Source of the DNA: Halichondria panicea
Lineage: Eukaryota; Porifera; Demospongiae; Suberitida; Halichondriidae
Reading direction: 5' to 3'
Assembly (NCBI RefSeq): GCF_963675165.1
Contig: NC_087386.1
Coordinates: 5,653,566-5,717,565, forward strand
Length of the DNA stretch: 64,000 bases
Below, one piece after another: positions 1 to 64,000 of this stretch. Numbering within the stretch: the stretch's first letter is position 1; the number at the start of each line of letters is the position of its first letter. Made by a program: the position numbers and the translations under genes. The notes beneath the pieces were generated by a model. The model was not told the origin of the DNA, did not search any database, and was given only the letters and a program-made list of their open reading frames with translations.

Positions 1-3000
1 CCACGACTGCCTGGAGCACTGAGATGGATGGAGGCAGCTGGCTGAGAATGCCTGAGGCCAGACAGAAGGCCTGGTGGGACGCACACGCAGCCAGGACACG
101 CACTGACAGTTTCAGCTGATGCTTCTCGTAGTCTATCCCTGAGTCTAAGAGGACCAATAGAGACTTGATTAGAAGAGTGTACCCACGGCTGTCGGGAGGG
201 GACCCTTTGGGGGGCTCCATCGTCAGCACTATTCTGCAGGCCTGGGGGAAGGGGGGTTGATTTAGGAATATAATTTTGGTGAAATATATTTGTGTATAAT
301 GTATTTTGACGTACTTCTATATGGATACTACTACACAGGAGATGTATGTACATGTACAGTAATAAATTATACAACATAAAAAATTATGATGTATTAGAAG
401 GTGCCTAACCTCATCGTCAACTGTTTGTATTTCAATTGACTCCGCCTCCTCCGTGATAATGACTCCACCCATTGGACGAACATTGTAGAACTTTGGGTCA
501 ATCCTTTCCTCACCCTCATTTTTATACTTGGTTGAAGAAGATGGTTTCGACAGTATGGTTGCGTACTGGAGCTGTAGCTCACTGGCGTAGAACTTGGTGC
601 AGCTGGGGGTGGAGCTAGTGGGTGTGTCCTCGTCCGCCCTACTGATCACTGGTTTGCAGAATGAGAACAGATTATTGTTGACCTGGAATCAAAATACAGA
701 AGCATAAACTCATGGAGTGCAGACAAAAACAGAAAATGATATATTCCTATGTATGCATCTATATGTACGGGCAGTATTATAATTATATATTAAAATTTGC
801 TGGAAGAGATTGTGGAAGCAATATAGTTCAGACTTGCTGTAGTGTATACCAAGTCAGAGTGGAGTTGCTGGCATATTGCTGTCAGCCTCACTAGTATGCA
901 CACGGCCATGGGGGAGGCCAGTACAAGGCAAGGAGGCTATAATTATAGTACACATGCTTCCTGTACAGAACACCTACATGTACATGCAGCTACACTGTTG
1001 TTATGCTACCAGTATGCAAGTACACGTTACACACACACACAAGACACGGTTACACTGACAACAAGGGTGCTTACCTGATCCATGAGCTCTGACACTGGCT
1101 CTGAGAACTGGAAGAGGAGGTAATCGAATAGAGTGAGGAGTCGACTGGTCATCAGTGATGATACACGCCCACCAGTCCTGGGAGGGAGGGCCAGGTAATC
1201 AATAATCTTAGCAAACCTATTTCAATTCTAGAATTCTTCCAACAAAAGTGTATGTACAAAATATACGACGTGACAGCTAGTTTCCCACTCTCCCCACTAC
1301 TAGAGCTCTCTAGATTGTTAGAACTTGTAGACAACATGCCAGTCTACTGATCGAGACTCACTGTCTGGCATCAGCCACCCTGATGATGATGTGGGCACAG
1401 AGCACGAGGAGCTCCTTCCTCACGGGGGAGGGGAAGTTGTGCCACACCAACAAGAACAGCTGAAGGTATGTCACATCAAAGTCTGGGAGAGGGGCAGTGA
1501 ATGTTTCGCTATTATTACAGAAGATCATGCACTATCCCACTAGTGTAAAGATTAAATATGTACATTTGTGCATTTTCCCATTCTCAATATACGTATATAA
1601 CAAGAAAAGCTCACAAAACCACAGTGTGTTACGCACCTTCATTGGACTCGTCCTCAGACAAGCAAGCTTCTTCAATTGCCCTCAAAAATCTGAAAAGGAA
1701 AATACAAACCATTGAATCAATCCATCTCACCATGGTTACAATACAAACAAAAAAGCTTTATAAGTGACACACACGAGTTCATATAGCTACAGGAACACAC
1801 CCCTTCCAGATGTTGATGGCGAGAGGATCCCCCTCAGGATGGTCTGCCCGTCCTCTGTACACCAACACTCTACCCAGTAGGGACAGACACGAGTGGGACA
1901 CCTGCATGCAGTGAAGATTATAGTTATGTGTGTAATCACCGAAACATTTTATTACTATCACTCAATCCACACAACACACACTATCACCACCATCCACACA
2001 CACTACCACCCACAACATCACACATGCACACAGCACACACTACCACCCACACACCATCACACCACGCACCTGTAGTGGCCAACACTTGGTATTGAGCTCC
2101 AACTCCCTCAGCAATAGTCCCTGCAAACCATCTCCTATAATACCTCTCATCACAAGGCTATGGAGCATCTCAAGCAGCTCTGACTGCAGCTGATCATTAG
2201 TCACAGAACGAAGCAGCCAAGCGAAACAAGACATGTGCTCGGCAGATAGCTTCTTGCGTACAAACTCTGTCACCTGACTATTCTGGCTACATAGTAAACC
2301 GGAGGATAAGCAAGACAATGTTTGCAGGGAAAGACGAAGATAGAAAGCAGGTTTTTTCTTCGATGGCTCCGCTTGTTGCAATGTTCCCTCATCTGATTTC
2401 CGTGGTATGTTACGAGGAGGTAGGCGTGGTGGGAGAGGGGGTGGAGGGGGAGGGGCTGCCGGGGTGGCAGGTGACGCTGTGTGACGAAGGAAATCGACCA
2501 TATATGGAAAGAGGGGGTGGCCAGGCAACGGGTGGGGGAAGTCCAACGGCAGAGGCATAACTGTGGTGTGCGAAACAAAGAATTAGCGAGTGATTTTCTT
2601 ATAAATACATACTCCATTCTAAATATTTGAACAAGCTCAGAATAGTGAATTTGTAATTTCGGGTTAATGCTCTAAATACGAAATAATTATAACCTGTTAT
2701 ATAAGGTAACAGTTAGGTCACATGACATCCTGACCACACCCACCTGATTCCTCATCCCCAGAAGAGAACTCCGAGTCAGCCAGGTCAGACTCCTGCAGTG
2801 TGTACACTCCCTCCACATCACCACTGGAGCTCACTGTGGAGTTGGAGGATGGGGAATATACTTCATCCTCGTCACCTTCCATGGGCGGGGCCAATAGTGA
2901 CTCTGCCTTCTCTGATATCTTGGTTGATAGTGCCAGACTGAGTCGCTGGGCGAGGCTCTCCTGTTTGTCTGTACGTGTTCGCACGAGCGTGTCTTGTTCT

Positions 3001-6000
3001 TTCTTAGACTGAGCTCGAGATGCCTCCATTAGCGATGTGGCCTGGGGGGACAAAAACATGCGCTTTTGTAAATTTACTATGGAATTGTTGTTAGGGAAGG
3101 CCTAGCTATATATAGGGTTTGCATCAGACAAGTCATGTGACATATCCCCATCGGTTCTCTTAGGCAGGGGAATCCAATGACATCATCGTTTGCTTAACAT
3201 AAAATTATATACTCAAAAATGAAATGTTCGACCAGTGTACAATCACCATTAAAATACTACAGCTGCTATGTAATAGCAAGCTCTCATTCATGGCTGCATA
3301 CTTGACAATACAATTACGAGAATACAACGCACGTACATTTACAAACAATGCTCACTAACACATAACTATGTTTGTACTACGTGTGGTTGACCTCTGACCT
3401 TCTTGTATGAGGCTAGTAGCACGGCTGGGAGCACGCTCAATAGAGGGGTGTGGGTGAGGAGCATCTCCACACGTTGCCAGCTGGTGTAGTTAGTGTTGAG
3501 GTCAAAGGTGAGAATCGTTAGTGCCTTCTCCTCCGTGGTAGTCTATACAGGCGGACATTTTATTCAAGCAGGAATTTAAATCTTGATTTATTATGCTCGA
3601 ATGTTGGCACATTATGCTATAGACGAATTATCACAGTGATCTAGCTCATTCCACAATAATATGAGATTTTCATTTTCATTTCATAACATAACTGTACTCT
3701 ATTGCCCCTCCCACAATCACACACATACATACGCCCACACCACCCACTCACCTCGCCATCTCTCAGTAACTCCTCACAGAGCAGCTGCAACCACTCGACA
3801 GCTGCCAACACGAGCTCTCCACACGGCACAGACAGTCGCACATGACCAAACAGCTTATTGCCTCCAGGCTCACTTCCTGTCCCACTTCCTGTCTGACCCA
3901 GTAGGGACCCTAACCCATTGAAGACGTGGTAGATGAACAGAGTGTTAACGTTCCAATAAAGGGGTGTGGTGTTGTGCAGAGCACCCAGGATGGACAACAG
4001 GCTCACATGAGCTTTGATCTGTGCATAGTAGTGTACATACTAGTTTATATTACGTGCTACCATTTCAATCGTGCTACGTGCCATTTCTATATATAATATT
4101 TTATATACAGATATAGAGTGGTCGTCAGTAGGAACAATTGATGAGATAATCACGCACAGCTGTGCTCATTATATCCTTAATTAATCATCATACGGCCAAC
4201 ACAGAATAATGAATATTCAACACTGCTAGACTATACTAACTAATTAACTCACGGCATTGCAGGTAATGGATGAGACGAGTGCCTTGACGGCCTGGAAAGG
4301 GGTGTGGCCAGCGGGCGGGGCACACGCTGATAAGTGAGAGTAGAGCTCGGCCAGAGAACTGACCACGACCTCGGTGTCAGCTGTTGATGCACTAGTACCT
4401 GCATCAAGACCATTACACACTGTAACAACCTTCATCACTATTACCATGCATAAACCTGTCTATTGTAGTCACCCTCTATAATACAGCTAGGTTAATGAGC
4501 TTCATAGCATGTGTTTGGACCTGTGTTAGCAGCCCACCCTCTATAATACAGCCAGGTTAATGGGGCCCAAAGTCTCCATTAACATTGACCTGTGTTAGCA
4601 GGCCACCCTCTACAAAATGTTTCACTGCACATAATGTATACAGTTCCTAAAACAGAAAACCAACCAATTGACTACACTGCTACACTGTCTACATGCAATC
4701 TAGTGTTCATAGCAACCACTATCACGTAGTTCATCAGCCACATCTGTTCTCTCCAGTATAAAGTCAGGAGACCGTCGTGATGTGTACTAATCATCATCTG
4801 AACCACACCCACTGACACACCCACTCACCCTCGTCAGCAGGCTGCACTGTCTTCTTGCCCAGTCCAGCGAGGCACACACATGCAGCAGTCGAGGCCTCAA
4901 CACAACTGAATAGTAGCTGAGTCAGCGTATTTGGTCGAAGGTTGGAGCTATCGTTCACCAGAACAGGCAGTTGCACTATCAGTGAGACTGCCTCCACAGC
5001 ACAGCTGCTCTCAACCAATCTGAGGGGACAGGTATGATAGTTTTACAGTATTTATTGAAAATGAAGGAGAACTTGTCAAAACTTTCTAGTTACACGAACA
5101 TGTGTAGTACATTCCAAGAATATACACACACACTTCATGGACCATGCATTTTATGCACCCCTAATCCCCAATCAAGGTTGCTTCAAGTGATCATCATAAT
5201 TATAATACAATGCACACATGCAGTTACATATGATTGTTGACATAAATGAACTTCTGTACAAGCATATGAAAGAATTAATGGCAACCCTACCTATTGACTA
5301 GCCCGGTCATGCCATTCTCCCCTGAGGAGCTCCAATAGTTCTTCTCCGCAGGTCGGAGTGCAGTGAGACCAGAACAGTAGTCCATGAGGATCAGCCCACC
5401 CCCCAACTCACACAGCGCCTCGGAGCACACCTGCAGGGATATCAGACCTTAATAATTATAGGGTCGACTTACATTAATATTTTACAGATTCAAGAACCCA
5501 AACAGGCAGACGTATGTAACGGGAAAAAATTTGGTAGAAGCTACAAACATAGAATCTTTTTAGAGAAAAATACTGTAAAACAAACTTGCTTATAAAAAAA
5601 AATTAATACTTCATGTACTTGTATAAGCCCAAAATTGTGTGAGTGTATAGCCCTTGCTAACTATATCCACAGCTGTCCTGCTATGCCTCCTTGTTGGCCT
5701 ACCTGAGAGAAGAGGTCAGAGGTCGTGGGGTCCTTTTCCGACTGTGTCTTTGGTGAGAGGGAGGATTGTCTGAGCGGAGTGGTGAGGGTAGCAAAGAAGC
5801 TCTTGAGTGTGGACTGAGCAGAGTCCTTCGATTGAGGGGAGGGTTTGGTCTTGCTCTTAGTGGAGGCATCTTCTGGTAAGGTGCCTACAAGAGAGAGGGG
5901 ATCTGGTGATACAACACTGGCATGGTTGACTAGTAGAGTGTGGTTAGTACTGACCACTGAGGGGATCACAAACACAACTGCCCACACACCACATCCTGCT

Positions 6001-6341
6001 GGTCACACAGGTCATACGCTCCATTTATTGAGCACTGACTAACAGTAGCTACGTTCACTTCAATGCATGAAGTATAGAACACATGCGCATCACTACTGAA
6101 CTTTCTATTGTTCTTAACCAAACAATGACGGCTTATGTAGCACTCACATTATACTATAATCAATACAAGGCATTCACACAATGTGCTAACTATGATCAGC
6201 AGGGAATGTCAGTGTCAGTATGCACACACACATGCACATACTTATTCACCTTCTAGTATTCAAATTAAACTATAACACAAGCTGTGTTAAATATGATAAG
6301 CAAGGAATGCTAGTGCCAGTATTTACACACACACACACACA

Positions 6342-6378
<37 letters not shown>

Positions 6379-7186
6379 TACCTTCAAGTTCTGCAATCTC
6401 TGCATCGAACTTGCTCTTCTTTAGCTGCTCAAAGAGGTAACTTCTGTCATTAGTGCTAAGAAATGAATGCCCATGACAAAACTCACTGAGAGCTTTGAAC
6501 ACAATCGAGTAATGGCTACCGCAATGTTGCAGTGAGTCCAGTAGAAACTTGAGCAAAGAGGTCACCCCAGTTACCACCACACTGCCATCAGCAAGATCTG
6601 TGGTGTGTGTGGATGAGGAAGAGAGTACTCTACTGTGGCCACATTGATAAGCTTTAGGTGTATAGATAAAGTATGGTCACACTAATCTGGGGGAGGTCAT
6701 CTACCAATAAAAGAGAAAAGGTCATTTACATTCAAACTGCTGGGGTTGGGGGCTAAGGCATTTACGTTCTATCAAAAGAATTGCACATAAAACATAATCA
6801 CTCAAACTTGTACCATTCACAAATGTGTACTTATACATTAGTAAATACCCGTAGATAAGTACGGAATAGCACATTTACAAATAACTATTTAGTAGTTGGT
6901 CGTACCTTTTTGCTTTAGTTGTGCGACTATCCGATCGCAGGAGAGTAACGCAAGACAGGCTGTTCCAACATGAAGCTTTTGAAACACAGTCGACCTACAA
7001 AACAATCAATATCAATTTATCGGCAACAATATCAAATTTTTCCCTTTCTCACATTTTTGCCAGCTTTTCACAGAACCCTGTCACTTTGAACAATTCCTCA
7101 GGGGCCTCAAGGTCAGCCAAGAGTCCAGAGGATACCTCATCATTGCTGGAAGCTTCTGCTTCACCTGCTTCTTCTTTTGACTCCAT
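1..7186 (-). CDS. UBR4: UBR4 (p600) E3 ubiquitin ligase, N-terminal part; gene continues past left edge
   Basis: UBR4 is a giant N-recognin ubiquitin ligase and scaffold; only its N-terminal part (about 1,063 codons) is here. Exons in transcript order: 7053-7186, 6906-6994, 6382-6597, 5703-5884, 5291-5430, 4829-5019, 4253-4398, 3752-4018, 3399-3542, 2744-3041, 2070-2560, 1801-1901, 1637-1689, 1362-1482, 1075-1177, 410-682 and 1-241. All junctions are GT-AG and every phase agrees. Landmarks that match the animal UBR4 N-terminus are an acidic SDLADSEFSSGDEES tract, then a poly-proline segment, then VTEFVRKKLSAEHMSCFAWL, then SRLLTLFDYLLFQFSEPV. The start is the ATG at 7186 (MESKEEAGEAE), which opens exon 1 just before the divergent TMEM237 gene. 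The UBR zinc finger and the C-terminal E3 module lie outside the window. Identity is from remembered family motifs, without a search. Introns hold simple repeats and part of a dispersed 74-bp repeat near 4450-4620. Confidence 0.9.
4446..4625. repeat. Dispersed 74-bp-type repeat inside a UBR4 intron
   Basis: About two and a half imperfect units with the phrases ACCCTCTATAATACAGC and GACCTGTGTTAGCAG. They are the reverse complement of the tandem 74-bp units at 18572-18890, so the family is dispersed in this genome and is not specific to the COLGALT block. The rest of this intron, up to 4828, shows nothing I recognise. Confidence 0.6.
6323..6376. repeat. (CA)n microsatellite beside a UBR4 splice donor
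   Basis: A nearly pure CA run with one CGCG interruption ends six bases before the donor of UBR4 exon 3 (exon edge 6382). On the transcribed strand it is a GT/TG run immediately downstream of the 5' splice site. Confidence 0.9.
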
Positions 7187-7346
7187 TTTTCTCAACAGAG
7201 AATAATAGATACACGTGGTTACGGAACATCGTATTATTAGAGAGCCTCCTGCGAGAAGATCGTGGTAAAGATAAGGGGGGCGTTCCGGAGAGTAAAATTG
7301 AAAAATTAAATGCACCAGCTTTGAAGTCTGCTAAAACCTAGTGACT
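7187..7346. promoter_or_regulatory. Probable bidirectional promoter, UBR4 / TMEM237
   Basis: Only 160 bp separate the start codons of the divergent genes UBR4 (minus, 7186) and TMEM237 (plus, 7347). Both 5' UTRs and both core promoters must fit here unless non-coding first exons lie elsewhere. I see no clear TATA box. The call rests on geometry alone. Confidence 0.55.
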
Positions 7347-10300
7347 ATGGCTGCATCCTCTGAGGCCGTAGGAGCTGTTAGACAAGAGATCACCAGTCCA
7401 GGACCTCTCCATATGTCAGATCTTGACATGAGGTGTGTTGAATGATGCATTTGTGTGTGCAGTAAATCAAAACTGGCAGTCTAAGTTGAAGTTAAGTTGA
7501 GCATACGCGTACATGTCCTCCCTCACTGGTGCAGCCCTACTGGACCTCCAGTGCCACTACCCAGATTACTAGAGCCTCTCAAGCAACCCAAGAAGAAGAG
7601 AAAGAAGAGGAAAAGGGGAGAGCCCCTCTCATTATCAGAGCAGCCCCCCGAGTCGTTGCTAGGCGATGCTTTGAGAAACCAGCTGCGATCACGTCTCGAC
7701 CCAATCTATAATCCACCTCCTGCGCAAACTAAGGGTGTGACCACACCCACTCTGGGCTCGGACAGTGAGAGGGAGCATGGTATGAGGGAGGAGGGGCTAC
7801 TGTCGGAGGGAACAGCTGAGGAAGACCTGCCCACCCATGCACAGACAACTGAGGACGGTAAGAATAGTAAGTAATGATAAATTTGCAATCACCAAATTCC
7901 TGTGTTGTGAAAATCAAAATAATAGCTAGAGTAATGTTGTGTTCATACCACCATCACATTTATGCATTGATTCATAGCGTTCTTCCCTCCCCAACTTTCA
8001 GCCGTTTTGGTAGCTACCTTTAAGAGCTTGTAATTTAAGTTCAGATCAAAACTGATTGATGCTGTGTCTCTCTGTATGGTCTTTCCAATGCAAGTTCTGT
8101 GACAACTATAATTATAACTGTCATTAGTTACAGTATGGATTACTGTCATTCAGCTCCACCATTTTGTGTATGTTGTTCTCAGAGGGACCCCCTGGTGTGA
8201 GACAGCTGCCTGCCCTCCCCCCTGACACAGAGGACCCCCCACAGTCGTCATTAGCAGACCAGCTGGCCAGTGGGCGTATCACAGACACCATCGAACCAAT
8301 GAATGGTAAGTTGGAGGTATTTAAGTAACTTCAGTTCTGAGAGTGTTCCTGTATTTCAGGTATCCAGGCATACTTGTCCGAGGAAGATGTTGTTGATGTG
8401 ACGGCCGAAGATCATGTAACCCAAACTTTCACCCTCCCACACCCTCACCACGCCCACACAACTCACGATGATGATGTCATATTTGTAGAAAGAAGAGGTT
8501 TGTAAGAAATTGTCGTCTTTATTAATGTTGAAATTCCTCGTTCATTGAACTGCAGCACATATATTAGTGTTGTTCTCTTCCCTAGATGGGCGTGGCTTTG
8601 TAGCCCAAAGACGAGGGCAGTCAGATCCCTCACTGAGGAAGGGGGCGGGGCTAGCTTGGATGGACCGAGAAGTGACTAGTGGACAAGTCACCCTAGTGCG
8701 TTGAAGCCTCTAGCTGCATAGTGTGCACTTAATGTACAAATATTTCTTCTCCTTCAGTTTGTTCATAGTCAGGTACAGAAGGTCTCACTTTCTGCCCATG
8801 GTTTGTTAGCTGGTGAGTCTGTTATTTTGAACGGCCATAATTTTAGTTTTCCATTGGTCCAATATTCGTTAATTTTGTGATTCTGACAATCTTTATTTTA
8901 TCTGAACAGCTAGTGTACAATGCCAATTAAGTATTTCCCTAGCAACTAATTAATCTCAGCTGTCTCTCTCCACTGCAGGCCTGGCTCTGTGGGACTGCGT
9001 GGTGGTCCATGTCCTGGCTGGACAGACTGACCGTCATGTCTCCTTACTCACAGCATATAACTCACTATCTCTACCCGTCCATGCCGTGTATCTCTTCCTC
9101 CTGCTCCTAGTCACCGTATCCCTCTGTGACAGGTGTGCAGGGGGGGCTGATAGATAGAGGGGAGTGGCCGGGGGATAATTATATTGGGGGGAGGTTGAAC
9201 TACTTTCTTGTATTCTTAGTAGCAATCTCTCTTGTAGCAGCTGTGTGTTAGCTGGTAGATGTGAAGTTTATCTTTGTCTGTTTCGGGTGAATTTCTGCTC
9301 TATGGTTACGTATGTGCATGTTATCTGTGCAGACTTGACTTGGCTCGTATTGACAGACTGTGTCTGAAGAGCTTCATTTATCCCTCGCAACTTTTTGTCT
9401 TCATCGGTAAGTTGATTCACAATAACACACATGCAGTCATTGTAAAGATACGTACGTTCACTAATTATGCGCATGATAATTAAGCTAGCTACTCTCACAT
9501 TAACAACAATTCCCCACTCTTTCCCCATACAAATGTTTGCGATTTTAAGTATAAGTCCACGGCCCTCACATCATTGTGTGTATCCCCATAGCTACTATCT
9601 CTGGTATCTCCCCTGCACAGCTCTCCTGCTGGTGCTGCTGGCTCTAGTGCTGACACTGAGTCTGACAGCCATTGATGAGAGGATCTCTCTGTACCCACTA
9701 CTACCAACACTGTGGTAGGTGAACTGACCACCATTCATGTAGCTACGTACAGTGTGTTTGCATTGTAAGTCTGCATAACCTCTTTTCTTCACTAATTCAC
9801 ATTGAACATACACTGTATATGTAATTTATTGTACCATAAAAGATTATGTATCACTGTGTTATAGCTTTAGACCTACAAATGTATCCAAAAGCTACAGAAT
9901 GTATGTTTTAGTTTCAAATTATCAGCTCTCAGAATTTACCCAGCAGACAATTCTCCACTTCAGGTTGGATATTCTGGAGGCTGTGAATGCGTCCTCGTCT
10001 CCATTGTCTGCCACCCACACAGTAGAGGGTGTGGTCTACATCCCGTCCTCTCCTAGTCCTGAGAGCAGTCTGGTGACTTCCTGGTTGAGTGTGGTCACTG
10101 TGAGGGCCGTGCTCTGTATAGGCAGCTGGCTGTTGACCGTCTGGGTTACTAGAACTGACAGACTGCAAGGTCAGCGGTGCACGTAGGAAGAGGTTTTGGG
10201 AAATTATTGGTAGGGGGGCTAAAATCATTGCACAGTTTTAAATCCTCTAGTTTGCCTACCTTAGAGAATGACTCTACTCATAATGTTAATAAAAAGTGCC

Positions 10301-10544
10301 TATTAAGTCTCACCCAAAAAATGTGCCTATTATGCTCAAAATTATGCCAGCATAATCTACCAGAGAGCTAGTTTTAGTATAAGACCACACCAATGCTGAA
10401 AGTTTACTGAAAAGTGTATGGGAAACCAGCTGGCTTGTTTCTGCGCCTGTAAGCTATGTGTGTGTATTTGTTTCATGCTCACCCTCTTTCCCTGCAGATT
10501 ATCTCAGGAATATTGAATCTGACGACACAAGAAAAGTCGGCTGA
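7347..10544 (+). CDS. TMEM237: TMEM237, ciliary transition-zone tetraspan membrane protein
   Basis: TMEM237 is a transition-zone component of cilia (the human gene is JBTS14). Exons: 7347-7432, 7535-7857, 8183-8305, 8360-8497, 8586-8695, 8758-8812, 8979-9132, 9333-9406, 9621-9714, 9964-10169, 10498-10544. They sum to 1410 bp, 469 codons plus stop, all GT-AG and in phase. The N-terminal half is hydrophilic with a basic patch KQPKKKRKKRKRGE, as in the family. The C-terminal half has four hydrophobic segments: AHGLLAGLALWDCVVVHVLAG region, VYLFLLLLVTVSLC, FIALLLVLLALVLTLSL and AVLCIGSWLLTVWVT. Family-like motifs are SAHGLLAGLALWD, RLDLARID and ISLYPLLPTLW. Human TMEM237 is about 408 residues, so the extra length sits in the variable N-terminus. 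Start chosen at the first ATG of exon 1 (MAASSEAVGA). Confidence 0.9.
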
Positions 10545-10553
10545 ATAGACTCC

Positions 10554-10559
10554 AATAAA
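10554..10559 (+). terminator. Polyadenylation signal of TMEM237
   Basis: A canonical AATAAA starts 10 bp after the TMEM237 stop codon, implying a very short 3' UTR. The convergent LDHD stop is only about 230 bp further on. Confidence 0.6.
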
Positions 10560-10774
10560 CTTAATTGCGTAATTGCATTTTCCAGTTATCACTTATAACT
10601 CTCCGTATTAACCACACAAATGATTATATTCTCAACATTTACTTTATATAACATAATTATCTGTTCCATATAATATTTCATTACCAGTGCCAGTATGCAA
10701 GTGTAACTATAGTAACAATTATCATTATAGATGTGCAAGTCAGCAAAAATAATAAATAAATATAGTTTTTGTCT

Positions 10775-11368
10775 CTACATAAAAAGTTTCCCAGGGTTCA
10801 TGATGCCATTAGGGTCGAGTGTTCCTTTGATTTGCTTCATTAGCTCCACTCCTGTCCCCCCAAACTCCTCCATCAGTAACCCCCTCTTCCCGAGGCCAAC
10901 ACCGTGCTCCCCCGTGCAGGTACCCCCCACACGCATCGCTCGTCTGCACGGGGACACAAAGGCAATCATTAAGTGCAGAGAATTAATTAAACAGATGAAT
11001 AATTATACTTTCTGTTTCTACACCACTAATAAAGTAAACGCAGTGCCATGGTGGTTCTGTACAGAGTCAAGATAGTGTGAGCAGGTGAGTGCATGGATAT
11101 ACACCAACTACCAGTACACGAACATTACGACTGTACAAATGAAATAATTGATCAGATTCACTACTGAAACATTATATGCTTAATAATTGTTAATATCACC
11201 TGATTACCAAAAGAAACCACTACACTAAGTCATACAACTATATACAGTAAATCCCTCACCTGGCCATTCTGACCACTACTTCATCAGCTGTTTGCTGCTC
11301 GTCTTTATTGTATGAGATGACAGCATGGAAGTTGCCGTCCCCCACATGACCAAATATGGGTGCTGCAG

Positions 11369-11403
<35 letters not shown>

Positions 11404-14157
11404 GGGTGGGCATACGCTCACTCGGAACTTTTATAATGAATTAACTGCACCTTTAATCAATCCAGAACTGTTCAAATCTTCCCTTGTTTCCGTAACAACT
11501 TGAGGTAGCTTGGAGATCGGCACACACACGTCAGTAGTGAGGCACTGCACACAAGGAACAATGTCCATCACTATAACAACACAGTCAGCTCACATCTCTG
11601 CCTATAGACAGCTGTGCTTGTCCTGCATACAGCCACTCATGTCTCGCCCTCCATATTGTGTTCTTAGCTTCTTGCTCTCTCTCACAGGTGAACTGTACAC
11701 AGCCATTCTCCTCAACTAGCTCCTCTGTGCATGAGGACAAAATAATACTGAGAGGATTTAAACACACAGTACATACAGTGTATATACAACCTTTAAAAAT
11801 GTTCCTAAAGTAACCTCAACAAAGTCATGGAATAAATCCTTCTTAAAGCAGTTACGTACCTAAGTTCTATACGTACATATAATAATACCGTTTCACATTA
11901 CCACCTTTTTGAAAAGTTCAACTTGACGATGGACATACGTAAAGGCACTGATAGAATGCAATAATAATTTTCAGGATATGAGATACAAAGGGAGAGGGTG
12001 TGTGGTAGGGGGGGGGGTGACTTCTTACTGGCTCTGTGACTATCTTCCTCAACGGCAGCACTGGTCCCGGAGAACTCCATAAAAAGAGTGGGCGATACCG
12101 GCAGGTCTAGATTGGAGCACTGATTACTGACATCTATTGAGATCTCGTCCAGTAACTCCACCCTCCCCACTGACACGCCCACTGCCAGCATGTGTACAGT
12201 GGCATCAACAGCTGCTCTGATGCTGGGAAATGTGCACAACGCAGCCACCGTCTGTATGTTCAAGAACAAAACTGAAAATGAAATTCTTAGTTATTAAACG
12301 AAGAAGACTAGCTATATGTACAGTGTAGGTATACTGTTAAACGACATACAGTTACACCATAATTATATAGGGAGACGTGTGCAGGAGTTTTTGGACGGTA
12401 TTACACATTTATTTAGCTGTGGGAAATAATTTATTTAACTCACAGTCTCTGGAATTGCATGCAGACGCACAGTGGCCTGCGTGATGACTCCCAGGGTACC
12501 TTCTGAGCCAACAAACAGCTGTGTCAAGTTGTACCCAGCAGAGCTCTTCCTGTATGAGTAAACAAGAACTTACACACACACCCAGGAAACCTAGGACTCA
12601 TGCAGTTAGTGCAGGGGATAGTGTAGCTTCCTTAATCCTAGCCTCAATCCCAGGCCGCTCTTCCTCTCCCTAGCCTCGATCCCAGGCCACTCTTCCTCTC
12701 CCTAGCCTCGATCCCAGGCCTCTTCTCCCTAGCCTCGATCCCAGGCCTCTCTTTGAGGAAGAGCGGCCTGGGATCGAGGAAGAGCAGCCTGGGATCGAGG
12801 CTAGGGATAGTGCAGGGGAAGAAAGAAGTAGGGAGAAACTGGGAGTGGGGGATACTGGGAAAGGACCGGGGAGAGAGTGGAAGTCAGGAATGTTCAGTAC
12901 GAAGATACCTAGCTCTTCCCTTGAGACCAGCTGTGTGCACAACACTCCCGTCAGCTAGCACTACCTGGAGGTTGAGCACATTCTCTCTCATGGTACCATA
13001 CCTGCATCCAGATTAGTACGTGTGACCTGACACAATAATTATACTAACACAGCTTTAACTCACTTAACTGCATTAGTGCCTGATGCCCTGGTAGCAACCA
13101 TACCGCACAGGGATGCATCTGCTCCTGGATCTACAGTATAAAATAAGTCCATTGAACCATTGGGTTATTTTGTATTAGGAAAAAGGAACTAGGGTACGTA
13201 CCAGCGCAATTATAAATGCATTTTGTAGTCCTTTGTAATGTCTATCTAATGGTGTGTTTAAATCAGTGATAACCTAGAGATAGAGAATGTTCTATTCTTT
13301 GAAAAAAGCCACGGCCCTGGCCTGTTTTTTTAGATTCCCACTTGTAGCAGTCGGTATTAATGGTCAACTCACCAACTGGAAACATTAGACCACTATTTCG
13401 GAGGTGTTTATTGAGCATCAGCCTGGTCACTCCTGGCTCCACTGTAGCGTACAGGTCCTCTCTTGAGACTTCAACTATCGAGTCCATTTTACACATGTCC
13501 ATACACACACCACCCTGGAGAAAACAGAGTACAATATAACCCCAATTTCCAAAATCGACAGATGAAGTAAAGATTAACGTCTTTCTCAACCAAGTCCAAA
13601 CTCAATGGAATAAGAATCAACTAACGCCTAAAATTACTGATAAACCAAAAGTTCTAAACCCCAATACGCATTACTGTGCGTCCTCGTGCACACCTTTGTT
13701 GCCACCACTCCACCCTCGAGGCCAGTGCCTGTTCCAAATGGAATCAGTGGGACTCGAAACTCGTTGCACAGTCTGAAAAAAAATACAATTTTAGCTTTCA
13801 GGAAATTTAGGAGCTACATTTTAATGTCGTTATTGATATACCTAGCCACTGCACGGACTTGCTCTAAACAGGACGGGAAGACGACAGCATCTGGTGGTTG
13901 AGGGGGGTGGTGTGACTCGTCGTGGCCATGATGACCCCTCACTGCCTCCCCCCTGGACACACCCCCTACACCCAACACTGACTCAAGTGTACACTGGAAA
14001 TCATCAGTGTAATCTCCAAAATTCTAGATGTAGAATAATTATCATGGTTATTGTTATATTTTATTAAGCTATAGCAATTTGTTTGCAATTTTTTGCTCAC
14101 TGTAGACTTGCTTGACATCCAGGACATATTTGTAAGCCGTTTCCATAGCCATTTCAT
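10775..14157 (-). CDS. LDHD: Mitochondrial D-lactate dehydrogenase (FAD-linked)
   Basis: LDHD oxidises D-lactate and related D-2-hydroxyacids to 2-oxoacids in mitochondria using FAD. Exons in transcript order: 14101-14157, 13842-14023, 13694-13772, 13373-13514, 13064-13130, 12909-13001, 12444-12549, 12029-12251, 11594-11724, 11451-11544, 11260-11362, 10775-10943. They give 1446 bp, 481 codons plus stop, close to human LDHD (484-507). FAD-binding landmarks are [26 protein letters not shown] and [20 protein letters not shown], then [12 protein letters not shown]. The C-terminal oxidase motifs are [21 protein letters not shown] and [14 protein letters not shown]. The first exon encodes a short basic leader ([19 protein letters not shown]), a plausible mitochondrial presequence; an upstream in-frame ATG at 14199 would add 14 residues. 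No break was seen. The first exon is the least certain part. Confidence 0.92.
11370..11401. repeat. (CA)n microsatellite in LDHD intron
   Basis: About 15 uninterrupted CA dinucleotides lie just upstream (on the minus strand) of the acceptor of the LDHD exon that carries GHVGDGNFH. As GT repeats they sit in the branch-point region of that short intron. Confidence 0.85.
12638..12805. repeat. Cluster of TAGCCTCGATCCCAGGCC terminal repeats in LDHD intron
   Basis: Four forward copies of the motif AGCCTCGATCCCAGGCC (the first one variant) are followed by two inverted copies, GGCCTGGGATCGAGG, the last ending in CTA. This is the terminal inverted repeat of a TIR element family seen elsewhere at 21375, 24466, 26368, 38447, 41544, 51064, 55446 and 57290. 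Here only nested ends survive, with no internal region. Confidence 0.7.
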
Positions 14158-14307
14158 ATGCTGGGACAAGTACAAAACAGTCCTTGGCTGTACATGCATT
14201 CTAATCTGTCTAGGTCAGCATAATTATCATCCCAACATCAACATTCTTTTGAAAACCATTACTGTATATTACACATGTGATAGCAAAAAGAGGAGCAGTT
14301 TTTTTAA

Positions 14308-17300
14308 CTAAAGTTCTGATTTTGGTTTCAGTTTGGCTTTGAGAGCTTCTATTTGTCTCTGAGTGGCTTGCTCTCTGATCTTGGCTTGATGGCTGGTCTC
14401 TACCTTCTCAGCAATCTTTCCCGCCTTCTCTGCTGCTTCTTTGCGTTCTCTGATCTGATTCAGCACATCAATGGGAGGCTCTGTGAGGGGGTAGTGTGTG
14501 GGTGTGTGTGGGGGTAGTGTGTGTGTGTGTGTGGGTGTGTGTGGGGGTAGTGTGTGTGTGTGTGTGGGTGGGTGGGTGTGTGTGAGGGTAGTGTGTGTGT
14601 GTGAGAGGTAGTGTGCATGTGGCATTAACGACACCAGGAGCTCCTGACTACATGCATACTAGTGGACCTTTTTAATAAAAACGATTTCAATTGAGGCCTA
14701 CAATGAACACTCTTCGTGACTCCAAAACGAACACAAATATCACAATACCATTTCGTACCTGTATCGCTGAACCACCCATCATCCCCCACATAGTGGGTGG
14801 GGTGTACTAGGAGGGGGAAGGCCGAGTAGGTCTCCAGGTTACGACTAGTGAAGTGGGCAGCCCATTCCAACCTAAGGGAGACAAGTGTGAAAGTGTTACA
14901 GATTGCTTAATTTGTTCACATGCAGAAGATTGTTTCCTTCAACACACTAATTAGACACAGAGATGCATACAACAAACTTACAATCTTTTTACAATCTATT
15001 CTAACAAGACATACCGTATGTAATTATGAAGCTTAGGGACAATTGGACACACCCACCCACCAACACATACTGGTATATGACCAATGGAGAGCTTAGATCT
15101 TACACTGATTGTACATGTAGCTACAAGCCACAAAACGCCTAACATATAGATGATACACCCAGATAGAGGAATCACGTGAGCCTAAACACAATCGTCATGG
15201 CATTAAAAATAGTTGCAAACCTAACCGTACAGTACAGTACGTCCAAGAGAACTAAACTAAAAGCCTTCACAATAATGAAAGAAAAAAGAAACTGATGTCG
15301 TCACGTAGGTTACACTAATGTATTAAGTTGCAAATTTTGAAGTAGTTATTGAAAATGTTGATCATGAGCTTGCTTTTCAACTGCATGGTTTGTGATGTTT
15401 TCCATAATAGAGTCTATGGTTTGACAGTCATACCCGGATCGGACTCCACAAGTACATATATGGGAGTGTCCCGCCTTTCCTATTTCGTTGGAGTCAAATG
15501 GTACGCTTCAGCGGGGAAGGTTCCATCCAACCCAGTTAGTTAGCCTTGTGCTTGCTACCCCCCTTCCAAACACACACACACACACTTACTCAGGGTGCAC
15601 ATTAAACATGATGGGGAGGTATTCGTCCACAGGGAGCATCTTGGTAAATGGTTCTGCCTCCAGCAGCTTCCGTGCCCCTCGCTGAGACAGGAGGTAACCC
15701 AGCGTCCAATAGGAATAGCGCGGCCACACCAGTCTCTTGCTCCCGTTCACCAGCTGCTCATCTTTCCAGTGCAGGGCTTTCCGTCCAACATAACTGTGTG
15801 TGTGTGTGTGTGGGTGGGTGGGTGGGGTGTGGGGTGTGTGTGTGTGTGGAGTGGAGTGGTGGTGGTTGAGGGTTTGTGTAAGAATATACGATGCAGCTTT
15901 CTTTTAAACGTGGACACTACGAGGATCAACTATGGAAAGTATTCTGATGCTAAGTATGCCTCAATAATGGGTAGCCACACGAGGACTACGGTATAAAAGC
16001 TAAGCGTGTGTGTGTGTGTCCGCCTATTCCAGCTTAACCGAATATTGATTCAAGAGCTCTCACATGAGGTCCCAGTTTGGTGTGATCCGATTGGCCTCTT
16101 CCAGCACTCTAGTGAGGTCATGTCGGAAGTAGGGCTCAAACACGACATCATCCTCGAGAATCAGGATTTGATCCAGACCCTCCGTCATCATCTGGGGGGG
16201 GGGCAAGAGAGGTACAGTAAGACTTGTCTATACTGGTCACCCTTGGACAGACCAACAGTGGCTTAAGATATGGCCTTTGAAACGTAATTATGGAGACTTT
16301 GGGCCCCATTACGTCCACTAACGCCCACTCACCTGCTGCCATATCATGTGGTGACTAAGGAAACAGCCGACCTCTCCAAAGGTCATAGGTCGTTCTCCCC
16401 AAGGGTCCTTCCAGCCGGGTAGGTACTTGATGCCCAGACTGTCCAGGTAGCTCTGATTCAACTGTCTGTAGTGGCCAGGGAAAAAATAATAAACCTACCA
16501 CTCTGGGTTGGACGTGATAAACATAAGCCACTATCTAAAACCTTACTCCATACGATGTATAATTATTAATTTTCTCTCACCTTCCATCGACAGCATCAAA
16601 GAGGGTGTAGTTGAAGTTGAGCTCGTCCAGGCTTAAAATCATCCGGTTCCTTCTTTCTGGCCTCCGTACTAGCCCAATCATGAACACCTACCAAATAATT
16701 TATTGTTTGGAAATTATCAGTGAACTTTTCTGATTTCCGTACACATACAACATAACTGTAATAGTAGAGACAGCTTACCGCGTCCAACCCCAAGTTGTTC
16801 TTGACAGGGGGTGGTCTAGAGATGTACTGACTGTACAGTATAGGGGGGTGGTCCACTGTGTGGGGGGAGACAATTAATACACACACTAATGCAGTATAGG
16901 GGGGTGGTCCACTGTGTGGGGAGAGACAATACACACACTAATGCAGTATAGGGGGGTGGTCCACTGTGTGGGAGGAGACAATACACACACTAATGGATAC
17001 ACAGTCAAGGATGTTGTGGGAACACTATTAAAAGAGCCCCTCTATTATGACCTGCACTAATTATACCCGCCCACACACATTGTTCACGGCAACAATGGAC
17101 GCACTGAGATGGCTACTGGCTATACTAACAAAGAGCAGATGACACCGCAGCCTTAAGGGGGAAGGGCTTACCAAGGTTCTCCAACTTAAAGTTGAGGAAG
17201 TCCTGAGCAGCGTGGTCCAGGCTCTCATAGTCCTCTGGTTTGACCATGAACCCCAACACCTCGGTGTTCAGAATGTGCATAGGCAGATCTACAGTGGAGG

Positions 17301-19623
17301 GAAGGGGACAATTCAAACTGATAAGCTTGAAGAGTCTGTCCAACAGAGTACCTGCCATTTTTGCCGAGTATGCCAAGTGTGTAACCTCATCCATGGGTCC
17401 AGTGAACCCGTCCAGTGCCGGCCAGTGTTGGAGCCTCTCTGACCCCGCCCACCTTAGGTCAACGAGGAGGGCGGAGTGAACCACAGGGACTGGGATACAG
17501 CCCACCTGCGTCCCTTGGAGGATAGGGATATAGTCAGGGGTACGTTTGTAGTAGCCCTGAGGGGAAACAGTCAAAAGATGAAAACGCATTATTTGGTCAA
17601 GTTGTCAGACACAGGTCACACTTGATTGACACTTGACATTGGGAATGACTTAATTTGTACACAGTGCATTGGCACAGTACAGCTTGTGGGCATGTTCATG
17701 ATAGAGAGGCAGACTTTACACAAAAGTACAGTGCGACAGTATGGTATAATGGAGTACCCTCCACTCCACTAGATCTAGACCTCCTTAGCTCAACTCACCC
17801 GGCTGTCTATTCCACACCAGAAGTTGGAGTAAGCAGCATCCTTGCCCGACTTTAGCATCGGAGCCACTATTGCCCTGTGTGTGGTGTGTGTGTGATGTGT
17901 GCAGTGTGTGTGGGTGTGGGGGGGACCATACAATGTTGATTATGTAATCAATGTGAGAGTGTTGATGAATGGTAATAGCGACTAAATGCTGTGTGTCTAT
18001 TTGTTAAGACAATAAGAGCATTTTTTGAGACAATGGCTTTAGCCTACACGCTGTATCTATCGCTATAGCAACACACAGGAAAAGGTCAGCTGACTCTCAG
18101 AGTACGTTGTCTGAATCTCACTCTATTACAGACAAATCAAATAGTTCAACAATGGAGAAAAAATAAACAGTAATCCAATGTCAGCCATAACTAAAGGCCA
18201 GGCACTCACAGACAGAGGAAACTCTTAATGCTTTACACTGTACATATCTGAGCAGAGCTACAGTGTGGTCACCCTCTAATAATACAGACAGGTTAAAAAG
18301 CCCCAAAGTCTCCATAGCATGTGTTTCAATCAACCTGTGTTACTGCCCAAGGGGGATCCCCTCCCTATGGACTGTACACGCACTGACTTACCTTTGCTGA
18401 TCCATCAGAATCCGTAGTGTCCTGTTGTTCACCAGAAAGTTGTCACAGTCTAGCCGCTGGATAAACAACAATTGTATAGTTAATCTGAGCTAGATACTGT
18501 GGATACCAAAATTGCAATAACTAAAACTGTATCTACTACTGTCTTGGGCAGACTAACAGTGGTTGAAATAAAGAGGTGGCCTGCTAACACAGGTCCAAAC
18601 ACATGCTATGGAGGCTTTGGGCCCCATTAACCTGGCTGTATTATAGAGGGTGGCCTGCTAACACAGGTCCAAACACATGCTGTGGAGACTTTGGGCCTCA
18701 TTAACCTGGCTGTATTATAGAGGGTGGCCTGCTAACACAGGTCCAAACACATGCTGTGGAGACTTTGGGCCTCATTAACCTGGCTGTATTATAGAGGGTG
18801 GCCTGCTAACACAGGTCCAAACACATGCTATGGAGACTTTGGGCCCCATTAACCTGGCTGTATTATAGAGGGTGACCTGCTTACAGGGTGACCACTATAG
18901 ACAGGTTTCACTGTATCATAATGGTACGTCTAGAGATAGCCTAGCTAGGTCCTTACAATAGATGGGCCGGGAACGAGGCTAGAGATGGTCACACTGATAA
19001 CTCACAAAGAGGTAGTCTGCCCCTGAACGCCTGGCCGCCTCCAGACCTTCCTGTCTCAACTGGGCAACATGGACGAACCTCTCGTCATGCTCCTCGAAAG
19101 GGTCAAGGTTCGGATACAGCCACTCGTCTGATGACTTCAAGTCCACAGATTTGTACACGAGCTTAACGTTTTCTGCCCACTCAGCAAGTATTGCCGTGGT
19201 GTTGTCACCGTTATGGTCTGTTCTGATCCTACAGTGTAGTTAATGATATTCATAGGTGGGTGGGGCTGGTACAAACACAATAGGGGTTTTGTTTGCATGC
19301 AAGAAACAGAAATAGAAATTCTGCAAACTATTACATACAATGCATCTGATATAGAGTAACAACCTCTAATGCATAGTGGCAGGTGCAACTTACCACAATG
19401 AAATCCTGTCTTTAGGATAGTCCAAGTTCTCCAGATAACCGAGAAAGTTGGGTAGCATGTGAGCTGAATTTCTAGCCAGAATAGCAAGGAAGACACTCGG
19501 CAGATCTTCAGTTGCTTCTAAAGAGGAGTCTCCATTGTCCAACGTATATACAGACGGTATGGCAGTCACTAGGAGAGCTATGCACACAGCAAGTGCAATC
19601 AAGTGTATCGAGAGACTATTCAT
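14308..19623 (-). CDS. COLGALT1: Procollagen galactosyltransferase, intact copy 1
   Basis: This ER enzyme adds galactose to hydroxylysine of collagen. Exons in transcript order: 19394-19623, 19006-19228, 18392-18456, 17799-17874, 17352-17556, 17172-17288, 16779-16855, 16581-16687, 16333-16465, 16064-16191, 15590-15793, 14759-14871, 14308-14480. Sum 1851 bp, 616 codons plus stop; human COLGALT1 has 622. An N-terminal hydrophobic segment (IALAVCIALLVTAIPSVY) precedes VFLAILARNSAHMLPNFLG. Then come ADYLFRLDCDNFLV (DxD position), [83 protein letters not shown] and HPTHYVGDDGWFSDT. It ends in KSEL, a plausible ER-retrieval tail where the human protein has RDEL. Exon 7 must start at 16855, not 16830: only that acceptor keeps phase and aligns the HPP motif. 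This is the only complete copy of four in the window. Intron 10, between 14872 and 15589, shows no recognisable feature. Confidence 0.92.
14503..14618. repeat. GT-rich microsatellite in COLGALT last intron
   Basis: Imperfect (GT)n with GTGGG interruptions, repeated in roughly 44-bp blocks. It lies within 25 bp of the acceptor of the last COLGALT exon, on the transcribed strand as CA/CCCAC pyrimidine-rich sequence. Confidence 0.8.
15794..15850. repeat. GT-rich microsatellite at COLGALT exon 11 acceptor
   Basis: (GT)n followed by GGGTGGGTGGG and more GT directly abuts the acceptor of exon 15590-15793. Read on the minus strand it forms the CA/C-rich tract that ends in the CACACAG acceptor. Confidence 0.8.
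16836..16995. repeat. 52-bp minisatellite, array 1 (about 3 units), COLGALT copy 1 intron 6
   Basis: Three units of the 52-bp repeat, each with ACTAATGCAGTATAGGGGGG, then TGGTCCACTGTGTGGGGGGA, then GACAATACACAC. The left-most unit contains the functional acceptor and first codons of exon 7 (CCCACACAG, then TGGACCACC on the minus strand). This is the shortest of the four arrays and sits in the one intact gene. Confidence 0.93.
18572..18890. repeat. 74-bp tandem repeat in COLGALT copy 1 intron 2
   Basis: Four units with 74-bp spacing begin with TAACACAGGTCCAAACACAT and contain CTGGCTGTATTATAGAGGGT. The same place in the other three COLGALT copies (35890, 47780, 62460) has a single unit. The expansion is therefore private to copy 1, or the others have contracted. 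Confidence 0.85.
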
Positions 19624-19862
19624 AGATGATCCGTGGAGCTGGGAATTTTAATTTGATAGAGTTTATCTGGTATTTCTGAACATCTGACTGGTGATTATTT
19701 CACTGCTTCTCGAGCCTTACTCTATGTGACAGCCTCGCTTTTTGATCTTTGATGGAGAACTGTGCTTCTTTATCTTGACAAGAAGAGGATGTCCCTATTG
19801 TTATTGCTTTAACTGAGCATGCGCAGTACGAACGTGCCCTGCCCTTTATGTAAACTGTGCAA
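19624..19862. promoter_or_regulatory. Shared head-to-head promoter, COLGALT copy 1 / kinase-ankyrin gene A
   Basis: A 239-bp gap separates the two divergent start codons. It contains GCATGCGCAGTA about 40 bp before the kinase ATG, a GCATGCGC palindrome core resembling an NRF1-type site. The same element precedes kinase B (36858) and kinase C (50334), so it is conserved across the three kinase promoters. Confidence 0.55.
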
Positions 19863-22800
19863 ATGGCTACAAGAAGTGACCTTGATGCTCTGGTGGTCCA
19901 GGTGGAAGGATTGAATCTAGAGGAGAACAAAGCTGGCTCAGGGGCTTATGGCTGTGTCTTTAGAGTGACGGTGAATGGAAGACACTGCATTGCTAAGAAG
20001 CTTCACTCCATATTGCTCCAAGAGCGATCCCTTGGACAGAGGGAGAGCATTGTGACAAAGTTCAGAAATGAATGTCAAATTCTGAGTGTTTTACATCACC
20101 CCAACATAGTTGTTTTCGTTGGAGTCCATTACGGCCGCGATAAGAACGACATCAGTCTAATAATGGAGAGGCTTCATTCCGACTTGGCTGATTTCGTTGA
20201 AACCCATCGAGACACGAATATCGCCACTAGAATCCATATCCTGTATGATGTATCCAAGGGACTTCACTATCTCCACTCTTTGACCCCTCCCCTCATCCAT
20301 CGTGACCTCACTGCTCCCAACATCCTGCTCACTGACGACCTCACTGCCAAAATCGGAGACCTGGGCGTCTCCAGATACGTTGATCTGGAGAGATTGACTC
20401 ATGTTCTGACAAAAATTCCTGGAAATCCAACCTACATGCCTCCCGAGTGTCATGAAAAACGGCCCACCTACACTACCAAGCTGGACATCTTCTCATTCGG
20501 TCATCTCATCATTCACACTGTTATCGGTGATTTCCCTGAAGTCTCGTACTTTACTCCTGAGGTTATCAAGCACGTGGATGATGGGAAAATGGAGCTCATG
20601 CGTCGAAGCACTGCTGTCCATGGTGACAAAATGGGGGAGAAACACGCTCTTTATCCTCTTGTTGTTAGCTGCCTCCATGACCGACCTCAACAGAGACCAT
20701 CAGTTGACGAAGTGATTGTCTCACTCAGAAAGCTGTGTCTACAGCACCCCAGGATGGTACGTGAGTGAGTGGGTGGAGGTATCAAATGTGCATTGTCAGC
20801 TTATATAGTGTTAGTGTCGACTGTATGCTGGTACTTCTGTGTGGGTGGCTATAGAATCTTGAACAGTATATAACATGTACATACAATTTTTGTCATTCCA
20901 TCTTTTAATCAGGTGTGTTTGTGTATTTTCTCCTAGGCATTTGTAGATGCTTGTGAGACGGGTGATGTGGGTGTGGTTCTGGAGCTACTGGAGTGTGGGG
21001 CTGATCCCAACCAGGCAGACAAGGTGAGGGGAATACTGTCTACAGTGCCAATATGTCCGTTGGTTGATGATCTTGTCTCTACAGGATGGTTGGACTGCTC
21101 TTTACTGTGCCAGTAGGAATGGACATGATGAGATAGTGAGGGTCCTCTTAGCAGCCAAGGCTACAGTCAACACTCAGACCAAGGTTTGTTTTGTTGTACA
21201 AATAATTTCCCACAACATGCTGTTTACATTGTTTTCCTCCTATGTACTGGAGGGAGAGACCCCTCTTTGGACAGCCAGTTTCAATGGTCATCAGAAATGT
21301 ATGGAGCTCCTAATCGATGCTGGGGCCAATGTTGATGTACCCAGAGAGGTGAGTGTAAGTAGCTATATACACATAGCCTCGATTCCAGGCCGATTAAAGT
21401 ATGGCCTGGTACTTATTGCATGGTGATAGTGAGCATGTGATAGTTTATTCTCCAGAATCTGGGGAATCCCCTCTTTTCTTTCTTTCTATCTATGTACATC
21501 AGCTTAGCTCTCTATTGCGTTGTTCCAAAAGGCTTTCACACTAGTCTGAAGCCAAAAGAGGCTCTCATCCACCTCTATGACGGCTGTATGGTCAGGATGT
21601 CTTAGCTTAGATCTGTACAGGCTATGGGAAGTGTATGGTGCCTTTTGACTGCTTCTTGCGAAGACAACCTGGCTATAGGACCATCGTAGACGTAGATGAG
21701 AGCCTCCAAACTAGTGTTCAAGCCTTCTAAGCAATAGATACAGCTTCACGGAACTCAGTATGGAGATAAAATATTACAGAACATATTCTTAGTAAAGGGA
21801 CTAAATTACGGTTACTAAGGTTTTACGTTCGAAGTACGATTACCCATATTCTGCGTAATTTGAAGCGCATGCGCACTATCACCCATGCAATAGGTACCAG
21901 GCCACTTTACTGCTACTATACACACATCTCAGAGGCCACTAGCCACAGAGCCTCCCCATGTTCTGTTGACCTGGTTCATTAGACACCAGAGCTAGTCATG
22001 TTTGTGTAGAGAGCACTTGTAGTTGGTGTACCGAGGTACAACACGCATCTCGTGATCTATTCAAACAATTTTTACGTTGTTTTCAATGTAGTGTGTTCCC
22101 CACAATAACTCTTACTAAAGCTCAAGTATAGTATATATAGTTTAGACCTAGATCTAATTGTTTCCGTCGCTGAACCTGTAAACGTCATCACAATGGAATA
22201 TTCAAGTAAAAACAGTGTCATACCTCCTCTGCCCTGACATTAGCGTAGATAGTCATGTGATATTGTATGAGTGATATTGTGTAATGAGTGGATCTGTACT
22301 ATCTTGACTCTGTACAGGATGGAACGACAGCATTGTATGTAGCTGCTTGTTATGGTCATGTGAGGGCAGTGGAATTATTGATTGCTGCTAAAGCTAGAGT
22401 TGACATTCAAAATGAGGTGAGATTTACTAGAGTAGTGGATTGAGTAGTGGATTAGCTGGTCCAGTTGCGGGTTAGTGTAAAGCTGGAATGCGGAATAGAA
22501 CGGAATATGGAATGACTAAAAAGAGAGCTGCTGATGGTGCTCTGTATTTTTTTAGTGTAGTATGACTTAAATACTCCTTTTATAGACACAAAGCTAATTT
22601 TAGAAGACTATTATGTAAAAAAAGTAGACTGAGTATAATTATAGTAGCAACATTGAACATTACAAATACACATAATTATACGTGTCTATAGACTTAGCGA
22701 AGTAATTATGTTGTGCCCAAAGTAAGGTGGAGTGTGAAGTCTATAGCTATACAGGACACTCCAAAGCTATACCTTTCTTCAATCTGCATGCCTGCAAAGT

Positions 22801-25800
22801 TTTGGCCCTTGGTGAAACTTTAAACTATTTGTGCGAGTTGAAGAGACACACTGACCAAGCCTTTTGCCATTGATTTCCACACACATTGGGTTGTGGAGTC
22901 AGCAAATTCCACATTTATACTCTCAACAATGAAACTGTTATCTCAATATCTACCACTGTGCAACAGTGTGTGTAAGTTGTTGATCCTCTTTCCAATAACA
23001 GGTGTCATGTGATGATTACAGCCAGCTACATGTTCCGTTCCATATCCTGCATTCCAGCTTTTACACTAACCCTCCAGTTGCTGTTATACATAATTATAAT
23101 TATGGTTTATGGTCTATATAACACAGGACAACCAGACAACTCTGTATGCATGTAGCCAGTAACAACAGCATCGTGATCTCTCTTTTAATTGCATTCCAAT
23201 CTTTTTTACATTGGTTCAATGTAGTGTGTTCCCTACAATAACTCTGTTATTCTGTGACTAAGGCTCAAGGGTAGTATAGTTTAGACATAGATCTAACTGT
23301 TTCCGTCGCTGAACCCCAGTGAACCCTATTCAGTTAGGAGATATGCTTGCTACAAATGTTGAGAGCACTGCACCTTTCATATACATCTGGACGAGTTCTA
23401 ACCAGGACCTCAGCTGGAGAAACACTATAGCTAGCCATAGACCTTGAGCAACGTACAGAGCTAGCTAAACAGCTAGTTACAAGCGTTCTACAGGCCTATA
23501 GAGTTTGTCGTGACAAGGTCGCGGTTAAGGTTACAGTATACTAATTGCTCATGAATGATTCATAAGATATTTATTTCTCATCACAACGTTATTTTTGTAA
23601 CTTGCAACGATTATCAATGGAAAGAGAACATGGAACAATGCTAGCTACAATAATAACTCAGAGTTTATATGTCTTGTAATCCAATGAAGTGGTCTGAGGT
23701 CAGCTGGAAAAACTGAGTATTTTGTCGTCAAATTTTGTTGACTGCATAGCTTCTAGGTTGTCTTTCTGACCAGTATTCGATGCCTGAAGACTTACTGGAG
23801 GGCGACTCGAAGAGATCTTGTTCATAGAGACCTTACAGCAAAAAATATATCGGTTCCTTGTTACTACGTACTCTACAGTCGCTATATTAGCCTATAAAAA
23901 CAGCTAGAAAAATAGCCGTAACTTTGTTGTAACTTACTCTCTTGGGAAAAACTCTTCGAGTCACCCTGCCTCTTTATTCGTATAATAAGAAACAGCAGAG
24001 TATACGGTAAGGAGGGGTTTCCTGGTGCCTGGAATTAACGCAGAGTAACCATTGCCAGATGAGAGCCATTTTACTAGCTGAACTACATTGAACACCCACG
24101 CAGATTTGAGCGTGGGTGGAACAGTATACCGTAACCTTAACTACCAGCTAAACAAACGTCATCACAAATAAAGATTCAATTAAATAAGTGTCATACCTCC
24201 TCTGCCCTGACATTAGTGTAGATAGTCATGTGATATTGTATGAGTGATATTGTGTAATGAGTGGATCTGTACTATCTTGACTCTGTACAGGATGGAGGCA
24301 CAGCATTGTACATGGCCTGTAGGAATGGTCACTGTGGAGTTGTTAGAATGTTGTTGGAGGCCAAGGCTGACGTCCACATCAAGGCTAATGTGAGTCACGC
24401 TGCATGGTGGTGTTTGTGTACTCTGCTGATTCCATGGTTGAGTGTGTGTACTGTCACCTCTGTGTTAGTCTCGTTCCTAGGCCGCTTTTTTTTTGAAGGG
24501 GGAAAAGGCCTGGTGTCCATTGCTTGGGTGTTAGTGCGCATGGTAATCGTGCACTAATGTGAAACTTTTGCAAACTAGTCCGTTTACTAGGAATATGTTC
24601 CGTAATACGTACTTCCATACTGAAGCTATGGCTTATGCCCTCTATTGCGTTGGCCAAGAAAGCTGGTACACTTAGTCTGAAGTCTGAGGCCAGTAGTCTC
24701 TAGTTCTACGATGGTCGTATAGTTATCTTCTCAAGCAGCAGTTAGAAGTACCATAGGAAGCACAAAGACTTGCCCTATAGCCTGTCCTTCCAAGCTCAGG
24801 CATCCCGACCATACGACCGTCGTGAGGTAGACGAGAGCCTCCTCTGGCTTCAGACTAGTGTGCAAGCCTTCTTGATCAACACAATAGAAGCACAGCACGG
24901 TAGATAGGGGGAAAGAAGGGGATTCCCCATATTTTACAGCATAACTAAGCGCATGCGCATTATCAGTAGACACCAGGTCGCATTTTTCTCACTTCCGTTC
25001 CATACAAAAAAATTGGCCTGGGAACGAGGCTACCTCGAGCTCTGTGTATGAGTGGACTGTGTAGTGGAGAGTGTACAATTAGCTGGTCCAGTTGCTGTGA
25101 TATATAATTATATGGTTTATGGTCTATAACAGGACAACCAGACAGCTCTGTATGCAGCCAGTCACCAGGGACATGATGAGGTAGTGAGGGTCCTCTTAGC
25201 AGCCAAGGCTACAGTCAACACTCAGACCAAGGTTGGTTTTGTTGTACAAACACATTTCCCACAACATGCTGTTTACATTGTTTTCCTCCTATGTACAGTG
25301 GGGAGAGACCCCTCTTTGTACAGCCAGTTTTTATGGTCACCAGAAATGTATGGAGCTCCTAGTCGATGCTGGGGCCAATGTTGATGTACCCAAAGAGGTG
25401 AGTGTAAGTAGCTGTACACACATCTCAGAGGCCACTAGCCACAGAGCTTCCCCATGTTCTGTTGACCTGATCCATTAGACACCAGAGCTAGTCATGTTTG
25501 TGTAGAGAGCACTGGTAGTTGGTGTACCGAGGTACGACACGCATCTCATGATCTCTCTTTTAATTGCATTCCAATGTAATGCACAATAACTTTGACTAAG
25601 GCTCAAGGGTAGTATAGTTTAGACCTAGAGGTAACTGTTTCCGTCACTGAACCTCAGCTTCCATTAAAGATAAGGACTGCTACTGACTGCTTGCGCATGG
25701 ATATTTTTCCTGTAAAATTCCTGTGAAAATATCCTAAAAAAGATACAAATTCTTATTGAAAGTCATACACAGAGCTATATATAGCTAGCTAGCTAGCTAG

Positions 25801-27260
25801 ACACAGAGCTATAGGCTTGTTGTACAGCTATTTTCTTTCAGTAGCAGTAGTATAGTAGACTTTCATCGAAGTTAGTATTAGATGGGCGTGGCCTGTCCAT
25901 ATAGGCTATTGTCAGCCTTCACTCCGTTCAGACGATTGTCATCCACACTGTTGCTAGTTATGAGTCTTTTGTTAGCATAGCAGGCTATGGGTATAGCTAG
26001 CTATCAGAATGCTATCAGATGGGCTAGAAACCTTCAATCGTATACCGTAGTATAGCGCGAAATTTTCGAGGGGCTTAATTTTCGCGAATTTGTGTGTTAG
26101 CGATCCTACACGAAAATTAAGTCCACAAAAAAAATTGTTCTTTAATTAGAATTATCTGCTATAACGTGCAAAGATTAAAAGGCGTGTCTTCCGGTAAGCA
26201 GTCATTCCACGAACATTGTGCAACGAAATTTTTTAGAGGCCATTCCACAAAATATAAGTACCTCGAAAATTTCGCGCTATACGGTATGTGACATAATTGT
26301 TTTACTGAGCATACGAGTTGTTATCCTGTGTTAGCCGGTATATGGCACTCAGAGGAAGTGTGGCCTGGGATCGAGGCTAGTGTATCCCCTGACATTAGTG
26401 TAGATAGTCATGTGATATTGTATAATGAGTGGGTCTATGATGAGTGATGGTTCACCTGCTCACACTATCTTCCATTAGACACCAGAGCTAGTCATGTTTG
26501 TGTAGAGAGCACTGGTAGTTGGTGTACCGAGGTACGACACGCATCTCGTGATCTATTCAAACATTTTTTACGTTGTTTTATATAATGTGTTCCCAACAAT
26601 AACTCTGTTATTCTGTGACTAAGGCTCAAGGGTAGTATAGTTTAGACCTAGATCTAACTGTTTCCGTCGCTGAACCCGTAAACGTCATCACAATGGAATA
26701 TTCAATTCAAACAATGTCGTACCTCCTCTGCCCTGACATTAGTGTAGATAGTCATGTGATATTGTATGAGTGATATTGTGTAATGAGTGGATCTGTACTA
26801 TCTTGACTCTGTACAGGATGGAGCCACTGCGTTGATGGTAGCTGCTCAGAATGGTCATGTGAGGGCAGTGGAAATATTAATTGCTGCAAAAGCTAAAATT
26901 GACATTCAAGCGAAGGTGAGATTTACTATTTGTCTGTTAGTAATTATTTGGATCTGTACACAGAACGGAGTCACAGCATTGTACATGGCCAGTCTACAGG
27001 GTCACTGTGGAGTTGTTAGAATGTTGTTGGAGGCCAAGGCTGACGTTAAAATCAAAGCTAATGTGAGTCACGCTGCATGATTGTATATAATTATGATACT
27101 GTATATCACCATGGCAACATTAAATCCAGTGGTTTTGTGATAAATTCCTTATTTCCCTTCATCACTAACTGCTCACATACCCACTATACAGAGCGGACAT
27201 ACTGCCTATGATATGGCTAGTAGGAAGGGACACACTCAAGTGTGTGAACTACTACACTGA
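19863..27260 (+). CDS. Kinase-ankyrin gene A: TKL/TK-like protein kinase with 10 ankyrin repeats
   Basis: Exons: 19863-20756, 20937-21023, 21085-21183, 21253-21348, 22318-22416, 24291-24389, 25133-25231, 25299-25397, 26817-26915, 26964-27062, 27192-27260; 612 codons plus stop. Exon 1 is one complete kinase domain: glycine loop GSGAYG (25-30), IAKK with the ATP lysine at about 46, alpha-C Glu about 70, HRDLTAPN (146-153), DLG in place of DFG (166-168), MPPE (192-195), DIFSFG and a late RPS arginine. The catalytic Lys, Asp and Asn are kept, so it should be active. HRDLTAPN lacks the usual Ser/Thr-kinase lysine, which fits a tyrosine or tyrosine-like kinase. Each later exon is one ankyrin repeat and all boundaries are phase 0. 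Start chosen at MATRSDLDAL because it is conserved in all three copies. No signal peptide or membrane segment is seen, so it is probably cytosolic. Partners are unknown. Confidence 0.88.
21375..21925. mobile_element. TIR element (TAGCCTCG family), kinase A intron 4
   Basis: It begins AGCCTCGATTCCAGGCC and ends in degenerate inverted sequence before CTACTATACACACATC. In intron positions without the insert, the flank reads AGCTGTACACACATCTC, so TATACACA looks like a target duplication. Related copies are at 38447-38965 (gene B) and about 52382-52895 (gene C), at the same site. The insertion therefore predates the gene triplication. No coding sequence is recognised. Confidence 0.6.
23127..23175 (+). 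pseudogene. Broken ankyrin exon in kinase A intron 5
   Basis: After a good acceptor (AACACAG) the sequence encodes DNQTTLYACSQ and then a stop. The live exon at 25133 starts DNQTALYAAS and continues for 33 codons. The homologous relic is at about 40204 and 54106 (DNQTALYACSQ, stop). All three have the same stop and no donor, so this repeat died before triplication. Confidence 0.7.
24002..24135. mobile_element. Small TIR element with TATACGGTAA ends
   Basis: Ends TATACGGTAAGGAGG and CAGTATACCGTAACC are imperfect inverted repeats about 130 bp apart. An internal hairpin pairs CCCACGCAGA with GAGCGTGGG. Copies at the same place in gene B (about 41074-41208) and gene C (about 54976-55110) show it is ancestral to the triplication. 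Confidence 0.5.
24466..25032. mobile_element. TIR element (TAGTCTCGTTCCTAGGCC ends), kinase A intron 6
   Basis: About 565 bp, bounded by TAGTCTCGTTCCTAGGCC and GGCCTGGGAACGAGGCTA. In genes B (41544-42108) and C (55446-56004) both flanks read ACCTCTGTGT, a clean 10-bp target duplication, which suggests a Mutator-like mechanism (9-11 bp duplications). No transposase is recognised, so it is probably non-autonomous. Confidence 0.7.
26041..26287. mobile_element. MITE with GCGCGAAATTTTCGAG ends, kinase A intron 8
   Basis: Near-perfect terminal inverted repeats TAGCGCGAAATTTTCGAGG and CCTCGAAAATTTCGCGCTA, extended outward by ATACCG and CGGTAT, enclose about 200 bp. The element is about 247 bp. Orthologous insertions: gene B 44233-44477 and gene C 57022-57217, where both ends have lost the AAATTTTCGAG core. 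Confidence 0.8.
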
Positions 27261-27525
27261 CTCTGTACCTTATTAACTGTACTGTTACCATGGCAGCTAG
27301 CCTCTGATAGATACGTTGATTGCAAATTTATACACTACATCATTTTGTCTTATAATTAATTTTTTTTTTCTATATACGGTTTCTCATGTATTTCACCAAG
27401 TTACATTCTGATCATGTAAAACTTGAAAGTTAATTGGTCAATAATGGGAAATGTGCAAAATTAATAACCTGAAACTAGATTGAATTGTTTGTCTAAAGGT
27501 GCGGCCTGGAATCGAGGCTATATAA

Positions 27526-28037
27526 TTATATAGGTGCTTGATTCTCAATCACATCTTGAGATAGGAATCCCACTTGTAGTAGATAAGAGATGACAGCATG
27601 ATGATCACATGACACAGCTGTAGAGGAAATACAATCACGAATATAATTATAAGGAATTCAAAAAAAGACAATAATTATTACCGCGAATAAATCTAATAAC
27701 CAGCTCAACTTCTACAGCTATAGGGTATAATATGTTTCCTCGATCACCATCAGTAATGCAAATACAAAAAGATTTCCAAGGTTACCATAGATACACAGCC
27801 AAACTGACTTCCCTCACTATTCAGTAGAGGGAGCATTGGACTCAAACAAAGATCTACAAACAGACAGCTAGCTTCAACATGTATTAACACACAAGCACCC
27901 TCTGTAAAAGAATACTCCATCTCTCACCATAATGAAGAGGTGTCTGTCCTCAATATTAACATCTGCTCCCCTCTTCACAAGTAGTTTCACCATGTTCAGG
28001 TTGCCATGGTCACAGGCCCAGTGAAGAAGACCATCCC
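27526..28037 (-). pseudogene. ACBD6: ACBD6-like C-terminal fragment 1 (broken)
   Basis: Two exons of an acyl-CoA-binding-domain-containing protein 6 tail. The ankyrin exon, 27928-28037, is 11 bp shorter than its counterpart at 48478-48598: 1 bp is lost near GGGATGG and 10 bp near GAGGTGTCTG, so the frame is broken twice. The last exon, 27526-27617, reads AVSCDHHAVISYLLQV, as in the other copies, and then ends in a different tail where a GGCCTGGAATCGAGGCTA element end has been inserted. No acyl-CoA-binding domain is present. It converges on the 3' end of kinase-ankyrin gene A. Confidence 0.7.
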
Positions 28038-29161
28038 CTGTATCATGAAATGCATCTCTACATACAACAATCTAGCGTTAATTTGTTGTAAGTTCGGACA
28101 ATCCAAACTAGCATGGTTATAGTTCAAGGAAATTAGACAGCAATTTTCTTACTTCTAGACTACTGTCAGCTGATTATAAGGTGTGCCTTATTTATGGTGT
28201 TGCACTGAACTACTTGTAAGCAAAGATTGGACTAACGAGATACGGACATTGCGTATAATAATAGACTGTATATCTCCAGAGCTCTCACATGAGGTCCCAG
28301 TTTGGTGTGATCCGATTGGACTCTTCCAGCACTCTAGTGAGGTCATGTCGGAAGTAGGGATCAAACACGACATCATCCTCCAGAATTAGGATTTGATCCA
28401 GACCCTCCGTCATCATCTGGGGGGCAAGAGAGGTACAGTAAGACTTGTCTATACTGGTCACCCTTGGACAGACCAACAGTGGCTATTATAACAAGATGCT
28501 CAGTAGAGCATTCATCCGTGCGTTGACATAACGGACACGCAATCAACTTTATTGTAATGACTTTAACATTATGGGGATTCTACAAAGCAACGATTGGATC
28601 GATTAGAAAACAGTGTTTTTTGTCGCCTTCTAAGACAAGTAGTTTATTATTTTTCAACCACTGTCTCATTATCAGTTAAAGCAATTCATGAAAGTGTCTA
28701 GTTCGCTCAAACAGCTAATATTTGTGTCCGCACACAGGAGACTTAGGAGCACATTAACCTGGCTGTACTATTATAGAGGGTGACCACATTAGACAGGTTT
28801 CACACAGTTACAAGTGCCCACAATGCAACAGGTAGCAATACTTTCTGTACACATCAACAAGTGTCCACTAACGCCCACTCACCTGCTGCCATATCGTGTG
28901 GTGACTAAGGAAACAGCCGATCTCTCCAAAGGTCATAGGTCGTTCTCCCCAAGGGTCCCTCCCCAGCCAGGTAGGTACTTGATACCCAGACTGTCCAGGT
29001 AGCTCTGATTCAACTGTCTGTAGTGGCCAGGGATAAAATAAACAAAAGAGGTTCTTTTAAATATGAGTTCCCCACCACATCCTTGTGTATCAATTAGTGT
29101 GTATTGTCTCCTCCCCCATCCCTCTGTATTGTACAGCCAGTTATGTCTCCCCTCACACACA

Positions 29162-29235
29162 CTGAACCTATACTCTACACCATGCAGTACATCTCAAGAC
29201 TACCCTCTCTCAATGACAATTTGGGGTTGGACGTG
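29162..29235 (+). pseudogene. Inverted relic of COLGALT exon 7
   Basis: On the plus strand, opposite to the host gene, the sequence encodes QYISRLPSLNDNLGLDV, homologous to QYISRPPPVKNNLGLDA of exon 7. Upstream are two degenerate minisatellite-like units in the same inverted orientation. The donor position reads GTGATAAGC instead of GCGGTAAGC, so the splice donor is lost. The acceptor here is also lost (CACACACTGAACC). Confidence 0.75.
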
Positions 29236-29544
29236 ATAAGCCACTATCTAAAACCTTACTCCATACGATGTATAATTATTAATTTTCTCTCACCTTCCAT
29301 CGACAGCATCAAAGAGGGTGTAGTTGAAGTTGAGCTCGTCCAGGCTTAAAATCATCCGGTTCTTTCTTTCTGGCCTCCGTACTAGCCCAATCATGAACAC
29401 CTATCAAATGTTGTTTGGAAATTATCAGTGAACTTTTATGATTTCCGTACACATACAACATAACTGTAATAGTAGAGACAGCTTACCGCGTCCAACCCCA
29501 AGTTGTTCTTGACAGGGGGTGGTCTGGAGATGTACTGACTGTAC

Positions 29545-32500
29545 AGTATAGGGGGGTGGTCTACTGTGTGGGGGGAGACAATATACACACAAATGCAGTA
29601 TAGGGGGGAGACAATACACACACTAATGCAGTATAAGGGGGTGGTCCACTGTGTGGGGGGAAACAATACGCACACTAATGCAGTATAGGGGGGTGGTCCA
29701 CCGTGTGGGGGGGGACAACACACACACTAATGCAGTATAGGGGGGTGGTCCACCGTGTGGGGGGAGACAACACGCACACTAGTGCAGTATAGGGGGGTGG
29801 TCCACCGTGTGGGGGGGGACAACACACACACTAATGCAGTATAGGGGGGTGGTCCACCGTGTGGGGGGAGACAACACGCACACTAATGCAGTATAGGGGG
29901 GTGGTCCACCGTGTGGGGGGAGACAACACGCACACTAATGCAGTATAGGGGGGTGGTCCACCGTGTGGGGGGAGACAACACACACACAAATGCAGTATAG
30001 GGGGGTGGTCCACTGTGTGGGGGGAAACAATACGCACACTAATGCAGTATAGGGGGGTGGTCCACCGTGTGGGGGGAGACAACACACACACAAATGCAGT
30101 ATAGGGGGGTGGTCCACTGTGTGGGGGGAAACAATACACACACTAATGCAGTATAGGGGGTGGTCCACTGTGTGGGGGGAAACAATACGCACACTAATGC
30201 AGTATAGGGGGGTGGTCCACTGTGTGGGGGGAAACAATACACACACTAATGCAGTATAGGGGGGTGGTCCACTGTGTGGGGGGAGACAATACACACACTA
30301 ATGCAGTATAGGGGGGTGGTCCACTGTGTGGGGGGAGACAACACACACACTAATGCAGTATAGGGGGGTGGTCCACTGTGTGGGGGGAAACAATACGCAC
30401 ACTAATGCAGTATAGGGGGGTGGTCCACTGTGTGGGGGGAGACAATACACACACTAATGCAGTATAGGGGGGTGGTCCACTGTGTGGGGGGAAACAATAC
30501 GCACACTAATGCAGTATAGGGGGGTGGTCCACTGTGTGGGGGGAGACAACACACACACTAATGCAGTATAGGGGGGTGGTCCACTGTGTGGGGGGAGACA
30601 ACACACACACTAATGCAGTATAAGGGGGTGGTCCACTGTGTGGGGAGAAACAATACGCACACTAATGCAGTATAGGGGGGTGGTCCACCGTGTGGGGGGA
30701 GACAACACGCACACTAATGCAGTATAGGGGGCCGTGTGGGGGGAGACAACATGCACACTAATGCAGTATAGGGGGGTGGTCCACCGTGTGGGGGGAGACA
30801 ACACACACACAAATGCAGTATAGGGGGCTGGTCCACCGTGTGGGGGGAGACAACACACGCACTAATGCAGTATAGGGGGGTGGTCCACCGTGTGGGGGGA
30901 GACAACACACGCACTAATGCTGTATAGGGGGGTGGTCCACGGTGTGGGGGGAGACAAGACACGCACTAATGCAGTATAGGGGGGTGGTCCACTGTGTGGG
31001 GGGAGACAACACGCACACTAATGCAGTATAGGGGGGTGGTCCACTGTGTGGGGGAGACAACACGCACACTAATGCAGTATAGGGGGGTGGTCCACTGTGT
31101 GGGGGGAGACAACACGCACACTAATGCAGTATAGGGGGGTGGTCCACTGTGTGAGGGGAGACAACACGCACACTAATGCAGTATAGGGGGGTGGTCCACT
31201 GTGTGGGGGAGACAACACACACACTAATGCAGTATAGGGGGGTGGTCCACTGTGTGGGGGAGACAACACGCACACTAATGCAGTATAGGGGGGTGGTCCA
31301 CTGTGTGGGGGGAGACAACACGCACACTAATGCAGTATAGGGGGGTGGTCCACTGTGTGGGGGAGACAACACGCACACTAATGCAGTATAGGGGGGTGGT
31401 CCACTGTGTGGGGGGAGACAACACGCACACTAATGCAGTATAGGGGGGTGGTCCACTGTGTGGGGGAGACAACACACACACTAATGCAGTATAGGGGGGT
31501 GGTCCACTGTGTGGGGGGAGACAACACGCACACTAATGCAGTATAGGGGGGTGGTCCACTGTGTGGGGGGAGACAACACGCACACTAATGCAGTATAGGG
31601 GGGTGGTCCACTGTGTGGGGGAGACAACACACACACTAATGCAGTATAGGGGGGTGGTCCACTGTGTGGGGGGAGACAACACGCACACTAATGCAGTATA
31701 GGGGGGTGGTCCACTGTGTGGGGGGAGACAACACACACACTAATGCAGTATAGGGGGGTGGTCCACTGTGTGGGGGGAGACAACACGCACACTAATGCAG
31801 TATAGGGGGGTGGTCCACTGTGTGGGGGAGACAACACACACACTAATGCAGTATAGGGGGGTGGTCCACTGTGTGGGGGGAGACAACACGCACACTAATG
31901 CAGTATAGGGGGGTGGTCCACTGTGTGGGGGGAGACAACACGCACACTAATGCAGTATAGGGGGGTGGTCCACTGTGTGGGGGGAGACAACACGCACACT
32001 AATGCAGTATAGGGGGGTGGTCCACTGTGTGGGGGGAGACAACACACACACTAATGCAGTATAGGGAGGTGGTCCACTGTGTGAGGGGAGACAACACACA
32101 CACTAATGCAGTATAGGGGGGTGGTCCACTGTGTGGGGGGAGACAACACGCACACTAATGCAGTATAGGGGGGTGGTCCACTGTGTGGGGGGAGACAACA
32201 CGCACACTAATGCAGTATAGGGGGGTGGTCCACCGTGTGGGGGGAGACAACACACGCACTAATGCTGTATAGGGGGGTGGTCCACGGTGTGGGGGGAGAC
32301 AAGACACGCACTAATGCAGTATAGGGGGGTGGTCCACTGTGTGGGGGGAGACAACACGCACACTAATGCAGTATAGGGGGGTGGTCCACTGTGTGGGGGA
32401 GACAACACGCACACTAATGCAGTATAGGGGGGTGGTCCACTGTGTGGGGGGAGACAACACGCACACTAATGCAGTATAGGGGGGTGGTCCACTGTGTGAG

Positions 32501-34285
32501 GGGAGACAACACGCACACTAATGCAGTATAGGGGGGTGGTCCACTGTGTGGGGGAGACAACACACACACTAATGCAGTATAGGGGGGTGGTCCACTGTGT
32601 GGGGGAGACAACACACACACTAATGCAGTATAGGGGGGTGGTCCACTGTGTGGGGGGAGACAACACGCACACTAATGCAGTATAGGGGGGTGGTCCACTG
32701 TGTGGGGGAGACAACACGCACACTAATGCAGTATAGGGGGGTGGTCCACTGTGTGGGGGGAGACAACACGCACACTAATGCAGTATAGGGGGGTGGTCCA
32801 CTGTGTGGGGGAGACAACACACACACTAATGCAGTATAGGGGGGTGGTCCACTGTGTGGGGGGAGACAACACGCACACTAATGCAGTATAGGGGGGTGGT
32901 CCACTGTGTGGGGGGAGACAACACACACACTAATGCAGTATAGGGGGGTGGTCCACTGTGTGGGGGGAGACAACACGCACACTAATGCAGTATAGGGGGG
33001 TGGTCCACTGTGTGGGGGAGACAACACACACACTAATGCAGTATAGGGGGGTGGTCCACTGTGTGGGGGGAGACAACACGCACACTAATGCAGTATAGGG
33101 GGGTGGTCCACTGTGTGGGGGGAGACAACACGCACACTAATGCAGTATAGGGGGGTGGTCCACTGTGTGGGGGGAGACAACACGCACACTAATGCAGTAT
33201 AGGGGGGTGGTCCACTGTGTGGGGGGAGACAACACGCACACTAATGCAGTATAGGGGGGTGGTCCACTGTGTGGGGGGAGACAACACACACACTAATGCA
33301 GTATAGGGAGGTGGTCCACTGTGTGAGGGGAGACAACACGCACACTAATGCAGTATAGGGGGGTGGTCCACTGTGTGGGGGGAGACAACACGCACACTAA
33401 TGCAGTATAGGGGGGTGGTCCACTGTGTGGGGAGAGACAACACGCACACTAATGCAGTATAGGGGGGTGGTCCACTGTGTGGGGGGAGACAACACACACA
33501 CTAATGCAGTATAGGGAGGTGGTCCACTGTGTGAGGGGAGACAACACACACACTAATGCAGTATAGGGGGGTGGTCCACTGTGTGGGGGGAGACAACACG
33601 CACACTAATGCAGTATAGGGGGGTGGTCCACTGTGTGGGGGGAGACAACACACACACTAATGCAGTATAGGGGGGTGGTCCACTGTGTGGGGGGAGACAA
33701 CACACACACTAATGCAGTATAGGGGGGTGGTCCACTGTGTGGGGGGAGACAACACGCACACTAATGCAGTATAGGGGGGTGGTCCACTGTGTGGGGGGAG
33801 ACAACACGCACACTAATGCAGTATAGGGGGGTGGTCCACTGTGTGGGGGGAGACAACACACACACTAATGCAGTATAGGGGGGTGGTCCACTGTGTGGGG
33901 GGAGACAACACACACACTAATGCAGTATAGGGGGGTGGTCCACTGTGTGGGGGGAGACAACACACACACTAATGCAGTATAGGGGGGTGGTCCACCGTGT
34001 GGGGGGAGACAACACACACACTAATGCAGTATAGGGGGGTGGTCCACTGTGTGGGGGGAGACAACACGTACACTAGTGCAGTATAGGGGGATGGTTCACT
34101 GTGTGGGGGGAGACAACACACACACTAATGCAGTATAGGGGGGTGGTCCACTGTGTGGGGGGAGACAACACACACACTAATGCAGTATAGGGGGTGGTCC
34201 ACTGTGTGGGGGGAGACAACACACACACTAATGCAGTATAGGGGGGTGGTCCACTGTGTGGGGGGAGACAATACACACACTAATG
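29545..34285. repeat. 52-bp minisatellite, array 2 (about 91 units), COLGALT copy 2 intron 6
   Basis: About 4.74 kb of head-to-tail 52-bp units (some 50-51 bp), fitting about 91 copies. On the minus strand each unit reads GTGTGTTGTCTCCCCCCACA, then CAGTGGACCACCCCCCTATA, then CTGCATTA. Variant positions are CACACAG versus CACACGG, CGCAC versus ACACAC, and five versus six Gs. Two stretches carrying a rare GCTGTATAG variant, 1345 bp apart (30921 and 32266), show an internal higher-order duplication. All frames are open by composition alone; no protein is inferred. Confidence 0.97.
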
Positions 34286-36737
34286 GATACACAGTCAAGG
34301 ATGTTGTGGGAACACTATTAAAAGAGCCCCTCTATTATGACCTGCACTAATTATACCCGCCCACACACATTGTTCACAGCAACAATGGAGCTACATCAGC
34401 ACACACTGAGATGGCTACTGGCTATACTAACAAAGAGCAGATGACACCGCAGCCTTAAGGGGGAAGGGCTTACCAAGGTTCTCCAACTTAAAGTTGAGGA
34501 AGTCCTGAGCAGTGTGGTCCAGGCTCTCATAGTCCTCTGGTTTGACCATGAACCCCAACACCTCGGTGTTCAGAATGTGCATAGGCAGATCTACAGTGGA
34601 GGGAAGGAGTTAATATCGTATTCAGAGCTAAATTGACAGGAAAGTAGGACTGTCCAACACAGTACCTGCCATTTTTGCCGAGTATGCCAAGTGTGTGACC
34701 TCATCCATGGGTCCAGTGAACCCGTCCAGTGTTGGAGCCTCTTTGACCCCGCCCACCTTAGGTCAACGAGGAGGGCAGAGTGAACCACAGGGACTGGGAT
34801 ACAGCCCACCTGCGTCCCTTGGAGGATAGGAATATAGTCAGGGGTATGTTTGTAGTAGCCCTGAGGGGAAACAGTCAAAAGATGAAAACGCATTATTTGG
34901 TCAAGTTGTCAGACACAGGTCACACTTGATTGACACTTGACATTGGGAATGACTTAATTTGTACACAGTGCATTGGCACAGTACAGCTTGTGGGCATGTT
35001 CATGATAGAGAGGCAGACTTTACACAAAAGTACAGTGCGACAGTATGGTATAATCCATGAAATGGAGTACCCTCCACTCCACTAGATCTAGACCTCCTTA
35101 GCTCAACTCACCCGGCTGTCTATTCCACACCAGAAGTTGGAGTAAGCAGCATCCTTGCCCGACTTTAGCATCGGAGCCACTATTGCCCTGTACATGTGTG
35201 TGGTGTGTGTGTGATGTGTGCAGTGTGGGGGGGACCACACAATGTTGACTATGTAATCAATGTGAGAGTGTTGATGAATGGTAATAGTGACTAAACGCTG
35301 TGTGTCTATTTCTTAAGACAATAAGAGTATTTTTTGAGACAATGGCTTTAGCCTACACGCTGTATCTATCGCTATAGCAACACACAGGAAAAGGTCAGCT
35401 GATTCTCAGAGTACGTTGTCTGACTCTCACTCTATTACAGACAAATCAAATAGTTCAACAATGGAGAAAAAATAAACAGTAATCCAATGTCAGCCATAAC
35501 TAAAGACCAGGCACTCACAGACAGAGGACACTCTTAATGCTTTACACTGTACATATCTGAGCAGAGCTACAGTGTGGTCACCCTCTAATAATACAGACAG
35601 GTTAAAAAGCCCCAAAGTCTCCATAGCATGTGTTTCAATCAACCTGTGTTACTGCCCAAGGGGGATCCCCTCCCTATGGACTGTACACGCACTGACTTAC
35701 CTTTGCTGATCCATCAGAATCCGTAGTGTCCTGTTGTTCACCAGAAAGTTGTCACAGTCTAGCCGCTGGATAAACAACAATTGTATAGTTAATCTGAGCT
35801 AGATACTGTGGATACCAAAATTGCAATAACTAAAACTGTATCTACTACTGTCTTGGGCAGACTAACAGTGGTTGAAATAAAGAGGTGGTCTGCTAACACA
35901 GGTCCAAACACATGCTATGGAGACTTTGGGACTCATTAACCTGGCTGTATTATAGAGGGTGACCTGCTTACAGGGTGACCACTATAGACAGGTTTCACTG
36001 TATCATAATGGTACGTCTAGAGATAGCCTAGCTAGGTCCTTACAATAGATGGGCCAGGAACGAGGCTAGAGATGGTCACACTGATAACTCACAAAGAGGT
36101 AGTCTGCCCCTGAACGCCTGGCCGCCTCCAGACCTTCCTGTCTCAGCTGGGCAACATGGACGAACCTTTCGTCATGCTCCTCGAAGGGGTCAAGGTTCGG
36201 ATACAGCCACTCGTCTGATGACTTCAAGTCCACAGATTTGTACAAGAGCTTAACGTTTTCTGCCCACTCAGCAAGTATTGCCGTGGTGTTGTCACCGTTA
36301 TGGTCTGTTCTGATCCTACAGTGTAGTTAATGATATTCATAGGTGGGTGGGGCTGGTACAAACACAATAGGGGTTTTGTTTGCATGCAAGAAACAGAAAT
36401 AGAAATTCTGCAAACTATTACATACAATGCATCTGATATAGAGTAACAACCTCTAATTATGATGCATAGTGGCAGGTGCAACTTACCACAATGAAATCCT
36501 GTCTTTAGGATAGTCCAAGTTCTCCAGATAACCGAGAAAGTTGGGTAGCATGTGAGCTGAATTTCTAGCCAGAATAGCAAGGAAGACACTCGGCAGATCT
36601 TCAGCTGCTTCTAACGAGGAGTCTCCATTGTCCAACATGTATACAGACGGTATGGCAGTCACTAGGAGAGCTATGCACACAGCAAGTGCAATCCAGTGTA
36701 TCGAGAGACTCAGTTCATAGGTGCAGTTCCCTGCCAT

Positions 36738-36932
36738 TATGTAAACTGTGAGAATTAGAAGTAACCTTGTCTTTACTTGACAAGAGCTTTGATTTGTTAA
36801 CTGTTATTGAGTTTATTTCAATGATGATCGTTACCTTGTTTTGCAGAAATTACTGGGCATGCGCAGTATGAAAAAGTGTCATATGACCAACTACTAAGCA
36901 AGATACGCCCCCTTTTTCTGCAAAACTTCAAA
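36738..36932. promoter_or_regulatory. Head-to-head promoter, COLGALT copy 2 / kinase B
   Basis: The gap between divergent start codons is 195 bp. It contains GGGCATGCGCAGTATG and TCATATGACCAA, both of which recur just upstream of kinase C (50334-50365). Only the GCATGCGCAGTA part is shared with gene A. Confidence 0.5.
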
Positions 36933-39900
36933 ATGGCTACAAGAAGTGACCTTGATGCTCTGGTGGTCCAGGTGGAAGGATTGGGTATACAGGAGAACCA
37001 AGCTGGCTCAGGGGCTTATGGCTGTGTCTTTAGAGTGACGGTGAATGGAAGAGACTGCATTGCTAAGAAGCTTCATCACTTATTGCTCGAAGAGCGATAT
37101 CTTGGACAGAGGGAGAGCATTGTAGCGAAGTTCAGAAATGAGTGTCATATTCTGAGCGGTCTGGATCACCCCAACATTGTCGGTTTCGTTGGAGTCCATT
37201 ACGGCCGCGATAAGAACGACATCAGTCTAATAATGGAGAGGCTTCATTCCGACTTGGCTGATTTTATTGAAACCCATCGAGACACGAATATCGCCACTAG
37301 AATCCATATCCTGTATGATGTATCCAAAGGCCTTCACTATCTCCACTCTCTAACCCCTCCCCTCATCCATCGTGACCTCACTGCTCCCAACATCCTGCTC
37401 ACTGAGGACCTCACTGCCAAGATCGGAGACCTGGGTGTCTCCAGATACGTGGACCTGGAGAGACTAACTCAAATTGTTCTAACAAGTACCCCAGGAAATG
37501 CAGGCTACATGCCTCCCGAGTGTCACGTGGAACGGCCCACCTACACTACCAAGCTGGACATCTTCTCATTCGGTCATCTCATCATTCACACTGTTATCGG
37601 CGATTTCCCTAAAGTCTACGACATACTTCGAAGTGATCCCAACTATTTCAAATATATTAACGATGGAAAAGAGGAGATCATGCGTCGAAGTACTGCTGTC
37701 CATGGTGACAAAATGGGGGAGAAACACGCTCTTTATCCTCTTGTTGTTAGCTGCCTTCATGACCGACCTCAACAGAGACCATCAGTTGACGAAGTGATTG
37801 TCTCACTCAGAAAGCTGTGTCTACAGCACCCCAGGATGGTACGTGAGTGAGTGGGTGGAGGTATCAAATGTGCATTGTCAGCTTATAAAGTCGACTGTAT
37901 GCTGGTACTTCTGTGTGGGTGGCTATAGAATCTTGAACAGTATATAACATGTACATACAATTTTCGTCATTCCGGGTGTGTTTACTGATAGTGTATTTTC
38001 TCCCAGGCATTTCTGGATGCTTGTAAGACAGGTGATGTGGGTGTGGTTCTGGAGCTACTGGAGTGTGGGGCTGATCCCAACCAGGCAGACAAGGTGAGGG
38101 GAATACTGTCTACAGTGCCAATATGTCCGTTGGTTGATGATCTTGTCTCCACAGGATGGTGTAACTGCTCTTCACTGGGCTAGTAATAATGGACATGATG
38201 AGATAGTGAGGGTCCTCTTAACAGCCAAAGCTACAGTCAACACTCAGACCAAGGTTGGTTTTGTTGTACAAACACATTTCCCACAACATGCTGTTTACTT
38301 TGTTTTCCTCCTATGTACAGTCGGGACGGACCCCTCTTTACACAGCCAGTTTCAATGGTCACCAGAAATGTATGGAGCTCCTAATCGATGCTGGGGCCAA
38401 TGTTGATGTACCCAAAGAGGTGAGTGTAAGTAGCTGTACACATAGCCTCGATTCCAGGCCAATTAAAGTACGGCCTGGTACTTATTGCATGGTGATAGTG
38501 AGCATGTGATAGTTTATTCTCCAGAATCTGGGGAATCCCCTGTTTTCTTTTTCTATCTATGTACATCAGCTTAGCTCTCTATTGCGTTGTTCCAGAAGGC
38601 TTTCACACTAGTCTGATGCCAAAATAGGTTCTCATCCACCTCTATGACGGCTGTATGGTCAGGATATCTTAGCTTAGATCTGTACAGGCTATGGGAAGTG
38701 TATGGTGCCTCTTGACTGCTTCTTGCGAAGACAACCTGGCTATAGGACCATCGTAGACGTAGATGTAGATGAGAGCCTCCAAACTAGTGTTCAAGCCTTC
38801 TAAGCAATAGATACAGCTTCACGGAACTCAGTATGGAGATAAAATATTACGGAACATAATAATTCTTAGTAAATTACGGGTACTAAGGTTTTACGTTCGT
38901 AGTACGATTACCCATATTCTGAAGGTACCAGGCTGTATTTTAATGCGGCCTGGAATCGAGGCTACTATACACACATCTCAGAGGCCACTAGCCACAGAGC
39001 CTCCCCATGTTCTGTTGACCTGGTCCATTAGACACCAGAGCTAGTCATGTTTGTGTAGAGAGCACTGGTAGTTGGTGTACCGAGGTACGACACGCATCTC
39101 GTGATCTATTCAAACAATTTTTACGTTGTTTTCAATGTAGTGTGTTCCCCACAATAACTCTTACTAAAGCTCAAGTATAGTATATATAGTTTAGACCTAG
39201 ATCTAACTGTTTCCGTCGCTGAACCTGTAAACGTCATTACAATGGAATATTTAAGTAAAAACAGTGTCGTACCTCCTCTGCCCTGACATTAGTGTAGATA
39301 GTCATGTGATATTGTATGAGTGATATTGTGTAATGAGTGGATCTGTACTATCTTGACTCTGTACAGGATGGAGCCACTGCATTGATGGTAGCTGCTCAGA
39401 ATGGTCATGTGAGGGCAGTGGAAGTCTTGATTGCTGCCAAGGCTGGAGTTGACATTCAAAAGAAGGTGAGATTTACTAGAGTAGTGGATTGAGTAGTGGA
39501 TTAGCTGGCCCAGTTGCGGGTTAGTGTAAAAGCTGGAATGCGGAATGGAACGGAATATGGAATGACTAAAAAGAGAGCTGCTGATGGTGCTCTGTATTTT
39601 TTTAGTGTAGTATGACTTAAATACTTGTAAAAAGTGCTACAGAATCCTTTTATAGACACAAAGCTAATTTTAGAAGACTATTATTATAGGAGTAAAAAGT
39701 ACACTGAGTATAATTATAGTAGCAACATTGAACATTACAAATACACATAATTATACGTGTCTATAGACTTAGCGAAGTAATTATGTTGTGCCCAAAGTAA
39801 GGTGGAGTGTGAAGTCTATAGCTATACAGGACACTCCAAAGCTATACCTTTCTTCATTCTGCATGCCTGCAAAGTTTTGGCCCTTGGTGAAACTTTAAAC

Positions 39901-42900
39901 GATTTGTGCGTGTTGAAGAGACACACTGACCAAGCATTTTGCCATTGATTTCCACACACATTGGGTTGTGGAGTCAGCAAATTCCACATTTATACTCTCA
40001 ACAATGAAACTGTTATCTCAATATCTACCACTGTGCAACAGTGTGTGTAAGTTGTTGATCCTCTTTCCAATAACAGGTGTCATGTGATGATTACAGCCAG
40101 CTACATGTTCCGTTCCATATCTGCATTCCAGCTTTTACACTAACCCTCCAGTTGCTGTTATACATAATTATAATTATGGTTTATGGGTCTATATAACACA
40201 GGACAACCAGACAGCTCTGTATGCATGTAGCCAGTAACAACAGCATCGTGATCTCTCTTTTAATTGCATTCCAATCTTTTTTACATTGGTTTTTTCAATG
40301 TAGTGTGTTCCCTACAATAACTATATTATTCTGTGACTAAGGCTCAAGGGTAGTATAGTTTAGACATAGATCTAACTGTTTCCGTCGCTGAACCCCAGTG
40401 AACCCTATTCAGTTAGGAGATATGCTTGCTACAAATGTTGAGAGCACTGCACCTTTCATATACATCTGGACGAGTTCTAACCAGGACCTCAGCTGGAGAA
40501 ACACTATAGCTAGCCATAGAGACCTTGAGCAACGTACAGAGCTAGCTAAACAGCTAGTTACAAGCGTTCTACAGGCCTATAGAGTTTGTCGTGACAAGGT
40601 CGCGGTTAAGGTTACAGTATAATAATTGCTCATCAATGATTCATAAGATATTTATTTCTCATCACAACGTTATTTTTGTAACTTGCAACGATTATCAATG
40701 GAAAGAGAACATGGAACAATGCTAGCTACAATAATAACTCAGAGTTTATATGTCTTGTAATCCAATGAAGTGGTCTGAGGTCAGCTAGAAAAACTGAGTA
40801 TTTTGTCGCCAAATTTTGTTGACTGCATAGCTTCTAGGTTGTCTTTCTGACCAGTATTCGATGCTTGAATACTTACTGGAGGGCGACTCGAAGAGATCTT
40901 GTTCATAGAGACCTTACAGCAAAAAATATATCCTTGTTACTACTCTACAGTCGCTATATTAGCCTACAAAAACAGCTAGAAAAATAGCCGTAACTTTGTT
41001 GTAACTTACTCTCTTGGGAAAAACTCTTTGAATCACCCTGCCCCTTTATTCGTATAATAAGAAACAGCAGAGTATACGGTAAGGAGGGGTTTCCTGGTGC
41101 CTGGAATTAACGCAGAGTAACCATTGCCAGATGAGAGCCATTTTACTAGCTGAACTACATTGAACACCCACGCAGATTTGAGCGTGGGTGGAACAGTATA
41201 CCGTAACCTTAACTACCAGCTAAACAAACGTCATCACAAATGAAGATTCAATTAAATAAGTGTCGTACCTCCTCTGCCCGTACATTATTGTAGATAGTCA
41301 TGTGATATTGTATGAGTGATAATATTATTGTGTAATGAGTGGATCTGTACTATCTTGACTCTGTACAGGATGGAGCCACAGCATTGGTCATGGCCAGTCT
41401 GAATGGTCACTGTGGAGTTGTTAGAATGTTGTTGGAGGCCAAGGCTGACGTTCACAACAAGAATAATGTGAGTCACGCTGCATGGTGGTCTTTGTGTACT
41501 CTGCTGATTCCATGGTTGAGTGTGTGTGCTGTCACCTCTGTGTTAGTCTCGTTCCTAGGCCGCTTTTTTCGAAGGAGGAAAAGGCCTGGTGTCCATTGCT
41601 TGGGTCTTAGTGCGCATGGTAATCGTGCACTAATGTAAAACTTTTGCAAACTAGTCCGTTTACTAGGAATATGTTCCGTAATACGTACTTCCATACTGAA
41701 GCTATGGCTTATGCCCTCTATTGCATTGACCAAGAAAGCTGGTACACTTGTCTGAAGTCTGAGGCCAGTAGTCTCTAGTTCTACGATGGTCGTATAGTTG
41801 TCCTCAAGCAGCAGTTAAGAAGTACCATAGGAAGTATGCACAAAGACTTGCTATAGCCAGTCCTTCCAAGCTCAGACATTCCGACCATACGACTGTCGTG
41901 AAGTAGACGAGATGCTCTTCTGGCTTCAGGCTAGTGTGCAAGCCTTCTTGATCAACACAATAGAAGCACAGCATGGTAGATAGGGGGAAAAGAAGGGGAT
42001 TCCCCATATTTTACAGCAAAACTAAGCGCATGCGCACTATCAGTAGACACCAGGCCGCATTTTCCTCCCTTCCATTCCATACAAAAAAATTGGCCTGGGA
42101 ACGAGGCTACCTCTGTGTATGAGTGGACTGAGTAGTGGAGAGTGTACAATTAGCTGGTCCAGTTGCTGTGATATATAATTATATGGTTTATGGTCTATAA
42201 CAGAACAACCAGACAGCTCTGTTTGTAGCCAGTAATCATGGACATGATGAGATAGTGAGGGTCCTCTTAGCAGCCAAGGCTACAGTCAACACTCAGGAGA
42301 AGGTTGGTTTTGTTGTACAAACACATGCTGTTTACATTGTTTTCCTCCTATGTACAGTCGGGAGCGACTCCTCTTTGGACAGCCAGTTTCAATGGTCACC
42401 AGAAATGTATGGAGCTCCTAATCGATGCTGGGGCCAATGTTGATGTACCCAAAGAGGTGAGTGTAAGTAGCTGTACACACACCACTAGCCACAGAACCTC
42501 CCCATGTTCTGTTGACCTGGTCCATTAGACACCAGAGCTAGTCATGTTTGTGTAGAGTACCGAGGTACGACACGCATCTCGTGATCTTTCTTTTAATTAA
42601 TTAAGGCTCGGTGCGCATGCGCAAACGAGGTATACGGTAGTGTGTGTGTGTGTGTGTGTCTGTACTGTGTAGAGTATTTCAGCTGCTCAATGATCAATGA
42701 AGTGCAAGTAAGAGTTTCTATAGGCTTCTTGTCATGTTTTCTTGGCTTTCTGTTTGTGGATTTGCAAAATAAAGCTTCGTTCTCGAGTTATGCTTAGTTT
42801 TGCTTACTTGGAATGCCATTGCAGCTTTTTCAGAAGAGCACGTAGCAAAGCTTGTTTACCGAGTGTTGCTACTCTACTTACAGTAGTTAGCTCTGCACTA

Positions 42901-45126
42901 GAACACTAGCTATTGGTAGCTGCAAGAGTGAGAAGAGAGCTGCAAGGCTCTACTGATGCATGGCAGCCATTAATTTTAGACTTGAACTTTTGGTATCGAT
43001 CGTTTTTAACAACAATCATGGTCGATCATTACCCACTATTTGAGTTTCCCTGTGATTGCATGCAGGAAAATTAAAAATGTTCATCATGATATAAATTATA
43101 ATCAATGATGTGTATAAAAGCTAGCTATTAGTAGCTTTATGTTATGTAGCTTTGGCACCTCTACCTGCGGTGCTTTCATTTATTCGGTTTTCAATGTAGT
43201 GTGTTCCCCACAATAACTCTGTTATTCTGTGACTAAGGCTCAAGGGTAGTATAGTTTAGACATAGATCCGTCGCTGAACCCGTAAACGTCATCACAATGG
43301 AATATTCAATTAAAAAACAATGTCGTACCTCCTCTGCCCTGACATTAGTGTAGATAGTCATGTGATATTGTATGAGTGATATTGTGTAATGAGTGGATCT
43401 GTACTATATCTTGACTGTTGTTAGTTTTGTTGTACACTTTTCCCACAACATGCTGTTTACATCGTTTTCCTCCTATGTACAGTCGGGAGAGACCCCTCTT
43501 TTGGCTGCCAGTTTCAATGGTCACCAGAAATGTGTGGAGCTCCTAATCGATGCTGGGGCCAATGTTGATGTACCCAAAGAGGTGAGTGTAAGTAGCTGTA
43601 CACACATCTCAGAGGCCACTAGCCACAGAGCCTCCCCATGTTCTGTTGACCTGGTCCATTAGACACCAGAGCTAGTCATGTTTGTGTAGAGAGCACTGGT
43701 AGTTGGTGTACCGAGGTACGACACGCATCTCGTGATCTCTCTTTTAATTGCATTCCACAATGTAATGCACAATAACTTTGACTAAGGCTGAAGGGTAGTA
43801 TAGTTTAGACCTAGATCTAACTGTTTCCGTCACTGAACCTCAGCTTCCATTAAAGATAAGGCCTGCTACTGACTGCTTGCGCATGAATATTTTTCCTGAA
43901 AAGTCCTATTTTTATCAGTGAAAATATCCTGACAAAGAATACAAATTCTTATTGAAAGTCCTACACAGAGCTATATATAGCTAGCTAACTAGAGACAGAG
44001 CTATAGGCTTGTTGTACAGCTATTTTTCTTCAGTAGCAGTAGTATAGTAGACTTTCATCGAAGTTAGTATTAAATGGGCGTGGCCTGTCCATATAGGCTA
44101 TTGTCAGTCCTCACTCAGTTCAGACGATTGTCATCCACACTGTTGCTAGTTATGAGTCTTTTGTTAGCATAGCAGGGTATGGGTAGCTATCAGAATGCTA
44201 TCAGATGGGCTAGAAACCTTCAATCGAACTTTCTATACCGTATAGCGCGAAATTTTCGAGAGGCTTAAATTTTTATAGATTTCGTAGGTTAGCAATCCTA
44301 CACCAAAATTAAGTCCACGAAAATTGTTCTTTAATGAGAATTATCTGCTATAACGTGCAAAGATTAAAAGACGTGGCTTCTGGTAAGCAGTCATTCCACG
44401 AACATTGTGCAACGAAATGGTTTTAGAGGCCATTCCACGAAATATAAGTGCCTCGAAAATTTCGCGCTATACGGTATGTGACATCATTGTTTTACTGAGC
44501 ATACACGTTGTTATCCTGTGTTAGCCGGTATATCTGGCTCTCAGAGGAAGTGCGGCCTGGGTTCGAGGCTAGTGTATCCCCTGACATTAGTGTAGATAGT
44601 CATGTGATATTGTATAATGAGTGGGTCTGTGATGAGTGATGGTTCACCTGCTCACACTCTGTACAGGATGGATACACTGCGTTGATGGTAGCTGCTTATA
44701 ATGGTCATGTGAGGGCAGTGGAATTATTAATTGCTGCAGAGGCTCAAGTGGACATTCAAAAGAAGGTGAGATTTACTGCTTGTTTGGTTTAAATTATTTT
44801 GTTATTGTACAGAATGGTTGGACGGCATTGCACATGGCCAGTGAGGAGGGTCACTGTGGAGTTGTTAGAATGTTGTTGAAGGCCAAGGCTAACGTCCACA
44901 TCAAGACTAATGTGAGTCACGCTGCATGATTGTATAATTATGATAATGGTAACATTTGTTCATTACCATGGCAACAGTGTGTCCACTGGTTATGTGTAAT
45001 TGTGTTAAAATTCCTTATTTTCCTTCATCACTAACTGCTCACATACCCACTATACAGGACGGACGTACTGCCTATGATCTGGCTAGTGGGAAGGGACACA
45101 CTCAAGTGTGTGAACTACTACACTGA
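36933..45126 (+). CDS. Kinase-ankyrin gene B: kinase domain with 11 ankyrin repeats
   Basis: Exons: 36933-37838, 38007-38093, 38155-38253, 38321-38419, 39367-39465, 41369-41467, 42204-42302, 42358-42456, 43483-43581, 44667-44765, 44813-44911, 45058-45126; 650 codons plus stop, all phase 0. The kinase keeps GSGAYG, IAKK, HRDLTAPN, DLG and MPPE, and is about four residues longer than A in the loop after GDFPKV (AYDILRSD-type difference). It has one more ankyrin repeat than A and C: the exon at 43483, whose usual partner exon is missing from the intron before it. An in-frame ATG at 36876 could add 19 residues (MSYDQLLSKIRPLFLQNFK), but this extension is out of frame in gene C, so MATRSD is preferred. 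It diverges from COLGALT copy 2. Confidence 0.88.
38447..38965. mobile_element. TIR element (TAGCCTCG family), kinase B intron 4
   Basis: Bounded by AGCCTCGATTCCAGGCC and CGGCCTGGAATCGAGGCTA, about 520 bp. Same site as the copy at 21375 in gene A. This copy keeps the best right end of the three. Confidence 0.7.
41544..42108. mobile_element. TIR element with 10-bp target duplication, kinase B intron 6
   Basis: Begins TAGTCTCGTTCCTAGGCC and ends GGCCTGGGAACGAGGCT; the flanks on both sides read ACCTCTGTGT. No open reading frame that I recognise. Confidence 0.75.
44233..44477. mobile_element. MITE with GCGCGAAATTTTCGAG ends, kinase B
   Basis: Same element and site as 26041-26287; both terminal inverted repeats are intact apart from one changed base in the inner edge. 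Confidence 0.8.
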
Positions 45127-45959
45127 CTCTGTACCTTATTAACTGTACTGTTACCATGGCAGCTAGCCTCTGATAGATACGTAGATTGCTTTATATACAC
45201 TACATCATTTTGTCTTATAATTTTTGTGTCTACTGTTTCTGAACCATTGCCATGCATTTCACCATATAGTTACATTCTCTTTGATCACGTAAAAACTTTA
45301 AAATTGATGGGAATGTGCAAAATAATTATAGTAGATTCAAAAGTTGTTGATAGTCACATAATTATATTTTGAGGTAGGTTGCCATCACAATCTGCAATGT
45401 CTGTTCTTGCTTTGGCCACTTGCAGTAGATAAGAGATGACAGCATGATGATCACATGACACAGCTGTAGAGGAAATACAATCAATCAATTCAATCGCGAA
45501 AATCAAGGAATTCAAAAATATTATTACCACTAATTCATCAACCAGCTCAACATTAACCTGGCTGTACTATTATAGAGGGTGACCACATTAGACAGGTTTC
45601 ACACAGTTACAAGTGCCCACAATGCAACAGGTAGCAATACTTTCTGTACACATCAACAAGTGTCCACTAACGCCCACTCACCTGCTGCCATATCGTGTGG
45701 TGACTAAGGAAACAGCCGACCTCTCCAAAGGTCATAGGTCGTTCTCCCTAAGGGTCCTTCCAGCCGGGTAGGTATTTGATGCCCAGACTGTCCAGGTAGC
45801 TCTGATTCAACTGTCTGTAGTGGCCAGGGATAAAATAAACAAAAGAGGTTCTTTTAAACATGAGTTCCCCACCACATCCTTGTGTATCAATTAGTGTGTA
45901 TTGTCTCCTCCCCCATCCCTCTGTATTGTACAGCCAGTTATGTCTCCCCTCACACACAG

Positions 45960-46032
45960 TGAACCTATACTCTACACCATGCAGTACATCTCAAGACTAC
46001 CCTCTCTTAATGACAATTTGGGGTTGGACGTG
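45960..46032 (+). pseudogene. Inverted relic of COLGALT exon 7 (copy 3)
   Basis: Same plus-strand relic as at 29162: QYISRLPSLNDNLGLDV with a ruined donor (GTGATAAG). Here the acceptor CACACACAG before TGAACC is still intact. Confidence 0.7.
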
Positions 46033-46343
46033 ATAAGCCACTATCTAAAACCTTACTCCATACGATGTATAATTATTAATTTTCTCTCACCTTCCATCGA
46101 CAGCATCAAAGAGGGTGTAGTTGAAGTTGAGCTCGTCCAGGCTTAAAATCATCCGGTTCCTTCTTTCTGGCCTCCGTACTAGCCCAATCATGAACACCTA
46201 CCAAATATTGTTTGGAAATTATTAGTGAACTTTTATGATTTCCGTACACAAACAACATAACTGTAATAGTAGAGACAGCTTACCGCGTCCAACCCCAAGT
46301 TGTTCTTGACAGGGGGTGGTCTGGAGATGTACTGACTGTACAG

Positions 46344-47090
46344 TATAGGGGGGTGGTCCACCGTGTGGGGGGAGACAACACGCACACTAATGCAGTATAG
46401 GGGGGTGGTCCACTGTGTGGGGGGAGACAATACACTAATGCAGTATAGGGGGGTGGTCCACTGTGTGGGGGGAGACAATACACTAATGCAGTATAGGGGG
46501 GTGGTCCACCGTGTGGGGGGAGACAATACACTAATGCAGTATAGGGGGGTGGTCCACCGTGTGGGGGGAGACAACACACACACTAATGCAGTATAGGGGG
46601 GTGGTCCACTGTGTGGGGGGAGACAATACACTAATGCAGTATAGGGGGGTGGTCCACCGTGTGGGGGGAGACAACACACACACTAATGCAGTATAGGGGG
46701 GTGGTCCACCGTGTGGGGGGAGACAACACACACACTAATGCAGTATAGGGGGGTGGTCCACTGTGTGGGGGGAGACAACACGCACACTAATGCAGTATAG
46801 GGGGGGTGGTCCACTGTGTGGGGGGAGACAACACACACACTAATGCAGTATAGGGGGGTGGTCCACTGTGTGGGGGGAGACAATACACACACTAATGCAG
46901 TATAGGGGGGTGGTCCACTGTGTGGGGGGGGAGACAATACACACTAATGCAGTATAGGGGGGTGGTCCACCATGTGGGGGAGAGACAATACACACACTAA
47001 TGCAGTATAGGGGGGTGGTCCACTGTGTGGGGGGGGGAGACAATACACACACTAATGCAGTATAGGGGGTGGTCCACTGTGTGGGGGGAG
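46344..47090. repeat. 52-bp minisatellite, array 3 (about 15 units)
   Basis: About 15 units, several shortened to about 46-48 bp by loss of CACACA. The right end stops abruptly at GGGGGGAGCCTATTACTAG, unlike arrays 1, 2 and 4, which all end in ACTAATGGATACACAGTC; that flank has been lost here. Confidence 0.95.
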
Positions 47091-47897
47091 CCTATTACTA
47101 GAATAATTATTTTGTTGGTGAAAAACCTTAGCAAATGAGCAGACCCTTTGCTAGATCTAACTATCGGGTTCTGGCGAGGATCGTGTGTATTTACTAGTAA
47201 TAATTTAGGTTTTGCGATTTTATTGTTGCGAATTGATCAACCCTCGCCAAGTTCGCATAATTATGTTTGATGCTTGCAAAACATTAGTGATACAGAGAGT
47301 GTCTAGTGGGCAAGTAGTGGCTTACCAAGGTTGTCCAGCTTAAAGTGGAGGCAGCGTGGTCCAGGCTCTCATAGTCCTCTGGTTTGACCATGAACCCCAA
47401 CACCTCGGTGTTCAGAATGTGCATAGGCAGATCTACAGTGGAGGGAAGGGGACAATTCAAACTTGTTCTACATGTACATACATGTACCATAATAAAGTGC
47501 ACAGGTCAGCAAATAATGTATTCAGTGCAAGCCTCGTACATATAGACAAGTTATCCCCTCCCTATGGACTGTACACGCACTGACTTACCTTTGCTGATCC
47601 ATCAGAATCCGTAGTGTCCTGTTGTTCACCAGAAAGTTGTCACAGTCTAGCCGCTGAATAAACAACAATTGTATAGTTAATCTGAGCTAGATACTGTGGA
47701 TACCAAAATTGCAATAACTAAAACTGTATCTACTACTGTCTTGGGCAGACTAACAGTGGTTGAAATAAAGAGGTGGTCTGCTAACACAGGTCCATGCTGT
47801 GGAGACTATGGGCCCCATTAACCTGGCTGTATTATAGAGGGTGACCTGCTTACAGGGTGACCACTATAGACAGGTTTCACTGTATCATAATGGCACA

Positions 47898-48290
47898 GTG
47901 CATCCAGCTTAGAGAGTAGATTACCACAAATTTGTGAGTAGCTGTACTTAAATGTAAATCTCGGAACCTTTCTAAGAAATTGTGCTGATACTAATGTGTA
48001 GGTGAATGACCAAGCTACAACATACTCAAAAATGTTTCCATGGAAACATAAGGTGGTGGGTTTGTGGTAATTAATAGAACAACAACAAATTGTTATAGTG
48101 GTTGATAAAGGGCATTGGTTTGTGGTTTGCAGCTGCTGATGTCATCAAAACAGTAGAAAATAGTAATTATGTAGCTTTTCAGTGTTATCTCAACAATGGG
48201 ATATAGGATGTTCTTGGTATCAAAATGTAGCCCATTTATCTGTTAACTTACTACAGAAAATTAATTTGAAAGCTAAGCTATTAATTTGTC
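47898..48290. mobile_element. Left part of a long-TIR element
   Basis: Starts CAGTGCATCCAGCTTAGAGA, as does the complete element at 62581-63293. The right arm is missing; homology ends at about 48290, where ACBD6-like intron sequence resumes. Confidence 0.6.
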
Positions 48291-48948
48291 AGAAGTTATT
48301 ACTCGCAAATAGAAAAAGATCTCCAAGGTTACCATAGATACACAGCCAAACTGACTTCCCTGATCACTATTCAGTAGAGGGAGCATTGGACTCAAACAAA
48401 GATCTACAAACAGACAGCTAGCTTCAACATGTATTAACACACAAGCACCCTCTGTAAAGGAATACTCCATCTCTCACCATAATGAAGAGGTGTCTGATTG
48501 TCTGTGTCCTCAATATTAACATCTGCTCCCCTCTTCACAAGTAGTTTCACCATGTTCAGGTTGCCACGGTCACAGGCCCAGTGAAGAAGACCCATCCCCT
48601 GTATCATGAAATGCATCTCTATAATTATACATGTGCAAGTATGTGTACAGCATTCTACAATTAGCATTAGTCTCAAACATTAAACACGCTCAGTTAGTTC
48701 AAATTATACAGCAATTTTCTTATAATTGGAGAGTCTTTTCAGAATGTGTATATCAACTATATAACTATTTTGGCACATAATTACAGGAATGAACTATATT
48801 ATAACATTATTAACCTGTCTACTCACCTCTTGGTCAGTTTGATTGACATTGGTGTCAGAGAGTAGAGATCGTAATTTCTTTTCATTCCCCTCCTTACACC
48901 AGTCGAACATTGTCTTCTTGTCGTCAGTTAGTGCCTCCTCTGTGTCTC

Positions 48949-50290
48949 ATCCAGCCAGAGTGCTCCCCTGCATGACCAGAGTCCCCACAATGGCAGCCAT
49001 TCCAGCACGCCCCTCGTTACCAGGCACCTCAACACCGTACACCACCACATCCGTCAACTTCAACACAGTAGCAATACGAGTCTCAACCTCTGCCGTGGAT
49101 ACGTTCTCCCCCTTCCAACGAAACGTGTCCCCAGATCAATCACACAAATACACCCAACCTTCCTCGTCAATGTGCATAATGTCTCCACTTCTGAAAAAGC
49201 ATCTCCTGCTTTGAAACAATTCCTAAGAATTTTTTTTGCCGAGTTTTCGTTGTTTCGATATCCGTAGAAGGGAGAGACTTTAGTAATCTCACAAACAGTT
49301 TCACCAGGTTCGCTCACACCACACTCAACACAGAAACCATTCTCATCTCTTAGGTAATCGCCAGTCTCTGGATGAAGCTTCAGGATAGTGACGTTTTGAA
49401 TGGACGGTACAAACAGTGGGAGAGCTCCAACAGGCCCTGGCTTGTTGTCAATGTTGATGATACCAAAGTTGCCCTCAGTGGAGCCATAAAACTCGATAAT
49501 GTGATCCACTTCAAATCGTTTCTGGAACTCCAGCCACAGCTCTTTTCTGAGTCCTGCAGTGATGATTAGACGTACTTTGTGTGTCAGTGGATTGAGGGGG
49601 TTGAGCCAACACGTAGCGATTCAACTCCCCAATCGTGCACACCATCTGCACAGTGGGGGAGTAAGTGGATATAAATGAAGTGATGTCACCCGTACACAGT
49701 GATACATAGCTCAAGTTGTGTAGTGAAAGCAAAGGCAAGAATAGCTGAAAGCATAACAACACGTACTGTCTATCTAAGACATTAATGTAAGTGGGTCAGC
49801 CCCAGTCAATTAGCCAACTCACAGTGCAGTTGTACTTTGCACTATCAGTCCAACAGTGTTTGGCAGAGAGTGGCTCCTGTGTAGATCATAGGCCCTCCAC
49901 CGTGTGCGAGGCCGTGGGAATGGTAGAGGGGCAGGACAGAGTACACACAGTCACTGTCAGTCGTAGACTCGCCAGCCAGCCCTTGAGAAAGGGACTGGTC
50001 AAACTCCGTGTAGAGACTCGTGTAATGTTTGCCACGATATTTGTGGCAACTAACCGCATGCGGTTACCGCAAGATCAATGATAGTGACGTTCACTAGAAA
50101 ACTCTACGTATCACATGCAGTATACTGACGTCAATAAAACCGCAGCCACTTAAAATATTTTCTGATATGCTGACTGTGCAACACAAGTCTCAACACGGAG
50201 TTTGACCAGTCTACTGTTTGCCTGCAACAGTGACGGCATGCGAGTCTATGTCAGTCACTCCTCCGGCAATCACAGATCAAAAGATCATTA
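48949..50290 (-). pseudogene. SLC27A-type (FATP) acyl-CoA synthetase fragment 1
   Basis: Fragment of a long/very-long-chain acyl-CoA synthetase of the fatty-acid transport protein family. Transcript order: part at about 49823-49962 (SVLPLYHSHGLAHGGGPMIY), then about 48949-49645 ([63 protein letters not shown]). The AMP-binding STEGN motif and the [11 protein letters not shown] signature identify it. It is broken at least four ways: a deletion before WTDSAKYNC (the intact form is at 63713), a shift in a C-run near 49605, a shift in a T-run near 49205 and a TGA just before [10 protein letters not shown] 286-bp element interrupts it at 49963. It ends by fusion to ACBD6 sequence. Confidence 0.82.
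49963..50248. mobile_element. 286-bp TIR element with 8-bp target duplication
   Basis: Flanked on both sides by TGTCAGTC. Ends GTAGACTCGC and GCGAGTCTAT are inverted. A second, longer internal inverted pair is GACTGGTCAAACTCCGTGT and ACACGGAGTTTGACCAGTC. The paralogous sequence near 63866 (CACTGTCAGTCACTCC) is the uninterrupted site. The 8-bp duplication suggests a hAT-like mechanism. Confidence 0.8.
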
Positions 50291-50333
50291 AGCCTCTGAA
50301 ATACACCGCGGTTACAGAATACCAATTATTTGG

Positions 50334-50399
50334 GCATGCGCAGTAGGAGTTTGTGTCATATGACCAAAGAGATCTCCCCTTTTTCTGCAAAAGTCCAAA
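50334..50399 (+). promoter_or_regulatory. Kinase C proximal promoter / 5' UTR
   Basis: GGGCATGCGCAGTA, TCATATGACCAA and CCCCTTTTTCTGCAAAA precede the ATG, closely matching kinase B. The upstream neighbour is the SLC27A pseudogene instead of COLGALT exon 1, so the former divergent partner has been lost. Confidence 0.45.
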
Positions 50400-53300
50400 A
50401 TGGCTACAAGAAGTGACCTTGATGCTCTGGTGGTCCAGGTGGAAGGATTGGGTCTAGAGGAGAACAAAGCTGGTCATGGGGCTTATGGCTGTGTCTTTAG
50501 AGTGACGGTGAATGGAAGAGACTGCATTGCTAAGAAGGTACACCACATATTGCTCCAAGAGCAATCCCTTGGACAGAGGGAGAGGATTTTAACAAATTTC
50601 CGTCATGAGTGTCATATTCTGAGCGGTCTGGATCACCCTAACATTGTCGGTTTCGTTGGAGTCCATTACGGCCGCGATAAGAACGACATCAGTCTAATAA
50701 TGGAGAGGCTTCATTCCGACTTGGCCAAATTCCTTGAAACCCATCGAGACACGAATATCGCCACTAGAATCCATATCCTGTATGATGTATCCAAGGGCCT
50801 ACACTATCTCCACTCTCTGACCCCTCCCCTCATCCATCGTGACCTCACTGCTCCCAACATCCTGCTCACTGAGGACCTCACTGCCAAGATCGGAGACCTG
50901 GGTGTCTCCAGGTATGTTTTGTTTTTTTGCAACAAAGGAAAATGTTTTTTTTTTATGAGTTAGAGACAAAAAGGAGATTTACTTAAGGCCACTCCAAGTG
51001 ATACTCTGGTTTCTGGTCCACCGCCCGCATCAGATTTTATTCTTGGATTTCTATCTCATTATTAGCCTCCTTCACCGGCCTTCCCTAGCGGGAAATGCGG
51101 CCTGGGATCGAGGCTATCTCATTATTGGATTTCTATCTCATTATTTCTACTACGCATGCGCAAAATGGTCCATGTGGTACAAAATGTGTGATAATGATAT
51201 TCATTTGCAAAATGATGAGATTCATAAGGTGAAATTGATAATGACATAATGAGAAAAGCCGCCCGCCCGCATGCAATTAGAAAAACTTCAGGACCAGAAA
51301 CCAGAGTGTCACTTGGAGTGGCCTAATGTGGGAAAACAAAGGCAGACATGTAAAACCTAATGTTCATTTGCAGGTATGTTGATCTGGAGAGATTGACTCA
51401 TGTTCTGACAAACGTCCCGGGAAATCCAACCTACATGCCTCCCGAGTGTCATGTGGAGCCGCCCACCTACACTACCAAGCTGGACATCTTCTCATTCGGT
51501 CATCTCATCATTCACACTGTTATTGGTGATTTCCCTAAAGTCAAGAACGTACCTCAAAGTATTCGCAACTATTTCAACTCTATCAGAGGAAAGGAGGAGC
51601 TCATGCGTCGAAGCACTGCTGTCCATGGTGACAAAATGGGGGAGAAACACGCTCTTTATCCTCTTGTTGTTAGCTGCCTCCATGACCGACCTCAACAGAG
51701 ACCATCAGTTGACGAAGTGATTGTCTCACTCAGAAAGCTGTGTCTACAGCACCCCAGGATGGTACGTGAGTGAGTGGGTGGAGGTATCAAATGTGCATTG
51801 TCAGCTTATATAGTGTTAGTGTCGACTGTATGCTGGTACTTCTGTGTGGGTGGCTATAGAATCTTGAACAGTATATAACATGTACATAACAATTTTTGTC
51901 ATTCCATATTTTGGGTGTGTTTACTGATAATGTATTTTCTCCCAGGAATTTCTGGATGCTTGTAAGACGGGCAATGTGGGTGTGGTTCTGGAGCTACTTG
52001 AGTGTGGGGCTGATCCCAACCAGGCAGACAAGGTGAGGGGAATACTGTCTACAGTGCCAAATGTCCGTTAGTTAATGATATTGTCTCTACAGGATGGTGC
52101 AACTGCTCTTTTCTGGGCCAGTAGGAATGGACATGATGAGATAGTGAGGGTCCTCTTAGCAGCCAAGGCTACAGTCAACACTCAGAACAAGGTTGGTTTT
52201 GTTGTACAAACACATTTCCTACAATTTCCTTTTACATTGTTTTCCTCCTATGTACAGTGGGGAGAGACCTCTCTTTGGATAGCTAGTTTCTATGGTCACC
52301 AGAAATGTATGGAGCTCCTAATTGACCCTGGGGCCAATGTTGATGTACCCAATGAGGTGAGTGTAAGTAGCTATATACACATAGCCTCGATTCCAGGCCG
52401 ATTAAAGTACGGCCTGGTACTTATTGCATGGTGATAGTGAGCATGTGATACCAGAATCTGGGGAATCCCCTCTATTCTTTCTTCCCGATCTATTTGCTAT
52501 CTATGTACATCAGCTTAGCTCTCTATTGTGTTGTTCCAGAAGGCTTTCACACTAGTCTGAAGCCAGAAGAGGCTCTCATCCACCTCTATGACGGCTGTAT
52601 GGTCAGGATATCTTAGCTTTGATCTGTACAGGCTGTGGGAAGTGTATGGTGCCTCTTGACTGCTTCTTGCGAAGAAAACCTGGCTATAGGACCATCGTGG
52701 ACGTAGATGAGAGCCTCTAAACTAGTGTTCAAGCCTTCTAAGCAATAGATACAGCTTCACGGAACTCAGTATGGAGATAAAATATTACGGAACATATTCT
52801 TAGTAAAGGGACTAAATTACGGGTACTAAGGTTTTACGTTTGTAGTACGATTACCATATTCAGGCTGTATTTAATGCCGCCTGGAATCAAGGCTACTATA
52901 CACACATCTCAGAGGCCACTAGCCACAGAGCCTCCCCATGTTCTGTTGACCTGGTCCATTAGACACCAGAGCTAGTCATGTTTGTGTAGAGAGCACTGGT
53001 AGTTGGTGTACCGAGGTACGACACGCATCTCGTGATCTCTCTTTTAATTGCATTCCAATGTAATGCACAATAACTTTGACGAAGGTTCAAGGGTAGTATA
53101 GTTTAGACCTAGAGGTAACTGTTCCGTCGCTGAACCCGTAAACGTCATTACAATGGAATATTCAATTAAAAAACAATATCGTACCTCCTCTGCCCTGACA
53201 TTAGTGTAGATAGTCATGTGATATTGTATGAGTGATATTGTGTAATGAGTGGATCTGTACTATCTTGACTCTGTACAGGATGGAGCCACAGCATTGTGGG

Positions 53301-56300
53301 TAGCTGCTCAGAATGGTCATGTGAGGGCAGTGGAATTATTGATTGCTGCTAAGGCTGGAGTTGACATTCAAAATAAGGTGAGATTTACTAGAGTAGTGGA
53401 TTGAGTAGTGGATTAGCTGGTCCAGTTGCGGGTTAGTGTAAAGCTGGAATGCGGAATAGAACGGAATATGGAATGGCTAAAAAGAGAGCTGCTGATGGTG
53501 CTCTGTATTTTTTTAGTGTAGTATGACTTAAATACTTGTTAAAGTGCTACAGAATCCTTTTATAGACACAAAGCTAATTTTAGAAGACTGTTATGTAAAA
53601 AAAGTAGACTGAGTATAATTATAGTAGCAACATTGAACATTACAAATACACATAATTATACGTGTCTATAGCCTTAGCGAAGTAATTATGTTGTGCCCAA
53701 AGTAAGGTGGAGTGTGAAGTCTATAGCTATACAGGACACTCCAAAGCTATACCTTTCTTCTATCTGCATGCCTGCAAAGTTTTGGCCCTTGGTGAAACTT
53801 TAAACGATTTGTGCGTGTTGAAGACACACTGACCAAGCATTTTGCCATTGATTTCCACACACATTGGGTTGTGGAGTCAGCAAATTCCACATTTATACTC
53901 TCAACAATGAAATTGTTATCTCAATATCTACCACTGTGCAACAGTGTGTGTAAGTTGTTGATCCTCTTTCCAATAACAGGTGTCATGTGATGATTACAGC
54001 CAGCTACATGTTCCGTTCCATATCTGCATTCTAGCTTTTACACTAACCCTCCAGTTGCTGTTATACATAATTATAATTATGGTTTATGGTCTATATAACA
54101 CAGGACAACCAGACAGCTCTGTATGCATGTAGCCAGTAACAACAGCATCGTGATCTCTCTTTTAATTGCATTCCAATCTTTTTTACATTGGTTTTCAATG
54201 TAGTGTGTTCCCTACAATAACTCTGTTATTCTGTGACTAAGGCTCAAGGGTAGTATAGTTTAGACATAGATCTAACTGTTTTCGTCGCTGAACCCCAGTG
54301 AACCCTATTCAGTTAGGAGATATGCTTGCTACAAATATTGAGAGCACTGCACCGTTCATATACATCTGGACGAGTTCTAACCAGGACCTCAGCTGGAGAA
54401 ACACTATAGCTAGCCATAGAGACCTTGAGCAACGTACAGAGCTAGCTAAACAGCTAGTTACAAGCGTTCTACAGGCCTATAGAGTTTGTCGTGACAAGGT
54501 CGCGGTTAAGGTTACAGTATACTAATTGCTCATCAATGATTCATAAGATATTTATTTCTCATCACAACGTTATTTTTGTAACTTGCAACGATTATCAATG
54601 GAAAGAGAACATGGAACAATGCTAGCTACAATAATAACTCAGAGTTTATATGTCTTGTAATCCAATGAAGTGGTCTGAGGTCAGCTGGAAAAACTGAGTA
54701 TTTTGTCGTCAAATTTTGTTGACTGCATAGCTTCTAGGTTGTCTTCCTGACCAGTATTCGATGCCTGAAGACTTACTGGAGGGCGACTCGAAGAGATCTT
54801 GTTCATAGAGACCTTACAGCAAAAAATATATCCTTGTTACTACTCTACAGTCGCTATATTAGCCTACAAAAACAGCTAGAAAAATGGCCGTAACTTTGTT
54901 GTAACTTACTTACTCTCTTGGGAAAAACTCTTCTAGTCACACTGCCCCTTTATTCGTATAATAAGAAACAGCAGAGTATACGGTAAGGAGGGATTTCCTG
55001 GTGCCTGGAATTAACGCAGAATAACCATTGCCAGATGAGAGCCATTTTACTAGCTGAACTACATTGAACACCCACGCAGATTTGAGCGTGGGTGGAACAG
55101 TATACCGTAACCTTAACTACCAGCTAAACAAACGTCATCACAAATGAAGATTTCAATTAAATAAGTGTCGTACCTCCTCTGCCCTGACATTAGTGTAGAT
55201 AGTCATGTGATATTGTATGAGTGATAATATTATTGTGTAATGAGTGGATCTGTACTATCTTGACTCTGTGCAGAATGGAGCCACAGCATTGTACGTGGCC
55301 AGTAAGGAGGGTCACTGTGGAGTTGTTAGAATGTTGTTGGAGGCCAAGGCTGACGTTCACAACAAGACTAATGTGAGTCACGCTGCATGGTGGTCTTTGT
55401 GTACTCTGCTGATTCCATGGTTGAGTGTGTACTGTCACCTCTGTGTTAGTCTCGTTCCTAGGCCGCTTTTTTCGAAGGGGAAAAGGCCTGGTGTCCATTG
55501 CTTGGGTGTTAGTGCGCATGGTAATCGTGCACTAATGTAAAACTTTTGCAAACTAGTCTGTTTACTAGGAATATGTTCCGTAATACGTACTTCCATACTG
55601 AAGCTATGGCTTATGCCCTCTATTGCGTTGGCCAAGAAAGCTGGTACACTTAGTCTGAAGTCTGAGGCCAGTAGTCTCTAGTTCTACGATGGTCGTATAG
55701 TTGTCTTCTCAAGCAGCAGTTAGAAGTACCATAGGAAGCATGCACAATGACCTGCTATAGCCAGTCCTTCCAAGCTCAGACATTCCGACCATACGACTGT
55801 CGTGAAGTAGACGAGAGGCTCTTCTGGCTTCAGACTAGTGTGCAAGCCTTCTTGATCAACACAATAGAAGCACAGCATGGTAGATAGGGGGAAAAGAAGG
55901 GGATTCCCCATATTTTACAGCATAACTAAGCGCTATCAGTAGACACCAGGCCGCATTTTCCTCCCTTCCATTCCTTATAAAAAAATTGGCCTGGGAACGA
56001 GGCTACCTCTGTGTATGAGTGGACTGAGTAGTGGAGAGTGTACAATTAGCTGGTCCAGTTGCTGTGATATATAACTATATGGTTTATGGTCTATAACAGG
56101 ACAACCAGACAGCTCTGTTTGTAGCCAGTAGGAATGGACATGATGAGATAGTGAGGGTCCTCTTAGCAGCCAAGGCTACAGTCAACACTCAGGAGAAGGT
56201 TGGTTTTGTTGTACAAACACATTTCCCACAACATGCTGTTTACATTGTTTTCCTCCTATGTACAGTCGGGAGCGACCCCTCTTTGGACAGCCAGTTTCAG

Positions 56301-58269
56301 TGGTCACCAGAAATGTATGGAGCTCCTAATCGATGCTGGGGCCAATGTTGATGTACCCAAAGAGGTGAGTGTAAGTAGCTGTACACACATCTCAGAGGCC
56401 ACTAGCCACAAAGCCTCCCCATGTTCTGTTGGTCCATTAGACACCAGAGCTAGTCATGTTTGTGTAGAGAGCACTGGTAGTTGGTGTACCGAGGTACGAC
56501 ACGCATCTCGTGATCTCTCTTTTAATTGCATTCCAATAATTTTACAATGTAATGCACAATAACTTTGACTAAGGCTCAAGGGTAGTATAGTTTAGACCTA
56601 GATCTAACTGTTTCCGTCACTGAACCTCAGCTTCCATTAAAGATAAGGCCTGCTACTGACTGCTTGCGCATGGATATTTTTCCTGTAAAAGTCCTATATT
56701 TAACAGTGAAAATATCCTGACAAAGAATACAAATTCTTATTGAAAGTCATACACAGAGCTATATATAGCTAGCTAGCTAGAGACAGAGCTATAGGCTTGT
56801 TGTACAGCTATTTTCTTTCAGTAGCAGTAGTATAGTAGACTTTCATCGAAGTTAGTATTAGATGGGCGTGGCCTGTCCATATAGGCTATTGTCAGCCTTC
56901 ACTCCGTTCAGACGATTGTCATCCACACTGTTGCTAGTTATGAGTCTTTTGTTAACATAGCAGGCTATGGGTAGCTATCAGAATGCTATCAGATGGGCTA
57001 GAAACCTTCAATCAAACTTTCTATACCGTATAGCGCGCGGATTTCGTGGGTTAGCAATCCTACACGAAAATTAAGTGGACGAAAATTGTTAGAATTATCT
57101 GCTATAACAAAGATTAAAATAAAAGGCGTGTCTTCCGATAAGCAGTCATTCCACAAACATTGTGCAACGAAATGGTTTTAGAGGCCATTCCACGAAATAT
57201 AAGTGCCTGTACGGTATGTGACATCATTGTTTTACTGAGCATACACGTTGTTATCCTGTGTTAGCCGGTATCTGGCTCTCGGAGGAAGTGCGGCCTGGGA
57301 TCGAGGCTAGTGTATCCCCTGACATTAGTGTAGATAGTCATGTGATATTGTATAATGAGTGGGTCTGTGATGAGTTATGGTCAGAAGAGGAATAGCATCG
57401 CTTTCTTAAGGGGATTATGAAAATTAACATTTTTGTTTTGGATTCTTGACCTTAATTTGCTGCATATAGCAGCTAACGCTTTTGTTTAATCGTTTATTTG
57501 CCTGCTTGAAAAGCTTATTATCTAGATCTATCCACGCAGCAAACACCAGTACATCAAAATGCATACCCTTAGTCACAGAAGGTTAAGTTTCTGGTTTCAA
57601 ATAAAAGGTCAAAGGTTGCAATTAAGTCCTCTCAAGTTAGTTTCTGGATCAGCTGATTTCTGTTGTATTAATTGGTGATGTATAAACTCAGGGGCGCGAG
57701 GGTGAACTCACTTTTACATCTATAGCCGGTATTTTAATAAATGACCTTTTGACCCTCGCACTCCTCTGAATAATGGTTCACATGCTCACACTATCTTGAC
57801 TCTGTACAGGATGGAGCCACTGCGTTGTATGCAGCTGCTTATAATGGTCATGTGAGGGCAGTGGAATTATTAATTGCTGCAAAGGCTAGAGTTGACATTC
57901 AAAAGAAGGTGAGATTTACTGCTTGTTTGGTTTAAATTATTTTGTTATTGTACAGGATGGTTGGACGGCATTGCACATGGCCAGTTATAATGGTCACTGT
58001 GGAGTTGTTAGAATGTTGTTGGAGGCCAAGGCTGACGTCAACATCAAGACTAATGTGAGTCACGCTGCATGATTGTATAATTATGATAATGGTAGCAACT
58101 GTTCATCACCATGGCAACAGTATGTCCACTGTTTATGTGTAATTGTGTTAAAATTCCTTATTTCCCTTCATCACTAACTGCTCACATACCCACTATACAG
58201 GACGGACGTACTGCCTATGATGTGGCTAGTAGGAATGGACACACTCAAGTGTGTGAACTACTACACTGA
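50400..58269 (+). CDS. Kinase-ankyrin gene C: kinase domain split by a new intron, 10 ankyrin repeats
   Basis: Exons: 50400-50911, 51374-51761, 51946-52032, 52093-52191, 52258-52356, 53279-53377, 55274-55372, 56100-56198, 56266-56364, 57810-57908, 57956-58054, 58201-58269; 615 codons plus stop. The kinase domain, a single exon in genes A and B, is cut after GDLGVS by a 462-bp intron with good sites (CAG/GTATGT and TTTGCAG/G); splicing restores SRYVDLERLTH. The glycine loop is GHGAYG instead of GSGAYG; HRDLTAPN, DLG and MPPE are kept. The ankyrin exons are open and phase 0. If the new intron were retained, translation would stop about 15 codons past the donor, before the activation segment ends. 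Between exons 57359 and 57775 is an insertion of unrecognised sequence not seen in A or B. Confidence 0.86.
50912..51373 (+). mobile_element. Insertion that created a new intron in kinase C
   Basis: The exon sequence on either side is duplicated: CAGGTATGTT at the left junction and CAGGTATGTT at the right. Genes A and B read CCAGATACGTTGATCTGG (B with GTGGACC) without interruption. The duplicated AGGT supplies the GT donor on one side and the AG acceptor on the other. Confidence 0.85.
50987..51323. mobile_element. TAA-flanked MITE inside the new kinase C intron
   Basis: Terminal inverted repeats of about 33 bp: GGCCACTCCAAGTGATACTC continuing to TTTCTGGTCC, and the inverse GGACCAGAAACC to CTTGGAGTGGCC. 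Flanked by TAA on both sides. A 3-bp TWA duplication with GGCC ends fits the PIF/Harbinger superfamily. A smaller element (about 51063-51115, ends AGCCTCC and GATCGAGGCT) is nested in it, flanked by ATCTCATTATT on both sides. Confidence 0.8.
55446..56004. mobile_element. TIR element with ACCTCTGTGT duplication, kinase C intron
   Basis: Same element and site as 24466 and 41544; ends TAGTCTCGTTCCTAGGCC and GGCCTGGGAACGAGGCT. Confidence 0.75.
57022..57217. mobile_element. Degenerate GCGCGAAATTTTCGAG MITE, kinase C
   Basis: Same site as in A and B, but about 50 bp shorter. The AAATTTTCGAG core of both terminal repeats is deleted; TATACCGTATAGCGCG and ACGGTAT remain as outer marks. Confidence 0.65.
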
Positions 58270-58519
58270 CTCTGTACCTTATTAACTGTACTGTTACCAT
58301 GGCAGCTAGCCTCTGATAGATACGTAGATTGCTTTACACTACATCATTTTGTCTTATAATTTTTGTGTCTACTGTTTCTCAACCATTGCCATGCATTTCA
58401 CCATACAGTTACATTTTCTTTAATCATGTAAAAATGGGGTCAAATAAGTGCATGGGAAATGTGCAAAATTAATAACAAAAGTAGATTCTTCAATTAAAAA
58501 GTTGTTGATAGTCACATAA

Positions 58520-58621
58520 TTATATTTTGAGGTAGGTTGCCATCACAATTTGCAATGTCTGTTCTTGCTTTGGCCACTTGCAGTAGATAAGAGATGACAG
58601 CATGATGATCACATGACACAG
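58520..58621 (-). pseudogene. ACBD6: ACBD6-like last exon, fragment 3
   Basis: A 102-bp exon with acceptor CTACAG encodes AVSCDHHAVISYLLQVAKA and ends GNLPQNI, stop. It closely matches 45362-45463. No upstream ankyrin exon is found before the right edge; COLGALT copy 4 follows directly. Confidence 0.7.
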
Positions 58622-59098
58622 CTGTAGAGGAAATACAATCAATCAATCAATCGCGAAAATCAAGGAATTTAAAAATATTATTACCACTAATTCATCAACC
58701 AGCTCAACTTCTATAGCGCTAGCTACATTAGACAGGTTTCACACAGTTACAAGTGCCCACAATGCAACAGGTAGCGATACTTTCTGTACACATCAACAAG
58801 TGTCCACTAACGCCCACTCACCTGCTGCCATATCGTGTGGTGACTAAGGAAACAGCCGACCTCTCCAAAGGTCATAGGTCGTTCTCCCCAAGGGTTCTTC
58901 CAGCCGGATAGGTACTTGATGCTCAGACTGTCCAGGTAGCTCTGATTCAACTGTCTGTACTGGCCAGGATAAAATAAACAAAAGAGGTTCTTTTAAATAT
59001 GAGTTCCCCACCACATCCTTGTGTATCAATTAGTGTGTATTGTCTTCTCCCCCATCCCTCTGTATTGTACAGCCAGTTATGTCTCCCCTCACACACAG

Positions 59099-59171
59099 TG
59101 AACCTATACTCTACACCATGCAGTACATCTCAAGACTACCCTCTCTCAATGACAATTTGGGGTTGGACGTG
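59099..59171 (+). pseudogene. Inverted relic of COLGALT exon 7 (copy 4)
   Basis: Third plus-strand relic, QYISRLPSLNDNLGLDV, with acceptor CACACACAG kept and the donor ruined (GTGATAAG). Nearly identical to 45960-46032. Confidence 0.7.
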
Positions 59172-59484
59172 ATAAGCCACTATCTAAAACCTTACTCCAT
59201 ACGATGTATAATTATTAATTTTCTCTCACCTTCCATCGACAGCATCAAAGAGGGTGTAGTTGAAGTTGAGCTCGTCCAGGCTTAAAATCATCCGGTTCCT
59301 TTTTTCTGGCCTCCGTACTAGCCCAATCATGAACACCTACCAAATAATTTATTGTTTGGAAATTATCAGTGAACTTTTATGATTTCCGTACACATACAAC
59401 ATAACTGTAATAGTAGAGACAGCTTACCGCGTCCAACCCCAAGTTGTTCTTGACAGGGGGTGGTCTGGAGATGTACTGACTGTA

Positions 59485-61835
59485 CAGTATAGGGGGTGGT
59501 CCACTGTGTGGGGGGAGACAACACACACACTAATGCAGTATAGGGGGGTGGTCCACTGTGTGGGGGGAGACAACACACACACTAATGCAGTATAGGGGGG
59601 TGGTCCACTGTGTGGGGGGAGACAACACGCACACTAATGCAGTATAGGGGGTGGTCCACTGTGTGGGGGGAGACAACACGCACACTAATGCAGTATAGGG
59701 GGGTGGTCCACCGTGTGGGGGGAGACAACACTCACACTAATGCAGTATAGGGGGGTGGTCCACTGTGTGAGGGGAGACAACACGCACACTAATGCAGTAT
59801 AGGGGGGTGGTCCACTGTGTGGGGGGAGACAACACACACACTAATGCAGTATAGGGGGGTGGTCCACTGTGTGGGGGGAGACAACACGCACACTAATGCA
59901 GTATAGGGGGGTGGTCCACCGTGTGGGGGGAGACAACACACACACTAATGCGGTATAGGGGGGTGGTCCACCGTGTGGGGGGAGACAACACACACACTAA
60001 TGCAGTATAGGGGGTGGTCCACTGTGTGGGGGGACACAAGACAAACACTAATGCAGTATAGGGGGTGGTCCACCGTGTGGGGGGGAGACAACACACACAC
60101 TAATGCGGTATAGGGGGGTGGTCCACTGTGTGGGGGGAGACAACACACACACTAATGCAGTATAGGGGGGTGGTCCACTGTGTGGGGGGAGACAACACAC
60201 ACACTAATGCAGTATAGGGGGGTGGTCCACTGTGTGGGGGGAGACAACACGCACACTAATGCAGTATAGGGGGGTGGTCCACCGTGTGGGGGGAGACAAC
60301 ACACACACTAATGCGGTATAGGGGGGTGGTCCACTGTGTGGGGGGAGACAACACACACACTAATGCAGTATAGGGGGTGGTCCACTGTGTGGGGGGACAC
60401 AAGACAAACACTAATGCAGTATAGGGGGGTGGTCCACTGTGTGGGGGGAGACAACACACACTAATGCAGTATAGGGGGGTGGTCCACTGTGTGGGGGGGA
60501 GACAACACGCACACTAATGCAGTATAGGGGGTGGTCCACTGTGTGGGGGGACACAAGACAAACACTAATGCAGTATAGGGGGGTGGTCCACTGTGTGGGG
60601 GGAGACAACACACACTAATGCAGTATAGGGGGGTGGTCCACTGTGTGGGGGGAGACAACACACACTAATGCAGTATAGGGGGGTGGTCCACTGTGTGGGG
60701 GGGAGACAACACGCACACTAATGCAGTATAGGGGGGTGGTCCACCGTGTGGGGGGAGACAACACTCACACTAATGCAGTATAGGGGGGTGGTCCACTGTG
60801 TGGGGGACGCACACTAATGCAGTATAGGGGGGTGGTCCACTGTGTGGGGGGAGACAACACACACACTAATGCAGTATAGGGGGGTGGTCCACTGTGTGGG
60901 GGGAGGCAACACGCACACTAATGCAGTATAGGGGGGTGGTCCACTGTGTGGGGGGAGACAACACACACACTAATGCAGTATAGGGGGGTGGTCCACTGTG
61001 TAGGGGACGCACACTAATGCAGTATAGGGGGGTGGTCCACTGTGTGGGGGGAGACAACACACACACTAATGCAGTATAGGGGGGTGGTCCACTGTGTGGG
61101 GGGAGACAACACACACACTAATGCAGTATAGGGGGGTGGTCCACTGTGTGGGGGGAGACAACACGCACACTAATGCAGTATAGGGGGGTGGTCCACTGTG
61201 TGGGGGGAGACAACACACACACTAATGCAGTATAGGGGGGTGGTCCACTGTGTGGGGGGAGACAACACACACACTAATGCAGTATAGGGGGGTGGTCCAC
61301 TGTGTGGGGGGAGGCAACACACACACTAATGCAGTATAGGGGGGTGGTCCACTGTGTGGGGGGAGACAACACACACACTATTGCAGTATAGGGGGGTGGT
61401 CCACTGTGTGGGGGGAGACAACACACACACTAATGCAGTATAGGGGGGTGGTCCACTGTGTGGGGGGAGACAACACACACACTAATGCAGTATAGGGGGG
61501 TGGTCCACTGTGTGGGGGGAGACAACACACACACTAATGCAGTATAGGGGGGTGGTCCACTGTGTGGGGGGAGGCAACACGCACACTAATGCAGTATAGG
61601 GGGGTGGTCCACTGTGTGGGGGGAGACAACACACACACTATTGCAGTATAGGGGGGTGGTCCACTGTGTGGGGGACGCACACTAATGCAGTATAGGGGGG
61701 TGGTCCACTGTGTGGGGGACGCACACTAATGCAGTATAGGGGGGTGGTCCACTGTGTGGCGGGAGACAACACACACACACTAATGCAGTATAGGGGGTGG
61801 TCCACTGTGTGGGGGGAGACAACACACACACTAAT
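59485..61835. repeat. 52-bp minisatellite, array 4 (about 45 units)
   Basis: About 2.35 kb. Variant units include one with ACACAAGACAAACACTAATG (seen at about 60033, 60396 and 60550), short units lacking GAGACAACAC, and TTGCAG for ATGCAG at about 61380 and 61641. The recurrence of rare variants at set spacing again points to block duplication within the array. Ends ACTAATGGATACACAGTC, as arrays 1 and 2 do. Confidence 0.96.
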
Positions 61836-62580
61836 GGATACACAGTCAAGGATGTTATGGGAACACTATTAAAAGAGCCCCTCTATTATGACCTGCACTA
61901 ATTATACCCGCCCACACACATTGTTCACAGCAACAATGGAGCTACATCAGCACACACTGAGATGGCTACTGACTATACTAACAAAGAGCAGATGACACCG
62001 CAGCCTTAAGGGGGAGAGGCTTACCAAGGTTTTCGTGGTCCAGGCTCTCATAGTCCTCTGGTTTGACCATGAACCCAAACACCTCGGTGTTCAGAATGTG
62101 CATAGGCAGATCTACAGTGGAGGGAAGGGGACAATTCAAACTTGTTCTACATGTACATACCTGTACTATAATAAAGTGCACAGGTCAGCAAATAATGTAT
62201 TCAGTGCAAGCCTCGTACATATAGACAAGTTATCCCCTCCCTATGGACTGTACACGCACTGACTTACCTTTGCTGATCCATCAGAATCCGTAGTGTCCTG
62301 TTGTTCACCAGAAAGTTGTCACAGTCTAGCCGCTGGATAAACAACAATTGTATAGTTAATCTGAGCTAGATACTGTGGATACCAAAATTGCAATAACTAA
62401 AACTGTATCTACTACTGTCTTGGGCAGACTAACAGTGGTTGAAATAAAGAGGTGGCCTGCTAACACAGGTCCAAACACATGCTATGGAGACTTTGGGCCT
62501 CATTAACCTGGCTGTATTATAGAGGGTGACCTGCTTACAGGGTGACCACTATAGACAGCTTTCACTGTATCATAATGGCA

Positions 62581-63293
62581 CAGTGCATCCAGCTTAGAGA
62601 GTAGATTACCACAAATTTGTGAGTAGCTGTACTTAAATGTAAATCTCTTTTGATTGGAACCTTTCTAAGAAATTGTGCTGATACCAATGTGTAGGTGAAT
62701 GACCAAGCTACAACATACTCAAAAATGTTTCCATGGAAACATAAGGTGGTGGGTTTGTGGTGATTAATAGAACAACAACAAATTGTTATAGTGGGTAATC
62801 GTAATAAAGTAATTAAGTTTGTGGTTGATAAAGCGGCATTGGTTTGTGGTTTGCAGCTGCTGATGTCATCAAAACAGAGTAAATTATGTAGCTTTTCAGT
62901 GTTATCTCAACAATGGGATATAGGATGTTCTTGGTATCAAAATGTAGCCCATTTATCTGTTAACTTACTACAAAAATTTGAAAGCTAAGCTATTAATTTG
63001 TCAGAAGTTATTACTCTAACCAAAAGTGTACCTGAAAACCAGTAAATCATGAATTATAGACACTGTGAACATTTGTAACACCCATAAAGGGATGGCCAGG
63101 ATACCTAAACCATTGAACAATTGTGTGATGAAGTCTAGGACCTTAGCTGTACAAGATTACTGTTTTCATGGTCATTCACCTACACATTGGTATCAACACC
63201 ATTTCTTAGAAATGTTCCGATCAAAAGATATTTACATTTAAGTACAGCTACCCACAAATTTGTGGTAATCTACTCTCTAAGCTGGATGCACTG
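62581..63293. mobile_element. 713-bp element with about 125-bp terminal inverted repeats
   Basis: The left arm starts CAGTGCATCCAGCTTAGAGA and the right arm ends TCTCTAAGCTGGATGCACTG. The arms pair over roughly 62581-62705 and 63170-63293. COLGALT copy 1 has the empty site near 18916 (ATAATGGTACGTCTAGAG). No transposase is recognised, so this is a foldback-type or MITE-like element. Confidence 0.8.
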
Positions 63294-63489
63294 CGTCTAG
63301 AGAGAGCCTTGCTAGGTCGTTACAATAGATGGGCCGGGAATGAGGCTAGAGATGGCCACACTGATAACTCACAAAGAGGTAGTCTGCCCCTGAACGCCTG
63401 GCCGCCTCCAGACCCTCCTGTCTCAGCTGGGCAACATGGACGAACCTCTCGTCATGCTCCTCGAAGGGGTCAAGGTTCGGATACAGCCA

Positions 63490-63875
63490 GGGGGTTGGAC
63501 CAACACGTAGCGATTCAACTCCCCAATCGTGCACACCATCTGCACAGTGGGGGAGTAAGTGGATATAAATGAAGTGATGTCACCCGTACACAGTGATACA
63601 TAGCTCAAGTTGTGTAGTGAAAGCAAAGGCAAGAATAGCTGAAAGCATAACAACACGTACAGTCTATCTAAGACATGTAAGTGGGTCAGCCCCAGTCAAT
63701 TAGCCAACTCACAGTGCAGTTGTACTTTGCACTATCGGTCCAAAAGTGTTTGGGAGAAAACTTTTTCGTAATGACGAAAGTGGCTCCTGTGAAGATCATA
63801 GGCCCTCCACCGTGTGCGAGGCCGTGGGAATGGTAGAGGGGCAGGACAGATTACACACAGTCACTGTCAGTCACT
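63490..63875 (-). pseudogene. SLC27A-type acyl-CoA synthetase fragment 2
   Basis: Two exon pieces: 63713 to about 63875 (SVLPLYHSHGLAHGGGPMIF, then ATFVITKKFSPKHFWTDSAK and YNC, with a donor after YNCT), and about 63490-63539 (MVCTIGELNRYVLVQP). The first piece keeps codons that fragment 1 has lost, so the two copies degraded independently. The second piece is cut at about 63489 by the fusion to COLGALT exon 2. Sequence from 63876 to 64000 shows only a short GT run. Confidence 0.75.
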
Positions 63876-64000
63876 CCTCCGGCAATCACAAAGAAAGTAG
63901 GAGAACGAAACAATCTGTGAGAGAGAGGGACGGGATTAGTACACTCTGATACTCAAGGTGTGTGTGTGTGAGGTATCTAGTGGTGGGGTAGCTGAGATAA

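Follow-up and report, generated by a model that had tools for sequence, protein, structure and literature searches.

An intron shared by 18 kinase paralogs of the sponge Halichondria panicea probably derives from the tail of a LINE-like retrotransposon

Background

The origin of spliceosomal introns is an old question, and the inserter, the target and the empty sites are rarely all readable. Is an intron in a kinase gene of the sponge Halichondria panicea such a case, and if so, in which gene was it born and what was inserted? The window, by which we mean the whole 64 kb stretch of DNA analysed, is C10:5653566-5717565 in a genome of 131 Mb on 39 contigs. Three of its genes, called A, B and C, have a kinase domain, which in B was matched to Pfam Pkinase. 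A is 88% identical to B, and the two parts of C are 91% and 85% identical to it. As the original prediction stated, the domain is one open reading frame in A and B, and in C it is split by 462 bp at 50911/51374. The prediction went on to claim that a spliceosomal-type intron was gained in gene C by insertion at an AGGT site. We argue that this mode of gain stands, but that the place of origin does not. The parts of the three genes are:

19863..20768, plus strand: kinase ORF of gene A, uninterrupted; both parts of the exon have intron-bearing paralogs as their nearest matches
36933..37850, plus strand: kinase ORF of gene B, uninterrupted; three of four trees place it apart from the intron-bearing genes
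50400..50911, plus strand: 5' part of the gene C kinase exon, ending in ...GDLGVS and the AG of an Arg codon
50912..51373, plus strand: gene C intron, GT...AG, spliceosomal-type, 462 bp
51374..51761, plus strand: 3' part of the gene C kinase exon, up to the donor ATG/GTACGTGAGT, which three NCBI sister-gene models splice

Results and discussion

The intron is common to 18 paralogs

When 50911 is joined to 51374 a 303-codon frame is restored in C. Downstream of ATG/GTACGTGAGT the NCBI models of the three sister genes continue into ankyrin-domain parts. One can imagine that gene C is instead a pseudogene cut short by insertions and has no intron at all, since its unspliced frame stops at 50963 and an NCBI model for C was not identified. 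The paralogs argue against this. The genome was searched with B's kinase, which gave 134 rows (129 of 776 candidates scored). Among the matches listed, the match is broken at the same residue in at least 18 genes of the C10 array (36 rows). The introns are homologous in all 18 and are 86-123 bp long in 17 of them (the ends in L056 were placed by hand), while the 462 bp of gene C consist of 122 bp of this shared intron, a 337-bp MITE and a 3-bp TAA duplication. Every one of the 18 coding sequences is open and in frame once GT...AG is removed, and 14 of the intron lengths are not a multiple of three. NCBI models were traced in four intron-bearing sisters (L041/L040, L046, L052 and L056), and all four are spliced exactly at this junction. 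Two were traced whole (303/303 and 346/346 aa) and two more through the junction and on (411/499 and 420/475 aa, the remainder lying outside the studied loci). These models are LOC-numbered or kinase-named and we take them as RefSeq; their basis may be RNA or prediction. The GT...AG ends, the restored frame and the four annotated sisters together indicate a spliceosomal GT-AG intron at this codon, and gene C itself is presumably spliced here. GT...AG ends with intact flanking frames in all 18 copies of variable length make a pseudogene very improbable.

Since 18 paralogs carry the intron, the event private to C is its MITE. Birth of the intron in gene C is ruled out by the homologous intron in 17 other array genes. 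The repeat CAGGTATGTT at both junctions and the uninterrupted A and B had made such a birth look plausible, but the intron of L044 is near-identical to C's apart from the MITE, and A is placed among intron-bearing genes. We leave that scenario practically no chance.

The array is a treacherous source of outgroups

The full tree has 45 rows, with six broken or partial rows dropped (L022, L036, L037, L049, L057 and L058). From the three other trees (junction left out, and each exon alone) L038 was dropped too. The array clade has 31 rows (one on C13), of which 18 have the intron and 13 do not. All rows outside it in the full tree are intronless: L023, ten C17 genes, L034, L035 and L038. Uninterrupted CAGGTATGT is found in L012, L015, L017, L018 and L020 and in seven of the ten C17 genes (L027-L033). 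The intron-bearing genes as one clade are rejected by the AU test (p-AU 7.9e-06), so a single gain requires several losses or conversions. The number of intron changes needed is 5 on the full tree, and 7, 6 and 7 on the junction-less and single-exon trees.

Gene A illustrates the problem. Its 5' part is nearest to intron-bearing L040-L042 (5/452 differences) and its 3' part to intron-bearing L053 (7/346). At the junction it differs from intronless L010 at 2/48 positions and from intron-bearing L039-L041 at 3/48. L012 likewise has intron-type flanks, and its junction is that of intronless L017, L018 and L020 (0/48), with intron-bearing L048 at 1/48. Windows of 48 positions are too alike to prove conversion at A's junction. 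Gene conversion between array members may nevertheless be called the likeliest cause of the patchy intron presence. Because its flanks and its place in the trees are among the intron-bearing genes, A is not the clean outgroup it was taken for. B fares better. Three of the four trees place it outside all other rows of the array clade, where support is modest (84/78 to 94/80), and the fourth tree gives no resolution. B thus appears nearer to a clean outgroup than A.

In L048, L043 and L012 the two parts of the exon have different paralogs as their closest relatives, which suggests recombination in the array. L049 (C10:5051251), L022 (C10:5737314) and L036 (C1:11234381) are kinase copies with several stops and probable pseudogenes. 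A short repeat present in the flank of L081 (C3) is found again near many array kinase genes, in the window at 21388, 21846, 24505, 38457, 52396 and 55483. The minus strand of 46233-46679 holds a 148-aa frame of SPPTQWTTPLYCISV-like repeated units that is minisatellite-like.

The intron body resembles a LINE-like tail

The original prediction could not name the family of the inserter, since the outer parts of the intron show no clear inverted ends, and proposed a genome search for their copies. Such a search with the whole 462-bp intron as query, in which 40 of 554 candidates were scored, gave MITE copies and none for the outer ends. The intron of L044, which has no MITE, led to a dispersed repeat on C4, outside the cluster, with an E-value of 2.4e-12. 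From that copy on we reached others on C6, C9 and C2, then on C3, C11, C14 and C16, and a young group of tail copies on C17, C12, C8 and elsewhere. The inserter can be identified as a LINE-like tail, and the parts of the gene C intron that match it are:

50945..50986, minus strand: second T-run and first LINE 3'-tail homology (ATGAGTTAGAGACAAAAA...)
51327..51372, minus strand: second LINE 3'-tail homology, reaching the acceptor

When five introns were compared with 11 copies the best scores were 55-76 bits, against 30-39 for the highest score among 500 dinucleotide shuffles per intron. Three young copies were fetched. In the orientation of the intron they start with the T-run, each after different flanks, and then enter the reverse complement of a coding end. 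The copies on C4, C6, C9 and C16 extend beyond the point where the intron stops, so the intron is 5'-truncated relative to longer copies. The C-terminal peptide of the parent frame was found at 150 scored places (of 383 candidates). Of the 17 tail places, 10 have it no more than about 300 bp away, in frames of up to 986 aa.

A stretch of 383 aa from the 986-aa frame is predicted to be a reverse transcriptase of LINE type. Alone it scores 24.5 bits with PF00078, below the Pfam cut-off of 29.6, and PF00078 is found in 22 of its 24 aligned relatives. Its fold has a pLDDT of 36.3 without an alignment and 74.9 with alignment A1. The model is nearest LINE-1 ORF2p (E 7.7e-07, ranks 1-7), followed by the G2L4 reverse transcriptase and R2; a sequence profile of the stretch puts solved R2 proteins first, weakly (best E 0.0082). 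Among 120 listed relatives of the reverse transcriptase, from a search whose length limits exclude longer proteins, the first C-terminal piece of the parent occurs in 34, the second in 3 and the third in 1, and P0230 has all three. The C-terminal pieces themselves hit nothing in NCBIfam, and in Pfam a single weak match without relevance. Frames of at least 120 aa in the longer-copy candidates L067-L070, L072 and L074, were inspected by eye, and none was taken for a reverse transcriptase.

The tail homology, the T-run and the frames encoding a reverse transcriptase next to tail copies make the intron body, as far as sequence can tell, an antisense, 5'-truncated 3' tail of a LINE-like retrotransposon. 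It must be noted that the first 30 or so nt of the intron lie outside the LINE homology and contain a non-T stretch (GCAACAAAGG...), and that the nearest tail copies, on C2 and C4, are without a clear poly-T.

The truncation deserves a second look. The tail copies L077 (C2) and L083 (C14) stop at almost the same point as the kinase introns, to within a few bases, at CATTCG. This could be a recurrent truncation point or the end of a short non-autonomous form. In the latter case the inserter would be a SINE-like element with a LINE tail and a fixed 5' end near CATTCG, and the coincidence of these ends speaks for this. Only three such ends were seen, and the copies on C4, C6, C9 and C16 pass that point, three of them into the end of the ORF. 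We consider a SINE-like inserter unlikely and keep to the truncated LINE-like tail.

An older origin must also be considered. An ancient intron of the kinase family could have been lost in the intronless genes, with the LINE tail and the MITE arriving inside it later. Its patchy presence in the array clade, where losses or conversions must have happened, is in keeping with this. The intron does occur in many kinases of the family, but all 18 genes belong to the one array clade; among the 98 other rows listed (129 of 776 candidates scored), 95 are unbroken at the site and 3 stop short of it. The LINE homology that reaches the acceptor, together with the T-rich stretch that starts from the donor repeat, would leave only about 20-30 nt for the old intron, and the repeat at its junctions would be chance. 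An old intron is distinctly improbable.

The junctions probably record the target

The sequences at the ends of the gene C intron are:

50909..50918, plus strand: left copy of CAGGTATGTT, a probable target duplication; contains the donor AG/GTATGT
50917..50928, minus strand: outer T-rich run against the left repeat, a putative antisense LINE poly-A tail
51371..51380, plus strand: right copy of CAGGTATGTT; its CAG stands at the acceptor and exon GTATGTT comes next

The original prediction placed CAGGTATGTT at both junctions, and these are its only two occurrences in the 64 kb. Within 50860-51420 there is no exon-intron repeat beyond this 10-bp one. The prediction had also put A and B at two substitutions from C, and this holds too. 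Over the first nine bases both read CAGATACGT, against the CAGGTATGT of C. Over the ten positions the junction repeat is exact in 10 of the 18 introns, has one mismatch in 3 and two mismatches in 5. The last are L043, L048, L050, L052 and L053, whose donor GTACGTA is two mismatches from the right copy. The repeat is 9-11 bp long in the 11 GTATG copies and 6 bp in the 7 GTACG copies. Four distinct introns elsewhere in three sister genes (8 instances) show 2-3 bp of repeat at their junctions, so the repeats at the kinase intron are more than chance. The sequence next to the left repeat is T-rich by eye in 17 of the 18 introns, although short in L045, and is interrupted by the non-T stretch mentioned above. 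Gain by tandem duplication of an AGGT exon segment was rejected; the intron body matches the dispersed LINE tail instead.

Did the target duplication supply both splice sites, as was claimed? The donor AG/GTATGT lies inside the left repeat and is taken from the duplication, and splicing would rebuild the codons. The acceptor is another matter. Dispersed copies have their right end at ATTCGCA (C4) or ATTCGCAG (C16). Because the copy on C16 reads CATTCGCAG, the acceptor CAG is perhaps the element's own, and this makes the true length of the duplication ambiguous. The acceptor AG may come from the element, from the duplication, or from an overlap common to both.

We consider it likely that the intron was made by target-primed retrotransposition of a LINE-like element into an AGGT protosplice site and was then spread and erased within the array. 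The RNA of a LINE-like (non-LTR) element would have been reverse-transcribed by target priming into the kinase exon of an ancestor of the C10 array. The insertion site would have been CAGGTATGTT and the orientation antisense to the gene. We infer that the nicked top strand ...TATGTT primed on the poly-A tail. An early stop of copying would leave about 110 bp of the 3' tail, and repair would duplicate the target. The upstream target copy would then provide the donor AG/GTATGT, and the element's antisense end, ATTYGCA or ATTYGCAG, would provide the acceptor, alone or with the duplicated CAG. Excision would rebuild TCC-AGG-TAT-GTT. Tandem duplication, and probably gene conversion, would have carried the junction into 18 paralogs, while other genes kept or regained the intronless form. 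The MITE would have entered the gene C copy later.

Short direct repeats are also produced when a double-strand break is repaired (PMC3443670), so the tail could be filler DNA copied from a LINE. A left end that is partly not LINE-like would suit this. The inserted piece, however, comes from the element's 3' end and has its T-rich tail next to the repeat, which is what target priming predicts. We regard break repair as quite unlikely, and target priming as the better reading of these ends.

The MITE is the later event

Two features of the gene C intron belong to the MITE:

50987..51323, plus strand: MITE, 337 bp, TIR GGCCACTCCAAGTG, TAA duplication at 50984-50986 and 51324-51326
51063..51124, no strand assigned: nested gain in the MITE, about 51 bp TAGCCTC...GAGGC plus the 11-bp repeat TATCTCATTAT

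Both had been predicted, and both are borne out. The MITE is flanked by TAA on either side inside the intron, and the nested element accounts for a 62-bp gain that separates the 337/338-bp form from the 275-bp form. The gain is present in C, L002 and L003 and missing from the shorter form, for example in L004. The other 17 introns have no MITE. In L044, the nearest gene, the site is empty and reads TTTACTTAATGTGGG, against TTTACTTAA-[337-bp MITE]-TAATGTGGG in C. Apart from the MITE the two introns differ, by eye, in one T of the T-run and one substitution. The MITE copies in L002-L008 have TAA or TTA flanks on both sides, a PIF/Harbinger-like mark. Two size forms of the MITE are seen, of about 275 and 337 bp, the longer with the nested palindromic element. 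L006 and L007 have two MITE copies each, in opposite orientation.

A candidate branch site

Was the tail a working intron as soon as it was inserted? One further feature bears on this:

51357..51361, plus strand: CTAAT, candidate branch site, G-to-T relative to six comparable dispersed copies

A genome-wide pattern search (3 mismatches at most, with both positions compared below left free) gave 24 matches, with 1 in the reversed control. The matches are the introns of the 18 array genes and 6 dispersed copies; near-identical introns at many unrelated gene positions were not found by it. The young group and the copies on C3 and C11 are further from the pattern and were left out of the comparison. 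At the first position all 18 introns have T where all six dispersed copies have G (CCTAAT, ACTAAT or CCTACT against CCGAAT or CTGAAT). At the second all 18 have T where the six have C (TTTGC or TTTAC against TTCGC, TTCGT or TTCAT). CTAAT is present in 17 of the 18 introns and is consistent with the usual branch-site consensus. We infer that these two differences made a CTAAT-like candidate branch site and gave the acceptor more T. The changes may have improved the introns once the tail was in place, or the copy that was inserted may have brought them along. It is possible, and we put it forward only tentatively, that the insertion was a working intron at once, that selection tuned it through the G-to-T and C-to-T changes, and that the array circulates its plus and minus forms by gene conversion.

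Comparison with known systems

Doc is a LINE. In Drosophila sechellia GM26034 the insertion of Doc1053, with target duplications, produced a new intron (Yenerall et al. 2011, PMC3296678). From what that article relates of this gene, the sponge case is similar, in that a retrotransposon with target duplications made an intron in an animal gene. In Doc1053 the downstream duplication is 15 nt past the intron end, and sequence was added with the frame unchanged. The sponge intron, unlike it, has its junctions in the repeat, rebuilds the codons exactly, consists of an antisense tail only, and is present in 18 paralogs.

Introners (Gozashti et al. 2022, PMC9860276) form families found at many gene sites, and DNA transposition is the mode that fits them best. 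The sponge intron is transposon-derived like them, and the mode that the article gives for Symbiodinium, with the 5' splice site from the duplication and the 3' site carried in, is the one that resembles it. It differs in having one insertion site, copied by gene duplication, and a LINE-like source. The sponge intron works like an Introner without the many independent sites that define one. The whole words 'sponge' and 'retrotransposon' (singular) do not occur in the main text of PMC9860276.

Insertion at an AGGT protosplice site, where the AGGT is duplicated, the element intronized and the coding sequence left unchanged, is a recognised route (PMC3443670). The sponge intron follows it, except that its acceptor AG may be the element's own. 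We found no report of a LINE-made intron in a sponge, or of this kind of intron in H. panicea, in the open-licence PMC literature.

Conclusions

All three pieces of evidence on intron birth are present here: a LINE-like tail, the uninterrupted target in intronless paralogs, and 18 intron-bearing copies near intronless ones. Since the inserter, the target and the empty sites can all be read, the change needed to turn an inserted tail into an intron can be tested directly. The array also carries a warning, because in a recombining gene array an intronless sister gene can be a false outgroup. With that in mind, a probable mechanism of an intron's birth is readable from the DNA of this sponge.
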